A stretch of DNA of 64,000 nucleotides, taken from the IMG/VR virus record IMGVR_UViG_3300043446_005562, positions 1 to 64,000 of that record, one strand, 5' to 3'. Origin of the DNA: a virus. The notes under the pieces were generated by a model. That model made no database searches. It saw nothing but the letters and a program-made list of their open reading frames with translations, and was not told the origin of the DNA. This document shows positions 1-64,000 of this stretch, in pieces (position 1 is the first letter of the stretch; the number at the start of each line of letters is the position of its first letter). The position numbers and the translations under genes were made by a program.

Positions 1-201
1 CCGGTACTCTTTCCAATCGTATACGGTAAAGACCTCTCCGGTTCGGGTCTCGCAGGTCCAGTCGAAATTGACCTTGTCCTCACCCGTATTATCCGAGTAC
101 TGGGGCGCGCCCAGCATTTCAATGAGGTCGTTTACTGAACACACAAAGACGGTATCGTGAAAGGAAGTGCCGCTTGCTGATTTACTTGATAGTGTTGCCA
201 T
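1..201 (-). CDS. Hypothetical phage protein, C-terminus beyond left edge
   Basis: An ATG at 201 opens a frame that stays open to base 1, giving at least 67 residues. The visible end contains DWTCETRTGEVFTVYDWKEY, a Trp/Tyr-rich stretch of a type seen in small phage proteins of unknown function. An early promoter cassette lies just upstream at 227-282, so the gene probably has its own promoter. Function unknown; the C terminus is missing. Confidence 0.75.
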   Translation of the reverse strand, partial: MATLSSKSASGTSFHDTVFVCSVNDLIEMLGAPQYSDNTGEDKVNFDWTCETRTGEVFTVYDWKEYR

Positions 202-226
202 GGTCTGATTGTTTTAAGGTTATGGA

Positions 227-282
227 GTAAATATAAGTATTTTATTTGACACGGAAAAATTTTTATGTCAAAAGTTATTAAC
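227..282 (-). promoter_or_regulatory. Early promoter cassette, copy 1
   Basis: Read leftward: a GTTAATAAC motif, an A/T-rich spacer, CGTGTCAAA as upstream box and TTATATTTAC as downstream box, ending about 25 bp before the ATG at 201. The same arrangement recurs before many neighbouring genes. The downstream box resembles the Bacteroidota -7 element (TAnnTTTG). Confidence 0.7.
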
Positions 283-288
283 AATTGG

Positions 289-582
289 CTAGGCCTTGCG
301 AACCTCAACCCTTTCGATTCGGGTTAGGCTGCCGATCGGCGACCACATGGCCTCCTCAAACGAAGAGTATTTTGACCTGTCCCAGAGCCAGACCCGGCCG
401 TCGCGTTTACAGATTTCTCGAGCAGCGCGCTCGGTCAGGCTAGCCTCGGAAAGCCGGCCTTCAAATAGAGCATGCGCATATACTGTCTTAAAGGTTGCGC
501 TTACGCAGACGGGTCTCTCTGTCTCTCCTGCTCGAGAGGTAAGGAGCCAGACCTGTCTGCTTTTTCGGGTTGGACTAGGCAT
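289..582 (-). CDS. Small hypothetical protein (97 aa)
   Basis: ATG start at 582 and a TAG stop just before the promoter cassette of the next gene. The protein is basic with a central SLTERAAREICKRDGRVWLW segment, and no family was recognised. A rightward frame on the opposite strand covers almost the same bases but lacks the promoter context, so the leftward frame is preferred. Confidence 0.65.
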   Translation of the reverse strand: MPSPTRKSRQVWLLTSRAGETERPVCVSATFKTVYAHALFEGRLSEASLTERAAREICKRDGRVWLWDRSKYSSFEEAMWSPIGSLTRIERVEVRKA

Positions 583-587
583 TTAAC

Positions 588-659
588 TTATCTTTTTTCT
601 GGATTTAACACGCAGTAGATGCAGAAGCCTATACAGATTAGGGATATTATCGCGCACAT
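588..659 (-). CDS. Possible 23-aa membrane peptide
   Basis: A very short frame starting ATGTGCGCG encodes a strongly hydrophobic, Cys-rich segment (CAIISLICIGFCIYCVL) followed by a charged NPEKR tail, the shape of a single-pass micro-protein. It fits tightly between 289-582 and 686-937, and similar tiny membrane proteins occur elsewhere in this block. Chance is possible at this length. Confidence 0.3.
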   Translation of the reverse strand: MCAIISLICIGFCIYCVLNPEKR

Positions 660-685
660 AGATATAATTGATTACTGGATTTATA

Positions 686-937
686 TTACCCAAGTTCTTC
701 GCTTAACCTCTTAAGGTCCGCGCATTTCTCGTACTGTTCCTTCTTCTCAAAGTGGGAGATCATGGTCCAGATAGCCTGCTTCTTCTCGTCGATTGGGGCA
801 CCGTCGTGTACAACATCCCGGAATTCTCCGGCCAAGGCTTCGTAAAGCCTGTCCATGAATCCGTCGTAGTCGGTCTCTCGAAGCCGGATAAGCTCCAGCA
901 GAATATCATGGTAGTTGCGATTCTTTTTAGTTGACAT
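686..937 (-). CDS. Small hypothetical protein (83 aa)
   Basis: Highly charged, mostly helical protein. The C-terminal part (about residues 60-82, HFEKKEQYEKCADLKRLSEE) looks like a UVR-type helical hairpin as found at the end of UvrB/UvrC-like proteins, but it is too short for a firm assignment. Clear ATG at 937. Function unknown. Confidence 0.65.
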   Translation of the reverse strand: MSTKKNRNYHDILLELIRLRETDYDGFMDRLYEALAGEFRDVVHDGAPIDEKKQAIWTMISHFEKKEQYEKCADLKRLSEELG

Positions 938-1007
938 ATCTTTATTTATACTTTTTATTCTGATTCACCCAGCGTGAATGGTATCCTCTTTATAATATAA
1001 TACTAAA

Positions 1008-1037
1008 AAAGGGGTTTCGGATTACCAAGACCCCTTT
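1008..1037 (-). terminator. Rho-independent terminator after 1056-1382
   Basis: AAAGGGGT pairs with ACCCCTTT around a 14-nt loop, followed leftward by a run of T. It lies 18 bp beyond the stop of the leftward gene 1056-1382. Confidence 0.75.
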
Positions 1038-1055
1038 AATAATGGATTGCATCCG

Positions 1056-1382
1056 CTATATGAATTGGGTTAGGAATCCCGTCGGCCAGCCCGCTTCGTC
1101 CATCTCAAAGTCCATGTCGATCTGAATCATGTCCGAATAGATGCTTATTTTCTGCCACCCATCCATTAGGCGGAAGCAGTTTGAGATCAATTGATCTACC
1201 GATTCGTCGGGTACAAACTCATCGTCCAGCCTGACGGATCCATCGTCCAACGTTTGGATGTCAACGTTTAGGTACTCTCGCATTATGTCTATTGCATCTT
1301 CAGCTTTAAGCTCGGCTAGATAAGCATCGACCTGGCCGAATGCTTCGGAGATTTCAATTCTGAATAATTCTGGATTTCTCAT
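1056..1382 (-). CDS. Acidic hypothetical protein (108 aa)
   Basis: Acidic protein (many D/E, e.g. DIQTLDDGSVRLDDEFVPDE). Small acidic early proteins in phages often bind host proteins, but no family is recognised. Followed by a terminator, and preceded by a small membrane-protein gene at 1395-1520, so these may form a two-gene unit. Confidence 0.65.
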   Translation of the reverse strand: MRNPELFRIEISEAFGQVDAYLAELKAEDAIDIMREYLNVDIQTLDDGSVRLDDEFVPDESVDQLISNCFRLMDGWQKISIYSDMIQIDMDFEMDEAGWPTGFLTQFI

Positions 1383-1394
1383 CTTTGTCTGGAT

Positions 1395-1520
1395 TTAGGG
1401 TTTATAAAAGAACAGAATACAGGTCAACACGACCGCGATTGCTATTATCAACAGCGCGCCATTGATGAAGGCGTCTCGCTTAAGCGCTTTAACTTCTTTT
1501 TCTGAAAATTTCTTTTGCAT
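1395..1520 (-). CDS. Small membrane protein (41 aa)
   Basis: ATG at 1520 gives MQKKFSEKEVKALKRDAF, a basic N-terminal segment, then one hydrophobic span (GALLIIAIAVVLTCILFFY) and a KP end. This is a clean single-pass topology with positive residues on the N-terminal side. It ends 12 bp before the start of 1056-1382. Function unknown. Confidence 0.6.
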   Translation of the reverse strand: MQKKFSEKEVKALKRDAFINGALLIIAIAVVLTCILFFYKP

Positions 1521-1562
1521 AGTGTATAGAGTTAATTATTATTGATTGTACTATTATTTGGA

Positions 1563-1985
1563 TTAAACGTTCTCGACAAAGGCATAGTCTGCCCATGACT
1601 TGGCCCCTGCTGCACGGTAGTTGGCTTGGCTGTATAGATTAGTATTGCTCCAATCTTGATTTATGTCGCCCACCTTCATGGTTAAGAAGAGTTCAGTATC
1701 CATAAGGATTACCTTATTACCCTTACGCGCGAACACCGTCAGCCAGGAATCCGTGCCTTCGGCCTTGAATTGAATTGTTTGCAGAGCTCCCTTCTTGAAT
1801 CCGCGAAATACATCGATCGCGCGTTTCCATTCCGGCCCGCTTTGCCAATTGGCCTGCACGCCAAGATCGTCGACAACTGTCAAGAAGCCGGCCTGCACCT
1901 TAACGATTGCTCTGAACTCTCCTTTGCTAGAGCCGATGAAATCGACCTGATTGATTCCTTCTAAATTAATGATTTGGTTTTTCAT
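1563..1985 (-). CDS. Hypothetical protein (140 aa)
   Basis: Begins MKNQIINLEGINQVDFIGSS and appears rich in beta strand, with no recognised domain or signal peptide. It has its own early promoter cassette upstream (2008-2050). Function unknown. Confidence 0.65.
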   Translation of the reverse strand: MKNQIINLEGINQVDFIGSSKGEFRAIVKVQAGFLTVVDDLGVQANWQSGPEWKRAIDVFRGFKKGALQTIQFKAEGTDSWLTVFARKGNKVILMDTELFLTMKVGDINQDWSNTNLYSQANYRAAGAKSWADYAFVENV

Positions 1986-2007
1986 GGTTTGATTGATTTT
2001 GGTTTAA

Positions 2008-2050
2008 GTAAATATAATACTTTTTCTTGACACGGAAAAATTTATTTTAA
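2008..2050 (-). promoter_or_regulatory. Early promoter cassette, copy 2
   Basis: Leftward: AAATTTTTCCGTGTCAAG then TATTATATTTACTT, ending about 22 bp before the ATG at 1985. This copy lacks the distal GTTAATAAC motif. Confidence 0.65.
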
Positions 2051-2060
2051 AATATTTTCT

Positions 2061-2369
2061 TTAAATCCACTGTGAACCTAGATGGCTGCAGGTCGGGGAA
2101 TACTTCTCGAGCAGGCTGGCTCCAACCTGCAGCAGAAAGCCGGATGGGGTTATGCTCCTGATCGGGCTGTCCTTATCGATTACGACCGAGCCCAGCTGAT
2201 TGCCACGGCTGTCCAGGGTCAGGACGTAGCTGCCGTCTCGAACAAGCAGAAAATCCGAACAGAATCCCTGTAGCTGGGCGCTTGACGCAATTTGAGTCCA
2301 GCCAATTTCCTGACCGGACTCGTCTAGTATTTGGAGGCTAGTACCTCGCTGTATAACATTACCTATCAT
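2061..2369 (-). CDS. Hypothetical protein (102 aa)
   Basis: Beta-rich protein with short repeats of the kind LQILDESGQEIG and LTLDSRGNQLG, suggesting a small beta-meander or propeller-like fold. Its start overlaps the end of 2366-2584 by 4 bp, so it is probably translationally coupled to the sigma-factor operon. No family recognised. Confidence 0.6.
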   Translation of the reverse strand: MIGNVIQRGTSLQILDESGQEIGWTQIASSAQLQGFCSDFLLVRDGSYVLTLDSRGNQLGSVVIDKDSPIRSITPSGFLLQVGASLLEKYSPTCSHLGSQWI

Positions 2370-2584
2370 GCTCTTGTTTTTGAATTTTTAATACACTCGT
2401 TAAACTCTTCTTCCGACAGGTCTGGCGTATCTTCCGTAACAAGCTTTAGTAGGGTTGCGGCTTCTATCTGTGTTACTAGGGAGTCCCTATCCACCCGGCC
2501 CGCGAATGGATCGCCTTCGGAAAATAGAATCTCAACTGCGGTCTCGGCCCAGAAGCGGGCTTCAAATTGGGTTGTCATTATCAT
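2366..2584 (-). CDS. Hypothetical protein in sigma-factor operon (72 aa)
   Basis: The ATG at 2584 overlaps the sigma gene stop in an ATGA junction; a second ATG at 2578 (MTTQFEARFW) is an equally plausible start. The protein is acidic and helical. Its coupling to the sigma gene suggests co-regulation, and a role as a sigma partner is possible but unproven. Confidence 0.6.
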   Translation of the reverse strand: MIMTTQFEARFWAETAVEILFSEGDPFAGRVDRDSLVTQIEAATLLKLVTEDTPDLSEEEFNECIKNSKTRA

Positions 2585-3300
2585 ACGCCTACCTCCTTTC
2601 TCATTTTAGCGCGGGCAACCTTTAGCGCGCGATTAACTTCGACTGGGGTTTTACCAACGGCTTCCGCAACCTCCTTGGTGGAGAGCCCGTCTCCAACGAG
2701 ACCGTAGAACAGCTCCACGATTTGACGTTCGGTTGGTTTAAGAACGTTAAGTACTCTACGGAGTATTCTGGTTTGGTCCTCACTTTCGAATGGGTCTTGG
2801 AAATCTTCTCTCAACAAGAGATCGCCGACCGTATCCTCACCGTCCTCGCCGATTGGGCGGTCCAATTGGATGTTACGCATGTTGATGCTTTCGCCTGCCA
2901 TCTTGCGTTTGTAAAGATCGTATTCCTGATTTACCGGAATTCGAACGGTACGACCGATCTCGCAAAGAGCAAGGTTTAATCTCTTACGTATCCAGAACTG
3001 GGCGTAGGTAATAAACTTCACGTCTTTATCTGGGGTAAAACGACGAGCGGCTTCGATAAGACCCGCATTACCCTCTTGAATTAGGTCATCGATGGAAAGA
3101 CCCATACCGATAAACTTATTCGCAAGCGTAACAACGAATTTTAGATTTGCTTGTACTAATTGCTGTAGCGCGCGATCGTCTCCCTTTTGGATACGTGCTG
3201 CTAATTGAAGCTCCTCAGCTTTGGTGAGAGGAACTGCTACTGATGCAATATCCTTGAAGTATTGCGGTAGGCTTTCTGATGTTTCGAATCTTTTCGACAT
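2581..3300 (-). CDS. RpoD-like sigma-70 factor
   Basis: A phage sigma factor that should direct host RNA polymerase to phage promoters. From the N terminus: a region 1.2-like segment (LPQYFKDIASVAVPLTKAEE), region 2 with NLKFVVTLANKF, DDLIQEGNAGLIEAARRF and FITYAQFWIRKRLNLAL (core binding and -10 recognition), a shortened region 3, and region 4 with LKPTERQIVELFYGL and a helix-turn-helix LSTKEVAEAVGKTPVEVNRA. At 239 residues it is shorter than typical Bacteroidota primary sigma factors, which it otherwise resembles. It has an early promoter cassette upstream (3331-3398) and is coupled to two small genes downstream. Which promoter class it reads is not visible from sequence. Confidence 0.92.
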   Translation of the reverse strand: MSKRFETSESLPQYFKDIASVAVPLTKAEELQLAARIQKGDDRALQQLVQANLKFVVTLANKFIGMGLSIDDLIQEGNAGLIEAARRFTPDKDVKFITYAQFWIRKRLNLALCEIGRTVRIPVNQEYDLYKRKMAGESINMRNIQLDRPIGEDGEDTVGDLLLREDFQDPFESEDQTRILRRVLNVLKPTERQIVELFYGLVGDGLSTKEVAEAVGKTPVEVNRALKVARAKMRKEVGV

Positions 3301-3330
3301 GGTTGATTTGGTTTAGTTGATTATTATAAT

Positions 3331-3398
3331 GTAAATATAAACAATATTTTTGACAAGTAAAAACTTTTTGTGAATTATTTTCAAAAAAGTTATTAACG
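3331..3398 (-). promoter_or_regulatory. Early promoter cassette, copy 3 (sigma gene)
   Basis: Full-length cassette: leftward GTTAATAAC, TTTTTTGAAAATAATTCAC, then CTTGTCAAAAA and GTTTATATTTAC, ending 30 bp before the sigma gene ATG. Confidence 0.7.
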
Positions 3399-3611
3399 TT
3401 TTTTAGACCATTCGGCAATTACTTCACAACCATAAAATCCATGGGAGCCAAAGCCAAAGGAGTCTCCGGGTTTTGGCGAACAAAGCACAACCATTTGATT
3501 CCACCTAGATTTCTTTTCTTCGCTAAAGGATTCCTTTGCTTGGTCAAGATTGTCAAATAGATTGTAAGAGTCTCCATCCTCGGAGCAAGAAATTAAAAGA
3601 TACATTTTCAT
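3393..3611 (-). CDS. Hypothetical protein (72 aa)
   Basis: Starts MKMYLLISC (a second ATG at 3605 is possible). Contains SYNLFDNLDQAKESFSEE, a pattern like small phage proteins that resemble DUF1653/DUF-type sensors of argument-like inputs, but no family can be named. Carries its own promoter cassette (3640-3706), and its stop lies within the next cassette. Confidence 0.6.
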   Translation of the reverse strand: MKMYLLISCSEDGDSYNLFDNLDQAKESFSEEKKSRWNQMVVLCSPKPGDSFGFGSHGFYGCEVIAEWSKKR

Positions 3612-3639
3612 AGTTTATTAGTTTAATTGATTAATATAA

Positions 3640-3706
3640 GTAAATATAACAATAATACTTGACAGTAAAAAACTTTTTGTGAATTATTTTCAAAAAAGTT
3701 ATTAAC
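3640..3706 (-). promoter_or_regulatory. Early promoter cassette, copy 4
   Basis: Full-length copy almost identical to copy 3: leftward GTTAATAAC, TTTTTTGAAAATAATTCAC, ACTGTCAAGTATTATTG and TTATATTTACTT, ending about 28 bp before the ATG at 3611. Confidence 0.7.
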
Positions 3707-3941
3707 ATACGAACCACTGTCCGCAGTTACGGCACTCAGAAGCATCGTCGACTCTAAAAGCCCTGATTATCCATGACCACTTGTCCGAGTTAGTTGGTTC
3801 CTGTGGGTCCGCATAGACCTCTCTTGCCTCGCAGTGAGGGCAACATAGACCCTGTGGATTTGGTTCTGAACTACCGGTTCTTTCGATTATTAATCGCTTC
3901 ATTTCCGGATTTTTGATTTCTGATAGGTTTGATGTCTGCAT
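3702..3941 (-). CDS. Zinc-ribbon protein (79 aa)
   Basis: Two Cys pairs, CCPHCEA near residue 34 and CRNCGQWF near residue 71, frame a 35-residue insertion, typical of a treble-clef or zinc-ribbon protein. The protein ends ...WFVC directly at the stop. Probably a small nucleic-acid- or protein-binding early factor; function unknown. Confidence 0.65.
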   Translation of the reverse strand: MQTSNLSEIKNPEMKRLIIERTGSSEPNPQGLCCPHCEAREVYADPQEPTNSDKWSWIIRAFRVDDASECRNCGQWFVC

Positions 3942-3963
3942 GATTGATTTGATTGGTTAGTAA

Positions 3964-4006
3964 GTAAATATAACAATAATTCTTGACACGAAAAAATTTA
4001 TTTTAC
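3964..4006 (-). promoter_or_regulatory. Early promoter cassette, copy 5
   Basis: Leftward: AAATTTTTTCGTGTCAAG then TTGTTATATTTACTT, ending about 22 bp before the ATG at 3941. Confidence 0.65.
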
Positions 4007-4353
4007 AGAAAATTATTCAATTTGATTTTACGTTTCTCCGTGTACTTCATACGGCCGAAATTCTTGAAACGAAATAGGAAGTCCATTTCACGAAGCACGT
4101 CCCTACCGTAGGTCTTTGAGAGTCTGGTCTCGATAAGTTCAAGCTTCTTATTCCATTTATGAATTGACTGATTACCTTCAAGCATTGCTTTACGTAGAAC
4201 ATCAACACTAAAGCCAGGCCTCTCGCAGTACATCTCCTCTCTCCAGTCAGAGATGTTGTCTGCCATTGCATCAATTTGGCGAGTCAATTGATATACTTCC
4301 TTTACTTGTACATTGCTTGCGTAGAGAGTTGGTATCTTTTTTCTTTTTCCCAT
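4003..4353 (-). CDS. Basic hypothetical protein (116 aa)
   Basis: Lys/Arg-rich, mainly helical protein beginning MGKRKKIPTLYASN and ending KRKIKLNNFL. No recognised domain. The high positive charge is compatible with nucleic-acid binding. Own promoter cassette upstream (4377-4441). Confidence 0.6.
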   Translation of the reverse strand: MGKRKKIPTLYASNVQVKEVYQLTRQIDAMADNISDWREEMYCERPGFSVDVLRKAMLEGNQSIHKWNKKLELIETRLSKTYGRDVLREMDFLFRFKNFGRMKYTEKRKIKLNNFL

Positions 4354-4376
4354 AGTTTTAGTTTTTTTAGGTTTAA

Positions 4377-4441
4377 GTAAACATAAACAATTACTTTGAC
4401 ACGGAAAAATTTTTGTGAATTATTTTTCAAAAATTATTAAC
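4377..4441 (-). promoter_or_regulatory. Early promoter cassette, copy 6
   Basis: Leftward: GTTAATAAT, TTTTGAAAAATAATTCAC, CCGTGTCAAAGTAATTG and TTTATGTTTAC, about 24 bp before the ATG at 4353. The G in TATGTTTAC brings the box closer to the Bacteroidota TAnnTTTG consensus. Confidence 0.68.
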
Positions 4442-4445
4442 AGCG

Positions 4446-4469
4446 AAAAGGGGTCCTACCACGGACCCC
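4446..4469 (-). terminator. Terminator after 4504-4785
   Basis: GGGGTCC (4450-4456) pairs with GGACCCC (4463-4469) around a 6-nt loop; leftward reading ends in TTTT. Located 35 bp past the stop at 4504. Confidence 0.75.
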
Positions 4470-4503
4470 AGTTCTATCAATCAACCAAGTAATATTTTAT
4501 TTT

Positions 4504-4785
4504 CTAATTTAGATGGATACCTGTCTCTCGCAACAGGTTCTCTAACTCTATCTCTGAGTCTGACATGCCCTGTTGACGCTTGACCTGCTTCATGCAGAAC
4601 TGCATTAACAGTTGAGTAAGCTCATGTGTGCTGCGCTCGTCCTGGGTTGCGGACAGGAGGGTTATTAATCCATTTCCGATTAGGATGAGCTCGGGGTCAG
4701 AGGTCTTTAATCCGCCCGCGATTAGGCTGTTGGCTAGGGTTTCGAGCTCGGCTCGGGTTTTCTCTCTTATCTCTTTTCTGTTCAT
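4504..4785 (-). CDS. Helical hypothetical protein (93 aa)
   Basis: Charged, all-helical protein beginning MNRKEIREKTRAELETLANS. No recognised family. Last gene before a strong terminator at 4446-4469, so it closes the 5107-4504 transcription unit. Confidence 0.6.
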   Translation of the reverse strand: MNRKEIREKTRAELETLANSLIAGGLKTSDPELILIGNGLITLLSATQDERSTHELTQLLMQFCMKQVKRQQGMSDSEIELENLLRETGIHLN

Positions 4786-4814
4786 GATCGATTGGTTATT
4801 GGTTAGGATTTATA

Positions 4815-5009
4815 TTACTCTTTTCCGATCGTGATGGTCTTGTTCATTGCATAGATTCTTTCCCAGAACTCGTTGTAACCAAGCTCCTGCTCTGGATTAA
4901 CCGTGCTCTGGGCTCTCGCGCCGCCGCCATAGGTTAAGTCAATGGGTTCTCCGATTGATGGATCGAAACCTTGTAGTCTGTCGATTAGGGATTTAAAGAT
5001 TTTCTTCAT
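4815..5009 (-). CDS. Hypothetical protein (64 aa)
   Basis: Begins MKKIFKSLIDRLQGF and contains GGGARAQSTVNPEQELGYNE in the middle. No known domain. Lies between 5104-5316 and 4504-4785 and probably shares their transcript. Confidence 0.55.
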   Translation of the reverse strand: MKKIFKSLIDRLQGFDPSIGEPIDLTYGGGARAQSTVNPEQELGYNEFWERIYAMNKTITIGKE

Positions 5010-5038
5010 GGTCTATTTGGATTTAATTGGTTACTTGA

Positions 5039-5107
5039 TTAGATGCCAGCCGGGCCCTGTGCTTGGGCCTGGTCCTGGACTTGATGGGCTGTTTGGGTCT
5101 GCTTCAT
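5039..5107 (-). CDS. Possible 22-aa Gln-rich peptide
   Basis: The ATG at 5107 overlaps the stop of 5104-5316 in an ATGA junction and encodes MKQTQTAHQVQDQAQAQGPA plus GI. The coupling is the only evidence; the composition is low complexity and the call is weak. Confidence 0.25.
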   Translation of the reverse strand: MKQTQTAHQVQDQAQAQGPAGI

Positions 5108-5316
5108 TTGGCTTTAGGAATTAAACGAATTAGCGATTGAGTTAATAGACCCGGATCTTCGTCGTACCGGCCGCGAGACCAGCCGTCTACCAGACTCTTT
5201 AGGTCTTTGGAATTCTTGGTTGAGATGCCGGATTCCTCGGCGGACTTGATCGTCTCGGCCGGAATATCCATCCACGTTTTCATTTCTCGGAGCATTGATG
5301 CTAGGGTTGTTGTCAT
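5104..5316 (-). CDS. Hypothetical protein (70 aa)
   Basis: Helical protein starting MTTTLASMLREMKTWMDIPA, with basic C terminus IRLIPKAK. No recognised family. Early promoter cassette upstream at 5338-5384. Confidence 0.58.
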   Translation of the reverse strand: MTTTLASMLREMKTWMDIPAETIKSAEESGISTKNSKDLKSLVDGWSRGRYDEDPGLLTQSLIRLIPKAK

Positions 5317-5337
5317 AGTTTTTGGTTTGATTGATTA

Positions 5338-5384
5338 GTTAAATATAAGCATTTTAATTGACACGGGAAAATAAAGTTATTAAC
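5338..5384 (-). promoter_or_regulatory. Early promoter cassette, copy 7 (short form)
   Basis: Leftward: GTTAATAACTTTATTTTCC, CGTGTCAATTAAAATGC and TTATATTTAAC. The internal TTGAAAAATAATTCAC segment is missing compared with the long copies. Confidence 0.65.
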
Positions 5385-5865
5385 AGTTACTAGGGAGTCC
5401 GGCTAGACCCTTCGCCGCCAAGAACTGGATGCGCTCGATCCGGGCCTGCAATTCCGGCAGGTCCTGTGCCATGCTGTGCAGTATCTTTAGATCGCGTTTG
5501 CTCATGCTTGGCGCGGCCATGGCCAGCGCAACGTCAACTGGATTACCAAGCCGCATGGCCTCGAGAACAGGAGCAGAGCCGGCTGGGGAGATTGATCCTG
5601 GAATCTGGCAGTTTGCGCCGAATTCAAAGCGCCAAAAGCCGGGTCTGTTCCAGCTGTCGATGAGGTTGGCGTCCAGCATCTGACGTACTCGGCTTATGTG
5701 CTTGCTTGTCGTACGGCTGTACTTGCCATTTGTCACGAGCCGCGGTCTGCGGCCGAGCTCCTTTGCAAAGAACTCTACTGTTGCAACATGGGTTTCGTAG
5801 CTTATAACCCTGTCCCCGACTAGGAACAGGTTCTGCGCGATCTTTAGGGTTGGTTTGAGTTTCAT
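5380..5865 (-). CDS. Hypothetical protein (161 aa)
   Basis: Residues about 20-75 (ETHVATVEFFAKELGRRP ... SRVRQMLDANLIDSWN) look like a winged-helix region with a basic recognition segment KYSRTTSKHISRVR, suggesting DNA binding. The C-terminal half is Ala/Leu-rich and helical. No family identified. Short promoter cassette upstream (5869-5914). Confidence 0.62.
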   Translation of the reverse strand: MKLKPTLKIAQNLFLVGDRVISYETHVATVEFFAKELGRRPRLVTNGKYSRTTSKHISRVRQMLDANLIDSWNRPGFWRFEFGANCQIPGSISPAGSAPVLEAMRLGNPVDVALAMAAPSMSKRDLKILHSMAQDLPELQARIERIQFLAAKGLAGLPSNC

Positions 5866-5868
5866 GGT

Positions 5869-5914
5869 TTAAATATAATATTTTTTGTTGAGACCTGACA
5901 ATAAAGTTATTAAC
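5869..5914 (-). promoter_or_regulatory. Early promoter cassette, copy 8 (short form)
   Basis: Leftward: CTGTTAATAACTTTATTGTC, AGGTCTCAACAAAAAA and TATTATATTTAAAC, right before the ATG at 5865. The block GTTATTAACAGTTACTAGGG recurs at 5374-5393 and 5904-5923, a local duplication. Confidence 0.6.
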
Positions 5915-5938
5915 AGTTACTAGGGAGTCCGGCCGAAT

Positions 5939-6460
5939 CTATACAGATTCAACCGGTGCGAATACTTCATTGACATTAAAATCTCCTGAACGGCTGCTGT
6001 TGAGCATGCGCTCCAGGCAGACAGGCCCGAGAGCGGTGTGGATCGATTCCGGATGGGTAAGCGGTAATCCGCAAGCGCAGCATCTGCCCTCGTGGAATAG
6101 ACCTACACGACCGCGTAGAATCTCTGGATTCTTGATCGCTGACACGACCCAGCCTAGGGCGCGAGCTAAGCGTGAATCCGGTCTGACATTGCGGCCGAGC
6201 TTGACGTGCATTGTCTCGGCAAAGAGAGTGCCGGCGAACTGCGAGCTTTGTCGGCCGTCGTTAAGCAGGGAAATATCAACGTAATAGATCGGCAGCTTGA
6301 TCTTGCGATCCTGCTTGTCGCGCAGCTGCTTGATCTTCACGGTCATGTGGGTGCCTGCCGCAAGGTTACGGAACGTAAGCACCGCACGGCCGGCTAACGC
6401 GAGCTTGGGTAGGGCAAGCGGGTTAAGGTTCGGGCGGGGAATGTTTCTGTGGTTTCTCAT
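5939..6460 (-). CDS. DUF6011-like zinc-finger protein
   Basis: The frame is open further upstream, but the ATG at 6460 (MRNHRNIPRPNLNPLALP) is chosen because the upstream stretch is promoter cassette sequence. This gives 173 residues. Near the C terminus, CCACGLPLTHPESIHTALGP followed by VC is the Cys-x2-Cys ... Gly-Pro-x-Cys pattern of DUF6011-like zinc fingers in phage proteins. The N-terminal part is basic with a beta-rich middle. Role unknown; nucleic-acid binding is plausible. Confidence 0.65.
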   Translation of the reverse strand: MRNHRNIPRPNLNPLALPKLALAGRAVLTFRNLAAGTHMTVKIKQLRDKQDRKIKLPIYYVDISLLNDGRQSSQFAGTLFAETMHVKLGRNVRPDSRLARALGWVVSAIKNPEILRGRVGLFHEGRCCACGLPLTHPESIHTALGPVCLERMLNSSRSGDFNVNEVFAPVESV

Positions 6461-6483
6461 GGTAGATTGGTTTAATTGATTAA

Positions 6484-6550
6484 GTAAATATAACCAATTA
6501 CTTTCAAATAAAAAAATTTTTTGTGAATTATTTTTCAAAAGTTATTAACA
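6484..6550 (-). promoter_or_regulatory. Early promoter cassette, copy 9
   Basis: Leftward: TGTTAATAACTTTTGAAAAA, TAATTCACAAAAAATTTTTT, then TTTGAAAGTAATTGG and TTATATTTACTT, 24 bp before the ATG at 6460. Confidence 0.7.
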
Positions 6551-6618
6551 AAGTTATGGACACTGGCGGACTGAAGTGCAGGTCGGAGTATACCCTCTGC
6601 GATCCGGTTGGGGATCGA

Positions 6619-6647
6619 ACCTTAAAAACCGGGCGCTGGGCCCGGTC
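6619..6647 (-). terminator. Terminator after 6667-6810
   Basis: ACCGGGC pairs with GCCCGGT around a CCAGC loop, followed leftward by TTTTTAAGG. It sits about 20 bp beyond the small gene's stop. A second 6-bp hairpin (CGATCC/GGATCG, near 6601-6618) follows immediately. The remaining ~60 bp to the next cassette holds nothing I can identify. Confidence 0.75.
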
Positions 6648-6666
6648 CTATGGATTATCCGGCTCG

Positions 6667-6810
6667 TTAGAACTCGAAGGCTGAGGTTGAGGAGTAGTTG
6701 CCGGTTACAAGGTTCGCGATTGCGAACAGGATTCCTGATACTGCGATTGCTGCGACGCATACGGTCCAGACTTGCATTACGCGTAGGGCGATGATTTGTG
6801 GTTTGCTCAT
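6667..6810 (-). CDS. Small membrane protein (47 aa)
   Basis: ATG at 6810 gives MSKPQIIALRVMQVW followed by a hydrophobic span (TVCVAAIAVSGILFAIANLV) and a polar Ser-rich tail. It has a cassette upstream and a terminator downstream, so it is a complete monocistronic unit. Function unknown. Confidence 0.62.
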   Translation of the reverse strand: MSKPQIIALRVMQVWTVCVAAIAVSGILFAIANLVTGNYSSTSAFEF

Positions 6811-6839
6811 GGTAGATTTGATTGATTGGTTAAACATAG

Positions 6840-6906
6840 GTAAATATAATAATTATCTTTGAGACCTGAAAACTTTTTGTGAATTATTTTCCAAAAGTTA
6901 TTAACA
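6840..6906 (-). promoter_or_regulatory. Early promoter cassette, copy 10
   Basis: Leftward: TGTTAATAACTTTTGGAAAA, TAATTCACAAAAAGTTTTCA, GGTCTCAAAGATAATTA and TTATATTTACC. The distal half doubles as the last codons of the next upstream gene (6884-7054). Confidence 0.68.
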
Positions 6907-7054
6907 TTTTTGCGGACATGCTGAAGAGCGCGGCGAAGGTAAATGCCAGAATCGGCAAGGTTTCTAGAGGTTGGGGAGTTACGACTAGGGCGATAAGACC
7001 CGCAGCGCTCGCAAAGAACACTGTTGCTAGGGCAAGGATTTCTAGTTTTTTCAT
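6884..7054 (-). CDS. Small two-span membrane protein (56 aa)
   Basis: ATG at 7054: MKKLEILALATVFFASAAGL, a PQPLETLP turn, and a second hydrophobic span (ILAFTFAALFSMSA) ending KMLITFGK. The last eight codons lie inside the promoter cassette of the next gene, an economical overlap of coding and promoter sequence. Function unknown. Confidence 0.6.
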   Translation of the reverse strand: MKKLEILALATVFFASAAGLIALVVTPQPLETLPILAFTFAALFSMSAKMLITFGK

Positions 7055-7088
7055 GGTGTATAAATTAATTGGTTAAAGCTAATATAAC

Positions 7089-7117
7089 CAAAAAACCCCA
7101 GACTAAAAAATCTGGGG
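7089..7117 (-). terminator. Terminator after 7139-7429
   Basis: CCCCAGA (7096-7102) pairs with TCTGGGG (7111-7117); leftward the hairpin is followed by TTTTTTGG. It replaces the central part of a promoter cassette, so GTTAATAAC is on one side and the TTATATTAGC box on the other. Confidence 0.75.
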
Positions 7118-7138
7118 TCATTTATTTTTCAAAAGTTA

Positions 7139-7429
7139 TTAACATTTCTGGCCGCAGTCCCGGCAACGCCAAAGCGTGAGACCGCTTTCGTGACGAACGG
7201 CCGCGTACTGATTCTTGTGCTGACACTCCGCTTCCTGCTCCGCATAGAGCTTTAAGCAGGCCGGACAGCCGATCGTCTCGAGACCGGAGAGCCTGGCCCA
7301 GTTGTTGCTTAGAGCTGGCGTGCCGCACAGGATTCCGTGTCCGCTTTTGTAGATGTGGGCTGTGTTACTCCACACGTTGCCCTTGTTGCCGAAGATGGAG
7401 AAGTTGGGTTTAAGGTCTTTTACTTGCAT
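7139..7429 (-). CDS. Zinc-finger protein (96 aa)
   Basis: Cys pairs CPACLKLY (about residue 55) and CRDCGQKC (C terminus) plus HKNQYAAVRH between them indicate a zinc-binding module. The N-terminal part contains VWSNTAHIYKSGHGILCGTP. No family named; possibly a nucleic-acid-binding early protein. A terminator follows directly. Confidence 0.6.
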   Translation of the reverse strand: MQVKDLKPNFSIFGNKGNVWSNTAHIYKSGHGILCGTPALSNNWARLSGLETIGCPACLKLYAEQEAECQHKNQYAAVRHESGLTLWRCRDCGQKC

Positions 7430-7462
7430 ATCGATCTTTTAATTGGTTAAGTAAATATAACA

Positions 7463-7491
7463 AAAAAACCCCAAACAAAAAAATCTGGGGT
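7463..7491 (-). terminator. Terminator after 7512-7598
   Basis: ACCCCA and TGGGGT pair around an A-rich loop; leftward it ends GGGGTTTTTTTG. It abuts GTAAATATAAC (7451-7461), the downstream promoter box for gene 7139-7429, so terminator and promoter are fused. Confidence 0.65.
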
Positions 7492-7511
7492 CATTTTCTT
7501 TTAAACTTTTT

Positions 7512-7598
7512 CTAGAGGCAATGCATAAGCAAGCCGTAAAGGCCAATGCCTGCCAAAAAGTAGATCAGGTTATTCAACCACTTTGGATATCTGTCCAT
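7512..7598 (-). CDS. Possible 28-aa membrane peptide
   Basis: ATG at 7598 encodes MDRYPKWLNNLIYFLAGIGL and then YGLLMHCL. A short charged/aromatic N terminus and one hydrophobic span. It is followed by a terminator, which supports its being a real last gene of a unit, but it is very short. Confidence 0.4.
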   Translation of the reverse strand: MDRYPKWLNNLIYFLAGIGLYGLLMHCL

Positions 7599-7626
7599 GC
7601 TTCTCGTGTTAGGTGTTAATAATGTC

Positions 7627-7917
7627 TTATTCAAAGAGACCTTCGGTCAGCTGCATGAAGTAATCGAAATAGAAGCCGTAGCCCGCCGCTCTTAGAGCCT
7701 TGCTTATCTGATGGGCAATGTGGCCTCTTGGCTCAGTATCGAATATCTCGCCGTGCTTCAAGGAGATCTTCTTCATGCCCTGCTTAATGAGATCCTGAAC
7801 CTCAACCCCTGTCACGCGACGTTGGCTCATTATCTTTTTGGTTATCTTGTCTACTAGACTTTGGCAGGCTCTTTCTCCTGCGTCTGAAAACATCTCGTAA
7901 TAGGGTTTCTTTTCCAT
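7627..7917 (-). CDS. Hypothetical protein (96 aa)
   Basis: Begins MEKKPYYEMFSDAGERACQS; charged helical N-terminal half and an aromatic C-terminal half (AAGYGFYFDYFMQLTEG). No recognised family. Located downstream of 7958-8119 on the same strand. Confidence 0.6.
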   Translation of the reverse strand: MEKKPYYEMFSDAGERACQSLVDKITKKIMSQRRVTGVEVQDLIKQGMKKISLKHGEIFDTEPRGHIAHQISKALRAAGYGFYFDYFMQLTEGLFE

Positions 7918-7957
7918 GGTCTAATGTGGTTTGGTTAATATTATATTACCATAGGGG

Positions 7958-8119
7958 CTAGGCCTCGGGTCCGATGAGGTCCCAGGCAGTTTCGCCGGTC
8001 GGCTGGCCCCTGAAGGTAATTTCGTAGTTGGGGTCCTGGCCGCTCTCGACGATATCGGCTAAGAGGGCCGGTAGGGTTGGGAATTCCTTTTGGTAGTAGG
8101 CGCAGTCTAATGAATACAT
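7958..8119 (-). CDS. Small hypothetical protein (53 aa)
   Basis: ATG at 8119 encodes MYSLDCAYYQKEFPTLPALL and ends in TAWDLIGPEA. The pattern 'GQDPNYEITFRGQPTGETAW' is reminiscent of small phage proteins of unknown function. A promoter cassette lies 25 bp upstream, which is the main support. Confidence 0.6.
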   Translation of the reverse strand: MYSLDCAYYQKEFPTLPALLADIVESGQDPNYEITFRGQPTGETAWDLIGPEA

Positions 8120-8144
8120 ATAAAAAGATTTAATTGGTTAGGAT

Positions 8145-8189
8145 ACAAATATAACCAAAATACTTGACACGGAAAAATTTATTTTAACC
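8145..8189 (-). promoter_or_regulatory. Early promoter cassette, copy 11
   Basis: Leftward: TTAAAATAAATTTTTCCGTG, TCAAGTATTTTGG and TTATATTTGT. Here the box is TATATTTG, an exact match to the Bacteroidota TAnnTTTG -7 element. Confidence 0.7.
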
Positions 8190-8196
8190 AATTTCT

Positions 8197-8724
8197 CTAG
8201 CTGAATACAAGGACCCCATCGTCAGCTGCAAGCTCAAACGCCTTTAGAAAATCAAGGTAAATTTCCAGGAACCAGCCGTTATCCTCGCGTTCAGGATCGC
8301 CGACGTACGCCTCGGCCCTGTGCTTGTATTTAACAAAGTCTTGATAGAGACTCTTTGCAACGGGTCCGCCTATCGCGCCATCGCAGTCCGAATGGTTTAT
8401 TAGACCAAAGAACGGCGCGACCCGCCATTCGGTCTCGTTGTTCCATACCCCTTCGGGCCCGACTCCAAGCATGGTCTGGCTCAGCACCCTACGCCATTGG
8501 TTGTAGCCCGAGTAGGAGCCCGCCCTGAAGGAGAAGCTCTCGCTTTCCGCGGTTGCGTACCAGGTTCCGGGCCTCAAGCCCTTGAATGCCTGCTCATCGA
8601 ACGTTTCGATCGTTATTACCTCTTCGCCGCGTTCGGATAAGCCAAGCTCTTCAAGCCTCTTTTCGCGTGCGCCGAACTCGTGTTCCTCCTTTAGCTTGGA
8701 GTAGGCGTAGATATCTAGTCCCAT
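8197..8724 (-). CDS. MGLDIYAY-type hypothetical protein (175 aa)
   Basis: Starts MGLDIYAYSKLKEE and has an RAGSYSGYNQWRRVLSQ core and FFGLINHSDCDGAIGGPVAK near residue 115. This combination of an MGLDI start, a GSYSGYxxWR core and a SDCDG-x-IG motif belongs to a widespread family of uncharacterised proteins in phages and bacteria. No enzymatic role is established to my knowledge. Upstream is the terminator of the neighbouring gene. Confidence 0.7.
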   Translation of the reverse strand: MGLDIYAYSKLKEEHEFGAREKRLEELGLSERGEEVITIETFDEQAFKGLRPGTWYATAESESFSFRAGSYSGYNQWRRVLSQTMLGVGPEGVWNNETEWRVAPFFGLINHSDCDGAIGGPVAKSLYQDFVKYKHRAEAYVGDPEREDNGWFLEIYLDFLKAFELAADDGVLVFS

Positions 8725-8760
8725 AATAATCTCTTTGTTTCTTCTATTACTTATAATACC

Positions 8761-8795
8761 AAAAAAAGAAAGGGTCTACTCTCGCGGACCCTTTC
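8761..8795 (-). terminator. Terminator after 8820-9059
   Basis: GAAAGGGTC (8768-8776) pairs with GGACCCTTTC (8786-8795); leftward it ends in a run of seven T. Strong hairpin 25 bp past the stop. Confidence 0.8.
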
Positions 8796-8819
8796 AATTG
8801 TGGAGCTTAATCGGTTGGA

Positions 8820-9059
8820 TTAGCCGATCAAGCTCATGTTCGTCTTGCGACCGCGTGTCATGTCGAAAGCCTTGTTTACGATACGATCGTTGCGGTATAA
8901 TCCGTTAAGTACTTCGCTCACGAAGTTAGGGGAGAAGCCCGTGCTCTCCGCAACTCGGGCTACATCGCCCATGCGTTTGCGAGAATTGATTACTGCGATC
9001 TTTGCCGTGATTGGCAACTTGCGATAGGTCATACCTATTTTGCTTTGATTCTTTGTCAT
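8820..9059 (-). CDS. Helix-turn-helix-like protein (79 aa)
   Basis: The segment MGDVARVAESTGFSPNFVSE (about residues 31-50) fits a helix-turn-helix: a first helix, TGFS turn and a recognition helix NFVSEVLNG, with basic flanks (SRKR, TRGRK). Likely a small DNA-binding regulator. Monocistronic, closed by a strong terminator. Confidence 0.65.
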   Translation of the reverse strand: MTKNQSKIGMTYRKLPITAKIAVINSRKRMGDVARVAESTGFSPNFVSEVLNGLYRNDRIVNKAFDMTRGRKTNMSLIG

Positions 9060-9126
9060 GTTACTTGAAGTTAAGTTTGTTATAAGGTTATATTACCCAT
9101 TGCTCTAACCGATTGGCCGGCCATCC

Positions 9127-9360
9127 TTAATCTTTTTTCTCCGGCTTGGCTGGATTGGGTTTAAGCAGCAGGCTCGAGAGCATGGATAATCCCCAGGCCT
9201 GGAGCACGGAGATTACAGGTAGTCCAAATATCTCAGGACAGAGCCAGTTCCAGAGCCACTTGACCGGGAAGGCCATTATTATTGATACGATACCAGCAAT
9301 CAGGATTGCGGCGAGAGCAACTCCTATCCGGGTTGCAATTTCTAAGTTGGGTCTTTTCAT
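9127..9360 (-). CDS. Membrane protein (77 aa)
   Basis: Two hydrophobic spans (IGVALAAILIAGIVSIIMAF and about residues 45-65, FGLPVISVLQAWGLSMLSSL) and a charged tail LKPNPAKPEKKD. Topology suggests both ends cytoplasmic. Function unknown. Confidence 0.6.
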   Translation of the reverse strand: MKRPNLEIATRIGVALAAILIAGIVSIIMAFPVKWLWNWLCPEIFGLPVISVLQAWGLSMLSSLLLKPNPAKPEKKD

Positions 9361-9383
9361 CTTATTTGGGTTTAAAAATTTAT

Positions 9384-9671
9384 TCAGTTATTTTCCGGTA
9401 GGCTCCATTCGGACAAGAGCTCCTTCTGCCTGACCAGGCTCTCTGCCCATTCAAACTCTTCTCGAGCAACAGCCTCTTCTATGGCGGGGTCCAGCACCCG
9501 ATAGAAGCTTTGTAATAGGTACTCCTTGTATTCCGTTCCCCATTCTTCCCGACCGGCCAGCTGGATAAGATGCTGTTTAAATTCCCAGATTACCCGGTCT
9601 ATCCGAGCCCAGTCCCGGCCTGCCCGCTCGAGAGCAACGATAACCTTGTCTAACATTAAGTCTGCCTGCAT
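9384..9671 (-). CDS. Helical hypothetical protein (95 aa)
   Basis: Charged, Trp-containing, entirely helical protein beginning MQADLMLDKVIVALERAGRD. No family recognised. It is the first gene of the leftward block, next to the divergent intergenic region, so its promoter must lie in the repeat-rich DNA to its right. Confidence 0.6.
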   Translation of the reverse strand: MQADLMLDKVIVALERAGRDWARIDRVIWEFKQHLIQLAGREEWGTEYKEYLLQSFYRVLDPAIEEAVAREEFEWAESLVRQKELLSEWSLPENN

Positions 9672-10260
9672 TTTCAGATTTATTTGGATTACAGAATACT
9701 ATACTCTACCGGTCAGATAGGTTTCAAGCAGCGGACCGGGCAGACTGCCAATAGACAACTAATAGACAACCCAAACAACCTCCCGCTCTCGAGCAGGCAG
9801 ACCAGACCTGTTACCTGGCAGGTCTATTGGATTACCCGATACGGCTGGCCAGGCTACTGCCAGGTACTGCCCCAGGGGTCAGCCCGGTAGGGTCCAGGTA
9901 CTGCCCCGGGTACAGCCCCAGGGTCACTCCAGGAGGCTGCCCAGGATGACTCCAGGAGCTATACCCAGGTGCCCCGGGGTCACCAAATAGTGACTCCTGG
10001 AGGTGCCCCGGGTGCACTTTATGCTGCTATAAAAAAGTATACCGGGAGCAGAAACCATGACTTTTTCCTTTTTTTCCAAAATCCCCTAGCCTCGGGACCC
10101 ATCCCCGGACCAATGCGGCCGGTTCCACGGAGTGCCTGTGTGCGTTTCGAAAAGTCACCGGCCTCGGATTCAAGAATTTCTCCCCGGGCTGGAGAGGCCG
10201 CTGGAACCTTTTCCGGTTTTGCTGTATAATAGACTATATTAATTAAAAACACTACAGCTT
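9672..10260. other. Repeat-rich divergent intergenic region
   Basis: About 590 bp separating the leftward early block from rightward genes. The part 9850-10020 is far more GC-rich than its surroundings and packed with short repeats: CCAGGTACTGCCCC at 9860-9873 and 9894-9907, ACTCCAGGAG at 9926-9935 and 9949-9958 with the inverted CTCCTGGAG at 9994-10002, and AGGTGCCCCGGG at 9967-9978 and 10001-10012. Short frames here are low-complexity and not credible. Candidate replication origin, regulatory region or recombination hot spot; only the repeats are directly seen. Confidence 0.6.
10223..10232 (+). promoter_or_regulatory. GTATAATA-type promoter box before KTSC gene
   Basis: TGTATAATAG, matching the (A/T)GTATA(A/T)TA box seen before several metabolic genes; a second similar box, CTATATTAAT, follows. 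It lies 28 bp before the ATG at 10261, a longer gap than at most other copies. Confidence 0.5.
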
Positions 10261-10470
10261 ATGGAACTTACACCAGTAAAATCCTCTACTGTCGCCAAGG
10301 TAGGATACAATCCAGAAAAATCGGAATTGCTCGTTGAATTCTCTTCGGGCGCCCAATACAGGTATCTCGCCGTTGAGCAAGGGGTCTATGAATCCCTGCT
10401 CTCAGCAGAGTCCGTTGGTAAATTCCTTAACGCTAATATTAAAGAGCAGTATGAGTTCCAAAAGATCTAA
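10261..10470 (+). CDS. KTSC-domain protein (69 aa)
   Basis: Essentially one KTSC domain: VKSSTVAKVGYNPEKSELLV, then EFSSGAQYRYLAVEQGVYES and a LLSAESVGKFLNANIKEQYE ending. Family members are short proteins, sometimes fused to lysyl-tRNA synthetase or found alone in phages; the biochemical role is unknown. First gene of the rightward block, with a promoter-like box upstream and a 20-bp overlap with the next gene. Confidence 0.88.
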   Translation: MELTPVKSSTVAKVGYNPEKSELLVEFSSGAQYRYLAVEQGVYESLLSAESVGKFLNANIKEQYEFQKI

Positions 10471-10759
10471 TCAGGGGGTTCTACGATTCGGGTTGGGCCA
10501 TCTGGGTCTGACCCTTGTGTTTCGTCATAAATGGGATAGACCCGGCAGCATGTGGACCCAGGAGTTGGAGTACCGTACCAAGACGCTTGGGGTCTTTTTC
10601 AAAACCTGGGAATCAATCGGTACCTACCAGTCGGGTCGGGATCTCTTCTCGCCGGGTAATCTTGGCAGATCATGGATGTTTGGTCTTAACCTGATCGTTG
10701 CGAAGTGTTGGATTGAGGTTTCTTGGCGAGTAAAAATATTTAAAATAACGGACCCATGA
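10451..10759 (+). CDS. Hypothetical protein (102 aa)
   Basis: The frame is open earlier, but ATG at 10451 (MSSKRSNQGVLRFGLGHLGL) avoids a long overlap with the KTSC gene. Rich in Trp/Arg and probably beta; no family. Its stop TGA overlaps the ATG of the next gene (ATGA), indicating coupling. Confidence 0.55.
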   Translation: MSSKRSNQGVLRFGLGHLGLTLVFRHKWDRPGSMWTQELEYRTKTLGVFFKTWESIGTYQSGRDLFSPGNLGRSWMFGLNLIVAKCWIEVSWRVKIFKITDP

Positions 10760-10881
10760 TTGGCCTACTCAAACTCCTGAACCACGAGATCTGGCGTCAC
10801 TGCCGAAACTGTGGACTCCAATTCGATATTAGGGCCTCGGACCACTGCGACGGCTGCGGCCACGGTCCCCAGACCCCCTAG
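10756..10881 (+). CDS. Mini zinc-ribbon protein (41 aa)
   Basis: ATG at 10756 overlaps the previous stop. The product has CRNCGLQF and CDGCGHGP, two Cys-x2-Cys knuckles separated by about 15 residues, a complete minimal zinc ribbon. Likely a nucleic-acid- or protein-binding accessory. Followed by 59 bp without a gene that includes an A11 run. Confidence 0.6.
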   Translation: MIGLLKLLNHEIWRHCRNCGLQFDIRASDHCDGCGHGPQTP

Positions 10882-10940
10882 CCGGGCACCGGCCTAGTTA
10901 CCCCCGACGCGCCACCCCAAAAAAAAAAACCACGATAACA

Positions 10941-11162
10941 ATGAAAATCCAGAAAAATACCAAGGCTCCAACCGAGGCCCAGCTCATTGAGCTTGCAAAA
11001 CGCATGCTAGAGCTCTCCACCAAATTTCCCAACAACTACGACCTTGGCGAAAGGGTTCGCAGCCTTCACGAGCTTGCGGTTTCCAACCCCGATCTGCTGA
11101 TAAATAACCAGAAAGACCGCGACACAGATGAGTCGAATAAAACCATTCTTGGCCCACATTAA
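10941..11162 (+). CDS. Hypothetical protein (73 aa)
   Basis: Helical, basic protein beginning MKIQKNTKAPTEAQLIELAK. No family recognised. Its last 35 bases overlap the start of 11128-11763, and a late-promoter-like motif (11099-11107) lies inside its coding sequence. Confidence 0.55.
   Translation: MKIQKNTKAPTEAQLIELAKRMLELSTKFPNNYDLGERVRSLHELAVSNPDLLINNQKDRDTDESNKTILGPH
11099..11107 (+). promoter_or_regulatory. Late promoter motif (GATAAATAA)
   Basis: GATAAATAAC inside the end of 10941-11162, 20 bp before the ATG of the targeted-type gene 11128. Matches the T4 late box TATAAATA in seven of eight positions. Confidence 0.5.
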
Positions 11163-11763
11163 CGAGAACGATAAGTTCAACCGCCTTAAACAACTGGGCC
11201 TCTCCCAAAACGACACCCCGCAGGAAACTTTCAGCCAGCTATCCGAGGTATTTCAAAATGATCCGCAGCTGAGCTCACTCTTCCAGCAGATCGATGCCCG
11301 CGTTGAAGAGCTCTTTGCTCCAATTCTGGCAAGAGCGGACGAGGAGTCGGATGAATGGCAGGAAATCATGGACGACATGGGCTGGAGCTGGGCCGAGGAT
11401 GCTGGGAACTACTGGATCTGGAACGCGATCTCTGGCTTTGGAGAAGGTGGCGGCATGTACGAATCAGAGGAACACCCAGAGCGTGAGCGCAATGTTGAAA
11501 GATTAAGAGGGCTAGGCCTTGCACCCAAAAAGGAATTCGATGAGCGTTGGGAAGAGATGATGGATGAATGGGGCTCGGATCCCGATATTGATAGGGCAAT
11601 CACAACGCTCAAGGCCAAGACCAACGAGATCATCGACAAGCACATTGACCTAGACGATTATGAGGACGAAGGTGAATGGAATGAGCGTGTTGATTGGATG
11701 TATCAAGCTAGCATTGACGATCTCGGCTTTTTTGAGTACATGGTTGCATCAGGCTCGCTATAA
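11128..11763 (+). CDS. Acidic protein with capsid-targeting-like leader (211 aa)
   Basis: N terminus MSRIKPFLAHINEN contains the I-N-E tripeptide at residues 11-13, which matches the cleavage site at the end of T4-type capsid-targeting leaders. The rest is acidic with many Trp, and has two related segments, FNRLKQLGLSQND and VERLRGLGLAPKK, each followed by a D/E-W-rich stretch, suggesting an internal duplication. A related motif (FRRLHQLGLAEP) occurs in the protein at 18329-19387. No enzymatic domain seen. Confidence 0.65.
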   Translation: MSRIKPFLAHINENDKFNRLKQLGLSQNDTPQETFSQLSEVFQNDPQLSSLFQQIDARVEELFAPILARADEESDEWQEIMDDMGWSWAEDAGNYWIWNAISGFGEGGGMYESEEHPERERNVERLRGLGLAPKKEFDERWEEMMDEWGSDPDIDRAITTLKAKTNEIIDKHIDLDDYEDEGEWNERVDWMYQASIDDLGFFEYMVASGSL

Positions 11764-11772
11764 TATAAATAA
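11764..11772 (+). promoter_or_regulatory. Late promoter motif (TATAAATAA)
   Basis: Exact T4-type TATAAATA, 23 bp before the ATG at 11796, followed by an A-rich leader (ACAAAAATATAAACAAAAA) with no Shine-Dalgarno sequence. Confidence 0.7.
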
Positions 11773-11795
11773 TAAGACAAAAATATAAACAAAAA

Positions 11796-12581
11796 ATGAA
11801 ACACACAATCATTAAAGATTTTAAAGGCTGGAACCGCCTGTTTGAAGCTGAAACAGCCGGTACGGCTGGCTCAGCCGGGGTTGCCGGTACAACCGGTACA
11901 GCTGGTACTTCCGGTACTGCCGGTACCGCAGCCGCTGCTCCGCTAACCGCAATCACAGGTGCGGACGGAGCCCTAACCGCTGACGATATTAAAAAGGTGC
12001 AGGCTGTTGTCTACAATGCACCTCTCACCGACACCAAATCATGTGACGGTAAAGTTGGGCCAAACACCATTGCTAAAATCAAGGAGTTTAGAACCGCTAA
12101 CTCAATCACAGACGAAACGCTTGAGCCAACTCAAACCACAATCGGGCCAAAAACCCTTGCCAAAATTGCCGAAAAGATCGCGGCAGGCTTTACGCCCGGC
12201 GCAGCTGCAGGTTCAGCCGGCACTGCAGGTACCGCAGGCACTGTGTTTGATCAACGTAATCAAAACGACGACAAAATTGCAATGGGCATCTGCGATCAGA
12301 TCGTTGCAAAATTCAAGGAAACCGAGTTTTGGAAACCATTTAAGGGTACCTTTAACGATGATGAGTCTGCGGCCGGTATGGCCTACAACAACTGGTACAC
12401 GACCACGATCGTACCGTTGGTTAAGACGCTTAGAGCGGGCGACCCCAACATTGCAAAGCTGGAGGCGGCTGACAAATCGACCCGTGCAAAACTACAGGGC
12501 GGAACCGCAAACGATACTTCATCTTGGAGCATTGATACGCTAAACGGGCCGATGCAGTACACGGTCAACACCGACTTCTAA
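11796..12581 (+). CDS. G-X-Y-repeat protein with PG-binding-like domain and targeting leader
   Basis: Leader MKHTIIKDFKGWNRLFE|A is nearly identical to that of the next gene and ends in L-F-E. Residues about 20-50 are collagen-like G-X-Y triplets (GTAGSAGVAGTTGTAGTSG), and a second short block lies near residue 140. Residues about 60-130 (DDIKKVQAVVYNAPL, DGKVGPNTIAKIKEF) resemble a PG_binding_1 helical domain. The C-terminal part is unassigned. Late promoter directly upstream. Likely a virion-internal protein; peptidoglycan binding is inferred only from the motif. Confidence 0.68.
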   Translation: MKHTIIKDFKGWNRLFEAETAGTAGSAGVAGTTGTAGTSGTAGTAAAAPLTAITGADGALTADDIKKVQAVVYNAPLTDTKSCDGKVGPNTIAKIKEFRTANSITDETLEPTQTTIGPKTLAKIAEKIAAGFTPGAAAGSAGTAGTAGTVFDQRNQNDDKIAMGICDQIVAKFKETEFWKPFKGTFNDDESAAGMAYNNWYTTTIVPLVKTLRAGDPNIAKLEAADKSTRAKLQGGTANDTSSWSIDTLNGPMQYTVNTDF

Positions 12582-12605
12582 AAAACTCTTTTTTAAATCT
12601 CTAAC

Positions 12606-14390
12606 ATGAAGCACTCAATCATAAAGGATTTCAAGGGCTGGAACCGTTTAATCGAGTCAACCCAATACATGCGGGAGGCGGCTGATCCAAACACGCCAAT
12701 TGAAACTCTGTTACAGCAGACCGATCTTGAGGGTCTATACCAAAGAATTCTCACCAGCGATGATGCGAATACCAAGGCTCTACCCAACTACGCAGCCATC
12801 ATTGAATGGTGGCACCAGGGCGGACCGGACCTTAACCTATGGAAGACTATTTTCAAGGCGGGCGGCGAGGCCAAGCGTGACAAACAGAATTCAGCCAAGA
12901 GCATGTACTATTGGTTGGGAGGTTTTGCCAAACAAGGCACAGCGGCGACCAGCGCAAGCCAATACAATTACGTCAAGAACGTTGAGGACTTTTGTACTGC
13001 AATAAAGCAGTTTGCACCAAGCATCTCAGCATCAGTTGCAAAGTTCACAAAACCGGCCGAACAAAAACGCTATGAGGGCTGGAAGGATGCGGCTCAAAAG
13101 GCGGATGCAGTACTTGCCCTAATCGCTCAGGTGAAGGCCAAGGGTCTCAATCTAAGTCAACAGTCCGCTAGACTGCTCATACCTGCGGTTGCGGTAGACG
13201 GTTCATTTACAATCTCTCAGCAACGAGTACCTTTTGCAACCTATTTTAAGGAGGTTGACGATGCATTTAAGAAGGGTTCAGATGATGGTATTACAACTAA
13301 TTCTTATGCCTTTAGCTCAGGTAATTGGCAGATTGGCGGCAATACAACCCCACTACAGACGATTCAACAGAACGTCCAAACTTTGACCTCAGCAATGGGG
13401 GATCAGACAAAGTTAAGCCAATACTTTTCAGCAAATAACACCCTAGGCTTTGAGGAAAAGAAGACCATCGCGGACTACATTAATCAACGGGTTCAAAAAT
13501 ACGTTGACCGAAAAAATTCAAATCCAAAACCTGGTCAGGCACAAGTCGATGCGGCGACCGCTATTAAAACGGCGACCGATCTCTATATTGTGCCAGCCGG
13601 CACAAGCCTAACCCTGCCGCCTGAGACAATTCAGCCTAGTCCAGAACCAATTATTATTAACGGTTCATACCCAGAAAATCCAAATGGAGATTGGGCCTCT
13701 GCTGCAATGAACAAAGCAAAACAGTTCTTCGGCGACGATAAGATTCAAATAGAAGCACCCGCACTACAAGAGATGACAACTGGTATTAAAACCTATCTGG
13801 ATCAAATCAAGGCAGACGGCGCCCAAATCACAGGAGTTAAGATCTCCGGTATTTCAAGCACAAGCCGCGTACCAAGTTCCTACGATCCGGGCTCAAAGAC
13901 AGCCAATCCTGCTTCGGGTTATACTGAAGCGCATAACGTGCCCCTAGCTCAAGATCGATTGGCCTCAATTAAGGCTGCGATGAAACAGGTTTTTGCCCAA
14001 AATGGAGTTGCTGATAATCTAATAACTGAAGATACTGCTAGCGATGTTGTAAATGCAAACGCTGGCGATGCATGGACCGATGCAGATAAGACCAAATTCG
14101 CGAATCGCAAACAGCCGGGCCAAGAAGCCCTAATGAAGGAATATGAGGACAAATTCGGTAAATACAAGTACGCCTTTGCCAGATTTGAAATTACCTATAC
14201 CCTGCTAAAACCTGTACAAAAGACCTTTCAAGCGGACCCAATTCCTAACTCTAAGTGGAAAGTTTTCATTAGCTGGAGAGACGAAACCTGGCAACCTCCA
14301 AAAATTGACATACCGCACATCGGTATTGGACCTGGGCCAAGCAAACCGCCAAAGACCAAGGGCAATCCGATGCAGTGTCCAGTTTTTTAA
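12606..14390 (+). CDS. Large protein with targeting leader and OmpA-like C-terminal region (594 aa)
   Basis: Leader MKHSIIKDFKGWNRLIE|S is a clear duplicate of the preceding gene's N terminus. Residues about 20-340 are helical with no recognised domain. Residues about 365-540 (KIQIEAPALQEMTTGIKTYL, VKISGISSTSRVP, AQDRLASIKAAMKQVFAQNG) follow the beta-alpha pattern and spacing of an OmpA-like peptidoglycan-binding domain, without certain conservation of its Asp/Arg pair. The end is Pro-rich. Only 24 bp from the previous gene, so probably co-transcribed from 11764. Confidence 0.68.
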   Translation: MKHSIIKDFKGWNRLIESTQYMREAADPNTPIETLLQQTDLEGLYQRILTSDDANTKALPNYAAIIEWWHQGGPDLNLWKTIFKAGGEAKRDKQNSAKSMYYWLGGFAKQGTAATSASQYNYVKNVEDFCTAIKQFAPSISASVAKFTKPAEQKRYEGWKDAAQKADAVLALIAQVKAKGLNLSQQSARLLIPAVAVDGSFTISQQRVPFATYFKEVDDAFKKGSDDGITTNSYAFSSGNWQIGGNTTPLQTIQQNVQTLTSAMGDQTKLSQYFSANNTLGFEEKKTIADYINQRVQKYVDRKNSNPKPGQAQVDAATAIKTATDLYIVPAGTSLTLPPETIQPSPEPIIINGSYPENPNGDWASAAMNKAKQFFGDDKIQIEAPALQEMTTGIKTYLDQIKADGAQITGVKISGISSTSRVPSSYDPGSKTANPASGYTEAHNVPLAQDRLASIKAAMKQVFAQNGVADNLITEDTASDVVNANAGDAWTDADKTKFANRKQPGQEALMKEYEDKFGKYKYAFARFEITYTLLKPVQKTFQADPIPNSKWKVFISWRDETWQPPKIDIPHIGIGPGPSKPPKTKGNPMQCPVF

Positions 14391-14944
14391 TTTATTTTTT
14401 GAGAAACCACACCGGTTCCATAGTAGTACCAGGTTGAAGTTTTTGAGTCGGTCATTAGGCCTATTCCGAAAGCAATGTGAGTAACCTCTGGGTCCATTAG
14501 GATTGATCTATGGCCTGGTGAATTCATCCAGCCCTTAAAGAACTCCTGCACAACCTGGTCCCTAGACCTGATTGGAAATCTTTTAAAATTTGCAACTAGC
14601 GAATCACTCATACCCTCGGCTGCGCAAACTTCGCGGCTTAATCGATATGAGAATTGATCATTAGATAGATTTGCAAATCTCTTAACCCGGTCACGGCCTC
14701 CATAAAAGGTTTGGGTTTCGCCAGGTTGAGGTTCGTATTCAGTATGATCTATTTTATTATGGGAAACCATGTAGCGAGTATGAAACTCGGCAGCGGAGTC
14801 CATTACAATCGAATACTGCAGGGGTTTTAAACCCAATTTCGCTCTTTCCTGATTGGTTAACCTGATCAGGACAGAATCTTCATGATTTTGCGCAACTGCG
14901 GTGCTTGCGAAGAGGATTGCGATGCTGAATACTAAGCTTTTCAT
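14387..14944 (-). CDS. Secreted CAP-domain protein (SCP/YkwD type)
   Basis: Signal peptide MKSLVFSIAILFASTAVAQ with AVA|Q cleavage. The CAP domain follows: LTNQERAKLGLKPLQYSIVM, then AAEFHTRYMVSHNKIDHTEY, a WMNSPGHRSILMDPEV block and IAFGIGLMTDSKTSTWYYYG, which holds the two His typical of the family (H near 54, H near 144). The mature protein should be periplasmic or external. CAP proteins have varied roles including lipid binding and proteolysis regulation. Its 3' end overlaps the convergent gene 12606-14390 by 4 bp. Confidence 0.88.
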   Translation of the reverse strand: MKSLVFSIAILFASTAVAQNHEDSVLIRLTNQERAKLGLKPLQYSIVMDSAAEFHTRYMVSHNKIDHTEYEPQPGETQTFYGGRDRVKRFANLSNDQFSYRLSREVCAAEGMSDSLVANFKRFPIRSRDQVVQEFFKGWMNSPGHRSILMDPEVTHIAFGIGLMTDSKTSTWYYYGTGVVSQKIN

Positions 14945-14949
14945 GTAAT

Positions 14950-14960
14950 TAATATACTAC
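14950..14960 (-). promoter_or_regulatory. GTATA-type promoter box before CAP gene
   Basis: Leftward GTAGTATATTA, ending only 5 bp from the ATG at 14944, so the transcript would be nearly leaderless. Confidence 0.5.
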
Positions 14961-14982
14961 CTATTTGGGCAGATTGACCTAA

Positions 14983-14991
14983 AATAAATAA
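14983..14991 (+). promoter_or_regulatory. Late promoter motif (AATAAATAA)
   Basis: AAATAAATAAAG, 5 bp before the ATG at 14997. The short gap is unusual for this motif class and leaves almost no leader. Confidence 0.45.
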
Positions 14992-14996
14992 AGTAT

Positions 14997-15659
14997 ATGA
15001 AAACTTTTAAAATCTGGTTAGTACTTCTAATCGTAATTATCCTGGGTACATCATTTTCGCTGGTTCAACTGCCGAAACCCCCGATCGTTATCCTAAAACA
15101 TGCCGGCTACGTATCTCACTATAATACAACCCTAAAATATCCGGTCGAGGTTGAGTGGTGGGCAACCAAATCTCGACTCGTATGTCCAGACACAAAGGTT
15201 CCACGAAAGGACGAGTTTGCACAGGATCCACTCTTACCCAATGAAACTGATTTAGCTGACGACTATAAAGGTTCAGGCTTTGATAGAGGCCACATGTGCC
15301 CGGCCGCCGACAACCAGTGTAATGCGGACTGGCAACGCGAGTGCTTTTATTTCTCAAATATGTCTCCACAGTATCATTCGCTAAATGCTGGAGTCTGGAA
15401 AACTCTTGAGGTTAGAACCAGAGAACTTGCCTCCCAACTAGACTCGGTTAGAGTTTGGTGCGGTAATGTGGGTAACGTTGCTAAAATTGGAGAGGTCGCA
15501 GTTCCTTCTAAATGTTGGAAAGTGATTTACATAAAGAAAACCAAAGTTTGGGAAGCCTATATCTTTGAGAACACAAAGGATCAAACAAAAAAGCTTGATC
15601 AGCTCGCGGTTAAGGTATCAGACGTTGAAAAATTAACCGGCTTTAAATTTAAACCATGA
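14997..15659 (+). CDS. Exported DNA/RNA non-specific endonuclease (DRGH, NUC1 family)
   Basis: N-terminal hydrophobic segment (IWLVLLIVIILGTSFSLV) acts as a signal anchor or uncleaved signal. The catalytic beta-beta-alpha-metal core is GSGFDRGHMCPAADN, with DRGH supplying the general-base His, and FYFSNMSPQYHSLNAGVWKT supplying the metal-binding Asn; both match Serratia-type nucleases. Several Cys (CPDTK, CNADW, CFYF, VWCG, KCWK) suggest disulfides and an oxidising compartment. It probably degrades nucleic acid in the periplasm, possibly excluding rival phage DNA or salvaging nucleotides (inference). Overlaps the next gene by 4 bp. Confidence 0.92.
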   Translation: MKTFKIWLVLLIVIILGTSFSLVQLPKPPIVILKHAGYVSHYNTTLKYPVEVEWWATKSRLVCPDTKVPRKDEFAQDPLLPNETDLADDYKGSGFDRGHMCPAADNQCNADWQRECFYFSNMSPQYHSLNAGVWKTLEVRTRELASQLDSVRVWCGNVGNVAKIGEVAVPSKCWKVIYIKKTKVWEAYIFENTKDQTKKLDQLAVKVSDVEKLTGFKFKP

Positions 15660-16063
15660 AACACCTAAAGCAGTTCTCACAATTCATAAGTGAATCACTA
15701 GATCACAATCAGCTCGTTGAGCTTGAAAAGTACGCGGACGGGCTGTTCAGCGAACTTGGCCTCGATGTAGTATTCACCAAACACTTTAAGGATAGAATCA
15801 ATGATGTTCGCAACGGCAAGCCAATAACCTATAACGAACTTAAAGTCCTCTTTCTAAAGGCATACCTAAATGCGGGCCAAAAAATATCCGAGCTTCCTGC
15901 TGAGACTGAAGCGGTACTAAAGGACTTAAGCTCAAATCTTAACGCCCCGTTCAAGATCCAGGGCGCACCCGATGATGCTGGCCACACCGAACACGACATG
16001 ATAATGAAGACTATTATGAAGAAATCGGGATTCATGTCGACCAACCCAGCGATCGTCGTTTAA
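15656..16063 (+). CDS. Protein with capsid-targeting-like leader (135 aa)
   Basis: Leader MKHLKQFSQFISE|S matches the T4 internal-protein type leader very closely. The mature part contains HFKDRINDVRNGKPITYNEL, a motif I associate with uncharacterised proteins in T4-like phages, and ends in HDMIMKTIMKKSGFMSTNP. Coupled (ATGA) to the secreted nuclease gene. A bidirectional terminator lies beyond its stop. Confidence 0.68.
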   Translation: MKHLKQFSQFISESLDHNQLVELEKYADGLFSELGLDVVFTKHFKDRINDVRNGKPITYNELKVLFLKAYLNAGQKISELPAETEAVLKDLSSNLNAPFKIQGAPDDAGHTEHDMIMKTIMKKSGFMSTNPAIVV

Positions 16064-16092
16064 TTTTACGCCCACCCAATTCACATAAAAAA

Positions 16093-16110
16093 AGCCAGAT
16101 TGATCTGGCT
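16093..16110. terminator. Bidirectional terminator between convergent genes
   Basis: AGCCAGAT-TG-ATCTGGCT is a perfect 8-bp stem, with T-rich tracts on both sides (CCTTTTATTATT rightward, TTTTTTTATG leftward). It serves 15656-16063 and 16136-16702. Confidence 0.82.
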
Positions 16111-16135
16111 CCTTTTATTATTGTCCATCGACGAA

Positions 16136-16702
16136 TTACATTTCGTTTTCAGTGTTTGCGCCCTTTTTCTGAAATCCAAAAGGCTTTGACTGCTTGGCAG
16201 CAGGTTTTTCTGCTTTTTTACCGAAAGGCATTCCTTTTGCAGCAGGTTTTTCTGCTTTTTTACCGAAAGGCATTTCTTTTGCAGCCGGCTTGGCTTTACC
16301 TCCTTTTTTAGGAGCCTCTTCCATCTCTTCCTCTTCTTCAGGCATTGCCTTCTTTTTACCAACCGGTTTTAGGTTAGCGAATTTTTTGTCAACCGCCTTA
16401 AGAGCTTCAATCTGAGCCTTTTTCTTTGCTTCATAAAGCTCATGTGGATCTAGGTGAATTTCCCTAGGCGGAGCGGCTAAATAATTATCAGGATCAGCTT
16501 TATGCTGTCTGTCGTAGTGAGAATATGAATCATCTTGATCAGCGTATTCGCCGCACTCTGTGCAATATCCATCAGTATCAATATCAGAATCACAGCATGG
16601 TGACTTCTCCATTGACATAGAGTCTTCCATGTCGCTTAAGTGATGATTATGCGAGTGATACTCATTAACGAAATCTGTAAATCTTTTTACTTGGTGTTTC
16701 AT
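16136..16702 (-). CDS. Basic repeat protein with targeting leader (188 aa)
   Basis: Leader MKHQVKRFTDFVNE|Y. A Cys cluster (SPCCDSDIDTDGYCTECGEY) near residue 35 looks zinc-binding. The middle is helical and acidic, and the C-terminal third is Lys/Ala/Pro-rich with a 14-residue tandem repeat KAEKPAAKGMPFGK. The highly basic tail suggests condensation or binding of packaged DNA, as in T4 internal proteins. Second gene of a leftward operon starting at 17164. Confidence 0.68.
   Translation of the reverse strand: MKHQVKRFTDFVNEYHSHNHHLSDMEDSMSMEKSPCCDSDIDTDGYCTECGEYADQDDSYSHYDRQHKADPDNYLAAPPREIHLDPHELYEAKKKAQIEALKAVDKKFANLKPVGKKKAMPEEEEEMEEAPKKGGKAKPAAKEMPFGKKAEKPAAKGMPFGKKAEKPAAKQSKPFGFQKKGANTENEM
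16199..16282 (-). repeat. 42-bp tandem repeat, two copies
   Basis: Two copies beginning at 16199 and 16241 differ by only a base or two and encode the 14-residue basic repeat of the preceding entry; a degenerate third copy follows. Confidence 0.8.
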
Positions 16703-16723
16703 TTTTAGTTTTTCTTTTTTTGA

Positions 16724-17164
16724 TTAGGGTTCGATATCTTCATCCCCTTCAGCATTCTCAACGTCAGCTGAAAGACCCAGCATTTCGTCATTGAATTTAT
16801 TGAAAGCGGATTCAGCATCCTTCATTGTTTTATTAAGTGCAATAAGTTCATCCTTTAGGGTTTGAACCTTTTGCTTGTCCTCATCCGATGTAGGATTCTT
16901 ACGAGAGTCCTCAGGCATTTCTAAAAATTCCTTCTGCTTTTCTTTGAATGCTTTAACCGCATCCTTGCGAGCCTGATCTAATTTTTTAAATTTACCAATT
17001 TCGGTTGAATCATCGATTTCCTCAACGCTCTTTGGTTCTGTCTCGTCCATTTCAGCTGGAGGAGCCGGTGCGGCAGAAGGGTCAGCGGCTGGGGCGTCTA
17101 TTGCTGGAACAGTCGCGTCAACCTTTTCAGATTCTTCAAGCCATTGATTATACCTGTAAATCAT
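16724..17164 (-). CDS. Acidic coiled-coil protein with targeting leader (146 aa)
   Basis: Leader MIYRYNQWLEE|S fits the pattern with an L-E-E site. Residues 15-45 are Ala/Pro-rich (PAIDAPAADPSAAPAPPAE), followed by acidic helices with coiled-coil character (DELIALNKTMKDAESAFNKF) and a very acidic end (ENAEGDEDIEP). This composition resembles a T4 prohead core/scaffold protein, which is cut to small peptides during maturation. Scaffold identity is inference. Late promoter upstream at 17185. Confidence 0.65.
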   Translation of the reverse strand: MIYRYNQWLEESEKVDATVPAIDAPAADPSAAPAPPAEMDETEPKSVEEIDDSTEIGKFKKLDQARKDAVKAFKEKQKEFLEMPEDSRKNPTSDEDKQKVQTLKDELIALNKTMKDAESAFNKFNDEMLGLSADVENAEGDEDIEP

Positions 17165-17184
17165 TTCTTAGTTAACTATTTTAG

Positions 17185-17194
17185 TTTATTTATC
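17185..17194 (-). promoter_or_regulatory. Late promoter motif, leftward
   Basis: Leftward GATAAATAAA, 20 bp before the ATG at 17164. Part of a divergent pair with 17206-17214. Confidence 0.65.
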
Positions 17195-17205
17195 TGCGGC
17201 CCTTG

Positions 17206-17214
17206 AATAAATAA
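17206..17214 (+). promoter_or_regulatory. Late promoter motif, rightward
   Basis: AATAAATAAC, 7 bp before the ATG at 17222. The two opposing boxes are separated by only about 11 bp. Confidence 0.6.
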
Positions 17215-17221
17215 CTCTATA

Positions 17222-17998
17222 ATGAAACTATTACAATTTAGTACGTGGTTGACTGAGAATTCCCGACCCCTAATCAAGTTAAGTGATTTGGACATTAACC
17301 GAAAGTATAAGCATGAAAGATACGAATATGAGCTCTTTCCAATGTTTAGAAGACTTAAGACCCGAATCAACGAACTTGATAAGATGCCGACTCTTGAGCA
17401 ATGGTTTGCGATGATGCAGAATTCGGATGCCCAGTTCTACACTCTTGTGCAGACTGCGCAGTTGGGTCAGCCAGACGTTAGGGAGCTCTTTAGGGACCTA
17501 ACCGGCCGACGTGCTGCAAAAATGGCAAAGTACAATCTGGAAGAGAGCGCCGATCAGGTTGCGGCATTTCAAAGCAAACTAGATCCTGCGTGGACCGTGA
17601 TTGTGCTGTGGCCGACTGACTCCGGCTATGCTGAACTCTCCAAAGTATTTGATCATCTGGGCATTGCATTCGGCGATCTGCTAAACCAGACAATATACGT
17701 CGATGGAGTTCAGCTTGAGGAGGCCAACCTAACACAGGATCACCTGCTTGCGATTGAGGCCCATGAAATTGCGCACGGCATTCTAGAGCACGCCTCATCC
17801 AATCGTGACTTTGCAGAATACGATGAACGTCAAGAACGTGAAGCTGACTGGTTAGGGATTAGAATTTTGGATGAACTCGGTCATCAGACCGCAGCCCAAA
17901 TCCTAGAAGATCGTTATCTGGATCACTATTCAGAAAGTTCAGAGGATCTGGTTGGGACTGAAAAATTAGAGTCTGCACTACAGAGATATTTTAAATAA
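17222..17998 (+). CDS. Zinc metallopeptidase with capsid-targeting-like leader
   Basis: Leader MKLLQFSTWLTE|N. The catalytic site is AIEAHEIAHGILEHA (HExxH, near residue 182) followed about 25 residues on by QEREADWLGIRIL, which supplies the third zinc ligand Glu, as in gluzincin/ImmA-like peptidases. The N-terminal 150 residues are unassigned and helical. If packaged and ejected it could cleave a host protein on entry; alternatively it acts during assembly. It is not related to the serine-type T4 gp21 protease. Shares a divergent late promoter with the scaffold-like gene. Confidence 0.82.
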   Translation: MKLLQFSTWLTENSRPLIKLSDLDINRKYKHERYEYELFPMFRRLKTRINELDKMPTLEQWFAMMQNSDAQFYTLVQTAQLGQPDVRELFRDLTGRRAAKMAKYNLEESADQVAAFQSKLDPAWTVIVLWPTDSGYAELSKVFDHLGIAFGDLLNQTIYVDGVQLEEANLTQDHLLAIEAHEIAHGILEHASSNRDFAEYDERQEREADWLGIRILDELGHQTAAQILEDRYLDHYSESSEDLVGTEKLESALQRYFK

Positions 17999-18002
17999 AT
18001 AA
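17994..18002 (+). promoter_or_regulatory. Late promoter motif (AATAAATAA)
   Basis: AATAAATAAC overlapping the stop codon of 17222-17998, 19 bp before the ATG at 18022, with an A-rich leader. Confidence 0.65.
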
Positions 18003-18021
18003 CAAAAAAATAAAAACAAAG

Positions 18022-18312
18022 ATGGCTAAAAAATACTTTTTCGGATGGGAGAACATTAAATGGTTGATTAAAGAACTTGGCGCAATGTACAGCGGCAAGG
18101 ACTCCTACTTCTCAAAAAAGAGAGTTGAATCCGGTATTGCATTCGTTGTTGCACAATGGGGCATGATCTTTTTTCTACTTAAAAAATATGAAGGCTTAAG
18201 CATGACCGATTTTTTAATCTGGGCGGGCGTTGAGTTTGCAGTGTCAGGTTATATGATTAACCAGATTCAAAAGGAAAAAGCCGCAACCTCACAAACTGAA
18301 GAGCAGGCTTAA
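18022..18312 (+). CDS. Two-span membrane protein, holin-like (96 aa)
   Basis: An N-terminal amphipathic stretch (MAKKYFFGWENIKWLIKELG) precedes two hydrophobic spans (GIAFVVAQWGMIFFLL and DFLIWAGVEFAVSGYMI) and a charged tail (QKEKAATSQTEEQA). Size, topology and its late promoter suit a holin, but no family is recognised and other membrane roles are possible. Confidence 0.6.
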   Translation: MAKKYFFGWENIKWLIKELGAMYSGKDSYFSKKRVESGIAFVVAQWGMIFFLLKKYEGLSMTDFLIWAGVEFAVSGYMINQIQKEKAATSQTEEQA

Positions 18313-18328
18313 TCACTAAACTTTACAG

Positions 18329-19387
18329 ATGAAAACTTTTTCTCAATTCATAAATGAAAATTCTCAGCCTTCACATTACACTGATGTGATCTCTAAATTC
18401 GCGGATGGAATGCGTAGAGCAGGATATCACGCAGATATTTCGGTGGAACCTAATGGTTTAATTAAGATTGACTCTAATTGGGAACTTGATACAATGAAGA
18501 TTAGCGGACTTGGTCGAGTTGAGCCCAGCTCCTATTTTACGATGGTGCTGCAGCCCAACTTTACTAAACAGGCTCCAGAAAAGCTGACAAGACTGATTCA
18601 ATTGGGCTTAGGCACAGCTGCCTCTCTGCTTGAAGGATTTACAATAACGACCTCCTTACTCGTTGAAGTCTATGAGGTTGAGGGCTATGAATACGCTGAG
18701 GGTCCAGACACCGACTCTCATTCCCTAAAAGATTTGGGCATTGATCATTATTTTGAGAATGGAGACATTGAGGGAGCCGGTGAATCTTTCATGGAGTGGT
18801 GGGACGAAGCTGGCAATGAATACGCCTATATGCTCTACACCAGCGTTGCGGAAGATCTGGAAGAATACGTTGCAACTCATCAATCCGATGAAGACGATGA
18901 CGAAGAGGAAGAGGAGGAAGATGATGAAGACGATAATATGTTTGAATCATATCATGACAAGTTTAGACGGCTTCACCAATTAGGTCTTGCTGAACCTCAG
19001 ATTAACATTCAAACCCTGGATGGAGATGAAAGTTGGGCCGGCGATCAGGCCAGACAACTATCAATTGAAGCAAAAGAGTGGTCCGATTCAAAGGGCCGTC
19101 AAATTGTCAGAATCGAAGGTCAACTAGGTAGCGAAGTTGCAATGCTGTTAATTGAGTTAAGCGATGGCTCAATCATTCAACTTGATAACTTCTACCATAT
19201 TGGTCCTGGAAGTTCAGCTCGAGATTACTGCAGACTCTTCATTAAGTCAGAGCGTGGCGAATTTGATATTGATGTAAAGAAGGAAGGCCGCGAAGTATAC
19301 TCAGACGATGATCTGTGGATGTACATGCTTGAGCAAACTGGTTCAATCCTCAGATCCGTAATGACGATTGCTAAACCATATCTTTAA
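18329..19387 (+). CDS. Acidic protein with capsid-targeting leader (352 aa)
   Basis: Leader MKTFSQFINE|N is almost the T4 internal-protein leader (MKTYQEFIAE) residue for residue. A very acidic stretch (DEDDDEEEEEEDDEDD, near residue 195) separates two halves; the second starts FRRLHQLGLAEPQ, like a repeat in 11128-11763. No enzymatic motif seen. Probably a virion-internal protein. Confidence 0.7.
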   Translation: MKTFSQFINENSQPSHYTDVISKFADGMRRAGYHADISVEPNGLIKIDSNWELDTMKISGLGRVEPSSYFTMVLQPNFTKQAPEKLTRLIQLGLGTAASLLEGFTITTSLLVEVYEVEGYEYAEGPDTDSHSLKDLGIDHYFENGDIEGAGESFMEWWDEAGNEYAYMLYTSVAEDLEEYVATHQSDEDDDEEEEEEDDEDDNMFESYHDKFRRLHQLGLAEPQINIQTLDGDESWAGDQARQLSIEAKEWSDSKGRQIVRIEGQLGSEVAMLLIELSDGSIIQLDNFYHIGPGSSARDYCRLFIKSERGEFDIDVKKEGREVYSDDDLWMYMLEQTGSILRSVMTIAKPYL

Positions 19388-19582
19388 TTAAACAGACGGA
19401 TTTCCCGTCATAGTTTCATAATATTCCCAAAGCTCTTGGCAGGTTTCATACTCCTCAAGATCCTCAAGCCATTTTATAACTATAAGTATTTCTGACCAAT
19501 AGGGAGAAGCAATTCCCCGTTTTTCTAAATCTTTACACTTCTTGCGCATCTCTGCGAATTCGCCGGCCTGATCCAATGGCAT
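19388..19582 (-). CDS. Small hypothetical protein (64 aa)
   Basis: Helical, Glu/Trp-rich (LEDLEEYETCQELWEYYETM). Its start overlaps the 3' end of the deacetylase gene by 50 bp; ATG at 19549 (MRKKCKDLEKRG) would shorten the overlap. Ends exactly beside the convergent gene 18329-19387. Function unknown. Confidence 0.5.
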   Translation of the reverse strand: MPLDQAGEFAEMRKKCKDLEKRGIASPYWSEILIVIKWLEDLEEYETCQELWEYYETMTGNPSV

Positions 19583-20543
19583 TTAATTCCCCGTATTTTT
19601 GGCGAGGCTGTACCTCTATAGTATATTTAACGTCGAGGCCAATCGTTTGTCGTATGCACTCAATTAGATCCATTGTGTGTAGGCTCAATACTGAAGTATA
19701 ATCGTCATCTCGGTATCCGCCAAATAGCGCGCAAGATACGGGTAATGGTTTACCTAGAATTAGGTCCATTTCGCTGACCCAGCTCCAGAAAAAATTTGCG
19801 CATTTAACCCACCATTCAGTTGAACACTGATGTCCTAACTGATCGTCTTCGTGAGAGTCTGCGCCATGGCACCAGACAACATAGTCAATTTTACCAGATA
19901 GAATTGCGGGCTCAAGTTGAGTCTTGATAAAATTGACCAAATCTTGATAATATTCTTCGTTTGAAAATTTTGGATTAAAGTTGAAACCCGGCGGCACAGC
20001 TAAGTCCAGCTCAGGTTGAAAGGATCTGGTGTCTTCTATTGAATTACCGAAATGTCCGTCCAAATCTAAGTAACAGCCAACCTTGCCCAGTTCCCTCCAT
20101 ATTTTAACTGAGGCAATCGCCTGACCGCTAAACGTGCAAAAACCGCTACCTCCGCTTGGTCTTGCATGGTGAAAACCACTGGTTGGACTAAAGCTGATCT
20201 CAGCTGGATTTAGGATTGAGTTTTTAATTGCTGCATGCAAAGACGCGTTCGTATAGCGAACCGACTCCGCGAATTGATGATTCCAACTTAAACCGTTTGA
20301 CGAAGCTTTGGGCCCACCCTTAAAAAAGTCGTTGACGTATTTTTTAGTGTGTGCAACTAAAAAGTCAGAATTGCCAAAACGGTCAAAGACTTTAGTTATT
20401 TCAAAATGATCGAGTAAGCCCTTCTTGGCCAGATACTCGATCAAGAGCTTGGGCTTTAGAGGGGACTTACTGTAGTTTGAGTATGAGTCCTTCTCTAGCA
20501 CCTGCTTGGGATTGTAAAATGTCTTTATTTTTAAGCGTCTCAT
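19533..20543 (-). CDS. Histone-deacetylase-fold (HDAC/AcuC) deacetylase homolog
   Basis: Arginase/HDAC-fold enzyme that should remove acyl groups from an amine. Visible signature blocks: SPTSGFHHARPSGGSGFCTF (the HHA-x-GFC active-site block with the catalytic His pair), YLDLDGHFGNSIEDT (zinc-binding Asp and His of D-x-D-x-H), HGADSHEDDQLG (the second zinc Asp), and a C-terminal GGYRDDDY. All catalytic positions look intact. ATG at 20543 is preferred; 20551-20560 holds a promoter box. Substrate is unknown: host lysine-acetylated protein, polyamine, or a small molecule are all possible. Very unusual on a phage. Confidence 0.88.
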   Translation of the reverse strand: MRRLKIKTFYNPKQVLEKDSYSNYSKSPLKPKLLIEYLAKKGLLDHFEITKVFDRFGNSDFLVAHTKKYVNDFFKGGPKASSNGLSWNHQFAESVRYTNASLHAAIKNSILNPAEISFSPTSGFHHARPSGGSGFCTFSGQAIASVKIWRELGKVGCYLDLDGHFGNSIEDTRSFQPELDLAVPPGFNFNPKFSNEEYYQDLVNFIKTQLEPAILSGKIDYVVWCHGADSHEDDQLGHQCSTEWWVKCANFFWSWVSEMDLILGKPLPVSCALFGGYRDDDYTSVLSLHTMDLIECIRQTIGLDVKYTIEVQPRQKYGELNAIGSGRRIRRDAQEV

Positions 20544-20550
20544 ACTCTTA

Positions 20551-20560
20551 ATAATATACA
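20551..20560 (-). promoter_or_regulatory. GTATA-type promoter box before deacetylase gene
   Basis: Leftward TGTATATTAT, seven bases from the ATG at 20543; transcript nearly leaderless. It is preceded by the Hsp20 terminator. Confidence 0.5.
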
Positions 20561-20585
20561 AAAAAAGTCGGCCAAATGGCCGACT
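20561..20585 (-). terminator. Hairpin upstream of the deacetylase gene
   Basis: AGTCGGCC-AAAT-GGCCGACT perfect 8-bp stem; leftward it ends in TTTTTTTGTAT. It lies between the end of the Hsp20 unit (stop at 20613) and the deacetylase promoter, so it terminates transcription coming from Hsp20. Confidence 0.82.
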
Positions 20586-20612
20586 CTATGAGTAACCTGT
20601 TGGGAACAGTTT

Positions 20613-21029
20613 TTATTTTATTTTTAGGGTTTTTGGTTTGGCTTCCTCTGCGAAAGGTACGCAAATTTTCAGTAAACCGTTTTTCATCTCAGCCTCAGCG
20701 TTTTGCAGTGAAAATTTTGAGGCAATTTTATAACCCAAATTAAAGGATCGACGTGCAATCCCACGATGAATAAATTTGGTTTTCGGCTCTGAGCCTTCGT
20801 CTGGTTTTTCGTAAATTACTCTTAAAATATCGCCTTCGATTTGAATGTCGATATCGTCTTTGGCTAGACCAGTTCCAGCGATTTCAAGATGAAGACCCTT
20901 TGTGTCCTCATAAATATCGACAGGATGAGTGATTTTAGCTTCAACTACTGGGGCGAAGAATGAATCGCTGTTGAAGAAATTTTTGAATAAGAGATCAAAT
21001 GTCTCTAGATTTCTGGTTGTGTAAGTCAT
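20613..21029 (-). CDS. Small heat-shock protein, Hsp20/alpha-crystallin family
   Basis: ATP-independent chaperone. The alpha-crystallin domain spans about residues 35-135: HPVDIYEDTKGLHLEIAGTG, then DDIDIQIEGDILRVIYEK, RGIARRSFNLGY and the G-L-L/I-x-I/V motif in MKNGLLKICVPF, with an oligomerisation-type tail PKTLKIK. Length (138) is typical. T4-like phages are known to carry Hsp20 genes, which may help virion folding. Confidence 0.93.
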   Translation of the reverse strand: MTYTTRNLETFDLLFKNFFNSDSFFAPVVEAKITHPVDIYEDTKGLHLEIAGTGLAKDDIDIQIEGDILRVIYEKPDEGSEPKTKFIHRGIARRSFNLGYKIASKFSLQNAEAEMKNGLLKICVPFAEEAKPKTLKIK

Positions 21030-21142
21030 AGTTCTTAAATCTATTTTTTTTGTGCTCCCGATTGGTGAGCGGTTTGGACCCTAAGGTTACTCAATAATTA
21101 ATACAACAAATTGTGTGCCAACCTTGATTTTATGACAAGATG

Positions 21143-21862
21143 TCACTTATTTAGAAAAATTGTGTCAAGATCGTGAAGCCAATCCCAAACATGAGATATT
21201 TCAACTGGGCCGGCCTGAACAGGCTGAACCGTACTATTTTTTGAAACAGCCTGTGTTATCTGCAAAGTAATTGCAGCTTGAGATAGGATGGTTGAAATTA
21301 TTTCGCTGAAAGTCCAGTTAATGACACACTCAAATTTTACAGAAGAGTCTTGAGAATCGACGATCTCCAACCAGTCATCTGCTAGAATAGGCAGATCACA
21401 CCAATTTTCAAAATTAATTTGAGAGAGTGGGTGCAACACGTCTGATTCCGGATCCTCTTCGTTAACTATCTCTAGGCCCATTAAAACTGGATAAATTGAC
21501 AGAAAATCGATCGCCTGATCATTTTGATTGATCTTTTTGAGATCTGCAATTTTAAGTAAAAAAACCTCCTTTGCCGCAATTTCTTGTTTGATAATTTTGG
21601 CCTGGTCAGCGATCATGAAAATTTCTTCAAGCTCAACCCCTCCCAGATTTTGCACAAAATAAAATTTCAAAGCCTCAGCATGAGGCTTTAACTGATCCAA
21701 TATTTCTCTAACTGTCATGCCCATTTCAATCTCAACTGCATAATTCATGAACCAAGTTATAGGTAAATTTGAGTCAGCCAGACTCTTTTCAATCCATTTT
21801 TCAGATTGGTCATCCCAGAATGAAATGTTAATGCCAGTTTTATTGATTGATACTTTTTGCAT
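21143..21862 (-). CDS. Hypothetical protein (239 aa)
   Basis: Acidic protein beginning MQKVSINKTGINISFWDDQS; helical middle (LLKIADLKKINQNDQAIDFL). No recognised domain. A perfect late promoter (TATAAATAA) lies 5 bp upstream, hinting at a late or structural role. Confidence 0.6.
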   Translation of the reverse strand: MQKVSINKTGINISFWDDQSEKWIEKSLADSNLPITWFMNYAVEIEMGMTVREILDQLKPHAEALKFYFVQNLGGVELEEIFMIADQAKIIKQEIAAKEVFLLKIADLKKINQNDQAIDFLSIYPVLMGLEIVNEEDPESDVLHPLSQINFENWCDLPILADDWLEIVDSQDSSVKFECVINWTFSEIISTILSQAAITLQITQAVSKNSTVQPVQAGPVEISHVWDWLHDLDTIFLNK

Positions 21863-21866
21863 ATAG

Positions 21867-21875
21867 TTATTTATA
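21867..21875 (-). promoter_or_regulatory. Late promoter motif, leftward (TATAAATAA)
   Basis: Leftward CTATAAATAACTATATG; exact TATAAATA close to the ATG at 21862. Divergent with 21916-21924. Confidence 0.6.
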
Positions 21876-21915
21876 GTTTAGGTCTTTTACTTCATTTACT
21901 GGTAAGGATCTAACG

Positions 21916-21924
21916 AATAAATAA
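21916..21924 (+). promoter_or_regulatory. Late promoter motif, rightward (AATAAATAA)
   Basis: GAATAAATAACC, 18 bp before the ATG at 21943, with an A-rich leader. Confidence 0.65.
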
Positions 21925-21942
21925 CCAAAAGAATCTAATTTA

Positions 21943-23937
21943 ATGATTAATTCATTTATACAAATGGTTAACGAGTCAGCTGATCAAGCTCTTGGTCAAG
22001 ACGGGCTGGTTGACGAAATGGGCATAAAAAGACCAGAAAGACTTTCTGGAAGCCAAATGGGTCCAATAAGACAGTCTTCAGTAGACAGGGCTCGTCAATT
22101 ACAGGGTCAGCCGAGGCCCAAAACCTATTTTGAACTTGCAACCGAGCTGGTGCAGAAATTCAAAGAGATTAAATCAACCGATATCTCAATGTTTCAGACA
22201 AGCTCAAGCGAAAGAACCTACTATCCAAAATTTGACGCACAGGTCCGAGAACTTTTAAACAAGACCAGACAGGCTGCGCCGAGCGAAGATAAATTTATTG
22301 CGGATTTTGGTAAATGGAGAGATCTATTTAATTCATCAAGCGCTATTCACTTCAACATTGATTCACCATCCGCCTGGCAACGAAGCCATTTTCCAAATGA
22401 CGGAATTCCAAAAGGCTTGCGAGGCATTGGCTTGGGATATAAACTATATCGTGCTCTGCTTAGACACGTTGGCTATATTTCTTCAAATAGATCGGGAACA
22501 GATGAAAAGGACAAGGCTTGGGGTTCTCTACTTGATCAAAAATTAAATGCTGACGGCTCTGTTTCGGTTGATGATGCACACGCAATCATTGGCCCAGCGA
22601 ATTGGATGGCAATCGATAAGCAATTTCAAGAGAATAAAAAGATTGAGGTTGCGGAAAGTTTCATATCAAATCAAATTGGTCTGAACCGTACTCAGCCTGA
22701 CCGTTTTGACATTGATGATGAACTGCTTGCAATTTTACCAAACGACTTTTTAGTTAAATTAGATCCAGCCTATTTACAATCTCTAGTTAATGATGATCGC
22801 TTAACCGAAAGAAGATTCAACGAAATTGAAAATTCAAGAAGTGAAGCCGATCGCCGTGAAAGAGAGCGTCAAGCTCAAGCCGAGCGCGAGGCTCGTGAAC
22901 GTCGAACCAGGGAAGAGGCCGAGACACGTCGAAGACTTGCAACCAGAATTCAACAGTACGGTGCCGATCCGGATGCAGAGTGGAATGTTGGCGACTTTAT
23001 TGTTGTTAAGGCATACCTGTTTGATGCATCGTATTCAGGTCTTCCTATTCGTCAAGTAGTTACGCGAAGAAACGATGGCTCCTACGTTGCTGTCAAAATA
23101 TCTGAGGCAATTGCGATTGCACAAGGCACACTAAGATTTCAGGACGCTAGGGATACTAGAACAACTTCTCAAAAGGAGACCTGGGTAAAGGTTAATATTG
23201 AAGATATTCCGGATCTTTCTCGAGTTAATTTAGACCCGGCCGAAAGAGCCTTCATTGAGCTTCAAATGAATCCGGAAGCAGCCGAGCGCGCACGAACTCA
23301 ACGTGAGACGGCTGACCGCGAAAGACGCGAAGCTGAACGTCGTGAAAACGAAGAGCGCGCTAGAAATAGAGAAACATTCGGTGAGGTGCCTGAAAACGGT
23401 GATACTCTTAAGCGTTTACAGGCAGCCAGAAATAATGGTTCGAACGCGAATTCAGGTATTTTGAAGATGTTTAGAGACTCTTATTTCATCAATAGAATGC
23501 AGATTATTGTGCTGGGACCTCAACAGAGAGAGTCTCTACGAAATTCATTTGGAGTACCAGTATTCATTCCATGGACAGGGTCTTCAAGACGTCCAACTCC
23601 TGCTACTCTTGAAATGTTAAACACTGACCCACAATCGGTTAAATTGACCGATGCTGTGACCGGCTTTACAATCGATGCCCCGTTTACTGGATTGGGTCTA
23701 ACCGCATATCCGCTAAGCGAAGTAACAGTTGATGATAAATTAAGAGCGCGCGCGGGAACGCATTACTACATCGCAGGCCATAAGAATGCATTTGGTATTC
23801 TTGCAAAAAGCGATTACGGTACAGTTAATACCTCTTCTCAAAAATTTATTTACGTAAAAGCATACGGTTACGGAGAACGTAGCGTATCGGTTCGACTTGA
23901 TCTACTCAGAAAGCTCGGAGAGCCTACTGAAATCTAA
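21943..23937 (+). CDS. Large Arg/Glu-rich protein with targeting-like leader (664 aa)
   Basis: Leader MINSFIQMVNE|S, with V-N-E as the candidate cut site. Residues about 300-335 form a charged single helix (RREREAQAERE-type, e.g. DRRERERQAQAEREARERRT) and a second such stretch lies near 440-475. Between and after them are beta-rich segments (e.g. DFIVVKAYLFDASYSGLPIR; KFIYVKAYGYGERSVSVRLD) that may be repeated small domains. No enzyme motif recognised. Probably a packaged or core protein. Confidence 0.68.
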   Translation: MINSFIQMVNESADQALGQDGLVDEMGIKRPERLSGSQMGPIRQSSVDRARQLQGQPRPKTYFELATELVQKFKEIKSTDISMFQTSSSERTYYPKFDAQVRELLNKTRQAAPSEDKFIADFGKWRDLFNSSSAIHFNIDSPSAWQRSHFPNDGIPKGLRGIGLGYKLYRALLRHVGYISSNRSGTDEKDKAWGSLLDQKLNADGSVSVDDAHAIIGPANWMAIDKQFQENKKIEVAESFISNQIGLNRTQPDRFDIDDELLAILPNDFLVKLDPAYLQSLVNDDRLTERRFNEIENSRSEADRRERERQAQAEREARERRTREEAETRRRLATRIQQYGADPDAEWNVGDFIVVKAYLFDASYSGLPIRQVVTRRNDGSYVAVKISEAIAIAQGTLRFQDARDTRTTSQKETWVKVNIEDIPDLSRVNLDPAERAFIELQMNPEAAERARTQRETADRERREAERRENEERARNRETFGEVPENGDTLKRLQAARNNGSNANSGILKMFRDSYFINRMQIIVLGPQQRESLRNSFGVPVFIPWTGSSRRPTPATLEMLNTDPQSVKLTDAVTGFTIDAPFTGLGLTAYPLSEVTVDDKLRARAGTHYYIAGHKNAFGILAKSDYGTVNTSSQKFIYVKAYGYGERSVSVRLDLLRKLGEPTEI

Positions 23938-24702
23938 TTACTTGGCTGAGGTCTGCTCAGCGACTGGATGCATTTCATAAAATTTAGCAAGTCTCTCTCT
24001 AAATTTAAAATAGTATTCCTTCATTTCCGCTGATGTCATTGTGAAGTGTTGCGGCTTGTCGTCCACTTCATTTGAAATCCAAATCTGACAACGCGTTGTT
24101 TTTATCTGCATTCTATCCCAAACTGCAACAGAATAGGCTGCAACCTGGTGCTTATAATCTTCAATCCACTTTTCGTCCTTTGGCTTGCGAGCAGTTTTAA
24201 AATCAACAATCGCGTAGTCGTCTGTGATCAATTGAGAAACATTATCGACAGTGCCGGCATATCCGCCGTCCCTTGGCGTCCATAGAAAACGCTCTTGTGC
24301 AATAACCTTTTTAATCTCATCAAACGACCTGGATTTAATGAAATTATAGAATAGGGTTCCGCCTACTATTTTTGCTCTATTATCAAATTTTTCAATTTCA
24401 TCGTCCAGTCTTGATAGAGATAGAGTTTCCTCCAATCTGTCCTTTGCGCTTAATGATGCTGGCAAATTAAGATAAATTTCGCAAAGTCGATGCATCACAG
24501 TTCCACGATTAGCAGCGTCCTTGCCAATTTGATCTGCTTTCTGATGACCAACTCTGTCTCGCCAGGCATTCAAACCAGCCTTGTCTGATGTCTCTCCGAG
24601 GACAGTTGTCACACTAGGAAAGGTTCCAATTATATGAGTATCATTGCTGACCTGATAATACCTGAAGCCATTAATTTCAACTCTTTTTATTTTCTCGTTC
24701 AT
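23938..24702 (-). CDS. PD-(D/E)XK nuclease, RecB/Cas4-like
   Basis: The nuclease core is visible: MHRLCEIYLNLPA (N-terminal His region), GTVDNVSQLITDDYAIVDFK TA split as G-x-V-D then D-F-K-T, which is the Asp ... Asp-x-Lys metal and catalytic set, and a following HQVAAYSVAVWD helix typical of RecB-type domains. No Cys cluster, so it is not an iron-sulphur Cas4. Likely a DNA exonuclease in recombination or replication. Convergent with 21943-23937, directly adjacent. Confidence 0.85.
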   Translation of the reverse strand: MNEKIKRVEINGFRYYQVSNDTHIIGTFPSVTTVLGETSDKAGLNAWRDRVGHQKADQIGKDAANRGTVMHRLCEIYLNLPASLSAKDRLEETLSLSRLDDEIEKFDNRAKIVGGTLFYNFIKSRSFDEIKKVIAQERFLWTPRDGGYAGTVDNVSQLITDDYAIVDFKTARKPKDEKWIEDYKHQVAAYSVAVWDRMQIKTTRCQIWISNEVDDKPQHFTMTSAEMKEYYFKFRERLAKFYEMHPVAEQTSAK

Positions 24703-24706
24703 GTAG

Positions 24707-24714
24707 ATAAATAA
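24707..24714 (+). promoter_or_regulatory. Late promoter motif (ATAAATAA)
   Basis: GATAAATAAT, 43 bp before the ATG at 24758; a TTATATAGTAC box is nearer (about 24723), so the true start point is uncertain. Confidence 0.5.
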
Positions 24715-24757
24715 TTAAACCTATTATATAGTACATAAAATATGATTAAAGTTTAGC

Positions 24758-25132
24758 ATGTTTAAGAAATTTGATGAATTTAATGAAACCTTGAATGAAG
24801 GTTTTTGGGACTGGCTGACCGGCAAATCCGAAAAGGGAGAAAAGAAGGAAAAGTCAACGAGCGCAAAAGAGGGTCCAATCGATTCACAAGTTGAAGCCTA
24901 CTACAAAACGCTGCAAGATTTTGCGGACTCAAATAAATCAATTGAGGTCCAAGCGGCCGGTAGTATGGAATATTCTAAGCTGGTTGAAGACATTCAGCTT
25001 GCGCTGGAATTTTTGGGTTATAAACTTACTAAATACGGAGTCGATGGTTATTTTGGACCAGAAACGGCCGAAGCAATCGTTAAATTTAATGAGGACACCC
25101 TAAAGAAAATACCCGATAGCCAACATGATTAA
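24758..25132 (+). CDS. PG-binding-domain protein with targeting leader (124 aa)
   Basis: Leader MFKKFDEFNETLNE|G, followed by WDWLTGKSEKGEKKEKSTSA linker. The C-terminal half (YSKLVEDIQLALEFLGYKL, GVDGYFGPETAEAIVKFNED) is a clear PG_binding_1 (peptidoglycan-binding) domain with the D-G-x-F/Y-G-P-x-T motif. Overlaps the next gene by 8 bp and probably supplies the cell-wall anchor for the hydrolase encoded there. Confidence 0.78.
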   Translation: MFKKFDEFNETLNEGFWDWLTGKSEKGEKKEKSTSAKEGPIDSQVEAYYKTLQDFADSNKSIEVQAAGSMEYSKLVEDIQLALEFLGYKLTKYGVDGYFGPETAEAIVKFNEDTLKKIPDSQHD

Positions 25133-26372
25133 AGGATTCGACCAATTTGCTGGAAAATTAAATGAGGCAGCCAACGGTAAATTGAATACTGATGATTTGG
25201 TTGCAATTCAACCGTTAGGCAAAAGCGGCGGCAATCATAAATTGAATGCGGAGGCCGCAAAAGCCTATGAAGAAATGAAAGCCGCTGCTGAAGCGGACGG
25301 AATTACCTGGGGAATAACTGATTCCTATCGAGATTATGAAGCCCAAGTTAGTGTTGCTGCACGTAAGGGTCTTTATAAAAATGGCGGACTTGCTGCAGTA
25401 CCCGGAACTTCAAATCACGGTTGGGGTAGCGCGCTAGATCTCAAATTAGATTCAGACGCCCAAGACTGGTTAAAGAAAAACGCTTCAAAATTTGGATTCT
25501 CAACCATTCCCAGAGAGCCTTGGCACTGGGAACACAAAGCAAGCGTAGATTCAGCAAAGGGCGGAAAGGAAGGAACCGATTCATCAGCTAAGGTTGGAGC
25601 AGTTTTAATAGACTCTGATTTAATTAAGCGGTTAATTTCCAAATTAAAGGAAAAGGGTTTTAGCCAAAAGGACCTTGATAAAAAATCCGACCTGCAACCG
25701 GGTAAGGGTGCAAAATTCAAAGGAGGCGGAGGCTTTCCAGCTGAGAACATGAAGGCTCTTGAAAAGGCAATGGACGATCACGGTATAACAAATGAGTACG
25801 CAAGAAAAGCAATTCTTGGAGTTATTTCAAAAGAGTCTCCAAACCTTGCGTCTGAGATAAGCTATTCAACAACAAGTCCTTCCAGAATTAGAGAAGTATT
25901 TCCAAGTAAGTTCGGCAGCATGTCGGACGAAGAGATCAATGATATTAAAAAGGACGATTCTAAATTTTGGGATATTGTTTACGGTGGAAAATACGGTAAT
26001 ACTGAGCCGGGCGATGGTTCAAAATACCGAGGCCGTGGTTTTAACGGTATAACTTTTAAATCAAATTACGAAAATTTACAGAGAATATACGAAAGAGAGG
26101 GTTCTAGACTTGGATCAATTGATATTGTTAAAAATCCTGAGCTACTTGAAAAACCTGAAGTTGCCGCAGAATTCGCGGTTCTGTTTTTTCTAGATTCATT
26201 CAAGCGCAAGGGTAAAAATCCAAACGATTATTCGGACCTTGAATCTGCCGTAACTGATTACGTTCAATCAAATGCAGGTTGGGGTACTTCCCTTGCGGGA
26301 GCAGTCACCTCATCCGGCCTGCAAAAGGCAATGGCATTCGCTCAAACTCTATCTAAAACTCAAACTGCTTAA
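25125..26372 (+). CDS. Bifunctional peptidoglycan hydrolase (M15 peptidase + lysozyme/GH19-like) with targeting leader
   Basis: Leader MIKGFDQFAGKLNE|A. Residues about 25-145 form an M15/VanY D,D-carboxypeptidase-type domain: ITDSYRDYEAQVSVAARKG, GTSNHGWGSALDLKLD (His and Asp zinc ligands, S-N-H-G-x-G-x-A-x-D) and EPWHWEHK (third ligand and catalytic Glu). Residues about 200-410 resemble a GH19/chitosanase-like muramidase: AILGVISKESPNLASEISYS, YGNTEPGDGSKYRGRGFNGI with the catalytic-type Glu before the Y-R-G-R-G block. Two cell-wall cutting activities with a capsid-type leader is unexpected for a lysis enzyme. Confidence 0.85.
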   Translation: MIKGFDQFAGKLNEAANGKLNTDDLVAIQPLGKSGGNHKLNAEAAKAYEEMKAAAEADGITWGITDSYRDYEAQVSVAARKGLYKNGGLAAVPGTSNHGWGSALDLKLDSDAQDWLKKNASKFGFSTIPREPWHWEHKASVDSAKGGKEGTDSSAKVGAVLIDSDLIKRLISKLKEKGFSQKDLDKKSDLQPGKGAKFKGGGGFPAENMKALEKAMDDHGITNEYARKAILGVISKESPNLASEISYSTTSPSRIREVFPSKFGSMSDEEINDIKKDDSKFWDIVYGGKYGNTEPGDGSKYRGRGFNGITFKSNYENLQRIYEREGSRLGSIDIVKNPELLEKPEVAAEFAVLFFLDSFKRKGKNPNDYSDLESAVTDYVQSNAGWGTSLAGAVTSSGLQKAMAFAQTLSKTQTA

Positions 26373-26373
26373 T

Positions 26374-27288
26374 ATGAAATATTTAATAGAATATCGGCTA
26401 TTCGAATCAGCTGAGGCAATTCTTAAAGCCACTGCCGGTTTTGGCACTGATGAAGAGGCCCTAGTCAAAGCAATCATTGAAATTCAATCGGCTGACGAGC
26501 TTGCAAAAATTGACGCTGAACTTGCTGCAAACGGTTCGGCTGAATACAAAAGCGTGAAGGCGGCAGTTGATGGAGAGCTTGGAATATTCGATAGAGTTTA
26601 CAAGCAAATGATCTCTAAAAAATTTGAAGAGCTTGGACTAACTAGCTATTTGAAAGACGGAATAATTCCGGCGCAGGTTAAAAAATCTCAAGCTGAACCG
26701 GTTAAGAGCCAGTCGACCACCTCTGGTGAAACTAAAAAGCTTTCACAAGGTAAAGTTTCAATCAATTCAAATAAGAGTGCTCCCCTAATCGTTGTATTTG
26801 GAGGAATTGATGTTGGTGGTCGAACCAGCGGAGACTACATGTACGATTATTTCAAAGAGGATACTCTTGGCAAAACCACAACATTTGTTGCAAATTCTTC
26901 AAGGATAGATGGAGTTAAGGCATGGGACGAGATTTCTCAATTGGGTCTCTCGCCATCTAAAAAGATTCTTTACCTGTTCTCAGGTGGATATTTACCAGGT
27001 ATGAGTCTTTTGGCCAAGGTGCCCGCTGAGAATTGGGATAAAATTTATCTAGTTGATATCTGGATCGGTAACAATCAAAATACGCAAAAGATCTATACTG
27101 AACTTGCCGAAGCTCATCCCGATAAAGTCAAATACTATTACACAGGTGGAGAGAATGGAGCCGGCGGCTCAAATAATTTAACAGCTAAAAAAGAGATAAT
27201 TGCTGCAGTAAAAGATTCAAAGGCTGCAAGCTCTCACATGGGTGCAAATGATATTGCGGTAACTGATCTTAAATCTGATATTGCCTAA
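26374..27288 (+). CDS. Annexin-like repeat fused to alpha/beta domain, targeting-like leader (304 aa)
   Basis: ATG at 26374, one base after the previous stop; a longer frame exists but is inside the hydrolase gene. Leader MKYLIEYRLFE|S. Residues 15-65 (ILKATAGFGTDEEALVKAII, SAEYKSVKAAVDGELG) match the annexin repeat pattern, including the G-x-G-T-D calcium loop. Residues about 125-300 are alpha/beta (PLIVVFGGIDVGGRTSGDYM, ILYLFSGGYLPGMSLLAKVP) with esterase-like character but no clear catalytic triad. The last residues overlap the convergent CHAP gene by 4 bp. Confidence 0.68.
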   Translation: MKYLIEYRLFESAEAILKATAGFGTDEEALVKAIIEIQSADELAKIDAELAANGSAEYKSVKAAVDGELGIFDRVYKQMISKKFEELGLTSYLKDGIIPAQVKKSQAEPVKSQSTTSGETKKLSQGKVSINSNKSAPLIVVFGGIDVGGRTSGDYMYDYFKEDTLGKTTTFVANSSRIDGVKAWDEISQLGLSPSKKILYLFSGGYLPGMSLLAKVPAENWDKIYLVDIWIGNNQNTQKIYTELAEAHPDKVKYYYTGGENGAGGSNNLTAKKEIIAAVKDSKAASSHMGANDIAVTDLKSDIA

Positions 27289-27929
27289 ACTTCTTTACCG
27301 GATTTATCTGATCCAAATTTGGATAGAAAAATATCAGCAGTTGTTTCAAGAACTTTATTGAAGGCTGTGTCCTTTGCTGCTCTAATCTCCTTAAAGTAGT
27401 CAACAAATCCTACCATATCGCTAATTCGATAAGTGTTCATCTTAACTCGATCAGACGAATTTCCATCGATTGAGTTGAAAGTTCCGTTGGAGTTGACCTT
27501 TAGTACAATACCGGTATGACCCTTGCCTGAAGAAATTCCACCCCTTGATTTGATGAAAATTTGACCTGGTTGAACTTGTGATGGATCAAACTTTGAAGAG
27601 TTCACGGTGATTTTGTTTTCGGGGTCAGCCTGTGACCAGTGAACCATGACCCCAGCCGTCTTGGGTAGAGGATTTGATATTCCAAGATTTGAACAAAGCT
27701 CATCAAATACTGAGTAGACAAATGCCATACACCAGGGATTACCTACGCCTAAGCCCAATTTACCAAGAAATTTCTTGACCATTGGCCCGGCATTATTACC
27801 TTCTTCTTTTTTACCAACATAGTCAGCAAGCACATGGCCGAATGTTTCTGCAGCCTTGGTAGCGCTATCTGGTTGTATTGCCAAGTCGGATTCGTTTAGG
27901 AATCCTTTAAAATCCTTGATGAATTTCAT
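27285..27929 (-). CDS. CHAP-domain amidase/endopeptidase with targeting leader (214 aa)
   Basis: Leader MKFIKDFKGFLNE|S. The CHAP domain spans about residues 55-190: GNPWCMAFVYSVFDELC has the catalytic Cys, GHTGIVLKVNSNGTFNSIDG the His and following polar residue, and NSSD the third. Typical CHAP proteins cut peptidoglycan amide bonds. Own late promoter (27950-27958). It is the third cell-wall enzyme in this cluster with a leader of the same type. Confidence 0.85.
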   Translation of the reverse strand: MKFIKDFKGFLNESDLAIQPDSATKAAETFGHVLADYVGKKEEGNNAGPMVKKFLGKLGLGVGNPWCMAFVYSVFDELCSNLGISNPLPKTAGVMVHWSQADPENKITVNSSKFDPSQVQPGQIFIKSRGGISSGKGHTGIVLKVNSNGTFNSIDGNSSDRVKMNTYRISDMVGFVDYFKEIRAAKDTAFNKVLETTADIFLSKFGSDKSGKEV

Positions 27930-27949
27930 AACCCAATTAACTCTTTTGG

Positions 27950-27958
27950 TTATTTATT
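27950..27958 (-). promoter_or_regulatory. Late promoter motif, leftward
   Basis: Leftward AATAAATAACCAAAAGAG, 20 bp before the ATG at 27929. Confidence 0.65.
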
Positions 27959-28181
27959 CTGGCCTTATCTCCAGGTCTCGATAGAACTGAAGACCAATGT
28001 CCCAAATCAAAAATCCAAACCCGATTACAAATAGATCAGTATGAACCCCCTGTTCAATGAACCAGCCATAGGGATTATGGCAAATTGTCAAGCTTGGAAT
28101 TGGTGTGACCTGTTTAAATTCTCCTTTTTTCCAAGTTTTGTGACAGTACGGTTTTACTACTAGTTTCATTCTTGCATTCAT
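27954..28181 (-). CDS. Hypothetical protein (75 aa)
   Basis: Basic N terminus (MNARMKLVVKPYCHKTWKKG) and an aromatic C-terminal half (GFGFLIWDIGLQFYRDLEI). No family. Only 2 bp separate its start from the ThyA stop, so it is in the thyA operon; the late promoter of 27285-27929 lies at its 3' end. Confidence 0.55.
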   Translation of the reverse strand: MNARMKLVVKPYCHKTWKKGEFKQVTPIPSLTICHNPYGWFIEQGVHTDLFVIGFGFLIWDIGLQFYRDLEIRPE

Positions 28182-28183
28182 AA

Positions 28184-29389
28184 TTAATTACTTAGTGGGG
28201 CTTTAATTGTTGGGTGTGATTGATAATCTCTAATCTCAAAATCAGATATCTCAATATGTTCTATTTGTTCAATTAAACCAACATCAGGGTTCCAAAACTC
28301 ATCGTTAATAACTAATTTCGGTAACTTGAAAGGCTCTCTGGTTCTATACGGTATTTTATAACTAGCGTAGTACTCAGATAGCCCTCCGCCAAATGGCATT
28401 AGCTCGCTAACTGCAGTCGAATACGCATCTTCGCCCATTGCTTCCTTTAACAATTGGGCTCTTTCGTCAGGTGAATAGTATCTTCCTAACTGTTCTTCTA
28501 CTGCGTCTGCGTGGTTCAAATAGAGATGAGTGTCTCCAAGATTGCCAATCAATTGATCAGGAACCATATTAACTGCTTTGGCAATGATTTCAAGTAGTAA
28601 ACCATAAGAAGCAATGTTAAATGGTAAACCTAAGAATGTATCTACTGAACGTTGATTCCACATTAAAGAGATTGCTCTGGTTGGGATATTAAGTTTATCA
28701 CACTCTTTCATAAATTCTTTCATTTTAGTCTTTCCATCTCCGTAGTCTAAAAAGAAAAGAGGCCTATTAGTTAATTCAACTAATTTAACATACCTTTCAT
28801 TTTCACTCAACTCTCTTGTATAAACTTGAAATCCATAATGACAAGGTGGGAGTACCATTTGGTCTAATTCACCTACATTCCAAGCTGAAACCATTAGTCG
28901 TCTTGAGTCTGGATTTGTTTTAAGGTCGTTGATTAGGTTTTGGATTTGGTCTATTGGGTTGGTTAAATAATCTGATGGGTAAGTTGACCAACTTCTCCAT
29001 TGCTTACCATAAATTGGTCCTAGATCACCCCATTCCTCAGCAAACGCTTTATCCATTTTAATCCATTGGATAAATTCTGCTTGTGGCATTCCTTTATAAT
29101 CTGCATTTTGTAGGTAATTCTTATAAGCATCACCATTCCAAATATTACAACCATTATCAACTAAATACTTGATATTAGTATCACCTCTTAAGAACCATAG
29201 TAGCTCAATTACGATTGACTTCCAGTGCATTTTCTTTGTTGTAAGCAAAGGAAACCCATCTTTCATGTTGTGACGGATCGTATATCCAAATATTGACCGT
29301 GTGCCGGTTCCTGTGCGATCCTTTTTTACCACTCCATACTCATTAATTGCATGAAGTAGGTCAATGTACTGCTTATCGAGAGTGTTCAT
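28184..29389 (-). CDS. thyA: Thymidylate synthase (ThyA type)
   Basis: Converts dUMP to dTMP with methylene-tetrahydrofolate. Signature elements: DRTGTGTRSIFG (phosphate Arg), catalytic Cys183 in LPPCHYGFQVY, RRLMVSAWNV, DTFLGLPFNIASYGLLLEII and HLYLNHADAVEEQL. Asn258 in LPFN is the residue that distinguishes dUMP-specific ThyA from dCMP hydroxymethylases, which have Asp, so ThyA is favoured. At 401 residues it is about 130 longer than the E. coli enzyme, with insertions near residues 85-115, 200-225 and 310-350, as in some larger ThyA forms. Overlaps the small gene upstream by 17 bp. Confidence 0.95.
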   Translation of the reverse strand: MNTLDKQYIDLLHAINEYGVVKKDRTGTGTRSIFGYTIRHNMKDGFPLLTTKKMHWKSIVIELLWFLRGDTNIKYLVDNGCNIWNGDAYKNYLQNADYKGMPQAEFIQWIKMDKAFAEEWGDLGPIYGKQWRSWSTYPSDYLTNPIDQIQNLINDLKTNPDSRRLMVSAWNVGELDQMVLPPCHYGFQVYTRELSENERYVKLVELTNRPLFFLDYGDGKTKMKEFMKECDKLNIPTRAISLMWNQRSVDTFLGLPFNIASYGLLLEIIAKAVNMVPDQLIGNLGDTHLYLNHADAVEEQLGRYYSPDERAQLLKEAMGEDAYSTAVSELMPFGGGLSEYYASYKIPYRTREPFKLPKLVINDEFWNPDVGLIEQIEHIEISDFEIRDYQSHPTIKAPLSN

Positions 29390-29531
29390 TTATTAAACTT
29401 TTTAATCTTTTTATTTCTTCAATTACATCATCGCCAAGTTCAATCTTTGACATCAGCGTTAGGTCAACGATTTGTCCTTCGTAAATGTTGATAAGTTCTT
29501 GTTGAACTTTTATTAAGTCAGAGTCATTCAT
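29373..29531 (-). CDS. Small hypothetical protein (52 aa)
   Basis: ATG at 29531 overlaps the stop of 29524-29904, and its end overlaps the thyA start. Encodes a helical, charged protein (MNDSDLIKVQQELINIYEGQ ... EEIKRLKSLINEH). The tight packing into the operon supports it; function unknown. Confidence 0.55.
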   Translation of the reverse strand: MNDSDLIKVQQELINIYEGQIVDLTLMSKIELGDDVIEEIKRLKSLINEHSR

Positions 29532-29904
29532 CTTCGTTTATTTTGTTTAATAATTGATTGTCCGTTATTGCTCCAGCCGTCATTAGCAATTTAAGTAGAG
29601 CTTCTAGATCCGTAAAGTGCAAGCTTATTTGATCCTTACTATGGGATCGCTCAATCGTAATGTCCCAACCTTCGCCGTTGGCCCATTCGGTAACCTCGTA
29701 GAAATCACCTTTTTTACTCCAAGTATCATCTGTGTTTACGCATAGAGCCCATGACTTTCTCTGATTATTTTCAATTTTGTATTCTCCCAAAAATGAAGGT
29801 TTGAAATTATCGCAAATCGGATCATTGCTGGTCTTTAAATGATCGGCCTCGCGCTGAAGCCTTTCAATTTCTTTAGATATTTGTGTTAGTCTGTCCATCT
29901 TCAT
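29524..29904 (-). CDS. Hypothetical protein with N-terminal coiled coil (126 aa)
   Basis: The first 25 residues (MKMDRLTQISKEIERLQREA) are a coiled coil; the rest is Trp-rich beta (RKSWALCVNTDDTWSKKGDF). No recognised family. Overlaps both neighbours in a dense leftward operon. Confidence 0.6.
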   Translation of the reverse strand: MKMDRLTQISKEIERLQREADHLKTSNDPICDNFKPSFLGEYKIENNQRKSWALCVNTDDTWSKKGDFYEVTEWANGEGWDITIERSHSKDQISLHFTDLEALLKLLMTAGAITDNQLLNKINEDE

Positions 29905-30106
29905 TATATTTTACGTAAAATTCTCGATTTGGGTCGCATGATCCATCTATTGAGTACCAATCCTTTTCAATAGCTGATTTGATCCATTGCGCATCGCGTT
30001 CAGTCTCAGCATAGGCAATCGTCCCAGTCTGTGATCTCTCGCCGCTATCCGGATCAATGTCAACAAATATTACTTTCCAGTTTAAATTATTCATTTTATG
30101 AGTCAT
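29873..30106 (-). CDS. Hypothetical protein (77 aa)
   Basis: Begins MTHKMNNLNWKVIFVDIDPD and has an AETERDAQWIKSAIEKDWYS segment like DUF-type small phage proteins with a beta-beta-alpha unit. Coupled by ATGA to the upstream 47-aa gene and overlapping the downstream one by 32 bp. Function unknown. Confidence 0.6.
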   Translation of the reverse strand: MTHKMNNLNWKVIFVDIDPDSGERSQTGTIAYAETERDAQWIKSAIEKDWYSIDGSCDPNREFYVKYNEDGQTNTNI

Positions 30107-30246
30107 GGCGTTTTATCGTGAATGATGTGTTGATTGAACCATTTTGAAAATCCCCAGTTAGGAAATTTTCTTTTGCAGAATTCGCCAAATGCCATAAACG
30201 AATAGGCAATGACTGCTGCTGAAAAATAGGTAATTAAGGCTTTCAT
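30103..30246 (-). CDS. Small membrane protein (47 aa)
   Basis: ATG at 30246: a single hydrophobic span (MKALITYFSAAVIAYSFMAF) then a basic aromatic tail (KRKFPNWGFSKWF). It ends in an ATGA overlap with the next gene and starts 3 bp from the previous stop, so it clearly belongs to this operon. Confidence 0.6.
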   Translation of the reverse strand: MKALITYFSAAVIAYSFMAFGEFCKRKFPNWGFSKWFNQHIIHDKTP

Positions 30247-30249
30247 TTT

Positions 30250-30609
30250 TTAAAATTTAATTTCCCTGAATGAACCTGAGTCAGACCAAAATTCAAATGT
30301 GTCGCCTGCTTTGGGTTGAGGCCTGTCGTATTCAGCTCGGGCTTTTGCTAATTTCAAATCAATTGCAGCTTTATCAAATTGCAATTTTAAATTCTTCCAT
30401 TCCGAATCTAGCGATTCTAGCACCGAATCTGTAAAGTTTTTGCTCAAGCCGCTGGGCTCTATCAAAATCCACTTATTTGAGTTTATGACGCTCCATTTGG
30501 TTGATGTAGTCACACCATACAAAAAGAGTAATCTGGACTCTTCAATTTCGTGATGTTCTTTAATTAGATGGTTGAACACCAGATTCCCCAAGTCTATCAA
30601 GTCCTTCAT
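30250..30609 (-). CDS. Hypothetical protein (119 aa)
   Basis: ATG at 30609 (MKDLIDLGNLVFNHLIKEHH) is preferred to an upstream start at 30642 because of less overlap with the phosphoesterase gene, although 50 bp overlap remains. Contains a C-terminal PKAGDTFEFWSDSGSFREIK. No recognised family. Confidence 0.55.
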   Translation of the reverse strand: MKDLIDLGNLVFNHLIKEHHEIEESRLLFLYGVTTSTKWSVINSNKWILIEPSGLSKNFTDSVLESLDSEWKNLKLQFDKAAIDLKLAKARAEYDRPQPKAGDTFEFWSDSGSFREIKF

Positions 30610-31201
30610 TGTGTTTTTGTATTGTTTGTTTAACCCATTCAAAATTAACCGGTGTGTAATCTGTTAAGCACGCGCATACCGAATAGGCATTCTTGATTGG
30701 GTGCAAAACTTGATGTGAGTGGCCATATAGGTGGTATGATCCGTGAAATTTGCCGTTAAACTCCAAGATTGGATAGTGAAACAACACAACTCGACGGAAT
30801 CCTATTTTCTGTTCAGGATCAGGAAAGAAAATCTCTTCGTAATCTTTGAACTCTACGATCTTTGCAACTTCACTTAGTTCCCTGAACCAGTGAGAGTCAA
30901 TATGAGTATCGTGGTTGCCCTTTAGCCAAACGATATTTCCTTTTAATTGGCTGAATATCCATTTAAGGTAACTTAATTTTATTCGATGCATTGAGGCATC
31001 CCCCAGGAAAAAAACAGTATCATCCTCTTGCACAACTGAATTCCAGCGAGAAATTATCTCATTATCATGTTCTTCAATTGATTGGAAATTATGAAAGCCT
31101 TCTTCAAAACGCAGCACGTTATTGTGATCGAAATGCGGATCACTTATGAACCAGGTTTTTGCTGGATCGTAAATTTTGTTTTGTGGAATTTGAACACTCA
31201 C
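30560..31201 (-). CDS. Calcineurin-like metallophosphoesterase
   Basis: All five signature blocks of the family are present: SDPHFDHNN (D-x-H metal ligands), FFLGDASMH, WLKGNHDTH (GNHD), LFHYPILEF and YGHSHQVLH (GHxH). A 213-residue phosphodiesterase or phosphatase, cytoplasmic; its substrate cannot be read from sequence. Overlaps the nucleotidyltransferase-like gene by 4 bp, so the two may act together. Confidence 0.9.
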   Translation of the reverse strand: MSVQIPQNKIYDPAKTWFISDPHFDHNNVLRFEEGFHNFQSIEEHDNEIISRWNSVVQEDDTVFFLGDASMHRIKLSYLKWIFSQLKGNIVWLKGNHDTHIDSHWFRELSEVAKIVEFKDYEEIFFPDPEQKIGFRRVVLFHYPILEFNGKFHGSYHLYGHSHQVLHPIKNAYSVCACLTDYTPVNFEWVKQTIQKHNEGLDRLGESGVQPSN

Positions 31202-32265
31202 GTTAGTAATTTTGTACTAACATACCCAAAAGCGGTTTCAGCGTCACTCATTACTTTGGATCTTTGTTGAAAGGCTAGATCAGTTTGGGCTTTATCGTAT
31301 TTGGAAGAAGACGTGTGTTTGTCTATTTTCGTCTTGTATATTTTAACCACTTCCTGTAAGAATTCGGTTGAGTTACGATATTTTGACCTAGCTAGATCGA
31401 ATGTTCCGTTCTGCTCCAAGGTTCTGGCAAATCCCAAGATTCCATTACAAATCTGTTCAAGACTTAAGCTGGTCACGTCAATGCCGGGGTGCTGTTCGAG
31501 ATATTGATCGAGCTGTACTGCCTTCTTCTCACCACGAGTAAATTCATCCGTGAATTCCGCAAGTTGAGCCAGAAATCGGTTGAAATCCCGAGTAACAACA
31601 CGCTCCTCAACGTCTTTACGAAATGCCGGGCTTACAAGTTCGCCGGCTTTTATTTTTGCTACGACTCCGCGGTCGGTCACTGAAACGCCCAGCGCATTAC
31701 CGAATGCCTGATACAGAAATCCTACCACGAAACCTTTAATACCTCTAATTGGCGTATAACGAGCCTTTGCCCAATCCGCCGAGTAGGTGAACGTTGGAAT
31801 GACGTCGACCTGCACCGGCCCAGTTTTTAAATTTATGACCAATTTGAGATTGCCTTCAGAGATGGCATCAGTTTCTTCTTTGTCTAGGTCCGGGCGATTG
31901 GCCTCGGCTGCCCACTGTAAAAAAAGACTATTGTACTTTTTAAGAGTATCGATCTCAACTCGACGACCCTGTGGCTCGTCAAGCGGATACATTACCAAAA
32001 TATCAACATCACCATAAGTTTTTTCAGGAGCCTCCTCAAGGTCCTTTTTGAAATAGACACCAGATCCGCCTGGACCAATCACCTTGACTGGTGCAAATCC
32101 GTGTGCTGAGCTCCAACGATTGAATTCTGCAAAAATTGACTCAAGGGTCTCTATTGCCTCCTGTAAAACAGCTGGCGTTATTTTAGTGCCCTGTGTCTTG
32201 GTTGTTGCCCAGCCTCCCATCTCATTGATATCGGTAAAATCAGTAAATGATTTAATGTTCTTCAA
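31198..32265 (-). CDS. Nucleotidyltransferase-fold protein with targeting leader (355 aa)
   Basis: Leader MKNIKSFTDFTDINE|M, then residues about 55-175 have the pol-beta-type nucleotidyltransferase core: VIGPGGSGVYFKKDLE (G-G/S helix), YGDVDILVMYP (D-x-D) and VQVDVIPTF (third Asp). Residues 240 onward are helical. Together with its coupled phosphoesterase it could make or transfer a nucleotide and reverse it. T4 packages an ADP-ribosyltransferase (Alt) behind a comparable leader, so a packaged host-modifying enzyme is a reasonable hypothesis. Substrate unknown. Confidence 0.78.
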   Translation of the reverse strand: MKNIKSFTDFTDINEMGGWATTKTQGTKITPAVLQEAIETLESIFAEFNRWSSAHGFAPVKVIGPGGSGVYFKKDLEEAPEKTYGDVDILVMYPLDEPQGRRVEIDTLKKYNSLFLQWAAEANRPDLDKEETDAISEGNLKLVINLKTGPVQVDVIPTFTYSADWAKARYTPIRGIKGFVVGFLYQAFGNALGVSVTDRGVVAKIKAGELVSPAFRKDVEERVVTRDFNRFLAQLAEFTDEFTRGEKKAVQLDQYLEQHPGIDVTSLSLEQICNGILGFARTLEQNGTFDLARSKYRNSTEFLQEVVKIYKTKIDKHTSSSKYDKAQTDLAFQQRSKVMSDAETAFGYVSTKLLT

Positions 32266-32285
32266 AATTAAAAATCGTCTTTAGA

Positions 32286-32294
32286 GTATTTATC
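32286..32294 (-). promoter_or_regulatory. Late promoter motif variant, leftward (GATAAATAC)
   Basis: Leftward GATAAATACTCTAAAG, 21 bp before the ATG at 32265; overlaps the end of the Fpg-like gene. Confidence 0.5.
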
Positions 32295-33093
32295 GCTGAA
32301 CTTCAGGTACCCAATGCGTGGTCCGACCGTCCAATGTCTCTTCACGAATAACGGTATTTCCCTTGGAATCAAGCGGTTGAGCATACACTTCAAACTCAAA
32401 TACAAACTCTCCAAGGCCTCCGCCGACTCTTTGATAATTGCGAATGCTCGCTCCGCCCTGGTCGTATGAGGTCTGCATGATCTTTTTGATCCAGCCAAAG
32501 AGCACAGTCGACTCAACCGGGTCAATGTCCTTAACTAGCCGGTGGGGTGAAATTCCAGATCGATAGAGCACTTCGCACTTGATGTAATTGCCTATGCCTG
32601 CGCACACTCTCTGATCCATCAGCACCTCTGTAATGGTTTTGTTTGGGTACTTATTGATTCTCTGATTAAATTCAATAGGGGTGAAATCTGCATCATTCAG
32701 AGGATCTCGACCAAGGCTCTTAATCTTCTTATCGAGCTCAGCCCGGTCATGAGAAAATTTAATGGTGCCGAACCTACGCTGATCCACAAAATACAGGGCC
32801 CTGGAGTTCTCGATACCTATTCCAAAATGAGAATGCGTACCGCTTTCTTCTGACCAGTATCCGCTCATGCCCAAAGTTATCCACATGGTTGCACCAGTTT
32901 CAAACTCAAGCCACATGAACTTGCCACGAACTCCACCGTCTATTACCCGGCTCGGCAAAATCACCTGGTCCAGCCCAATTGGGCGCTTCTTGAGAAACCT
33001 GCCGCTAAATACCTGTAATTGGGTTACTCTGGATTCGCCGATCTCTTTTCTAAGATCCTCGTACACACGTCTGACTTCCGGTCCTTCTGGCAT
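32290..33093 (-). CDS. Fpg/Nei-type DNA glycosylase, zincless finger
   Basis: Base-excision repair glycosylase. Catalytic N terminus MPEGPEVRRVYEDL with Pro1-Glu2 after Met removal; LDQVILPSRVIDGGVRGKFM (catalytic Lys region); helix-two-turn-helix QRVCAGIGNYIKCEVLYRSG. At the C terminus, where Fpg normally has a four-Cys zinc finger, the sequence VYAQPLDSKGNTVIREETLDGRT has no Cys, as in zincless-finger members such as NEIL1. It still ends in a basic hairpin. Related to repair of oxidised bases; leftward, opposite to the divergent gene 33131. Confidence 0.92.
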   Translation of the reverse strand: MPEGPEVRRVYEDLRKEIGESRVTQLQVFSGRFLKKRPIGLDQVILPSRVIDGGVRGKFMWLEFETGATMWITLGMSGYWSEESGTHSHFGIGIENSRALYFVDQRRFGTIKFSHDRAELDKKIKSLGRDPLNDADFTPIEFNQRINKYPNKTITEVLMDQRVCAGIGNYIKCEVLYRSGISPHRLVKDIDPVESTVLFGWIKKIMQTSYDQGGASIRNYQRVGGGLGEFVFEFEVYAQPLDSKGNTVIREETLDGRTTHWVPEVQR

Positions 33094-33096
33094 AAG

Positions 33097-33104
33097 ATAA
33101 ATAA
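33097..33104 (+). promoter_or_regulatory. Late promoter motif (ATAAATAA)
   Basis: GATAAATAATTTAAG, 27 bp before the ATG at 33131, in the gap between divergent genes. Confidence 0.55.
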
Positions 33105-33130
33105 TTTAAGAAAAAAATACCAAATACTAT

Positions 33131-33586
33131 ATGAAAAGGCATGTTCAAGGTTTTGAGTCATTTGAGAGAATCTATGAATACACTCTAAACGAGAAGAAAA
33201 AGATTGACCAAGACGGCGATGGTGATACTGACTTCGTTGATGCAAAAATTGCTCAATACACAAAGGGTGGTATCAAAAAGGACAAGGCAATCGCTAAGGC
33301 AAAAATGTTTGCAAAAAAGAACAATATCAAGGATTCAGCCAAGGCCGTAAAAGAGGGTTTCTGGAACAGATGGACCAAACCTACAGTCGACGATGCGGCT
33401 CACGATTCGCTACGTGGCCAGGGTCATAGTCACCGCGGCAAAGAGGATTCAGAGGAATACATCATGTTTGACGGCCAACGTTTTAGCCAAGATCAAATTG
33501 AATACGCAGATCTTCATGACACTGGCCGAATTCCAAGAATCGAAGGCGGCAAGCTGATCATTGCAAATCCTAACTGGAGTCTGTAA
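33131..33586 (+). CDS. EF-hand-like protein with targeting leader (151 aa)
   Basis: Leader of 21 residues (MKRHVQGFESFERIYEY then TLNE|K). Immediately after it comes an EF-hand/dockerin-like loop DQDGDGDTDFVDAKIAQY, a known feature of some T4-type core or internal proteins. The middle is Lys-rich (DKAIAKAKMFAKKNNIK), and the C-terminal half is polar with YIMFDGQRFSQDQIEYADLH. Calcium binding is inferred. Followed 4 bp later by a membrane-protein gene. Confidence 0.72.
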   Translation: MKRHVQGFESFERIYEYTLNEKKKIDQDGDGDTDFVDAKIAQYTKGGIKKDKAIAKAKMFAKKNNIKDSAKAVKEGFWNRWTKPTVDDAAHDSLRGQGHSHRGKEDSEEYIMFDGQRFSQDQIEYADLHDTGRIPRIEGGKLIIANPNWSL

Positions 33587-33589
33587 CCA

Positions 33590-34069
33590 ATGTTTAAATA
33601 TCTTTCCAATATACTATCAACAATAACGCCGGGGCAGCGCTTGATTGCGCTGTGCGTGCTCCTGCTCTCAATCGTAATCATTACGCTTGGCCCAAATTTA
33701 ATTGATGCAACGACTAAAGATACTGAAGAACTAACAACAAAAATTAATTTGCAAAGAGTTGAGATCAAGGACCTCTCCGACCAGATTAAAAAGTTGAATG
33801 ATCAACTGGTTTCAAACGAGAGCGAGTGCACCAATCGCTTGATTGACAAAGAGCGCCGAATTTTGACCGTGATAGACGAACTAGAAAGGGATCTTGCGCC
33901 GAAGCCAACCGTTAGACATCAGGCGAACTATCGTATGATTCAGGATTCAACTATGGCCATGATGATGCCTCCTCCACCAGAGCAGGCACAGCCCCAAGAT
34001 AATTCTAGGGCAATCAAGAAGTTGAAAAACCTCAAGCTTGATTTGATTAAAGACGTAAAGAAGCCTTAA
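33590..34069 (+). CDS. Membrane-anchored coiled-coil protein (159 aa)
   Basis: One transmembrane span (LIALCVLLLSIVIITLGPNL) near residue 20, then a coiled coil (INLQRVEIKDLSDQIKKLND) to about residue 105, then a Pro/Met-rich segment (MAMMMPPPPEQAQPQD) and a basic tail. The layout (anchor plus periplasmic coil) is like an i-spanin, but the Pro-rich end is atypical. Located after a targeted-type protein in the same transcript. Confidence 0.62.
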   Translation: MFKYLSNILSTITPGQRLIALCVLLLSIVIITLGPNLIDATTKDTEELTTKINLQRVEIKDLSDQIKKLNDQLVSNESECTNRLIDKERRILTVIDELERDLAPKPTVRHQANYRMIQDSTMAMMMPPPPEQAQPQDNSRAIKKLKNLKLDLIKDVKKP

Positions 34070-34118
34070 AACTGGTTTAGTTTCTTAAGTAGAATAGGCT
34101 AAATCAAAACTTAAAAAC

Positions 34119-34316
34119 ATGTATTATTTAGCAAAATTACGCTTTGAGTCAGAGGACGACAACGGCAAAACCAAAAAGATTAGAGAACAGTACTTGGTAC
34201 AGGCATCTTCGGTAGGAGAAGCTGAGCAAAAGCTAATGGATCGATTTGGTCAAGGCATTTCGCCTTGCCAGTTAGAAGCAGTTCAAGAATCAAAAATCTT
34301 AGGCCTTATTGACTAA
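34119..34316 (+). CDS. DUF4494-like small protein (65 aa)
   Basis: MYYLAKLRFESEDDNGKTKK, then EQYLVQASSVGEAEQKLMDR, a beta-beta-alpha pattern resembling the DUF4494 family of Bacteroidota. Assignment tentative. Followed by a bidirectional terminator. Confidence 0.6.
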   Translation: MYYLAKLRFESEDDNGKTKKIREQYLVQASSVGEAEQKLMDRFGQGISPCQLEAVQESKILGLID

Positions 34317-34334
34317 AAGTTGACCGAGACTAAA

Positions 34335-34363
34335 AAAGAAAAGGAGCTTAGCGCTCCTTTTTT
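34335..34363. terminator. Bidirectional terminator
   Basis: GGAGC and GCTCC pair around TTAGC, extended by A/T pairs; T-tract rightward (TTTTTTT) and A-tract on the other side. Between convergent genes 34119-34316 and 34363-34584. Confidence 0.75.
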
Positions 34364-34584
34364 TATGTGAAATAGATTGGAAATTTCTCGACTAGACTCT
34401 TGAGTATAATTGAATCCTTTTCGCCTTTACTGAACATATCGTGTGCGTGTTCAAACATTTGAATGCTGGTTTCGTTACCTATGATTGCATCAATTTTTCG
34501 ATTGACAACTGCTGATGCACCGTTTTTTAATATCGATTGGGCCAGATCAGTTGGTTCAGGAATATAGTACTTGTTGAAACTCAT
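34363..34584 (-). CDS. Hypothetical protein (73 aa)
   Basis: Helical protein starting MSFNKYYIPEPTDLAQSILK and ending ILKSLVEKFPIYF. No family. A GTATAATA-type box abuts the start, so it appears to be a single-gene unit. Confidence 0.6.
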   Translation of the reverse strand: MSFNKYYIPEPTDLAQSILKNGASAVVNRKIDAIIGNETSIQMFEHAHDMFSKGEKDSIILKSLVEKFPIYFT

Positions 34585-34588
34585 AATA

Positions 34589-34598
34589 ATATTATACT
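34589..34598 (-). promoter_or_regulatory. GTATAATA-type promoter box
   Basis: Leftward AGTATAATAT with only about 5 nt to the ATG at 34584. Leaderless or nearly so. Confidence 0.5.
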
Positions 34599-34603
34599 TT
34601 ACT

Positions 34604-34639
34604 AAACAAAAAAAGGTTAGCTTTTTAGGGCTAACCTTT
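34604..34639 (-). terminator. Terminator ending the structured leftward transcript
   Basis: GGTTAGC pairs with GCTAACC around a 9-nt loop, extended by AAA/TTT; leftward it ends in TTTTTTTG. It is 380 bp beyond the last leftward gene (stop at 35023), so the transcript must cross the whole gene-free region. Confidence 0.78.
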
Positions 34640-35022
34640 GGTATCGTGGGGAAAACGTATGGAAGGATTAGGGTTCACCTTCAATTTGATGCTAAGCTTG
34701 CGTGTTTAAGCGACAACCTTCATACCCTCCTGTCAGAGGCGACTCAAAGCAAGTTGGATCCGCTTGAATCACTATCGTGTTTACCACAACAGTATGAGTG
34801 CTTTATCCCACCTAGCGAAGGATTATTCAGCCATTTAACGGGATTCTTGTATACCCGTATGCCGATCGCAAAATACCATTATATGTATATCAAAACCATA
34901 GATTCCAGTGGTTAGCTGGTTCAAGTTGACCGTTTGGTCTGCCGTTTACAGTCGGCCCTTGCGGAGCATCCTCCTAATCTACACCATTACCTGTTTTGCA
35001 AGCAGGTTGTTCTGGCACATAC
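34640..35022 (-). ncRNA. Candidate structured RNA or long 3' UTR
   Basis: No convincing protein gene. On the leftward strand short perfect hairpins follow one another: ACCTG...CAGGT (loop CTTGCAAAA), GGAG-GATG-CTCC, GCCG...CGGC (loop ACTGTAAA), GACC-AAAC-GGTC, CCAG...CTGG (loop CTAACCA). A loop like CTGTAAA resembles a tyrosine anticodon loop, but no acceptor stem or T-arm is present. The region ends in a strong terminator. It could be a phage small RNA, a 3' UTR element, or remains of decayed genes. Confidence 0.4.
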
Positions 35023-35301
35023 TCAGCTGAAGCTCATGACTTCTTCAACTGTTTCCCCTCGTAATTTTAAAGAACTTATGTTACTATTATACCAATACAA
35101 TTGAGAAGGTTTTGGTACAAATCCACTTTTTTTCAAAAATTTTTCAAATGAATCGTAAGGATAGTTTACTGTTGTAGAGCTGTCAACCTTTGCAATCTTG
35201 ATATAGGTTGACATTAACGGCGTCAAAAAAAATCCAGCAACCCTGTGCTCGATTCCGTCTTTTATTAAAATAAGTTCTTCTAATTGTACAGAATCTTGCA
35301 T
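35023..35301 (-). CDS. Hypothetical protein (92 aa)
   Basis: Beta-rich protein (MQDSVQLEELILIKDGIEHR; GFFLTPLMSTYIKIAKVD). No family recognised. Its stop is followed by 380 bp without a gene and then a terminator. Confidence 0.6.
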   Translation of the reverse strand: MQDSVQLEELILIKDGIEHRVAGFFLTPLMSTYIKIAKVDSSTTVNYPYDSFEKFLKKSGFVPKPSQLYWYNSNISSLKLRGETVEEVMSFS

Positions 35302-35304
35302 CTT

Positions 35305-35523
35305 TTACTGTTTTTTATAACGCCAACGAAAGAAGATAGAGAGTCCAAAGAAAAATGCCGCTATAAAATACAACACGACATTCGCTCGCAACAAACTCCC
35401 AGTTACTTGGATTAGCCAGTACTGGACCACGTCGAACCCGAACGGATTGAAGAACAGCGCTATCATCATGCACCAAGTCGCTAGGTTGCCCAGCAAAATT
35501 TTTCTCCAAGTATCTACTATCAC
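35305..35523 (-). CDS. Two-span membrane protein (72 aa)
   Basis: Two hydrophobic spans (LATWCMMIALFFNPFGFD and RANVVLYFIAAFFFGLSIFF) ending in a basic RWRYKKQ. The apparent start is GTG at 35523. An ATG at 35548 lies just upstream in another frame, beginning ATGAAAAAACAAAATCC; one extra A in that run would bring it into frame as MKK-NKILWTVIVDTWRK, so a homopolymer indel or slippage at the 5' end is possible. Confidence 0.58.
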   Translation of the reverse strand: MIVDTWRKILLGNLATWCMMIALFFNPFGFDVVQYWLIQVTGSLLRANVVLYFIAAFFFGLSIFFRWRYKKQ

Positions 35524-35610
35524 CGTCCATAGGATTTTGTTTTTTCATGAGTCTTAATCTAATTTAAGAGTCAAGGAAATTTTTGAAACTTCAAGATTTA
35601 TTTATTAGGC

Positions 35611-35877
35611 CTACCACTTCGCTTCTTGACCAATATCCGGTAATGCGCAATGAAATGCCTGCAGTCTAGTTTTAGCCTCTAGAAAACAGCCACAAATTTT
35701 ACACTGAATAAATGTTGGATTGAAGTGCTCACACTCCCTACACAGGTTCATGCGACGAGTCTTTTCAATATCGGACACAAACACCTTGTTCATGATCCTT
35801 GATAGAACGGTGGGTCGAGTCTGTTGTTGATTTGAACCGCAGCCGCAATCTTCAGTAGTCTGAGTGGTTTCTGACAT
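35611..35877 (-). CDS. Phage-type zinc-ribbon protein (88 aa)
   Basis: Four Cys in CRECEHFNPTFIQCKICGCF form a zinc ribbon, followed by LEAKTRLQAFHCALPDIGQ and a final KW. This 'Cys-rich then KTR-L...HCPL' pattern is widespread in T4-type phage proteins of unknown function. N-terminal Cys pair (CGCGS) near residue 11 too. One base from the UVDE gene stop. Confidence 0.75.
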   Translation of the reverse strand: MSETTQTTEDCGCGSNQQQTRPTVLSRIMNKVFVSDIEKTRRMNLCRECEHFNPTFIQCKICGCFLEAKTRLQAFHCALPDIGQEAKW

Positions 35878-35878
35878 T

Positions 35879-36853
35879 TTAAACTAGAGTATTTTCAAAA
35901 GCTCTTTTATCATCAAATTCCAGGTAGTTTTCAAGTAGACTATTGGAATTTTGACGATACTTAAGTACAGCTAGATCCTTGGCCTTTGCCTCGACCTCGA
36001 TGTCAAAAGTGAGTCCATAAGTATTTATTTGCTCATAGACATAATCGGCATGGGACCTAGCAATAACACTTGGATCCTCGAAAGTTTTTCGACAGCTTGA
36101 GTAATGAGTGAGAGGAGTTCGACCGTGCCAAGTGGTTGAGGCAAGGCGCAGAGCAGCCTCCTCGGTAAGATCGCCGGTATTGAAGCGATGATGATGAAAG
36201 TCAAAGGTAATGGGTGTACCGATTTTAAGATAGACCATTGAATAGAGATCGGCCACCGAGTACTGGGCAGCCTTGTCATCGTTTTCGACAACTAGCCTGG
36301 CACGTGTACTGTGCTTAAGCAGATTGAAATTTTCGCAGAACCTGGCCGCAGCAGCTTCCTTGTCGCCATAGGATCCACCTAGATGAATATTGATTGGAAA
36401 TTGATAGTCAATCGGCAAGCCCATTAGGGTCATGATTTCTGCATGCTGATCAAGATCCTTGACTGTTTTGCGAACAACCGCTGGATTTGGAGAACACAAA
36501 ACATCGAACTGGCCCGGGTGCATTGAGATACGCATGTTGTGTTTTAGCACAAACTCGCCAATCGCCTGCATGTCCTGTAAAATAAAGTCAAAGTTGGGCA
36601 GCTCGGTGATTTCGTATTCGGACATCCACGGAAAAATATCGCTGGACATGCGATACACCATAATGTTGTTTGCAAGATTCCACTCAAGTATCTTGAGAAT
36701 GTCACGTACGTTTTGATGGGCAAGCTCGCCGCAGTAGGCTGGGCCCTTTTCTTGAAAGGTACGCTTGATCATACCACGATTGGCAGTGATGCGTTGGTCG
36801 GCTAGAGACAGATTAATACAGCAATAGCCAAGTCTGACGTTAGAATTTTGCAT
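35879..36853 (-). CDS. UV-damage endonuclease (UVDE/UvsE)
   Basis: TIM-barrel endonuclease that nicks 5' to UV photoproducts. Recognisable elements: RLGYCCINLSL at the N terminus, ISMHPGQFDVL, INIHLGGSYGDK, ARLVVENDDKAAQYS and ITFDFHHHRFN, which carry the His/Glu/Asp ligands of the metal cluster. 324 residues, typical length. ATG at 36853 is preferred over a TTG 15 bp upstream. A GTATATTAA box abuts the start. Confidence 0.95.
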   Translation of the reverse strand: MQNSNVRLGYCCINLSLADQRITANRGMIKRTFQEKGPAYCGELAHQNVRDILKILEWNLANNIMVYRMSSDIFPWMSEYEITELPNFDFILQDMQAIGEFVLKHNMRISMHPGQFDVLCSPNPAVVRKTVKDLDQHAEIMTLMGLPIDYQFPINIHLGGSYGDKEAAAARFCENFNLLKHSTRARLVVENDDKAAQYSVADLYSMVYLKIGTPITFDFHHHRFNTGDLTEEAALRLASTTWHGRTPLTHYSSCRKTFEDPSVIARSHADYVYEQINTYGLTFDIEVEAKAKDLAVLKYRQNSNSLLENYLEFDDKRAFENTLV

Positions 36854-36858
36854 AGGTT

Positions 36859-36867
36859 TAATATACA
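36859..36867 (-). promoter_or_regulatory. GTATA-type promoter box before UVDE
   Basis: Leftward TTGTATATTAA, six bases from the ATG at 36853. Confidence 0.5.
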
Positions 36868-36891
36868 AAAAAGAGGACGCTAAGGTCCTCT
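36868..36891 (-). terminator. Terminator after 36897-37115
   Basis: AGAGGAC (36872-36878) pairs with GTCCTCT (36885-36891) around a 6-nt loop; leftward it ends in TTTTTTG. It separates the exonuclease/membrane unit from UVDE. Confidence 0.8.
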
Positions 36892-36896
36892 CTAGC

Positions 36897-37115
36897 TTAT
36901 TTTATTATCCAGTGCCAGAATTTCTTGTGCAGAGCTGGAATAGCTGTGCCCATTAAAGGAACCAAAATCATGGTAAAAACCAGAGTTCTGAGTAATGGAT
37001 GAAAGTTCTGAATCAATGGAAATAGCGTTATGAACATGATGTTTATGACAGGATATACGAATAGCCAGCTAATCAACATCATTTTCCAAATTTTTGGACG
37101 TTTTTGCATTGTCAA
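36897..37115 (-). CDS. Two-span membrane protein (72 aa)
   Basis: Hydrophobic spans (MMLISWLFVYPVINIMFITL; TLVFTMILVPLMGTAIPAL) with basic N terminus (MQKRPKIWK) and end (HKKFWHWIIK), so both ends cytoplasmic. Overlaps the exonuclease gene by 4 bp. Resembles small phage DUF2798-like proteins only in topology; function unknown. Confidence 0.6.
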   Translation of the reverse strand: MTMQKRPKIWKMMLISWLFVYPVINIMFITLFPLIQNFHPLLRTLVFTMILVPLMGTAIPALHKKFWHWIIK

Positions 37116-37741
37116 AAGGTTATTTTTGTGTAATCAACGGTTACTGATCTCATTACTCTAATCACGTCAATTGCGTCCTGTAGAGCATCGTGAGTTACCT
37201 CACCTTCGACTCCAGCGCGTTTCATGCACTCGGCTAAATTAGGCAAGCCCTTATCGTTGGCCCAATCCATACACAGAATTGCTGGATCAATCATGCGCTG
37301 TCTGATTTGAATAGACGACGACCAGCCGGTTAGCTTCTGTAAGAACAGCTTGTCAAAGGTTGCAAAGTTTTTACCAGCAACGGTGATTCTAACTTGGCCA
37401 GTTTTTGACTCTGGGTCTCCCAAGCCGTGGGCCTGTAACCACATGCCCAAAGACTTTGCGACAAGACCCTCGGGCAAAATATTGTACTTTTTGCGAAGCT
37501 CAGCGCGTTCTTCTTTATTGGCGCGCTCCAACTCGCCAAGCTGAGCAAGAATATCCTTGTTCATGACTAGCGCAAATGGACTGCCTGTGTACTGTGGGTG
37601 TTCAACAAGGCATTTGAATCTAGGCAGATCATTAATCGGCACAAGATTTTCAGTATCCTCAATGACTGCCCCAATCTGAATGGTTTGGCAGGTTTCCGGA
37701 TCTAGCCCAGTTGTTTCAATGTCTATTGATACGTATTTCAT
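37112..37741 (-). CDS. DnaQ-type 3'-5' exonuclease
   Basis: RNase H-fold exonuclease of the DEDD superfamily: first motif YVSIDIETTGLDP (Asp/Glu), a VAGKNFATFDKLFLQ segment containing the second-motif Asp, and EVTHDALQDAIDVIRVM, the third motif with His and Asp (DEDDh type). Intermediate insertions are short. May proofread or process DNA/RNA in phage replication. Operon with the membrane protein downstream; promoter box at 37747-37756. Confidence 0.9.
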   Translation of the reverse strand: MKYVSIDIETTGLDPETCQTIQIGAVIEDTENLVPINDLPRFKCLVEHPQYTGSPFALVMNKDILAQLGELERANKEERAELRKKYNILPEGLVAKSLGMWLQAHGLGDPESKTGQVRITVAGKNFATFDKLFLQKLTGWSSSIQIRQRMIDPAILCMDWANDKGLPNLAECMKRAGVEGEVTHDALQDAIDVIRVMRSVTVDYTKITF

Positions 37742-37746
37742 ACTTA

Positions 37747-37756
37747 ATATTATACT
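37747..37756 (-). promoter_or_regulatory. GTATAATA-type promoter box before exonuclease gene
   Basis: Leftward AGTATAATAT, five bases from the ATG at 37741, overlapping the tyrosinase stop codon. Confidence 0.55.
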
Positions 37757-39179
37757 AATGTTTTACAGTAATGGTCTCAATCTGCAAATCGCCGAGGTGT
37801 TGACCGTTGTGCTTGTAGACAAAGACTTCGTACTTTTCGCTGGCCGGCACTGTGTATTCAAATGTGAATAGAGGTCGACCGTTCTTTAGTGGACGACAGC
37901 ACCCCTTTTCGCAAGATTCGCCCTGGACCTTGTGATCGCTACCAAAGAAAGTCATGTAGCCAGCAAAGCCCTCTGACGTAAGCATTGGCCAATCCTTGTC
38001 GGCATTGACATAGACCTCATAAACTCCTCTTGGTACCTTTGTGAATGATACAGTAATTTCAATTATTGCCTTATTGACAGTCGGCGCTGACTTGGCAGGC
38101 CTAATCGTTACGGCATCAGTTATTTGATCGTTTACTCGTATTGGGCGAGTTGACTGTCCAACCACTTGAGCTTTATGAAATTTTGCAAGCTGATGATTCT
38201 CACAAGGTCTGACCTCAGTGTCGTCGTAATCATAGTCCATTTCATACAGAATATCAATGATCTGTTCTGGCGTGTACTCAACTTTAGCGCCGTTTTCATC
38301 AAAGAAAACATAGGGCCACGGTGCAGATTTCAACTCTTCAAGAGTAACCTGCTGTCCATTTCTGGAATTGGTCCATTGCTGCCAGATTCTGTCAATATTG
38401 GAATGGTGCATCCAAAAGATGGGGTCAAAACCGGCGGTCGGCACCCAACCCATCAGTCCAGTGTTTGTGACTGTGCCGGTAATTGGATTATTAAAATGTA
38501 AATTACCCGTTACGTCGTTGCCCGCTCCTATGTAGTCGTGCATTGCACCGTGAGGAGCCGCATTGATTTGCAGATTGAATGATCGATAATCCGTGCACTC
38601 AAATAGTTTACCAAGGTATAGCGCTCTCTCAATTTCGCCAGAGATTGGATAGCCTCGATTCAAAGAGTCGAACCGACAGGCCTCATACAGGCTTGAATGA
38701 GGATCTCTAAAAGTTGCCTCTAGTCGTTTATGATCTTTCAGCCCACCCGTATAACCCCAATATGGTAACGCAAAATCTTTGTAACCGGAAAGGGTTCTGA
38801 CAATTTTTTCAAAATGATGAATGTAGAGTCGGTGCCAAACTAGAAAATGAATCTTCTCCTGTCCGCCTGGCGTGTGAGTGCAATTGTCCCAAGCCTCCTT
38901 TAAATCAGCTGGAGTTTGATAGGCATCGCATAGCGGATTGGGTTGAATTGTGTCCGGTATCCAATGAATCGCGCCCTGATAGTACCAACTTACGGGATCA
39001 ATGCAATTTTTGTTACGCATTATTCGTAATGCTTTTTCCATTGCCTGAATGTGGGGCACCGCCTCTGGCGAGTGCATTTCGTGTCGAACGTATCTCTTGT
39101 TATTAGAGGTCGGCCATTGACACGAGTGTAGGGCTGCAATTAGTACAACAATCCCAAATTTAATTAACGAATTTTTCAT
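37755..39179 (-). CDS. Lipoprotein tyrosinase (type 3 copper oxidase)
   Basis: Start chosen at 39179 because it gives a lipoprotein signal MKNSLIKFGIVVLIAALHSC with lipobox L-H-S-C20. The copper sites are visible: CuA with His72 (GAIHW), His102 or His111, and His116 in FLVWHRLYIHHFE; CuB with His210 and His214 in HGAMHDYIG and His258 in FDPIFWMHHSNIDRIWQQW. The C-terminal 180 residues form a beta-rich region like the domain that caps plant/bacterial polyphenol oxidases. 474 residues. It should oxidise phenols at the cell surface. It sits between replication genes on the same strand, not beside other copper genes. I know of no established phage role for a tyrosinase. Confidence 0.93.
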   Translation of the reverse strand: MKNSLIKFGIVVLIAALHSCQWPTSNNKRYVRHEMHSPEAVPHIQAMEKALRIMRNKNCIDPVSWYYQGAIHWIPDTIQPNPLCDAYQTPADLKEAWDNCTHTPGGQEKIHFLVWHRLYIHHFEKIVRTLSGYKDFALPYWGYTGGLKDHKRLEATFRDPHSSLYEACRFDSLNRGYPISGEIERALYLGKLFECTDYRSFNLQINAAPHGAMHDYIGAGNDVTGNLHFNNPITGTVTNTGLMGWVPTAGFDPIFWMHHSNIDRIWQQWTNSRNGQQVTLEELKSAPWPYVFFDENGAKVEYTPEQIIDILYEMDYDYDDTEVRPCENHQLAKFHKAQVVGQSTRPIRVNDQITDAVTIRPAKSAPTVNKAIIEITVSFTKVPRGVYEVYVNADKDWPMLTSEGFAGYMTFFGSDHKVQGESCEKGCCRPLKNGRPLFTFEYTVPASEKYEVFVYKHNGQHLGDLQIETITVKH

Positions 39180-39192
39180 ACTGTGATATTTT

Positions 39193-39606
39193 TTAAAAAG
39201 GTAGATCATCATTGCTCCAGTCGAAATTGGTCTCGGCTTGAGGTTTTGTTTTTGTGTCAAGATCACCGAATGCGTCATCGTCAAAGTCGCCAGCATCAGC
39301 CGTTACGTTGATGTTTGAGTTCTTTTTCTGACCGCTGATTCGCCAAGCTTCAAGCGTCGTGAAGTACTTTACCGAACCTAATTTGTCGGTCCAGTCACGG
39401 CCCTTTATGTCAAATGAAACGGTTACGGTGTCGCCAACTGAGTAAGATTCCAACATATCACATTTTTCTTGCACAAGTTGGAATAGAATTTTTTGTGGGT
39501 ACTTATCTCCCACCTCAATTACGAATTCACGTTTACGGAATCCCTTATTGAAAGTTTGCGATGGAAAAATCTCAATGATGATTCCGGTTAAATCAAATTT
39601 GCTCAT
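39193..39606 (-). CDS. DUF3127 single-strand-binding-like protein
   Basis: DUF3127 hallmark sequence: FPSQTFNKGFRKREFVIEVG, KYPQKILFQLVQEKCDML and VTVSFDIKGRDW, an OB-fold. It ends in an acidic tail with DWSNDDLPF, the SSB-type tip that docks replication partners. Found mainly in Bacteroidota, which supports the host assignment. Probably the phage SSB analogue in a block with kinase, ligase and exonuclease. Confidence 0.9.
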   Translation of the reverse strand: MSKFDLTGIIIEIFPSQTFNKGFRKREFVIEVGDKYPQKILFQLVQEKCDMLESYSVGDTVTVSFDIKGRDWTDKLGSVKYFTTLEAWRISGQKKNSNINVTADAGDFDDDAFGDLDTKTKPQAETNFDWSNDDLPF

Positions 39607-39607
39607 G

Positions 39608-40090
39608 TTAAAAGTCTGGATTTGTTATTTTTATGTCGTAGTTTTGAAAGTTTGCGAAATCAAGTTCGTCTGCCTCTATGCGACGCTCGACCGAGTCACC
39701 TGGCATGTTACGGTCCAGCATACGCTGGCGTCGAATGGACTGATCAATATCCAAGAACATCACGAAACTTGAACGGCGATCCTCTTCCGAAAGATGGCTC
39801 AAGCCCTTTGGGGTCATGATGAAAACGTCGTCGTTATAGAACTGCTTAACTGTGGTTCCATAAATCCAGCCGTTGAAGTTGACCCATTCATAAAAATCTC
39901 CACTGTCTATCATGTCCTGAGCAGAGGCCGGCGTAATAAAAATGTAGTCGTGCCCGTCAACCTCACCCGGTCTTGGCGGTCTGGTTGTATAGCTTACGGC
40001 GTACTTGTAACCCCTTTTTTCTAGGGTTTTGCGCATGTGATCCTTGCCGCTTGCGCCTCGGCCAACTAAGATGATTCTGCTCTTTTTCAT
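39608..40090 (-). CDS. Guanylate kinase-like nucleotide kinase
   Basis: P-loop at the N terminus (ILVGRGASGKDHMRK; GxxGxGK variant), then the guanylate kinase GMP-binding segment YAVSYTTRPPRPGEVDGHDY (SxTTRxxRxGEVxGxDY) and ITPASAQDMIDSGDFYEWV. 160 residues, slightly shorter than cellular Gmk (about 190-205). Phosphorylates GMP or dGMP for phage DNA synthesis. One base from DUF3127 and contiguous with the ligase gene. Confidence 0.9.
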   Translation of the reverse strand: MKKSRIILVGRGASGKDHMRKTLEKRGYKYAVSYTTRPPRPGEVDGHDYIFITPASAQDMIDSGDFYEWVNFNGWIYGTTVKQFYNDDVFIMTPKGLSHLSEEDRRSSFVMFLDIDQSIRRQRMLDRNMPGDSVERRIEADELDFANFQNYDIKITNPDF

Positions 40091-41383
40091 TTAAAATTCG
40101 CGATGTGTTTCATATACTGTTTTTATAACTGGAAATCTGAGTGAATGATTTCCGTGTTGATCTGTTGTCTCTTCAAAGAATTGCACGGTAATTGTTTTAC
40201 CTAGAATATCATTTGGGTTTTGAAAATAGTGTCGACGCTGTTCAAGCGAAAAGCCTGAACCCACTCTAACCTGATTGCCCCTGTGCTGCACAAAAACGGC
40301 CTTTAGCATTTCCTCCTCCTCTTCGCGCTCGTTTACGATAACCCTGTGAGTTCCCATCTCCAAGCCAGTCACCTCATACTCGGCATCGTGCATTTTTTTG
40401 ACCTTGAGTAGATTCTTTGAGCGCTTGCCCTCATAACCCACATCCTTACGAATCATGATGCCTTCATAGCCCATTTCGGTTGCATCAGCCGCGACCTTTT
40501 CAAAATGCTCGCGATCGACTAATTTGAACTGTGGCAACGGCTCAGCAAACTGTAGGCCAGATTCAATTAAGAAACCGTTTAGCATTATCAGTCTAGCCGA
40601 AAGAGTTATCTCACTTGAGCCAGCGGTAAATTCGTCAAGCTCTAATAGATCAAACACATAGTACTTTGGGGTTTCGATTGTGTGATCCTTTTTGCCGATC
40701 TCCTTGATTATTCCCTGGAAATCTTCAAGGCCGGACTCTCGCATGATACAAACCTCGCCGTCTAAAACCTTGGATCGAAGCCCTAATTTCATGAGATCCT
40801 GACGTAAGTTATCTAGGGTTAAGAATTCCTTGCCCTGTCTAGAAAAGAACTTGATCTGACCTGCCTCATCAATTACTGTGATGCAGCGAACTCCATCCAG
40901 CTTGCGGCTTGCCCACCACATACCCGAATCAAAGTCCACCTTCTTCTCGGCAGATTCAAACTTTTCAGCTAGGGCAACTTCAAATGTTGGTACCGTGCCC
41001 GGCAGAACTGAATTGATTAGTGTAGAAGTTGCTCTAGTTTTTATGTTGCGATCTATCACATCATAGATGATGTCTGCAAATTCCTGATATTTTAAGATAA
41101 AACCATTAACTGCCTGTATTGCAGTGTGGCCAGTCACACGACGTTCATTCAGATCATCGAGCATTTCAAACAGATCTAAATAATTATCAGAAATTAGATC
41201 GGATCTCTTTTTAAGATTGGCTGAAGTAACGTGGTACTGCTTAAACGGCGTGTACGTGTACTTAAATATTTTTCGTAGAAACGGAGAATCGTATTTTAAT
41301 AAAATCTCTTTTTTGGCATTCGTCGAAGACGTTGCCTTCATCTCTTCAATGAATTCTCTAAGTTTAATAAAATCAGTTTGCAT
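40091..41383 (-). CDS. ATP-dependent DNA ligase
   Basis: Nucleotidyltransferase ligase: active-site Lys in ASRKLDGVRCITVI (K-x-D-G), motif III KVLDGEVCIM, motif IV GYEGIMIRKD and motif V NLLKVKKMHDAEYEV, followed by an OB-fold. N-terminal ~150 residues form a helical DNA-binding part as in T4 gp30. At 430 residues it is close to T4 ligase size. First gene of the ligase-Gmk-DUF3127 operon, preceded by a promoter box at 41387-41397. Confidence 0.95.
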   Translation of the reverse strand: MQTDFIKLREFIEEMKATSSTNAKKEILLKYDSPFLRKIFKYTYTPFKQYHVTSANLKKRSDLISDNYLDLFEMLDDLNERRVTGHTAIQAVNGFILKYQEFADIIYDVIDRNIKTRATSTLINSVLPGTVPTFEVALAEKFESAEKKVDFDSGMWWASRKLDGVRCITVIDEAGQIKFFSRQGKEFLTLDNLRQDLMKLGLRSKVLDGEVCIMRESGLEDFQGIIKEIGKKDHTIETPKYYVFDLLELDEFTAGSSEITLSARLIMLNGFLIESGLQFAEPLPQFKLVDREHFEKVAADATEMGYEGIMIRKDVGYEGKRSKNLLKVKKMHDAEYEVTGLEMGTHRVIVNEREEEEEMLKAVFVQHRGNQVRVGSGFSLEQRRHYFQNPNDILGKTITVQFFEETTDQHGNHSLRFPVIKTVYETHREF

Positions 41384-41386
41384 AGA

Positions 41387-41397
41387 ATTATTATACT
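41387..41397 (-). promoter_or_regulatory. GTATAATA-type promoter box before ligase
   Basis: Leftward AGTATAATAAT, three bases from the ATG at 41383. Nearly leaderless. Confidence 0.55.
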
Positions 41398-41408
41398 ATC
41401 TAAAATAA

Positions 41409-41436
41409 AAAAAGTCGACACAGGGCCGACTTTTTT
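41409..41436. terminator. Bidirectional terminator
   Basis: AAAAGTCG pairs with CGACTTTT around a 10-nt loop, with T-tract rightward and A-run giving T leftward. Just beyond the stop of 41456-43162. Confidence 0.72.
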
Positions 41437-41455
41437 ATAAAAAATATGGTATTAA

Positions 41456-43162
41456 TTATCTAGCTTTCAAGAAATCCGCAAACGATGTGATTACGGCCTG
41501 TTCCTTAACCGGTTGAGCTTCTGCTGCTGGAACTGCGCCCTTTTCCAAATTATTCTTTATTGTTTGAACGCTGTTCGCTAATGGACCAACTCCACCAATA
41601 CCTCCAAGATAACCGTCAACCAACACTGCAAGATCACCGCTTAATTCGGAACTAACACAATAATCATATAGCGTACCTTCCTCGCCGTAATTTTTATTCC
41701 AGATAGCATTTAGCTTTTGCCAAACGTCTGGGGTTAAACTAAGCATTGCAAATGCAATCTTAAGTTCTCCGTCCCCGCCGGTATAGCCTTTAGCCTCTTT
41801 GTGCAATTCATCACACATTTCAGTTAATTTTTTATCGTCCATTTGACCAGAAGCACCCGCTGATAACGGTTCTCCACCTTTCATTGCTGCAACTGCGTCT
41901 GGGATTGCGTCGACCGCTAAACTAGCACCGCCGACAATTAGAGCAGCAGTTTTTGGATCAAGCTGAGATAAACCTTGTTTAACTGCTTGTGGCGCAACTC
42001 TTGCAACCTCTTTTAGGGATTGAAAGAATGTTGATGAATCTTTTGCCATTTCAGCTGCCATACGTTCTCCGTTTAGGCTCATTGCGCCGCCTTTTGTTGC
42101 AGTCAAGAATCTTTCAATTGATGAGAAATTTTTGACGCCCTTTAGTACATTAACCTCTTCTGCGCTTAATGAAATTGCAGTTCCTAGGTTTTTTAATTTA
42201 CTAGCGGATTGGATTACTTCACCGGTTTTTGCTGCCTGATAGGTAAGTTTAGCTGCAGTTAATGCCTCTTCGCCGGCTGTAACCGCAGTATTTAGATTTC
42301 TAACTTCCGCTCCAGCTCTGCCTAATGTTGCGATATTTTTAAAGGCTGATCCGACCCTAGCTGTTGAAGCGACCGCTGTTGGCGCTGCTCCGCCTGCAGT
42401 AAATGCAGTCAATGCATAAGTACCAGCCATGATTGTTAGGTCAACTAATAAACTCTGCATTGCATCAACCCCTAGCGCGGTTGAAATATCGCTTTGTGTT
42501 AATTCAGCTCCAAACAGGCCTCGTGCAAATACGTCAGGCGAACCTGTGAATTCTCCGTCCACCATATTGAGTAAAGAGGTTCCGAATCTCTCTTGGTATC
42601 TAGCTCCAATCGCCAACAGTACCTCTTTTGCTGGGGCTTTTTTGTCGTAACAATACGCGTATATTGCACCAGCAACAGATGCCATTTTTTCTTCGTCTGT
42701 TCCAAAATCAATTCCCAAGAAAGTTTTATCGGCTGATTTGTTAAGTTGCGTTGTGATGTAGTCTAGATCTAATCCTTCAATTAATTTAGCAGTTGAGTCA
42801 AAATCGATCCAGATTCCAATTTTACTATCTGGAGTATTGGTCTTATTGATGACTACCTTGTAATCAGTCTCTCCAATTTTTACTGAAAATTTAGCTTGAG
42901 TTTTTGAAGCATCCCCCGCTAGAATGTTAGCCTGAGAATCAATTGCATCAAATGCCTCCTTTGGAGTTTTACTAATAATGACGTTTTTTAAGGCCTTAAC
43001 CTCTTCTGAGTCGGTCGGCAAAATCGAAATTGTTGAACCCTCAGGTTTTGCGCCGACGCTCGTTGATGCAGGTTTTGCTGCATCCTTTTCGATTAATGAA
43101 TAGTAGCCCAAAGATTTATTTTCATTAAGTAGAGCGTAATTCGTTATATTGATATTTCTCAT
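41456..43162 (-). CDS. Large protein with targeting leader and hydrophobic segments (568 aa)
   Basis: Leader MRNINITNYALLNE|N. Residues about 50-200 contain VKALKNVIISKTPKEAFDAI and beta segments. Hydrophobic stretches occur near 245-275 (SLLVDLTIMAGTYALTAFTA) and 405-425 (ALIVGGASLAVDAIPDAVAA), of the kind seen in the membrane-crossing parts of polymorphic toxins. C terminus ends ITSFADFLKAR. No enzyme motif. The combination of leader and hydrophobic helices would suit an ejected protein that crosses or lodges in the host envelope (inference). Co-transcribed with 43191-44342. Confidence 0.65.
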   Translation of the reverse strand: MRNINITNYALLNENKSLGYYSLIEKDAAKPASTSVGAKPEGSTISILPTDSEEVKALKNVIISKTPKEAFDAIDSQANILAGDASKTQAKFSVKIGETDYKVVINKTNTPDSKIGIWIDFDSTAKLIEGLDLDYITTQLNKSADKTFLGIDFGTDEEKMASVAGAIYAYCYDKKAPAKEVLLAIGARYQERFGTSLLNMVDGEFTGSPDVFARGLFGAELTQSDISTALGVDAMQSLLVDLTIMAGTYALTAFTAGGAAPTAVASTARVGSAFKNIATLGRAGAEVRNLNTAVTAGEEALTAAKLTYQAAKTGEVIQSASKLKNLGTAISLSAEEVNVLKGVKNFSSIERFLTATKGGAMSLNGERMAAEMAKDSSTFFQSLKEVARVAPQAVKQGLSQLDPKTAALIVGGASLAVDAIPDAVAAMKGGEPLSAGASGQMDDKKLTEMCDELHKEAKGYTGGDGELKIAFAMLSLTPDVWQKLNAIWNKNYGEEGTLYDYCVSSELSGDLAVLVDGYLGGIGGVGPLANSVQTIKNNLEKGAVPAAEAQPVKEQAVITSFADFLKAR

Positions 43163-43190
43163 TATTTTATTGAGATTTTTTTAAGTGTTT

Positions 43191-44342
43191 TTATTTTCCA
43201 GTAGTAACAGTTCCGCCAGTCGGTGCGGCTAAAGGAGCAGCTGTTGTTGTATTAGTCGTCTCACCAGGTGCAGATTGAGTCACGGTAGCAGAGGTTGCTC
43301 CTTCTGGCTTGTTAATGTAGATGAAGCCGCCTTGACCGGAAGTTCCGCCTGTTCCGCCTGTTCCACCGGTACCGCTTGTGCCTGAACTACCGGACGTACC
43401 TTTGCCTGAAAGATCCCAAAGCTGTTTTAGTCGATCTAGGGTAATTCCTACTTTTTTACAGAATTTTGCAAGATAGGTAGTATCTGCTTCAGTCACAGCA
43501 TTGTGTTCTGCATCCTTACCGTCAAAGAACATTCCAAAGGCAACCGCTGTATTTGCACCGAAATCGCCGTCTGCTGCTCCAAGCTTATCCTGAACCTTTT
43601 TTGCAGGATCACCGTATCTGTCAACGAATACTTTTTCTTTAAGAATTAACTGTGCAAATTTTACCTCTCTGGCCTTGGTGCCTCTATTGACCTTGGTACC
43701 ACTAACTGTACCATTGGTCATGGAAAGAAGTTTTTCCTGTAGAAATTGAAGTATTGCATCCGGGCTGTCCAACTTGACATCATTCCAATCCCATGGATAG
43801 GTACCGCTGGTACCACTTTGACCACCTGAGCCTGAATTGTCCTGAACTTTAACCTCCTCACTCTTGTCCTTTACTGGCTGTGTGCCCATTTTTTGAGCGT
43901 CCTTTACGTCATAAAGTTTAAGCTTGCCGTCTTTGCTTGTTAATATCGGTTGGGCTTTAGTCGTATCAAAGTCCTTTGCATTCCTAACTGATAAAATTCC
44001 CTTGAATATGTGTTGCCCGGTTAATTTTCTTTCGCGGTCTTTTGTTACCGCAATGAATACGATATTTTGACCGACAGCGTTCATTACTGTGCTACTTGCC
44101 GCAAGCTGATTGGCTGCTTCTTGCTTGGCTAGATTTTCGTCTTCGGTTTCCATTTTCATTACAAAATGAAATGCTGCGATTTCTCCAGAGTTAGTGTCAG
44201 GCTTATCGGTATCAACTTTAAATTTTTGGTCTGGTGTTAGAAATGAGAACAGAGCCTCATTTATTGGCATTGTGCCCTTTTCTCCAGTAGTTTTTCCGTA
44301 ACTTTCATTAACGAAGTCATCAAATGATTTGAAACTTTTCAT
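43191..44342 (-). CDS. Protein with two candidate cut sites, PG-binding-like region and G-x-y repeats (383 aa)
   Basis: Leader MKSFKSFDDFVNE|S, and a second candidate site PINE|A at residue ~28. Residues about 230-280 (QDKLGAADGDFGANTAVAFG) match a PG_binding_1-like motif. Gly-rich triplet repeats lie near residues 165 and 320-345 (GTSGSSGTSGTGGTGGTGG). The architecture resembles 11796-12581, so the two probably belong to one family. No catalytic motif. Confidence 0.68.
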   Translation of the reverse strand: MKSFKSFDDFVNESYGKTTGEKGTMPINEALFSFLTPDQKFKVDTDKPDTNSGEIAAFHFVMKMETEDENLAKQEAANQLAASSTVMNAVGQNIVFIAVTKDRERKLTGQHIFKGILSVRNAKDFDTTKAQPILTSKDGKLKLYDVKDAQKMGTQPVKDKSEEVKVQDNSGSGGQSGTSGTYPWDWNDVKLDSPDAILQFLQEKLLSMTNGTVSGTKVNRGTKAREVKFAQLILKEKVFVDRYGDPAKKVQDKLGAADGDFGANTAVAFGMFFDGKDAEHNAVTEADTTYLAKFCKKVGITLDRLKQLWDLSGKGTSGSSGTSGTGGTGGTGGTSGQGGFIYINKPEGATSATVTQSAPGETTNTTTAAPLAAPTGGTVTTGK

Positions 44343-44387
44343 CTATATAGATTTGTTTTTTGTGTATACCTTTTCATTCGGTAAGAT

Positions 44388-44396
44388 TATTTATTA
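44388..44396 (-). promoter_or_regulatory. Late promoter motif, leftward
   Basis: Leftward TAATAAATAATC, 45 bp before the ATG at 44342. Divergent with 44433-44441. Confidence 0.55.
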
Positions 44397-44432
44397 GGGT
44401 AAAGCCATCACTTTATTATTGGGCCACTCTCT

Positions 44433-44441
44433 AATAAATAA
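44433..44441 (+). promoter_or_regulatory. Late promoter motif, rightward (AATAAATAA)
   Basis: CTAATAAATAATAAAG, 8 bp before the ATG at 44450. Confidence 0.55.
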
Positions 44442-44449
44442 TAAAGTAA

Positions 44450-45574
44450 ATGAAATATCTATTTGAATTTGCTCAGTATTCGTCAACTGGTTCGACCGAG
44501 TCCTCATTTGGTGTGCTTGGTGATTTGGGCAAAGACTCAAAGTTTGGCGAGCAGACCGGCTATTTCAAGAGCCTAATGCAGGAGGCCCAGGCCAGGGGAA
44601 TGGATGCGTTTGTCTTTACCGAATTTAGCCCAACCGGCGTGACTGCCTGGCAACTAAACGGCGATGATTGGGCCGAGTCTACTCGAGCAATACCTGGAGT
44701 ATTTTACGATCGAAGTTTCCGAAAAAAGAATGGAGCTGGCAAAACCTCAAATACTCGGGCCCTGTGCTCGCTTGGCTCAACTCCAATCAATTCACCGGAT
44801 TTTAGAAAACTTGCGCTCGACAAACACCTGATGTACGAGAATCTTAAGAATCACGAAATTGACGGCATGGGCTTGCCACATACTCAAAAGTTTAGTGAGG
44901 ACTCGACCATTGGCTTTTTAGAAAAGTGGCCGACTGCCATTTTAAAACCCAGGTTTGGGTCAGGCGGTCAAGGCATCATAAAGATCGCAAAGACCGGCAC
45001 CGATTATTCTCTTAACTACAAGGATCATTCATTAAGCTGTCAGGCTCATGAATTGAAAAACAAGATCAATGAGATTCGTCAAAAGATGAATTCCGATAAG
45101 CGACTCTATATTATTCAGGAGTGCATTGACCTGCCCAAATACAATAACGGGGTTTTTGACGTTAGGGTGATTTATCAGAAAGGCAAGGGTGGCAGCCCGC
45201 TTAGAACGGGCATGGCGGTCAGGCTCGCAGCACCAAATAAAGTAACAGCAAATCTGCACCAAGGCGGCAGCAGAGAAACTCTTGGCACAGTATTGGGCGA
45301 GCTGTTCAATCAGGACATGAACGGCCAGATAGCTGAGTCGATTCGCAAATACTCAAAACAGATATTTGAAATTCTAGACGATCGAGTTGGTCCAATTGGC
45401 GAAGTCGGTATTGACTTTTTGATTGATCAAACTGGCAAGGTGCACCTTATTGAGGTTAATTCCGTGCCCGGCCGAAATCTATTTCATATTTTGCCGGACA
45501 TTCGCCAGACCGCAATAAAGAGACCTGTTGAATACGCACAACACCTACTTGAAAAACAAAAAAAGTCGCACTAG
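44450..45574 (+). CDS. ATP-grasp protein, YheC/YheD-like
   Basis: N-terminal region (SSFGVLGDLGKDSKFGEQTG ... LMQEAQARGMDAFVFTEF) and ATP-grasp region (WPTAILKPRFGSGGQGIIKI with the ATP-binding Lys and Gly loop; IQECIDLPKYNNGVFDVRVI; GEVGIDFLIDQTGKVHLIEV NS with metal-binding Glu/Asn) match the YheC/YheD ATP-grasp group, otherwise known from Bacillus spore-coat-associated proteins. Such enzymes ligate a carboxylate to an amine using ATP. The first residues MKYLFE|F are a poor but possible leader. Substrate unknown; could modify a peptide or wall component. Confidence 0.85.
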   Translation: MKYLFEFAQYSSTGSTESSFGVLGDLGKDSKFGEQTGYFKSLMQEAQARGMDAFVFTEFSPTGVTAWQLNGDDWAESTRAIPGVFYDRSFRKKNGAGKTSNTRALCSLGSTPINSPDFRKLALDKHLMYENLKNHEIDGMGLPHTQKFSEDSTIGFLEKWPTAILKPRFGSGGQGIIKIAKTGTDYSLNYKDHSLSCQAHELKNKINEIRQKMNSDKRLYIIQECIDLPKYNNGVFDVRVIYQKGKGGSPLRTGMAVRLAAPNKVTANLHQGGSRETLGTVLGELFNQDMNGQIAESIRKYSKQIFEILDDRVGPIGEVGIDFLIDQTGKVHLIEVNSVPGRNLFHILPDIRQTAIKRPVEYAQHLLEKQKKSH

Positions 45575-45583
45575 GCGACTTTT
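45561..45583 (+). terminator. Terminator after ATP-grasp gene
   Basis: AAAAGTCGC pairs with GCGACTTTT around ACTAG, then TCTTTT. The stem begins inside the last codons of 44450-45574. Confidence 0.75.
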
Positions 45584-45604
45584 CTTTTGATTATTAGTTA
45601 ATAA

Positions 45605-46165
45605 TTAGGGATTTGCCTCTTTCTCTTCTTCAGCCTTTAATTTAGCAATCTGATCGTCTAACACCTTCATTTCCATAATTGGTCCGTTCAAGGCAACCGC
45701 GATTCTAAATAGACGCTGTGCTGCATCCAAACCTGAAGCCTTATGGCGATTTAGCATTAGCGCACAAGCTTCAATCGCTGAGGCCTGTAGTGCAGGAGCT
45801 GGTGGATTTTCAATTTTCATTTTTGCAACCTGTTCTTCGCGAGCAACGGTCGCGGCAAAGCCAAGATAACAATTCATTAGCATGAATGCCTCATTTGGAC
45901 CGGTGAATTCAAATTTGTTGTTGCACTGATTTTTAACCCATTTAAGGTCGCTCAGATCCAAATCAACTTGCCAGTAACCTGTGCGTTTATTGATCAATTT
46001 TTGAACTTCGCTTAATTCTGCAGTTGGTTCGGGAATGTTTTCTTCTTGTGGAAATTCCGGACCGGCTTCCATTACCTCCTGGTCAGGAGCCTGTTCCATT
46101 TCAATAGTTACTGAGTCGGCTGCTTCCATTAAAGCATCTGTAACAAGTGTGTTTTGTTCTGTCAT
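45605..46165 (-). CDS. Hypothetical protein (186 aa)
   Basis: Acidic N-terminal half (EMEQAPDQEVMEAGPEFPQE) and helical C-terminal half with a terminal coil. Contains DLKWVKNQCNNKFEFTGPNE and AIEACALMLNRHKASGLDAA. No domain recognised; composition is compatible with a structural or chaperone role. End of the leftward Nudix/bS21 transcript. Confidence 0.58.
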   Translation of the reverse strand: MTEQNTLVTDALMEAADSVTIEMEQAPDQEVMEAGPEFPQEENIPEPTAELSEVQKLINKRTGYWQVDLDLSDLKWVKNQCNNKFEFTGPNEAFMLMNCYLGFAATVAREEQVAKMKIENPPAPALQASAIEACALMLNRHKASGLDAAQRLFRIAVALNGPIMEMKVLDDQIAKLKAEEEKEANP

Positions 46166-46213
46166 GTGTATAAGAATTGTTTAGTAAATTCTACTCAAAA
46201 ATCTGAGCAAGTT

Positions 46214-46693
46214 TTAACGAAGTCTATCTAAAATTATTCGTTGAGATGCTGCAACATTTGCATAGGCCTGATCAATATCAACAAAACCGGCCCAATCCAA
46301 CTCTTCCTCTTGTAGATTCTGCTTTGGCACTCGAAGTCCATCGAGACCAATTTCCGCTGGATCAGATATTCTACACACAAGATAATGAATGTTATTTCTG
46401 AACTTTTTACCGCTCCAAACCTCAGCAGTTTGAATTGCCGGCTCTACCTGATCGGGTCTAATTTTTAATCCGGTCTCTTCAAAAGTTTCCCGGAAAGCGG
46501 CCGCCTCCGGCGATTCGCCCTCTTCCATTTTACCCTTGGGAATTCCCATTACGGGCTTGACCCAGCTTGAATTGGTTGGATGAACCAGCAAAATCATTTT
46601 TTTACCAGTGTCGACTTGAGTATAGACAATTGCAATGCCAGCTGAATCGCTTCTCTTTTTTGGAGCCGCGAAATTTTCAAAATCTTTAATCAT
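46214..46693 (-). CDS. Nudix hydrolase (159 aa)
   Basis: The Nudix box GKMEEGESPEAAAFRETFEE followed by TG fits G-x5-E-x7-R-E-x-x-E-E-x-G. It would hydrolyse a nucleoside diphosphate linked to another moiety. The N terminus MIKDFENFAAPKKR is like the targeting leaders in its K-x-F-x-x-F part, but no [LIV]-x-E site follows, so targeting is doubtful. Overlaps the bS21 gene by 8 bp. T4 also has a Nudix enzyme (NudE). Confidence 0.88.
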   Translation of the reverse strand: MIKDFENFAAPKKRSDSAGIAIVYTQVDTGKKMILLVHPTNSSWVKPVMGIPKGKMEEGESPEAAAFRETFEETGLKIRPDQVEPAIQTAEVWSGKKFRNNIHYLVCRISDPAEIGLDGLRVPKQNLQEEELDWAGFVDIDQAYANVAASQRIILDRLR

Positions 46694-46883
46694 TAGAGTT
46701 TGAACTATTAAGTGATTGACGGTATTTCGCCTTTTTGATTTCGTCTCGACGCTGCACGCTAGGTTTTTTAAATTCTCGACGTTCGCGTAATTCAGAAAGA
46801 GTCTTGGTCTTGTCGAATTTCTTCTTTAGGACCTTTAGCGCCCTATCAATTGAACCAATTTCCTTAACGTTGACTATTAGCAT
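46686..46883 (-). CDS. rpsU: Ribosomal protein bS21 homolog
   Basis: All of the 65 residues match bS21: MLIVNVKEIGSIDRALKVLK, then KKFDKTKTLSELRERREFKK and PSVQRRDEIKKAKYRQ. It follows the bacterial pattern (VxVxExxSIDxALKxxKxKFxK...PSxxRRxExxKAxYR) throughout. bS21 sits near the anti-Shine-Dalgarno end of 16S rRNA; in Bacteroidota it is tied to SD-independent initiation. A phage copy could bias host ribosomes toward phage mRNA, which here also lacks SD motifs (inference). Confidence 0.95.
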   Translation of the reverse strand: MLIVNVKEIGSIDRALKVLKKKFDKTKTLSELRERREFKKPSVQRRDEIKKAKYRQSLNSSNSND

Positions 46884-46886
46884 AAT

Positions 46887-47618
46887 TTATAAAATGTATG
46901 GACACTTTTTCAAAACTTCTTCTCTATTAATATACTCATTTAGATAGGTTTTGAGCATGTTATTTTGGACTTTGTGCTTGTACCATGCAGGCAACTTTCC
47001 AAGATAGGATTCATGAATTTTAAAATAGAGATTTACAAGTTCAGGTCGGTTTAACCTAAAGTTTTCCATTGCAAGCAGCACAGGTGCTTCCTCATCCAGA
47101 CCCAATCTAAATCTCATGAATTCTGAATCCAGCTTTGAGTGTAGAGTCTCGGTCAAATTGACCAATTGTTCGCGATAAGGTAGTCTGGTTAGATCTAAAT
47201 ACACGGGCTTACCGTCTATGATTTGACGAGCTCCAAATATTTGACCGTTGTGGGCCGCAATCTGCACCTGATTTTCAAATTTTGGTTTGGTAAAATACAG
47301 GGAACCCTTTTGAATTGGCGTAACGTTTAAGTGCCTGAAGGTCGGATAGGTTTTTATCTCAGACATTGGCGATACCACCGTGATAGGTGTTTTAAGTTTT
47401 CTTGCTCCAAATTTGCCAGTTGTGGAATTTGGAATGAATGCTGAGCCGGCAAGTCTATTGAAAACTTGATACGTTGAAAATTGATTTGGAATAATAGTTA
47501 ACAGTATCTCAGAATCCTGATCTCCATACAGATCCGGCATGTCATGATTTTCGCCGATCAGGCCAATTTTTTTAGAGTAGGTATCGTATACCTGAAAATC
47601 GTCAAACCTTTTTAGCAT
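46887..47618 (-). CDS. Hypothetical protein with possible targeting leader (243 aa)
   Basis: Starts MLKRFDDFQVYDTYSKKIGL and continues IGE|N, a possible cut site at residue 23 (I-G-E). Unknown beta-rich middle (PITVVSPMSEIKTYPTFRHL) and helical end. One-base overlap with the 780-aa gene upstream and 3 bp from bS21, so the whole set forms an operon. Confidence 0.6.
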   Translation of the reverse strand: MLKRFDDFQVYDTYSKKIGLIGENHDMPDLYGDQDSEILLTIIPNQFSTYQVFNRLAGSAFIPNSTTGKFGARKLKTPITVVSPMSEIKTYPTFRHLNVTPIQKGSLYFTKPKFENQVQIAAHNGQIFGARQIIDGKPVYLDLTRLPYREQLVNLTETLHSKLDSEFMRFRLGLDEEAPVLLAMENFRLNRPELVNLYFKIHESYLGKLPAWYKHKVQNNMLKTYLNEYINREEVLKKCPYIL

Positions 47619-49960
47619 TAGCGTAGTGTTGATAATTTTCCTATTCTAAAAAATGACTCTTTAATTATATCGGTTGTCTGCAATTCATTTGGCAATTGAT
47701 TGGTTTCCCAAAGATGCAAAGTTTCGGTCTTTAATTGAGTCTTGTCGTCAGCTTTAATTTTGCCAGCCTTTTCAAGATCTTCAAGCACCTTGTCTATTCT
47801 AGACTGACTAGATTCGTTTGGCGAATAGGTTTTTAGATCATCGTCCCATATATCTGAAAAATAGGCTTTAACTCGTGGGCTCTGCTCAGATAATGGGTGT
47901 TGAGCATCAATGTTTGCATCTTGGCCTAGCTGCTTGAGAATTCCCTTTGTGTATTCGTTTAAGCCAGACTCTTCCCATTCCTTTTCCGTTCTTAAATCAG
48001 TTTGTCTGCGGTGTGGATCAATACCCTTTGGCATTTTTATCACGCAGCCAGTCGCTGCTTCAGCAACAGTCGCCTCACCAATACATGGATTTATTGATTT
48101 GGTTTTTTCAACTAATTTTGCCTTGGCCTCTTTTCCAGCATTCACCTGTTTCATTAATTCAGAGTAGCCTTCTGGGTTTGAGGTTTTGAATTTTTCAAGA
48201 TCATCGGGTGTAATATCAAGGCTTGTCTCTTCGTCTTTTTCAAAAACTATCTTGTTTAAAATTTGCTTGGTCTCCTTGATATTCAGAGAGACTGCACTCA
48301 TTGTGCCAGCCGCAGTTGCTTTAACCTTGTCCAAAGCTTCGTCTGGCGTACCGTTTACGAGGTACTTGGCACAATCACTACCTTTCAAAAAGGCTTTGAT
48401 TATGAAAACAATAAAGGCGCGACCGCTAATTCCACGATACGCCATTTTTCCCGTGAATTTGGCAAGATCCGCCTGTATTTTACCTAAATTTTGAGTGCTC
48501 TTTATTAAGAGCTCAGGGGATTCCTTGAATATTGCGGCAGTTTTAGCAACATTTGGAGATATTAACTTGCTAACAGCCGGATTCGTGATTACTTCATCCA
48601 TTAATTTGGAAACCGCTGCACTATCACCGGCTTTGATTGCATCGGCTAGTGCCTTATCTCCAAGTTTTGAACCTGATTTTCCAAGTTCAGCAATTAATTC
48701 TGGAGATTTTAGCAATTCATTTAGGCTCTTACCTGTTATTTGGCCTTCTTTTGCTAAAATATTACCAACAAGCTTTTCGGTCATTGCACCTTGAATGTAC
48801 ATTTTCTGGATTGAATCGGACGCGCCGTTTTTCATAATTGCTTTGAACCCATCTGACGTAATTATCTCAGCCTGCATTGCTTTATTGAAGCCTGGAATGT
48901 CTGCGAATTTTGCACCAATTTTTTCAGCATCTGCTGTTGCAATGCCGGCCGCCTTTGCTGCATCAGTTGATGCAATTGCAGCCTTTTCGCCGCTTGCAAC
49001 AAGCTTGGCGTCCTCTTTCATCAAGAGCTCTCCAGCCTCAGTTGCGCCTTTACCAAAGCTTGTCATTTTTAGAGCAAGCTCATCGATCCATTTAATAAGA
49101 CCGGTTGGTTTTGGGATGAGACCAAATGATACTTTATTGATTGCAAATCCAATAAATTCAGCAATTCCCTTGATTACCTTAAGAGCAGCGGTCGCAATAA
49201 ATTCGCCAATACCCTTTAAGGCTTTACCCATCGTTTCAATGATTCCGCCTGATGCCTTTGCTCCGGCTTCAATCTCCAGTGCGCCAGTTTTAAAAGCCAT
49301 GGTCTCAGCTTTGATTGCAGCACTTTCTCCCTTCCAGATAACGGCGAATAACTTTTCGCTAATTTTAGCAAAAGGCTTAATGATTCCCTTTAGGGCTCCA
49401 CCGATTACTTGACCTGTACCTGGAATTGCAACGACTAGATTAAGGCAGCCCATTAGATAATTTCCACGATAAAAAGAGATTGCAGCATTTAATAAATTGG
49501 CAACAGTATCAACTGGAATACCTGCCCAAGAAAAAGGAATAAGACCAATAATATCAAGCACAAATTGTAGGATTCCAATCGCAGATCCGCCCTCAGTCAT
49601 CATCGAGACAAAGTTCTTAACTGCATCTAGCAAACCCTCATTTATTGACTGTAGATTGTTAAGCGTATCAAGATAAGCTCCCTCCAGAGTCAAGAACACT
49701 GGATTATAACCGTGCTTGATTAAGTAATTTTCAGTTGCATTGATTTCATCAATTGTATCAAATGATTCTAGCAGTCCAAGTTGATGATCTAGGATCGCTG
49801 CTGCCTCCTGTTGGGTTGCAGGCTCATATTGGGTTAAGGTTAGAGAATCAAGATTTTGCCACATTTCGGCCGGAACGGCCATAATGGTTTCGCGTATTGA
49901 AGCTAGTTGAGAATCTTTGTCATAATTAAAGAATTCTTCAGCAGAAGATACATATTTCAT
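47618..49960 (-). CDS. Large protein with toxin-type hydrophobic hairpin (780 aa)
   Basis: N terminus MKYVSSAEEFFNYDKDSQ has the K-x-x-F character of a leader, and a SINE|G site lies near residue 113. Residues about 130-190 (LDIIGLIPFSWAGIPVDTVA, GCLNLVVAIPGTGQVIGGAL) match the hydrophobic module that precedes toxin domains in many polymorphic toxins (D-x-x-G-x-IP ... AIPG-x-G). A further Ala/Gly-rich helical zone follows to about residue 500. The C-terminal part (about 540-780) is unassigned. Late promoter upstream (49980). May be an ejected, membrane-crossing protein; toxin activity is not shown. Confidence 0.62.
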   Translation of the reverse strand: MKYVSSAEEFFNYDKDSQLASIRETIMAVPAEMWQNLDSLTLTQYEPATQQEAAAILDHQLGLLESFDTIDEINATENYLIKHGYNPVFLTLEGAYLDTLNNLQSINEGLLDAVKNFVSMMTEGGSAIGILQFVLDIIGLIPFSWAGIPVDTVANLLNAAISFYRGNYLMGCLNLVVAIPGTGQVIGGALKGIIKPFAKISEKLFAVIWKGESAAIKAETMAFKTGALEIEAGAKASGGIIETMGKALKGIGEFIATAALKVIKGIAEFIGFAINKVSFGLIPKPTGLIKWIDELALKMTSFGKGATEAGELLMKEDAKLVASGEKAAIASTDAAKAAGIATADAEKIGAKFADIPGFNKAMQAEIITSDGFKAIMKNGASDSIQKMYIQGAMTEKLVGNILAKEGQITGKSLNELLKSPELIAELGKSGSKLGDKALADAIKAGDSAAVSKLMDEVITNPAVSKLISPNVAKTAAIFKESPELLIKSTQNLGKIQADLAKFTGKMAYRGISGRAFIVFIIKAFLKGSDCAKYLVNGTPDEALDKVKATAAGTMSAVSLNIKETKQILNKIVFEKDEETSLDITPDDLEKFKTSNPEGYSELMKQVNAGKEAKAKLVEKTKSINPCIGEATVAEAATGCVIKMPKGIDPHRRQTDLRTEKEWEESGLNEYTKGILKQLGQDANIDAQHPLSEQSPRVKAYFSDIWDDDLKTYSPNESSQSRIDKVLEDLEKAGKIKADDKTQLKTETLHLWETNQLPNELQTTDIIKESFFRIGKLSTLR

Positions 49961-49979
49961 TAAAACTAGTCACTTTTTG

Positions 49980-49988
49980 TTATTTATT
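49980..49988 (-). promoter_or_regulatory. Late promoter motif, leftward
   Basis: Leftward AATAAATAACAAAAAGTGAC, 19 bp before the ATG at 49960, directly after the stop of the glycosyltransferase-like gene. Confidence 0.65.
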
Positions 49989-51048
49989 AGAGGTGACTAG
50001 CTATTTGGGTCAGGATTTTAAAGTAGTCTGAGCTCGAACAGTCAGACAAAAACTTGCTGATTTCAAAAAAGTCTTCTACTGTATCGAATGACATGGCCGG
50101 ATGAAATCTCGGATCTCGATATGAAACTGGAATTGTACCAAAGATGACAGATTCATAAACTCTCGCTGGTGTGAACTTCTGTTCAAGATAAAGATCCTTG
50201 CTCACATTTACTGATACTTGAGCAAGTTGCATACTTTGCCAAATGGTGGCCCTGTCTGCTCGTGAGCACAAGGCAACACGCTTCATACCAGCAAGCCACG
50301 ATTCAAGAGCGGGGTCCTGCTTTGCAGCAAGTAACATTGAGAATGGAGTGCCATCAAATTTTGAAGTTTCATCAACTGCTGAAATAATGTCCCTAATTAT
50401 CGGATTCTTTGAATGACCCTCTTTGTAATTAACAAATGAAAGATTGCCGTAATACACTAGATAATTTGGCACCTTGTTTGCGGATTTTTCATGAACCGCC
50501 AGACATTCATTAATGAATTGCTGACTGCAGCCTGGCATCGTAATTGATGGAATTTGTCTGGTGATTCCCAACTTGGAGATTGTATCTACGAAGGTTTGAG
50601 GTAGAGAAAGATCCGTATCTAGAATAACAATATCGGCCGGGTTATAACCGGTTTGAAGTGCAAGCTCAATAATTCTTTCAAAGTAGGCTGCGTCCTTTAA
50701 TTTTTTTTGCAGAGTTGAAAGATTTCTAAATCTGGCTTTTAAAAATATTTTTGAGTAGCGCTTATTTCTAATATTTTCAATTACTTGACCTGAGCCTATT
50801 TGATATTCATCAATCAAGCTGTCTGAAAATTTGGTGAAGACCTTTCCTAACGGATCCCTTGGAAAGACTGGTTTAGAGGTTGAGTCGCCTATTGGATTAA
50901 CATAATTCAAAAAGTCAAACTTTTCAACTCCATACATTTTTGAAAGTTCATCAATCAGACCCAATTGATAAAATGTGTGGCCTGGAATATCATCATTGAA
51001 TAATCCTAATTGGCCAAAGTAGGCGTAGAGTGCTTTGTTCGTTTCCAT
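49987..51048 (-). CDS. Putative GT-B glycosyltransferase (353 aa)
   Basis: N-terminal DIPGHTFYQLGLIDELSKMY is a glycosyltransferase-like opening, and the C-terminal FTPARVYESVIFGTIPVSYR fits the donor-binding block E-x-x-x-x-G-x-x-P of GT-B enzymes. Between them are ILDTDLSLPQ and PNYLVYYGNLSFVN. Lies in a three-gene set with a DNA glycosylase and a methyltransferase; a role in DNA or surface-glycan modification is possible. Overlaps the glycosylase gene by 43 bp. Confidence 0.65.
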   Translation of the reverse strand: METNKALYAYFGQLGLFNDDIPGHTFYQLGLIDELSKMYGVEKFDFLNYVNPIGDSTSKPVFPRDPLGKVFTKFSDSLIDEYQIGSGQVIENIRNKRYSKIFLKARFRNLSTLQKKLKDAAYFERIIELALQTGYNPADIVILDTDLSLPQTFVDTISKLGITRQIPSITMPGCSQQFINECLAVHEKSANKVPNYLVYYGNLSFVNYKEGHSKNPIIRDIISAVDETSKFDGTPFSMLLAAKQDPALESWLAGMKRVALCSRADRATIWQSMQLAQVSVNVSKDLYLEQKFTPARVYESVIFGTIPVSYRDPRFHPAMSFDTVEDFFEISKFLSDCSSSDYFKILTQIASHL

Positions 51049-51425
51049 AATACGTATTTTACTAGGACTCCATCATTTGGTTCTATATCAAGTCGATTAT
51101 TGTAGAAAATATCCCAAGAGTCTGCCGCGTATTGACCAATTCCATAGAGCTCACGCGGGTGAGTCCACGGTCTTTCAAGCCACTCGGTGCTAAACCTAAT
51201 TAGGGATTTAGCTCGACGATTATAGAAACCCAGAGGTCTCAGTATTTCAGACAATTGAGCCGAGTCCGCCTGTGACATTGCTTGCGCGCTAGGATACTTG
51301 GTGAAAAGCTCATCCCTAATTCGATCCACTTGAACTCTTCTGGTGCAATTCAATAAAATACAACAGACCTGAGATTTCCAAGGATCCTTATGATAGATTT
51401 CTTGAAGTAATTGAAATGGACTCAT
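51006..51425 (-). CDS. MBD4-like thymine/uracil DNA glycosylase (HhH-GPD)
   Basis: Strong likeness to the glycosylase domain of MBD4: DPWKSQVCCILLNCTR (MBD4 has DPWKLLIATIFLNRTS), FTKYPSAQAMSQAD, LRPLGFYNRRAKSLIRFS, and the helix-hairpin-helix plus catalytic Asp in YGIGQYAADSWDIFYNN. 139 residues covers just the catalytic domain; no methyl-CpG domain. It should remove T or U from mismatches. Its pairing with possible DNA-modifying genes is notable. Stop overlaps the next gene start. Confidence 0.9.
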   Translation of the reverse strand: MSPFQLLQEIYHKDPWKSQVCCILLNCTRRVQVDRIRDELFTKYPSAQAMSQADSAQLSEILRPLGFYNRRAKSLIRFSTEWLERPWTHPRELYGIGQYAADSWDIFYNNRLDIEPNDGVLVKYVLWKRTKHSTPTLAN

Positions 51426-52226
51426 TTACACGTTTTTAAAACCGGCAAAGTGAGTAATAAAATGTTTGTTCGTGGCAGCGCTGCGATTAACAAAGATTCT
51501 GTCAAAATTATTCTCCATAATTGACATTACTTCATTAAATTTAGCTAGTCGATTTTCAAGCAACCAGCTATAGTGAAAATGATACTCGACAATGAATAGT
51601 TTAATGTGACTCCAATCAGTAATTGACTTAATCATTTCATATTCCATGCCCTCAATGTCCATCTTTACACAGTTAACCTTTTTAAGCACGTCATTGATAT
51701 TTTCAGCTGGGACATGTACGACTTTACGGCCCTTCACTGGATGAACTGAGTGTTTACCTGAATCCTGTGATAAAAAGAATTCAACCTCAGATTCGTGGCC
51801 AGGTACAATTGCCTTTTCAATAATTTCACAACGATCCTGCACACCATTCATTTCCAAATTCTGTTGAGCAAATTCAACATTATTATGGAAAGGTTCATAG
51901 GAGTACACCTTCTTGATTCGTGGAAATTGGGTCAATAGTCTAGTTGCAAAAATACCGATGTGTGCACCAGCGTCTAACCAAGTATCCTCCTGATTGAGAT
52001 CTTCTAGGGTCAGCGGATTGCCGTCCTGTGCATAATGCGGTAAAAATAGGGGTTTAAAATACTCTCCACCGGTTGGCTTCATCGAGATATTTTGAGACAC
52101 GTTAAATTTTATTTCGTCTTCTGAGCGAACTAAAAATTGATATTCGTGGTATTTAGTTTTCTTTTCAAAAACTTGAAGGGTTCCTGCTTCACGAGCTTCC
52201 TCAATCGAGCATAATACGTCTGCCAT
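51426..52226 (-). CDS. FkbM-family methyltransferase (266 aa)
   Basis: SAM-binding motif WLDAGAHIGIFATRLL (D-x-G-A-x-x-G), followed by KVYSYEPFHNNVEFAQQNL and VNCVKMDIEGMEYEMIKS (FkbM hallmark K-x-D-I/V-E-G). These are O-methyltransferases acting mainly on sugars or polyketides. First gene of a three-gene leftward operon with a promoter box at 52246-52255. Confidence 0.93.
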   Translation of the reverse strand: MADVLCSIEEAREAGTLQVFEKKTKYHEYQFLVRSEDEIKFNVSQNISMKPTGGEYFKPLFLPHYAQDGNPLTLEDLNQEDTWLDAGAHIGIFATRLLTQFPRIKKVYSYEPFHNNVEFAQQNLEMNGVQDRCEIIEKAIVPGHESEVEFFLSQDSGKHSVHPVKGRKVVHVPAENINDVLKKVNCVKMDIEGMEYEMIKSITDWSHIKLFIVEYHFHYSWLLENRLAKFNEVMSIMENNFDRIFVNRSAATNKHFITHFAGFKNV

Positions 52227-52245
52227 TATCTAAGTAGTGTTTAGA

Positions 52246-52255
52246 CTATTATACT
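52246..52255 (-). promoter_or_regulatory. GTATAATA-type promoter box before FkbM operon
   Basis: Leftward AGTATAATAG, 19 bases from the ATG at 52226. Confidence 0.5.
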
Positions 52256-52259
52256 ACAA

Positions 52260-52556
52260 TTACTTATCTTGGTCTAGATTGAATGGAGTATCTTTGATTG
52301 AAAGTTTGCTCTGGTCGTCTTTGTTTACTCCAGATATTTGATAATCAGAATCTTTTGGCTTCTCTAATTTTTCAATATCTGTTGCTTTTACTCTGAGCAT
52401 ACGGTTGTCTGAAGTCATTATTTGATAGACACCGTTGGTTGGATCGGTTCCGACAATTCTACCGGTACGGCCATCATTAAGGACGATTCGATTACCGGCT
52501 TTGTACTTAGATGAGGTTGGAGAGACTAGTGTAATGTCCTCAGCCTCATTTAGGCT
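52260..52556 (-). CDS. -1 frameshift extension of 52550-54088 (98 codons)
   Basis: An open frame with no plausible start codon at its beginning follows the A9 run (52556-52564) that ends the upstream gene. A -1 slip there converts ...SKKK|A-stop into ...SKKK|SLNEAEDITLV and then a compact domain YKAGNRIVLNDGRTGRIVGT, QIMTSDNRMLRVKATDIEKL, which reads like a small KOW/SH3-type beta domain. The extended product is about 609 residues. Alternative explanations are a homopolymer sequencing error or an authentic inactivating indel. Confidence 0.62.
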   Translation of the reverse strand, partial: SLNEAEDITLVSPTSSKYKAGNRIVLNDGRTGRIVGTDPTNGVYQIMTSDNRMLRVKATDIEKLEKPKDSDYQISGVNKDDQSKLSIKDTPFNLDQDK

Positions 52557-54088
52557 TTTTTTTTGGACTGGTCCAATGAAATGTAATGATTACGTAGAGA
52601 GTTTACGTTTTTCTCAATTGAGATTTTTAAATCATTTAATTGAGTTTGATATTCTTCAGAAAGAGATTGATCCTTTAGGGCTTCTTCAATTTGACTAATT
52701 GATTTTTCCAATTTAGTTAGATCGCTTTCAACAAGTTTTTTCTCTTCATCGATTTGACGCAATTGCTTTTCGCGCTCTTCCAATTCAATCTCATAAAGAT
52801 CGCTAACGTCATAGTTGAAATTTTCCATAACGTAATTATGGAATGTTAAACCTTCCATTTTCTTAATGATTCTGCTTTGGCCGTACTTCTCAAAAACATA
52901 AAGAGTTTCGCCCATTGTAAAAACGATTGAATCAGCGTTTAATCTTTCGTTAACTAATTTCTTAGCAAATTCTAAATTAACTATCATGTCTAATCCTCTG
53001 AATAGAGTTGTTAATTTAGAACGAGTTTCCAACTGTTCCATTAAGAAGATTTCAGATAATTCAATTTTAGTTAAATCTTCAACAACTGAACCGTTTATCT
53101 TTAGGTAAAGAGTATTGTCTTCGTTTACTGCAAATACAACCTCTAGCCCACGACCACGTGATACGATTTCGTTTTCACGATCTTGGAAGTTTAGACCAGC
53201 AAAGGCTTCGCAAACTTCAAAAAATTCTGGATACTCTTCAAGCTCTTGTGCAGTTACTTGAACTGGATCTTGATCTTCTTCTAATTTTATGAATTTATTA
53301 TCAACAAAAACGATTGCAGCGGATTCAGATATTTTACAGAAAGGAGCGATCATTGACTTAACTTTAGCATCTCCATTACCGATTCCAATATTGAATTTAC
53401 CAGCAACCTTTGCCTCAAACATGCTCAAAGAATTAATTAATCGATTGATGATTGGCATTGCTGGCTTATTACGCATTTTCATCTTTACAGTATCAGCTGT
53501 AAAAGTATTCTCAAGAAGACAATTTTCCAATTCTGCGATTGCTTCACGGTATAAAATTGCACCAGTTTGTCTCATTTCAAAAATAGCATTGATTACCTCT
53601 AATTTTGAACGATTTTCATTAACATAATCAGTTACTTCTTGAATTGTAGCAGCAACAGTTGAATCATACGAGTATGGAGTCAACGCCTCTAGTAGATGGC
53701 CGATTGCTCTAAATTCAGGTTGAGCAGCTATGCGCTGTTCAACTAGAGAAATTGAGTATTTAAAAGTAGGATCCTTGTAGATTTTTGACTCTTTAAGGGC
53801 TTTGATTTTTAAAGATATGCCAGCCTCTCTTGCCATGTTCTGCAAACGCTGGGTTGGTTTTTCTGCTAATTTCTTGAATTTAGCAACAATCTCTTTAAGA
53901 TTTTCATTTAAAGTAGCTGTTGCAAGCTCAGATAGGGTAGACAGAGTATTCTCTAGGATTTGATCAGATGGAACTCCTAGTAATACTGAATTATTTATGG
54001 ATTCAAGCATAACTTTTACAGCAACGCTATCTTTAACGCTTGGATTGGATTTTAACTCTAGTGTTAATTCTTGTATGAGACTGTTCAT
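52550..54088 (-). CDS. Coiled-coil structural-type protein (512 aa) with frameshift site
   Basis: Starts MNSLIQELTLELKSNPSVKD. Helical N-terminal half (ENTLSTLSELATATLNENLK), a central mixed region containing FVDNKFIKLEEDQDPVQVTA, and a long coiled coil at the end (KKLVESDLTKLEKSISQIEE). Ends in a run of nine A followed by GCC TAA, a canonical -1 slippery environment. No known family, but position beside tail/baseplate genes and a late promoter suggest a virion or assembly role. Confidence 0.75.
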   Translation of the reverse strand: MNSLIQELTLELKSNPSVKDSVAVKVMLESINNSVLLGVPSDQILENTLSTLSELATATLNENLKEIVAKFKKLAEKPTQRLQNMAREAGISLKIKALKESKIYKDPTFKYSISLVEQRIAAQPEFRAIGHLLEALTPYSYDSTVAATIQEVTDYVNENRSKLEVINAIFEMRQTGAILYREAIAELENCLLENTFTADTVKMKMRNKPAMPIINRLINSLSMFEAKVAGKFNIGIGNGDAKVKSMIAPFCKISESAAIVFVDNKFIKLEEDQDPVQVTAQELEEYPEFFEVCEAFAGLNFQDRENEIVSRGRGLEVVFAVNEDNTLYLKINGSVVEDLTKIELSEIFLMEQLETRSKLTTLFRGLDMIVNLEFAKKLVNERLNADSIVFTMGETLYVFEKYGQSRIIKKMEGLTFHNYVMENFNYDVSDLYEIELEEREKQLRQIDEEKKLVESDLTKLEKSISQIEEALKDQSLSEEYQTQLNDLKISIEKNVNSLRNHYISLDQSKKKA

Positions 54089-54109
54089 TGAACCGGGTGT
54101 CTTTTTTTG

Positions 54110-54118
54110 TTATTTATT
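54110..54118 (-). promoter_or_regulatory. Late promoter motif, leftward
   Basis: Leftward AATAAATAACAAAAAAAGAC, 21 bp before the ATG at 54088. A second box, GATAAATAAA (54135-54144), lies 17 bp further upstream, a tandem arrangement. Confidence 0.62.
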
Positions 54119-54175
54119 TGGCACGTTCGCTAACTTTATTTATCTGTGAACGCCGATTGTTATTTTGGTATTGGG

Positions 54176-56119
54176 TTAAACCCCGAAAGCTGAGCCTGAA
54201 TTTATATTAGCAGCATCTTCCCTTTTTGTTTGAGTGGCCCGTACATTACCACGAAGTTGTGATCTCAATTGGGTATTTGCCTCGGTCAGGGCTGCAACTT
54301 GTGAATTAAGTTGAGCAATTAGCACCTCGTTACTGATTGCCGTGGCTGCGTCCTCGCCTGCTGAAATTACACTGGCATACTCGGTTGATGAAACCCATTG
54401 CCCGGTGTAGAGTAGACTCTCTGTACCGTCTGTTTTTGACACTAGCGTAATTGTAAACGTATTATCAGTTGAATCCAATATCATTTTAGCCTTTTCTTTG
54501 GGAATTCTAAATGCAATTTGGCCGTTACTAGGTCGGGTCAAATTTGAATCAGTTAGTGCGGCAAATACTAGATCAACGTTATCGCTAAAATTAAGATTGA
54601 ATTGTGAATTGTTGTTCAGATCAAGGGCTTTGTAGGTTGCATCAGTTTTGGTTGAACTTGCTTCGTAAACCGTAAACATGATCACATTGTCTACTGGATC
54701 AATTGGCACAGTTAGTCTGCCCTGACCGTAAATAACCGCATCTCCGCCTGCACTGGCTTGGGATAGTACGTTTTTTTGGCTTAGTCTAATTAGGGGCTGT
54801 TTGATTGGCAGGTACTCGGGTACCTTGACTTGAATGGTTGTGCTTGTGCCGGCCGAGCTTGCTAGATTTGAGGTGCTGGCTATCACCTGTGCTGATTTTG
54901 GAGAAAAGATTGAGCTTGTCTCAAAGTTTTTCTGAACTATTTTATTGTAGACTTTCATTGATTGCGGAGCCTCAGCAAAAGAAATTTTTGCTAAAGTCTT
55001 ACCGTACTTATTGGGATTAATCACGCTCAAAGAACCTGTCCGAATAACTTGGTCTCCGTTCTTTCGATTTATAAGACGTAGCGTATAGTCAATCGACATT
55101 GAAACGGCAAAGCCTGCCTCTTTTAGAATTGGACGATACGTCAATACTTCGTCGAAGTTATTCTCTTGATACACAATCATGTTGCCGGACGGCACCAGGG
55201 TTGAGCCAATTTGTTCATAAATTTGTAATTGGTGAGATATTATCCAGTCCTGATCAGGTCCGCTGTCGTTTAGGGTATCGATTAGGGAATCCGGGAATCC
55301 GCCGTTCCAGGTTCCAAAGAATTCTAGATAATCGCCATCCGCTGCCTCAGCTAAATGGCAGCCAAGTCCATCAAATTTATTGATTTGAGAAACTGCCCCT
55401 TCGTAATAGTTGACGATTTGATAGCGGTCGTACGTCACGTTATTTGGAGCATTGTACTCTTCATAATTTGCCTCCGCTAAAAATACTGAGATTGGCGCGC
55501 CTTTGATAAAACCTAGTCCTCCAGTAATTGCCCATTCAAATGAAGCGCTGCCGAACTGTGAAAAATCTTCGTCAAGCCAAGGAATTGATGGAATCAAAAT
55601 ATCAACGTATCTATCGTATATTGTATTCGCTAAGAATAGGGGTCTAGTGTTATATGTGAATATGTCTTGGGCGGTTTGGGCATCCAACAAAACATTGGCA
55701 AGCTGAATTTGACTTAGATTGTTTAGTTTATGCTTGACTCCGATTATTATGTTTTGAACTTCTGTAAAATTAAAACCTGAAGCAAAATGTACCCTAACCG
55801 TGTCCATTACTAAATTTGAACTTAGGTTAGCATCAAGTTCAGTTTCAGTAATATTTACGTCATATTGGGAATAAATTGGAATTAGTGTAGTATCATTGTA
55901 AATTGCTTTAGATCCACCGACCGAGATTACGCTGAGGTTTCTGGAATTATGAGTTTCATCAGCATAACCATCTGTGTTATAAATCTGAAGAGTGTCTATG
56001 TTTTTGTTATCAACTAGATAGTACGAAGACGACAGCAATGGCGGATTGATTTCGCCAAGTGGAGTTGCTCTGTATTCTAAAACGCAATAGTCGGATAAAT
56101 TTACAAAACTTGAATTCAT
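54176..56119 (-). CDS. Large virion-type protein (647 aa)
   Basis: Beta-rich throughout (VRVHFASGFNFTEVQNIIIG, YDRYVDILIPSIPWLDEDFS), with a C-terminal coiled coil (LIAQLNSQVAALTEANTQL) and a low-complexity end. This is the composition of a tail, fibre or neck protein, but no motif names it. One base from 56121-56945, so it belongs to the structural operon. Confidence 0.62.
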   Translation of the reverse strand: MNSSFVNLSDYCVLEYRATPLGEINPPLLSSSYYLVDNKNIDTLQIYNTDGYADETHNSRNLSVISVGGSKAIYNDTTLIPIYSQYDVNITETELDANLSSNLVMDTVRVHFASGFNFTEVQNIIIGVKHKLNNLSQIQLANVLLDAQTAQDIFTYNTRPLFLANTIYDRYVDILIPSIPWLDEDFSQFGSASFEWAITGGLGFIKGAPISVFLAEANYEEYNAPNNVTYDRYQIVNYYEGAVSQINKFDGLGCHLAEAADGDYLEFFGTWNGGFPDSLIDTLNDSGPDQDWIISHQLQIYEQIGSTLVPSGNMIVYQENNFDEVLTYRPILKEAGFAVSMSIDYTLRLINRKNGDQVIRTGSLSVINPNKYGKTLAKISFAEAPQSMKVYNKIVQKNFETSSIFSPKSAQVIASTSNLASSAGTSTTIQVKVPEYLPIKQPLIRLSQKNVLSQASAGGDAVIYGQGRLTVPIDPVDNVIMFTVYEASSTKTDATYKALDLNNNSQFNLNFSDNVDLVFAALTDSNLTRPSNGQIAFRIPKEKAKMILDSTDNTFTITLVSKTDGTESLLYTGQWVSSTEYASVISAGEDAATAISNEVLIAQLNSQVAALTEANTQLRSQLRGNVRATQTKREDAANINSGSAFGV

Positions 56120-56120
56120 T

Positions 56121-56945
56121 TTATCGATTGTTTAATTTAATTGTCAACCATCTAGGCGAGTAATAGACTCCAACTCCAACCATTGGTGATAGGATTACCG
56201 GACTTTGCATCACTGCACCATAGCCACCAAATAGAGCTAGTCCCAAATAGCCGCTTGGCTTTTTATTTAATTCATGTTCAATTTGAGTTATTCCGCTTAA
56301 ATCAATTTTTGCTGGAAAAGCGGTTTTTGTTGTAATATTTGCAATTTTCGTCTTGGGATCGCGTGCAATTCCAAGTTCTATTCCCATGCCGACGGTCGTC
56401 GTTAAGTCAATGTTACCGGTTTGGATTTTATTGTCCCGAATCTTTGCAAAAACTGATCCCGCAATTTTATAATAATTTAAAGTATCATAGTGCTTGGCAA
56501 TATCAATTAAAATAGTTGAATCATTTATAATACGGCTGCCCTTATCTGCTGATGAATTTTTAAGACCGCTAATTTCTCGATCCTTGAATTCGATTTTTGT
56601 GTTTAAATAGGCGATCATTTCGCCGTCCTTTGAATGATCTTTAACTAGATCCTTAAATTTGGAGTTAAGTTCACGATACTCAGAGTTGAGCATGTCCTTG
56701 TCAGCAGAGAGTAATTTTATTTCAGATAGAGTGTTACCCTGTTTGTCTTGCCAGTATTCCATTGAATCTTTCATGACTTCAACGTTACCGGCGGTTACAA
56801 TTGCTTTTTGTTTCAATAGGGCATTTTCTCTAGCCAAATCATCGGCTTTGCTGCACTGTCTTAATGATAATAAAACAAATAGTGCAATTGCGACAAGCGC
56901 AATGTACTTTAAATTAGAATTAACCAATGACACCAGATTCTTCAT
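56121..56945 (-). CDS. Membrane-anchored coiled-coil protein (274 aa)
   Basis: Transmembrane span (LKYIALVAIALFVLLSLRQC) near the N terminus, a long coiled coil (residues about 35-135) and a C-terminal beta-rich part (GYLGLALFGGYGAVMQSPVI, VGVGVYYSPRWL) reminiscent of outer-membrane-like ends seen in Bacteroidota phage membrane proteins. A spanin-like or envelope-spanning role is possible. Overlaps the next gene by 26 bp. Confidence 0.65.
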   Translation of the reverse strand: MKNLVSLVNSNLKYIALVAIALFVLLSLRQCSKADDLARENALLKQKAIVTAGNVEVMKDSMEYWQDKQGNTLSEIKLLSADKDMLNSEYRELNSKFKDLVKDHSKDGEMIAYLNTKIEFKDREISGLKNSSADKGSRIINDSTILIDIAKHYDTLNYYKIAGSVFAKIRDNKIQTGNIDLTTTVGMGIELGIARDPKTKIANITTKTAFPAKIDLSGITQIEHELNKKPSGYLGLALFGGYGAVMQSPVILSPMVGVGVYYSPRWLTIKLNNR

Positions 56946-57165
56946 TTAGTTCTTGTATAATTTTATAAAAGTCTGGAGACTGTCCAGTCTCTGACTTTAT
57001 TTTATCTATTAGGAGAGTCTCAGCTTCTCTAAGTTTGACAAGTTCCAGTTCAACTTGATTTTTCTGCAAAGTCAACAATCTGGTCTGCTCTTCAATTATG
57101 GATAGAGATTTACGGATTCTATTGTAATCCGAGATGATCTTTTTTATTTCTTCAAGGTGTCTCAT
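56920..57165 (-). CDS. Coiled-coil protein (81 aa)
   Basis: Almost entirely a coiled coil: MRHLEEIKKIISDYNRIRKS, then LTLQKNQVELELVKLREAET. No known family. Overlaps 56121-56945 and sits 2 bp from the 692-aa gene, so it is translated with them. Confidence 0.62.
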   Translation of the reverse strand: MRHLEEIKKIISDYNRIRKSLSIIEEQTRLLTLQKNQVELELVKLREAETLLIDKIKSETGQSPDFYKIIQELNEESGVIG

Positions 57166-57167
57166 TT

Positions 57168-59246
57168 TTATATGCTTTTGATTTTTATACCCTGGCTCAC
57201 TAGTACATCGTATATTGCGTGTAGATAAAAGTCCGATAGACTTGTCTCAGATTTAGGCTCCTCTTCCTTGTCTTTCTTGGAGTCCTCTGACTTTTGAGAC
57301 TGCTCGGTTTTACTAATATTTGTCGTATTATTTGAAACATTTGAGGTGTTTGAAACAGATGATTCGGCGGGTCGATTGACCGTGCTGGTTATTGCCTTAT
57401 TGATTTGAGTTGAGGTTTCCTGGCTGGTATTTTGAATTGTTTGACTTACCCCCTTTAGACTCTCAACCACTGGATTTGGTGGATTAAGAACTTGGCTTGC
57501 CTGATAAGGCCTGATCTGTTTATTCGATTCAAGTCTCGACAGATCCATACGTTTAGACTCTTCGGTTGTGCTGGCAACATCTTCTGCCGGATTTTCGGAC
57601 TCTGATTTTTGGTCGGCTGCTCCCAATAAGGTCGAGGCCGCGCTCTTTCCAAGGGTGGTTTGAGTCTCTTTTGTTTTTGAATCACTAACCGATTTTCTAT
57701 CAACCATTAGCGAATTAATCTCCTTTTGAAAGTCCTTTTGCGTGACATTTGAAGCTGAGGTAGTATTGGTTGTCTCAGCCAATATTGTTGAAATAATTTG
57801 TGGTAAATTACCGGGATTTTTTACATACTGTTGAGCAAATTCTTGCTGCTTTCCCTGATCTAAAGTTAAAAATAACTTTCTTAACTTATAGCTATTTTTC
57901 ATGCCTGGCACCTTTAAGTCCGCATAAAATTTTGCAGTAATAGCGTCCGGCGAAAGGCTATATGTTTGTTGTATTATTGAACCTGTTGTAATGTTTGAGA
58001 GAGAATTAGTAATTGAACTAATTAAATTGTTTGCAGTATTAGTAACTGTCTCCAATTGAGTTGAATTGGAATTGGTCGTGGACTGAGCTGCCTCCTCTTG
58101 GGTCTTTGTTGGAGTTTCCGCAGATTTGGTACCAGTTTCATCAGCCGTCTCTTGCGCTTTTTCGACCGGGGCCGCGCCGGGTACAGTCGGTTGATTTGTT
58201 TTTACCTCAGCTTTTGCAGTCGAAGAGACTGGAGCCTGAGCCTGTTTAGACAGCAGGTCTTTGCTAGTGGCCGGTTCGCCAGTGGAGGCAGATCCTCCAC
58301 CCGCTATACTGGTCAACAGACTACTTGGTTTTAGTGAGTCTTCAACGCCAGGCGATTCAAATGAAAATTTTTCAAAAAAGTATTTAATGAAAATCGGTAT
58401 ATTAAAGTACTTTGCTTTGAATCTAGTGTAAATTGCAGAATTGTCGAGACCCGTCTTATCAACGGTTCCCCTATCTAAAATCTTTCTTACTATTTTTTCA
58501 ATAGTGCCGTTTGGGCCAATGAGCTTTGATACTTTCGCAATGGTCGCCCCATTTTTTTCGTATATTCCATTGGGCTCTTTTTCTTTTTTATAGAGTTCCA
58601 TCAACTCTCCAATGAGTTGAGAATACATTGAATTAAAATCAGATCTTAAAATTTCATCGGTAACTTCGGTTTCCTTGGTATGAGCAATATTCCATTTTGC
58701 AAAAGAGGTCGATAGGAGAGTTTTAAGTCGTGGTTTTATTCCAGGATAGGCTGCTATTAGTTTTAGCATATCCGTGCCTAACTCATTAAACTGATCCTTT
58801 GATATTACGCTGGACCCGCCTTGACGAAATGTGTCATTAACTAACTTGAAGTATCCAGATAGATTTGTATCGTCAACTTTTCTAACCGAATAGGGTTTTT
58901 TGGCGTCCTGCCATTTTATTAAATTCGCCTGGCCGATATCAAGCAGAATTGGACGATCCTTTGTATCAACTAACCAAAAACCTCCATTTTTTCTATCAAA
59001 AAATAATTCTACTAATTTGATCCATGGAGCGGCCTCTTCTGGAGTCTCACCCAAGAATGGAAAAATGAATTGGTCTAGTTCAGAATATGCGGAGTCATAG
59101 GCATCAGCCGCTGTTTTAAAACCGGAATTGATTCCAGGATCAGCTTCTGTGTTGAATCGTTCAAGCCCGACTACCTTTTCACTTCCAGGATTTCTGGAGT
59201 CTTTAATTTCTTGAAAATAGGTATCGTATAGTATGTATTCTGCCAA
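57168..59246 (-). CDS. Large structural-type protein with low-complexity C-terminal half (692 aa)
   Basis: Residues 1-300 are folded (GGFWLVDTKDRPILLDIGQA; AKYFNIPIFIKYFFEKFSFE). From about 310 to 680 the sequence is Ser/Thr/Gln/Glu-rich and repetitive (e.g. QSTTNSNSTQLETVTNTANN), with one folded helical island near 425-500. The end (LSDFYLHAIYDVLVSQGIKI) is again structured. A length-spanning linker protein such as tail or baseplate component is plausible; no family. Confidence 0.62.
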   Translation of the reverse strand: MAEYILYDTYFQEIKDSRNPGSEKVVGLERFNTEADPGINSGFKTAADAYDSAYSELDQFIFPFLGETPEEAAPWIKLVELFFDRKNGGFWLVDTKDRPILLDIGQANLIKWQDAKKPYSVRKVDDTNLSGYFKLVNDTFRQGGSSVISKDQFNELGTDMLKLIAAYPGIKPRLKTLLSTSFAKWNIAHTKETEVTDEILRSDFNSMYSQLIGELMELYKKEKEPNGIYEKNGATIAKVSKLIGPNGTIEKIVRKILDRGTVDKTGLDNSAIYTRFKAKYFNIPIFIKYFFEKFSFESPGVEDSLKPSSLLTSIAGGGSASTGEPATSKDLLSKQAQAPVSSTAKAEVKTNQPTVPGAAPVEKAQETADETGTKSAETPTKTQEEAAQSTTNSNSTQLETVTNTANNLISSITNSLSNITTGSIIQQTYSLSPDAITAKFYADLKVPGMKNSYKLRKLFLTLDQGKQQEFAQQYVKNPGNLPQIISTILAETTNTTSASNVTQKDFQKEINSLMVDRKSVSDSKTKETQTTLGKSAASTLLGAADQKSESENPAEDVASTTEESKRMDLSRLESNKQIRPYQASQVLNPPNPVVESLKGVSQTIQNTSQETSTQINKAITSTVNRPAESSVSNTSNVSNNTTNISKTEQSQKSEDSKKDKEEEPKSETSLSDFYLHAIYDVLVSQGIKIKSI

Positions 59247-59263
59247 GACCTTTAACTTTTTTG

Positions 59264-59272
59264 TTATTTATT
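59264..59272 (-). promoter_or_regulatory. Late promoter motif, leftward
   Basis: Leftward AATAAATAACAAAAAAGTTA, 17 bp before the ATG at 59246. Confidence 0.65.
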
Positions 59273-59291
59273 AAGAAGATTGCACGGTCGA

Positions 59292-59465
59292 TTACTTTGG
59301 ACCGCTCGGCTCAATCTCAAAAGTTTCATTCTGATTCGAGCCAGTCTCTTCAATCAGAAATTTAAGATATTGACTGTATTCATAATACGGCAGCTCATAG
59401 AGAGTCGTAAATGATTGGTTAAGCTTCACGGCAAGAATTCGGTTAATCTCAAATAAGTTCGTCAA
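59292..59465 (-). CDS. Small protein downstream of the hub gene (57 aa), TTG start or +1 frame
   Basis: The open frame starts at a TTG (59465) overlapping the end of the gp26-like gene, in its +1 frame, and has no ATG. Product: MTNLFEINRILAVKLNQSFT, then TLYELPYYEYSQYLKFLIEE and an acidic tail. The L-x-x-LP-x-x-E-Y pattern resembles the very short proteins that follow the hub gene in other contractile-tail clusters. It may begin at TTG by coupling, or be reached by +1 frameshifting. Confidence 0.55.
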   Translation of the reverse strand: MTNLFEINRILAVKLNQSFTTLYELPYYEYSQYLKFLIEETGSNQNETFEIEPSGPK

Positions 59466-60459
59466 GTCCGCCTGAAATAAGGAAAAGATCTTTGACCGTG
59501 AAGCCGGACTGCGAAAAAAGAGGCGATGATACCTTATTTCCGCATTTTGGGCATTGAGTATTAACCATTGATGATCGAGCGTCTTCGATCATTTCTGTGA
59601 ATTTCTTAATGAATGTGAATTTGTTGATATGCCAACCGAATGAACCCTTAGCCAACTCGTTGTACTCCTGTAAATTTAGAGTAGACCAATCTTGAACAAG
59701 ATACGGCGCAACTCCAATAAAGGCTCTATCTGGATTTTTGCCAGTTTTCTTGACGTCTGTGATCCTTGCACGAAGTCGCTCAATTGCACCGATCGTTGGC
59801 ATATAGAGATAGAATGTCTCATTTAATTTTTTGGAATTGATTTCAAAGCACTTGTACTGTGGCGAATAATATTTCATTACCTCTTCAGGTAAATCAATAA
59901 AGCTTAACATCGGGCTCTTGATTTTAACATCATCTGCCCATTTGGTATCGTCTTCGCAGCCAGTTGTACATTCGAATCTTACGTATAGCGAATTTTGATC
60001 AGCTGGAAAGGTCAATTCCTGAATCATGAAGATTAGCGAAAGACGATCTAATTCGGAAATATCTCGCCAAGACAACCAGGATTGGCCGCCCTTGATTTTG
60101 AAACGGCAGCATTTTTCAATTATGTAATTCAGTTTATCATCAACGTCCAACATATCAGCGTCATCGATTGTAGACCACTGTCTAATTTCAGAAACGGTTG
60201 CCGATTTAATTGTGATTTCCGAATTTTCCGGATAGAATAGCCCCTTTGATGGAAGATTCTCCAGAGGTACGTTCTTCCAAAAGAGATCGTTTGGACCGCC
60301 GACCGTTGATTCAAGCATTGGTGTTCGGGCCTGGCCTAGTGAAGTAGGCTGAGTTTCTGCGGGGTTCGGCTGCTTGATGTCCGAATTTAATCCGTACGTT
60401 TTGTCCTGCTTTTCCAAAAAAGCCGACGCTTCGTCCAGAAGATCATCCTTCTCTGTCAT
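59449..60459 (-). CDS. Baseplate hub assembly protein, T4 gp26/gp51 type
   Basis: The LPSKGLFYPENSEITIKSAT segment (residues about 65-85) is the signature of the T4 gp26/gp51-like baseplate hub family, which starts after a disordered N terminus. The rest of the domain (EIRQWSTIDDADMLDVDDKL, DISELDRLSLIFMIQELTFP) follows the family pattern. The C terminus has CPKCGNKVSSPLFSQSGF, a zinc-knuckle-like CxxC. At 336 residues it is longer than T4 gp26 (208), mainly N-terminally. It identifies a contractile-tailed phage. Confidence 0.85.
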   Translation of the reverse strand: MTEKDDLLDEASAFLEKQDKTYGLNSDIKQPNPAETQPTSLGQARTPMLESTVGGPNDLFWKNVPLENLPSKGLFYPENSEITIKSATVSEIRQWSTIDDADMLDVDDKLNYIIEKCCRFKIKGGQSWLSWRDISELDRLSLIFMIQELTFPADQNSLYVRFECTTGCEDDTKWADDVKIKSPMLSFIDLPEEVMKYYSPQYKCFEINSKKLNETFYLYMPTIGAIERLRARITDVKKTGKNPDRAFIGVAPYLVQDWSTLNLQEYNELAKGSFGWHINKFTFIKKFTEMIEDARSSMVNTQCPKCGNKVSSPLFSQSGFTVKDLFLISGGLDELI

Positions 60460-60482
60460 TTGTACTAGATTTGTTTAAGTAA

Positions 60483-60935
60483 TTATATCACGAATTCCAG
60501 GAAGGTTTTCGCTACATGGGATCTAGATTCGTTTAGGCGATCTAGGGTTTCAGGATACACTTCAATTACCTTTGAAGTTTTTGGATCCCGAATAAAGGCT
60601 CTGATTGTTTTGGTTGCCTTGTCTATTTTTAAGGATTCAAATTTGCCAATTACAATTTGTGGATTTTTATCCTTATTTGAGAATGTTGAATTTACCTTTA
60701 CTCCGCTAATTCTAGAGCCCTTTTTGAATTGTTGGCTCATTGCCTTAATTTCATTTTCAAACTCGTCAGTTTCAACTTGAGCCGGTCTAGATAGGTCGGA
60801 TAGTGGTAACAATTTAATTGCAATCCCGTTACTAAATGGGGACTTTGACGCAACAAAATTAAAATCGGCCTTGCCGTAAAACGGTAGGCCCTGCATTGCT
60901 TGCTGTCTCTGTCCAAATGTTAGTACTGGTGTCAT
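60483..60935 (-). CDS. Hypothetical structural-operon protein (150 aa)
   Basis: Starts MTPVLTFGQRQQAMQGLPFY; mixed alpha/beta with RAFIRDPKTSKVIEVYPETL and a helical end. No family. 24 bp upstream of the hub gene start, one base from 60937-61254; almost certainly part of the virion operon. Confidence 0.62.
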   Translation of the reverse strand: MTPVLTFGQRQQAMQGLPFYGKADFNFVASKSPFSNGIAIKLLPLSDLSRPAQVETDEFENEIKAMSQQFKKGSRISGVKVNSTFSNKDKNPQIVIGKFESLKIDKATKTIRAFIRDPKTSKVIEVYPETLDRLNESRSHVAKTFLEFVI

Positions 60936-60936
60936 A

Positions 60937-61254
60937 TTAAACTATACCCGGCGTATTTGTTGTACCCAATAGAGTTACGTTACCTGTAACCTGAATTTTT
61001 GCAATTCTTGCATAAAAGGTTGAACCCTTAAGTAGATGAACGGTTGCACCGGAACCTGATGTTCCCTGTTCAACTGTCCATATTGTAACGTCTTGTGCAG
61101 CGCTTGGATTGTGAACTCCAAAATAGTTAGGAGTCCAGGTTCCAAGAGAACCTGTCGCGGAGCCAAATCCAGATCCATCGGTGAAGGTTGGAGTGTAATC
61201 AGTTGAGGTGTCGCTACTTGTGTGAGTCTTTAAGTATCTTGCGGTTGGTGTCAT
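60937..61254 (-). CDS. Small beta-rich structural-type protein (105 aa)
   Basis: Gly/Ser/Thr-rich beta protein (TDGSGFGSATGSLGTWTPNY; GTSGSGATVHLLKGSTFYAR). Resembles a small capsid- or tail-decorating protein in composition only. Shares the MTP start with its downstream neighbour. Confidence 0.6.
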   Translation of the reverse strand: MTPTARYLKTHTSSDTSTDYTPTFTDGSGFGSATGSLGTWTPNYFGVHNPSAAQDVTIWTVEQGTSGSGATVHLLKGSTFYARIAKIQVTGNVTLLGTTNTPGIV

Positions 61255-61269
61255 TTGTGTTTATGTTTT

Positions 61270-61986
61270 TTAACAAGCACAGTCGCTTGGATCAGTATTG
61301 CTTTTTGTATAGATCACCAATCCTGTAACTTTAATGCTAAACTTAGAGTTTGGATTGTATATCTCTAGCTTATTTATTAAACTGTCAGCGCCACGAGTTT
61401 CTGGATTCGCGAAGTGAGCAAAAAATTGGTGTAGAGGAACTTCAAAGGTTTCAAATAGCCGATTGGTGAATTTTATCTTGCATTCATAATCAGCCGGTAA
61501 AATATCATCCCCGTTTTTATCCTTGGTTGGATACTTGACGTAGAGAATACAGCCTCTAACGTAATTACGGTCGTTTGCGATTACGTAATAGATTGGAGTA
61601 TTTGAAGGATCTAGCGTATAATCAATGTATTCTTCAATTCCTTCGCTAGTTAATGGATAATTAGACGGAGCTCCTGGATAACTGCTTGGGGTAACGTTGT
61701 AAACTGAGTCAGAGGTGTCCGTTGTATTGTCGTCGGTGTGATTGTCAAAAACAACTAGAGTTTCGCCGGCACAAACTTCAAAATCGATCGACAGGCTACT
61801 GTCTACTGGATAGATGAAATTTTCAAGTTCGCAAAAGCTTGCCTCTTTTTTTGAGCCGTTAAAGATGCTGAAACAACGATCAAGTAGCTTGAGAATCTTT
61901 TTCTTTGGATCGGTTGCACATAGATTTGCAAAAGCTGCACTCGTTCTTTTGGCTAATGGATCATCATTAAATTTAATGTACGACAT
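61270..61986 (-). CDS. Hypothetical structural-operon protein (238 aa)
   Basis: Starts MSYIKFNDDPLAKRTSAAFA; beta-rich with a D/T-rich linker (DNHTDDNTTDTSDSVYNVTP). Ends in DPSDCAC, a terminal Cys pair. No family recognised; operon context suggests a virion protein. Confidence 0.6.
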   Translation of the reverse strand: MSYIKFNDDPLAKRTSAAFANLCATDPKKKILKLLDRCFSIFNGSKKEASFCELENFIYPVDSSLSIDFEVCAGETLVVFDNHTDDNTTDTSDSVYNVTPSSYPGAPSNYPLTSEGIEEYIDYTLDPSNTPIYYVIANDRNYVRGCILYVKYPTKDKNGDDILPADYECKIKFTNRLFETFEVPLHQFFAHFANPETRGADSLINKLEIYNPNSKFSIKVTGLVIYTKSNTDPSDCAC

Positions 61987-62001
61987 TCATACTAGACTTT
62001 T

Positions 62002-62709
62002 TTAACGATCAAACGGTTTCTTTAAAGTATTGGTTCCGGCAAGCGGAAGGCCTCTAGCAATAATATCATCAATTGATCTAGTCTTATCTATTCGAGGGTT
62101 TGGAGTAGTTGTTTCAGAAGTCGGTACTGGTTCTTCTTCAATTTGGGAGTCAGCTGGTTCCACCTCGTTGGCCGGGTGTTCATACGGAACCTCAACCGGT
62201 TCAGTCTTGGCCTCAACCTGCTCGGCTTGAGGCTCATCAGCCTTGGAAAGGGTCGATTCAGCCTCTACTGCAATCTCGCTGGGTTTAATGTAGTCAACTA
62301 AAGATTTAATAAAGCCAAGCGCAACAACTGGTAAAATTGCACCGCTGACTATTGAGAGCATTCTCTTTTGATAGATTAACTCCTCATCAACTAGCCCAAA
62401 CAATTCAATCCAGCCCTGAAAATCATGCAGGTGAGTGAATGCATAGTAAGTATTACCCATGGCCTGCATTGCGGTTAAGATTATGAAAAGTCCCCAAACA
62501 ATGCCCTTGTTCATTTTTTCAAGGGTTATGAGAGACGCAAGAGATGCGGCTGCTCCAACTTCAAATGCAATCGCTAGACTTATGGCCAACCAGGTTGGAT
62601 TGGACAACATAAAGAAGTCAATTACGTGAATTGTTGAAATTACTGAAACTAGTAGATAAAGGGTAACAAATGTACCGATTATGAAATAGCCAGTTGCCTT
62701 TTTTCCCAT
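62002..62709 (-). CDS. Membrane protein with acidic tail (235 aa)
   Basis: About four hydrophobic spans (YFIIGTFVTLYLLVSVISTI; AISLAIAFEVGAAASLASLI; GIVWGLFIILTAMQAMGNTY; MLSIVSGAILPVVALGFIK), then a Glu/Pro-rich cytoplasmic tail from about residue 150 (EPQAEQVEAKTEPVEVPYEH). Unusual to have four spans in a virion operon; possibly a membrane receptor-blocking or lysis-control protein. Function unknown. Confidence 0.65.
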   Translation of the reverse strand: MGKKATGYFIIGTFVTLYLLVSVISTIHVIDFFMLSNPTWLAISLAIAFEVGAAASLASLITLEKMNKGIVWGLFIILTAMQAMGNTYYAFTHLHDFQGWIELFGLVDEELIYQKRMLSIVSGAILPVVALGFIKSLVDYIKPSEIAVEAESTLSKADEPQAEQVEAKTEPVEVPYEHPANEVEPADSQIEEEPVPTSETTTPNPRIDKTRSIDDIIARGLPLAGTNTLKKPFDR

Positions 62710-63002
62710 TATTTACTTGATTCTAATTTTTTGATCTCGTTATCGATTTCAGTTTGACGATTTACATCAAGAATCTTACGATCGGTCGATTGAATCATAC
62801 GCTTCTCGGCCTTTAGTCCCTCAATCTCAAGAAACTTGTTAAGCTCTTTGGTTGTGCATAGCGAATCCAGGTGAGAATTTGTAATTTTTTCCTGTTTTTC
62901 AATTTTAGAGATTCGGCTTGAATTGCCGCATTGTTGTACGAATAGGATCAATAACAGACCCAATACAATCTTGTTGAAATGCTTATTTAAGAAATTCATC
63001 AT
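62709..63002 (-). CDS. Membrane-anchored small coiled-coil protein (97 aa)
   Basis: N-terminal span (FNKIVLGLLLILFVQQCGNS) with the conserved-looking CGN lipobox-like Cys, then a coiled coil (SKIEKQEKITNSHLDSLCTT; DVNRQTEIDNEIKKLESSK). Overlaps 62002-62709 by one base. Could be lipoprotein-like or a single-span anchor. Confidence 0.6.
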   Translation of the reverse strand: MMNFLNKHFNKIVLGLLLILFVQQCGNSSRISKIEKQEKITNSHLDSLCTTKELNKFLEIEGLKAEKRMIQSTDRKILDVNRQTEIDNEIKKLESSK

Positions 63003-63020
63003 TTTTAAAAAGACTTTTTG

Positions 63021-63029
63021 TTATTTATT
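63021..63029 (-). promoter_or_regulatory. Late promoter motif, leftward
   Basis: Leftward AATAAATAACAAAAAGTC, 18 bp before the ATG at 63002, at the end of 63029-63535. A second AAATAAATAA phase overlaps it. Confidence 0.6.
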
Positions 63030-63535
63030 TATTTTCGGTTAAAGAAGTTAGTGATAGCCTCTCCGATCTCACGATAGTGTAGTGCACCCTGAGTGATCCA
63101 ATAAATTAAAAAGGCTGCTGCTGTTAACCAAGTAAGAACATAAAAATAGTCCCTAAATTTAGCAGATGGTCGATACTTGATTTGAATGAGATAGGCGTAA
63201 TAGTCTTCGGTTTTGATTCGCTCGGTCTTGGCCTCAATCAATTCACCAAGCTCAGCCTTTTCAAAAATTGGTTTTCTTAGACCCAGTGACTCAAAAACTC
63301 GGCTTCTTTCCAACTCTAAAGCATCAGCTCCGGCCATTAGGGTCTCGGGCTCTAAATTGAGAATGTAATAGGCTCGGGATCTCATATCGAGTCTCATGCT
63401 AAGCTGTTTTAGAGAACCGTCATTTTTTAATTTTTTGACCTGCGATTTATAAAATCTGTGATTAACAATATTTCTTACGCACCTGACTAGGGTCTCGTAA
63501 AACGTAATGGGATTAAGTAGATTAAGTATTTCCAT
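63029..63535 (-). CDS. Membrane protein (168 aa)
   Basis: N-terminal helix-rich part (LNPITFYETLVRCVRNIVNH), a central soluble part, then one strong span near residue 145 (FYVLTWLTAAAFLIYWITQG). Ends HYREIGEAITNFFNRK. No family; 2 bp from the ECF sigma gene. Confidence 0.6.
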   Translation of the reverse strand: MEILNLLNPITFYETLVRCVRNIVNHRFYKSQVKKLKNDGSLKQLSMRLDMRSRAYYILNLEPETLMAGADALELERSRVFESLGLRKPIFEKAELGELIEAKTERIKTEDYYAYLIQIKYRPSAKFRDYFYVLTWLTAAAFLIYWITQGALHYREIGEAITNFFNRK

Positions 63536-63537
63536 AA

Positions 63538-64000
63538 TTAAAAGTATTGTTCTAAATTATCTTTCATTTGCGGATTTTTCTCCAGCACCCGGTCCCTAAC
63601 CATTTTTCTGGCTTTGCGAATTTTGGTCTTGACTGTATTGAGATTCATGCTGTATTTTTCAGCAATTTCATTGCCTTTCATTGAATGAATCTCCTTGTCA
63701 ATTAGGATGGACTTTTCAATGCACTCAGGTAAATCAGCCATCTCCATTTGAGTCATTGTGTAGAGAGAATCAAGATAGAGTTCCTTTTCAAAATTAAAGG
63801 CTGAATCATCCTCAATCGCAGGCGGTGTCAACATATTATCCAAACGAACTGCCCATTGTTTTTGAAGCTTATGTTTGTGTAGTAGAGATTCGTTCTTGGC
63901 AATCGTATAGATCCAGGTCGTGAATCTAAAGTTGTCGTTGTACGATGAGATTCCCTTGAATATTTTAAAAAGAGTGTTGTGTAGCACCTCGTCAGTCTCG
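63538..64000 (-). CDS. ECF-type sigma factor, N-terminus beyond right edge
   Basis: The frame runs off the right edge; the visible end starts ETDEVLHNTLFKIFKGISSY, which is sigma region 2.2-2.4 with YNDNFRFTTWIYTIAKNESL following, as in ECF sigma factors. A linker (LTPPAIEDDSAFNFEKEL) leads to region 4, ADLPECIEKSILIDKEIHSM and the helix-turn-helix GNEIAEKYSMNLNTVKTKIR. Likely the late-gene counterpart of the RpoD-like factor; specificity for the AATAAATAA box is only a guess. Confidence 0.88.
   Translation of the reverse strand, partial: ETDEVLHNTLFKIFKGISSYNDNFRFTTWIYTIAKNESLLHKHKLQKQWAVRLDNMLTPPAIEDDSAFNFEKELYLDSLYTMTQMEMADLPECIEKSILIDKEIHSMKGNEIAEKYSMNLNTVKTKIRKARKMVRDRVLEKNPQMKDNLEQYF

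Follow-up and report, generated by a model that had tools for sequence, protein, structure and literature searches.

The 64,000-base stretch of viral DNA analysed here (the window) carries a gene for a type-3 copper protein of the tyrosinase/polyphenol oxidase kind; the enzyme family itself is long established, and what is new is a phage-borne clade of it that is maintained by selection. The explanation that best accounts for the observations as a whole, and to which we would give about an even chance, is that T4-like jumbo phages, with hosts probably among the Bacteroidota, carry as optional cargo a type-3 copper polyphenol oxidase that is latent, anchored in the envelope and derived from the Bacteroidota, and that modifies the envelope or removes phenolics.

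The gene occupies positions 37755..39179 of the window, stop codon included, and encodes 474 aa. The interval and intact frame given by an earlier sequence-only reading were correct, and the strand, which that reading did not state, is the minus strand, on which the frame forms a single gene. The longest open reading frame extends from 37755 to 39296 (minus strand, 513 aa), its first codons overlapping the upstream gene, and the start at 39179, which yields a typical export signal, is most likely the one used. Assignment to the family is based on a match to PF00264 (E = 1.5e-25; 91 bits against a curated Pfam cut-off of 22.6), an AlphaFold model and Foldseek searches. The window is part of an IMG/VR virus contig of 252,618 bases that also encodes a terminase and a T4-type gp23 major capsid protein; the tyrosinase gene is therefore phage-encoded, as had been proposed. 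By terminase and capsid the nearest INPHARED entries are uncultured huge phages, Sphingomonas phage PAU and the Prevotella Lak phages, all of them distant (31-38% identity), and because of these relationships the host is probably a member of the Bacteroidota.

The dicopper site is complete. In an alignment of 70 sequences (15 viral and 55 cellular) all six histidine ligands are unchanged, with CuA formed by H72, H102 and H116, and CuB by H210, H214 and H259. On the minus strand, HA1 (His72, within AIHW) lies at 38964..38966, the C100-T-H102 motif with HA2 at 38874..38882, and HA3 (His116 of WHR) at 38832..38834; residues 206-214 (38538..38564) contain the waterkeeper position N206 (HB1-4), HB1 His210, G211 (HB1+1) and HB2 His214, and the 'seventh His', His258, precedes HB3 His259 at 38403..38408. 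Both C100 and His258 are likewise invariant in the 70 sequences, and the Cys of such a C-x-H motif is expected to form a Cys-His thioether (PMC8049008, PMC10526336). The motifs on which the family assignment was first proposed, WHR (H116), HGAMH (H210 and H214) and DPIFWMHHSNIDRIW (H258/H259), are all present, to which H72 and H102 are now added as further CuA ligands, and the loss of ligands in a family alignment, named in that proposal as one of the observations that would count against it, occurs in none of the 70 sequences. Between HA2 and HA3 runs a loop that exceeds its counterpart in classical tyrosinases and whose length varies among the relatives. The spacing CTH-TPGGQEKIH-FLVWHR, with Gln at the usual -9 position, might suggest that HA2 is missing, but C100-T-H102 is invariant and it is the loop that differs; H111 is unconserved, its place being taken by Asn in 18 of the cellular and 4 of the viral sequences. 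H102 is assigned as HA2 on these grounds.

The residues that bear on activity point in more than one direction. Position 206 is Asn in nine and Asp in six of the 15 viral sequences and Glu in none, so that the waterkeeper Glu of a true tyrosinase (monophenolase, EC 1.14.18.1) is replaced by Asn206 in the window protein and by Asn or Asp in every viral copy. Nearly every characterised member of the family has this Glu (PMC8049008, PMC10526336), yet it is not absolute, since the residue is Gln in AoCO, and IbCO is a catechol oxidase despite having Glu (PMC8049008). HB1+1 is Gly (G211), and HB2+1 is Asp215 in the window and Asp or Asn in 14 of the 15 viral copies; Asn or Asp at HB2+1 has been linked to monophenolase activity (PMC8049008). 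By the published criteria, then, a waterkeeper other than Glu and Gly at HB1+1 speak against hydroxylation of monophenols, and Asp or Asn at HB2+1 speaks for it, leaving tyrosine hydroxylation by the viral enzyme uncertain. We therefore regard 'tyrosinase' as a safe name for the superfamily, given the six histidines in two triads, a profile score above the cut-off and a match to the four-helix dicopper fold, and not as the name of an activity: the original designation holds for a dicopper protein of the tyrosinase family (PF00264, ligands) and does not extend to the strict monophenolase sense. With Asn or Asp in place of the waterkeeper Glu in every viral copy, the enzyme may have low activity, act only as a diphenolase or prefer an unusual substrate. 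Another proposal, for which we see an appreciable though minority chance, is that the product is not a tyrosinase but either a non-enzymatic protein that binds O2 or copper, or a dicopper enzyme of narrow substrate range such as an o-aminophenol or catechol oxidase. The altered waterkeeper, the Gly at HB1+1 and a conserved lid would suit such a protein, and the fold and CxH motif are common to mollusc haemocyanins, but the monophenolase-linked residue at HB2+1 in all but one of the viral copies counts against it, and the waterkeeper site also varies among the cellular relatives, in which it may be Glu, Asp or Asn.

The AlphaFold model computed from the alignment of 70 viral and bacterial sequences has a pLDDT of 89.9 and a pTM of 0.90, an earlier model from 11 sequences having been poorer (pLDDT 67). 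Its strands, together with the Foldseek matches, delineate a C-terminal beta-sandwich of the lid or latency type at approximately residues 337-474 (37758..38171, minus strand), with a conserved GYMTFFG motif and with G407 and F412 invariant in the 70-sequence alignment; F411 or F412 is the suspected residue that closes off the copper site. Foldseek returned matches over the full length (about 510 columns) to 8b74 (1.7e-21), aurone synthase, the tomato and apple polyphenol oxidases and a Ralstonia tyrosinase, and the modelled window protein thus appears to possess the C-terminal beta domain of a latent polyphenol oxidase.

Residues 1-20 (MKNSLIKFGIVVLIAALHSC; 39120..39179, minus strand) are predicted from the sequence and its relatives to be a signal or membrane anchor, with Cys20 as a possible site of lipid attachment. 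The lipobox of the window protein is L-H-S-C20, in which His at -2 departs from the consensus [LVI][ASTVI][GAS]C, to which those of relatives (LISC, LTAC, LVGC) conform. Among 16 viral copies compared, a Cys ends the hydrophobic stretch in ten, and the remaining six have a hydrophobic N-terminus that lacks a lipobox Cys, so that every full-length viral copy keeps either a lipobox or an N-terminal membrane anchor; export and membrane tethering look conserved, and lipidation probably less so. The lipoprotein signal proposed earlier is thus plausible as an export signal and envelope anchor, but its lipobox is non-canonical and the lipobox Cys is not general in the family. The proposed surface location fares less well. 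Bacteroidota lipoproteins are directed to the surface by a signal of the K-(D/E)2 or SDDDD type (PMC5080379), and no such signal directly follows Cys20, the mature N-terminus reading C-QWPTSNN with no acidic stretch. A location facing the periplasm seems more likely than the cell surface.

The gene lies among replication genes, as the sequence-only reading had noted. Upstream is a single-strand DNA-binding protein (SSB; DUF3127/phrog_4932; 39193..39606) and downstream a DNA polymerase-type exonuclease (RNase_T, phrog_192; 37112..37741), and synteny places a guanylate kinase (39608-40090) and an ATP-dependent DNA ligase (40091-41383) in the same operon, all on the minus strand. Because the tyrosinase gene starts only 13 nt past the SSB stop codon and runs in the same direction as these four genes, it is probably transcribed with them. 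Neither of two copper chaperone families sought in the phage record, SCO1 and HMA, was found, and copper would thus have to come from the host. Also close to the tyrosinase gene are a UV-damage endonuclease, UvdE (35879-36868, minus strand; PF03851, 2.5e-58), and a protein (32290-33093, minus strand) whose N-terminus, MPEGPEVRR, marks it as probably a formamidopyrimidine-DNA glycosylase, which together form a small DNA repair set.

Recurrence of the gene in at least 21 other viral contigs (42-66% identity), and in two further partial ones, excludes a chance occurrence. The carriers include jumbo records of 281, 299 and 476 kb, the latter two encoding gp23, which also scores above its family cut-off in three smaller carrier records. 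In five contigs from five datasets (L004, L005, L097, L098 and L099) the complete gene is flanked by the same SSB and exonuclease genes. Chimeric assembly, or a host gene misplaced among viral sequences, had been raised as a concern with the original observation; the family does come from cells, and the closest sister contigs are without the gene, but the same neighbours on both sides in contigs from five datasets, the presence of a capsid gene in carriers of up to 476 kb and the monophyly and purifying selection of the viral copies described below leave this explanation with almost no weight.

Presence of the gene varies between related phages. Among 46 contigs that were found through the ligase and show either the tyrosinase gene itself or the slot with both its flanks, some of which may represent the same virus, it is present in 8 and absent from about 38. 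The nearest relative of the window phage, the 253-kb contig L122, has a ligase 92% and an exonuclease 88% identical to those of the window and no tyrosinase gene, its exonuclease starting approximately 24 nt after the end of the SSB gene, so that the empty site is a clean one. In other contigs the same slot holds a GIY-YIG/NUMOD3 homing-type nuclease (L160:2529-3182), a DUF2452 gene (L188:3263-3634) or a gene for a 330-aa protein (L125:6918-7907), the first two of which suggest a route by which cargo moves. The tyrosinase gene is thus optional cargo of host derivation, present or absent between related phages. Elsewhere its neighbours differ, with sugar-nucleotide genes in L100 and two large genes shared by L105 and L106, and because they differ between phage lineages no partner gene names a pathway. 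A lipoprotein gene upstream of the tyrosinase gene in L110 was considered as a dedicated partner and rejected, since it belongs to a common phage family with a tyrosinase gene nearby in only 2 of 80 loci. That family (FCGASA...CPVLDGPS; L110:9164-9853 and L115:580-1263) has no Pfam or convincing PHROG match, and a scan gave 130 relatives, in viral contigs of up to 373 kb, which are 64-87% identical among the matches listed.

Between close viral copies dN/dS is 0.04-0.05, and thus not above that of the neighbouring ligase (0.07-0.09); purifying selection of this strength indicates that the protein is in use. The gene has also visibly been exchanged between phages, since L097 and L099 differ with a dS of 0.30 in the ligase and 0.99 in the tyrosinase gene. 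A maximum-likelihood tree of 45 sequences unites its 16 viral copies in a single clade (UFBoot 98, SH-aLRT 94), whose sister group (98/97) consists of lipoproteins from Flavobacterium cerinum, Emticicia and Mucilaginibacter, and a tree of 91 sequences gave the same result; both trees sample the sequences that the scans returned, and the clade assumes a root outside the viral copies. A search for the gene in related phages and in the Bacteroidota had been recommended at the outset, and it has thus located the gene in viral contigs and a sister group in Bacteroidota lipoproteins. The simplest reading of these trees is a single capture from the Bacteroidota followed by long residence in phages.

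Anchoring in the envelope, carriage as optional cargo in a slot of variable content and exchange among phages are what might be expected of a gene involved in competition between phages, and certain small lipoproteins of phages are known to block superinfection. Quinones formed in the envelope could cross-link or alter outer-membrane receptors, so that rival phages could neither attach nor inject. We consider superinfection exclusion of this kind rather unlikely, because the mature N-terminus lacks a surface-export signal of the type described in the Bacteroidota, no link to a receptor was found and, to our knowledge, the known superinfection-exclusion proteins are small and non-enzymatic. The fuller version, in which a phage-specific clade of envelope-anchored dicopper oxidases is expressed with the replication genes and remodels the envelope through quinones as an enzymatic form of superinfection exclusion, seems to us improbable.

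The other candidate benefit is protection of the infected host, whether by removal of toxic phenolics or catechols, by consumption of O2 or excess copper, or by formation of a melanin-like pigment against light or oxidants. The closest cellular relatives are ordinary chromosomal genes of the Bacteroidota, one of them directly downstream of an MbnB/TglH/ChrH (MNIO) RiPP operon, a class with copper-chelating members, the bufferins (PMC12452194), and the phage encodes a UV-damage endonuclease nearby; but only one genus shows the MNIO link, genes of a melanin pathway were not seen, and quinones are themselves toxic. As an explanation in its own right this too is unlikely, and we give exclusion and host protection about equal weight as the possible benefit to the phage. 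Of the roles suggested with the original observation, among them superinfection exclusion, detoxification and cross-linking, none is favoured over the others by these results. In Mucilaginibacter (L019:1807-5811 and L021) the closest cellular tyrosinase genes directly follow the MNIO operon, which consists of genes for a ferritin-like protein, a Cys-rich peptide, the MNIO enzyme and a DUF2063 protein.

Most likely, in our view, the product is a phenol or catechol oxidase that faces the periplasm and is made with the replication operon. In this scheme a gene captured from a Bacteroidota lipoprotein and long kept in phages would be expressed during infection with the ligase, guanylate kinase, SSB and exonuclease, and its product exported by the host Sec route and then lipidated or anchored by its N-terminus. 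Copper, supplied by the host, would be loaded outside the cytoplasm, and the C-terminal lid would hold the enzyme latent until it moves or is cut. The opened enzyme would use O2 to oxidise phenols or catechols, yielding o-quinones at the periplasmic face of the envelope; the tyrosine side chains of envelope proteins are candidate targets, as are catechol siderophores, flexirubin-type pigments and phenolics from the environment. The quinones could then attack protein and glycan groups in their vicinity, modifying the envelope of the infected cell, or, alternatively, the outcome could be removal of harmful phenolics while the phage replicates.

Several other genes in the window deserve mention. 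Some ten predicted proteins share a similar short N-terminus (MKTFSQFINEN, MKFIKDFKGFLNES, MKSFKSFDDFVNES), with gene starts at 11796, 15656, 16702, 17164, 17222, 18329, 24758, 27929, 43162 and 44342, the match in the ligase being doubtful; a loose regular expression finds it in 11 of 78 proteins, against a background of 3.9%. It resembles the sequence that targets T4 internal proteins to the capsid, and by this analogy these proteins may be packaged and injected. A histone-deacetylase-domain protein is encoded at 19533-20561 (minus strand; PF00850, 3.7e-18), and an ATP-grasp ligase of the YheC/D type at 44450-45574 (plus strand; PF14398, 1.5e-55), in the opposite direction to its flanking genes.

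No family in PHROGs matches the tyrosinase protein, three different tyrosinase queries gave no match among the 50,697 phage records of INPHARED, and a structure search of BFVD returned weak partial matches and no full-length viral fold. We found no report of a phage tyrosinase in the open-licence papers searched, although it may have been mentioned elsewhere. Recurrence across divergent jumbo phages, together with strong purifying selection, indicates that the gene does something useful, and a deep, selected viral family suggests that these phages change the chemistry of the infected cell's envelope or surroundings, which would add phenol and quinone chemistry to the known effects of phages on their hosts.

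Cuproproteins already on record as viral are phage plastocyanin and chlorovirus Cu-Zn SOD, these being the viral examples in a survey of copper proteins in marine data that does not name tyrosinase as viral (PMC9402790); they too are viral cuproprotein cargo, but with other folds and other chemistry. The best structural match, the tyrosinase of Hahella sp. CCB MM4 (8b74), is cellular and only 19% identical in that alignment, and the Ralstonia TYR (7xio) is likewise cellular. The latent plant polyphenol oxidases and aurone synthase (4z11, 6hqi and 6els; 1e-16 to 1e-18 over about 510 columns) have in common with the phage protein the catalytic domain, the C-terminal beta lid and the thioether Cys, but they are plastid enzymes with about 20% identity and a conserved Glu waterkeeper. 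Closest of all are the secreted or lipoprotein 'tyrosinase family' proteins of the Bacteroidota (Flavobacterium cerinum L018, Emticicia L020 and Mucilaginibacter L019 and L021; 46-48% identity), which have the same ligands, the same type of CTH...WHR loop and, in several cases, a lipobox; they differ in being chromosomal and outside replication operons, and whereas the waterkeeper is Glu, Asp or Asn across the wider cellular set, it is only Asn or Asp in the phages.
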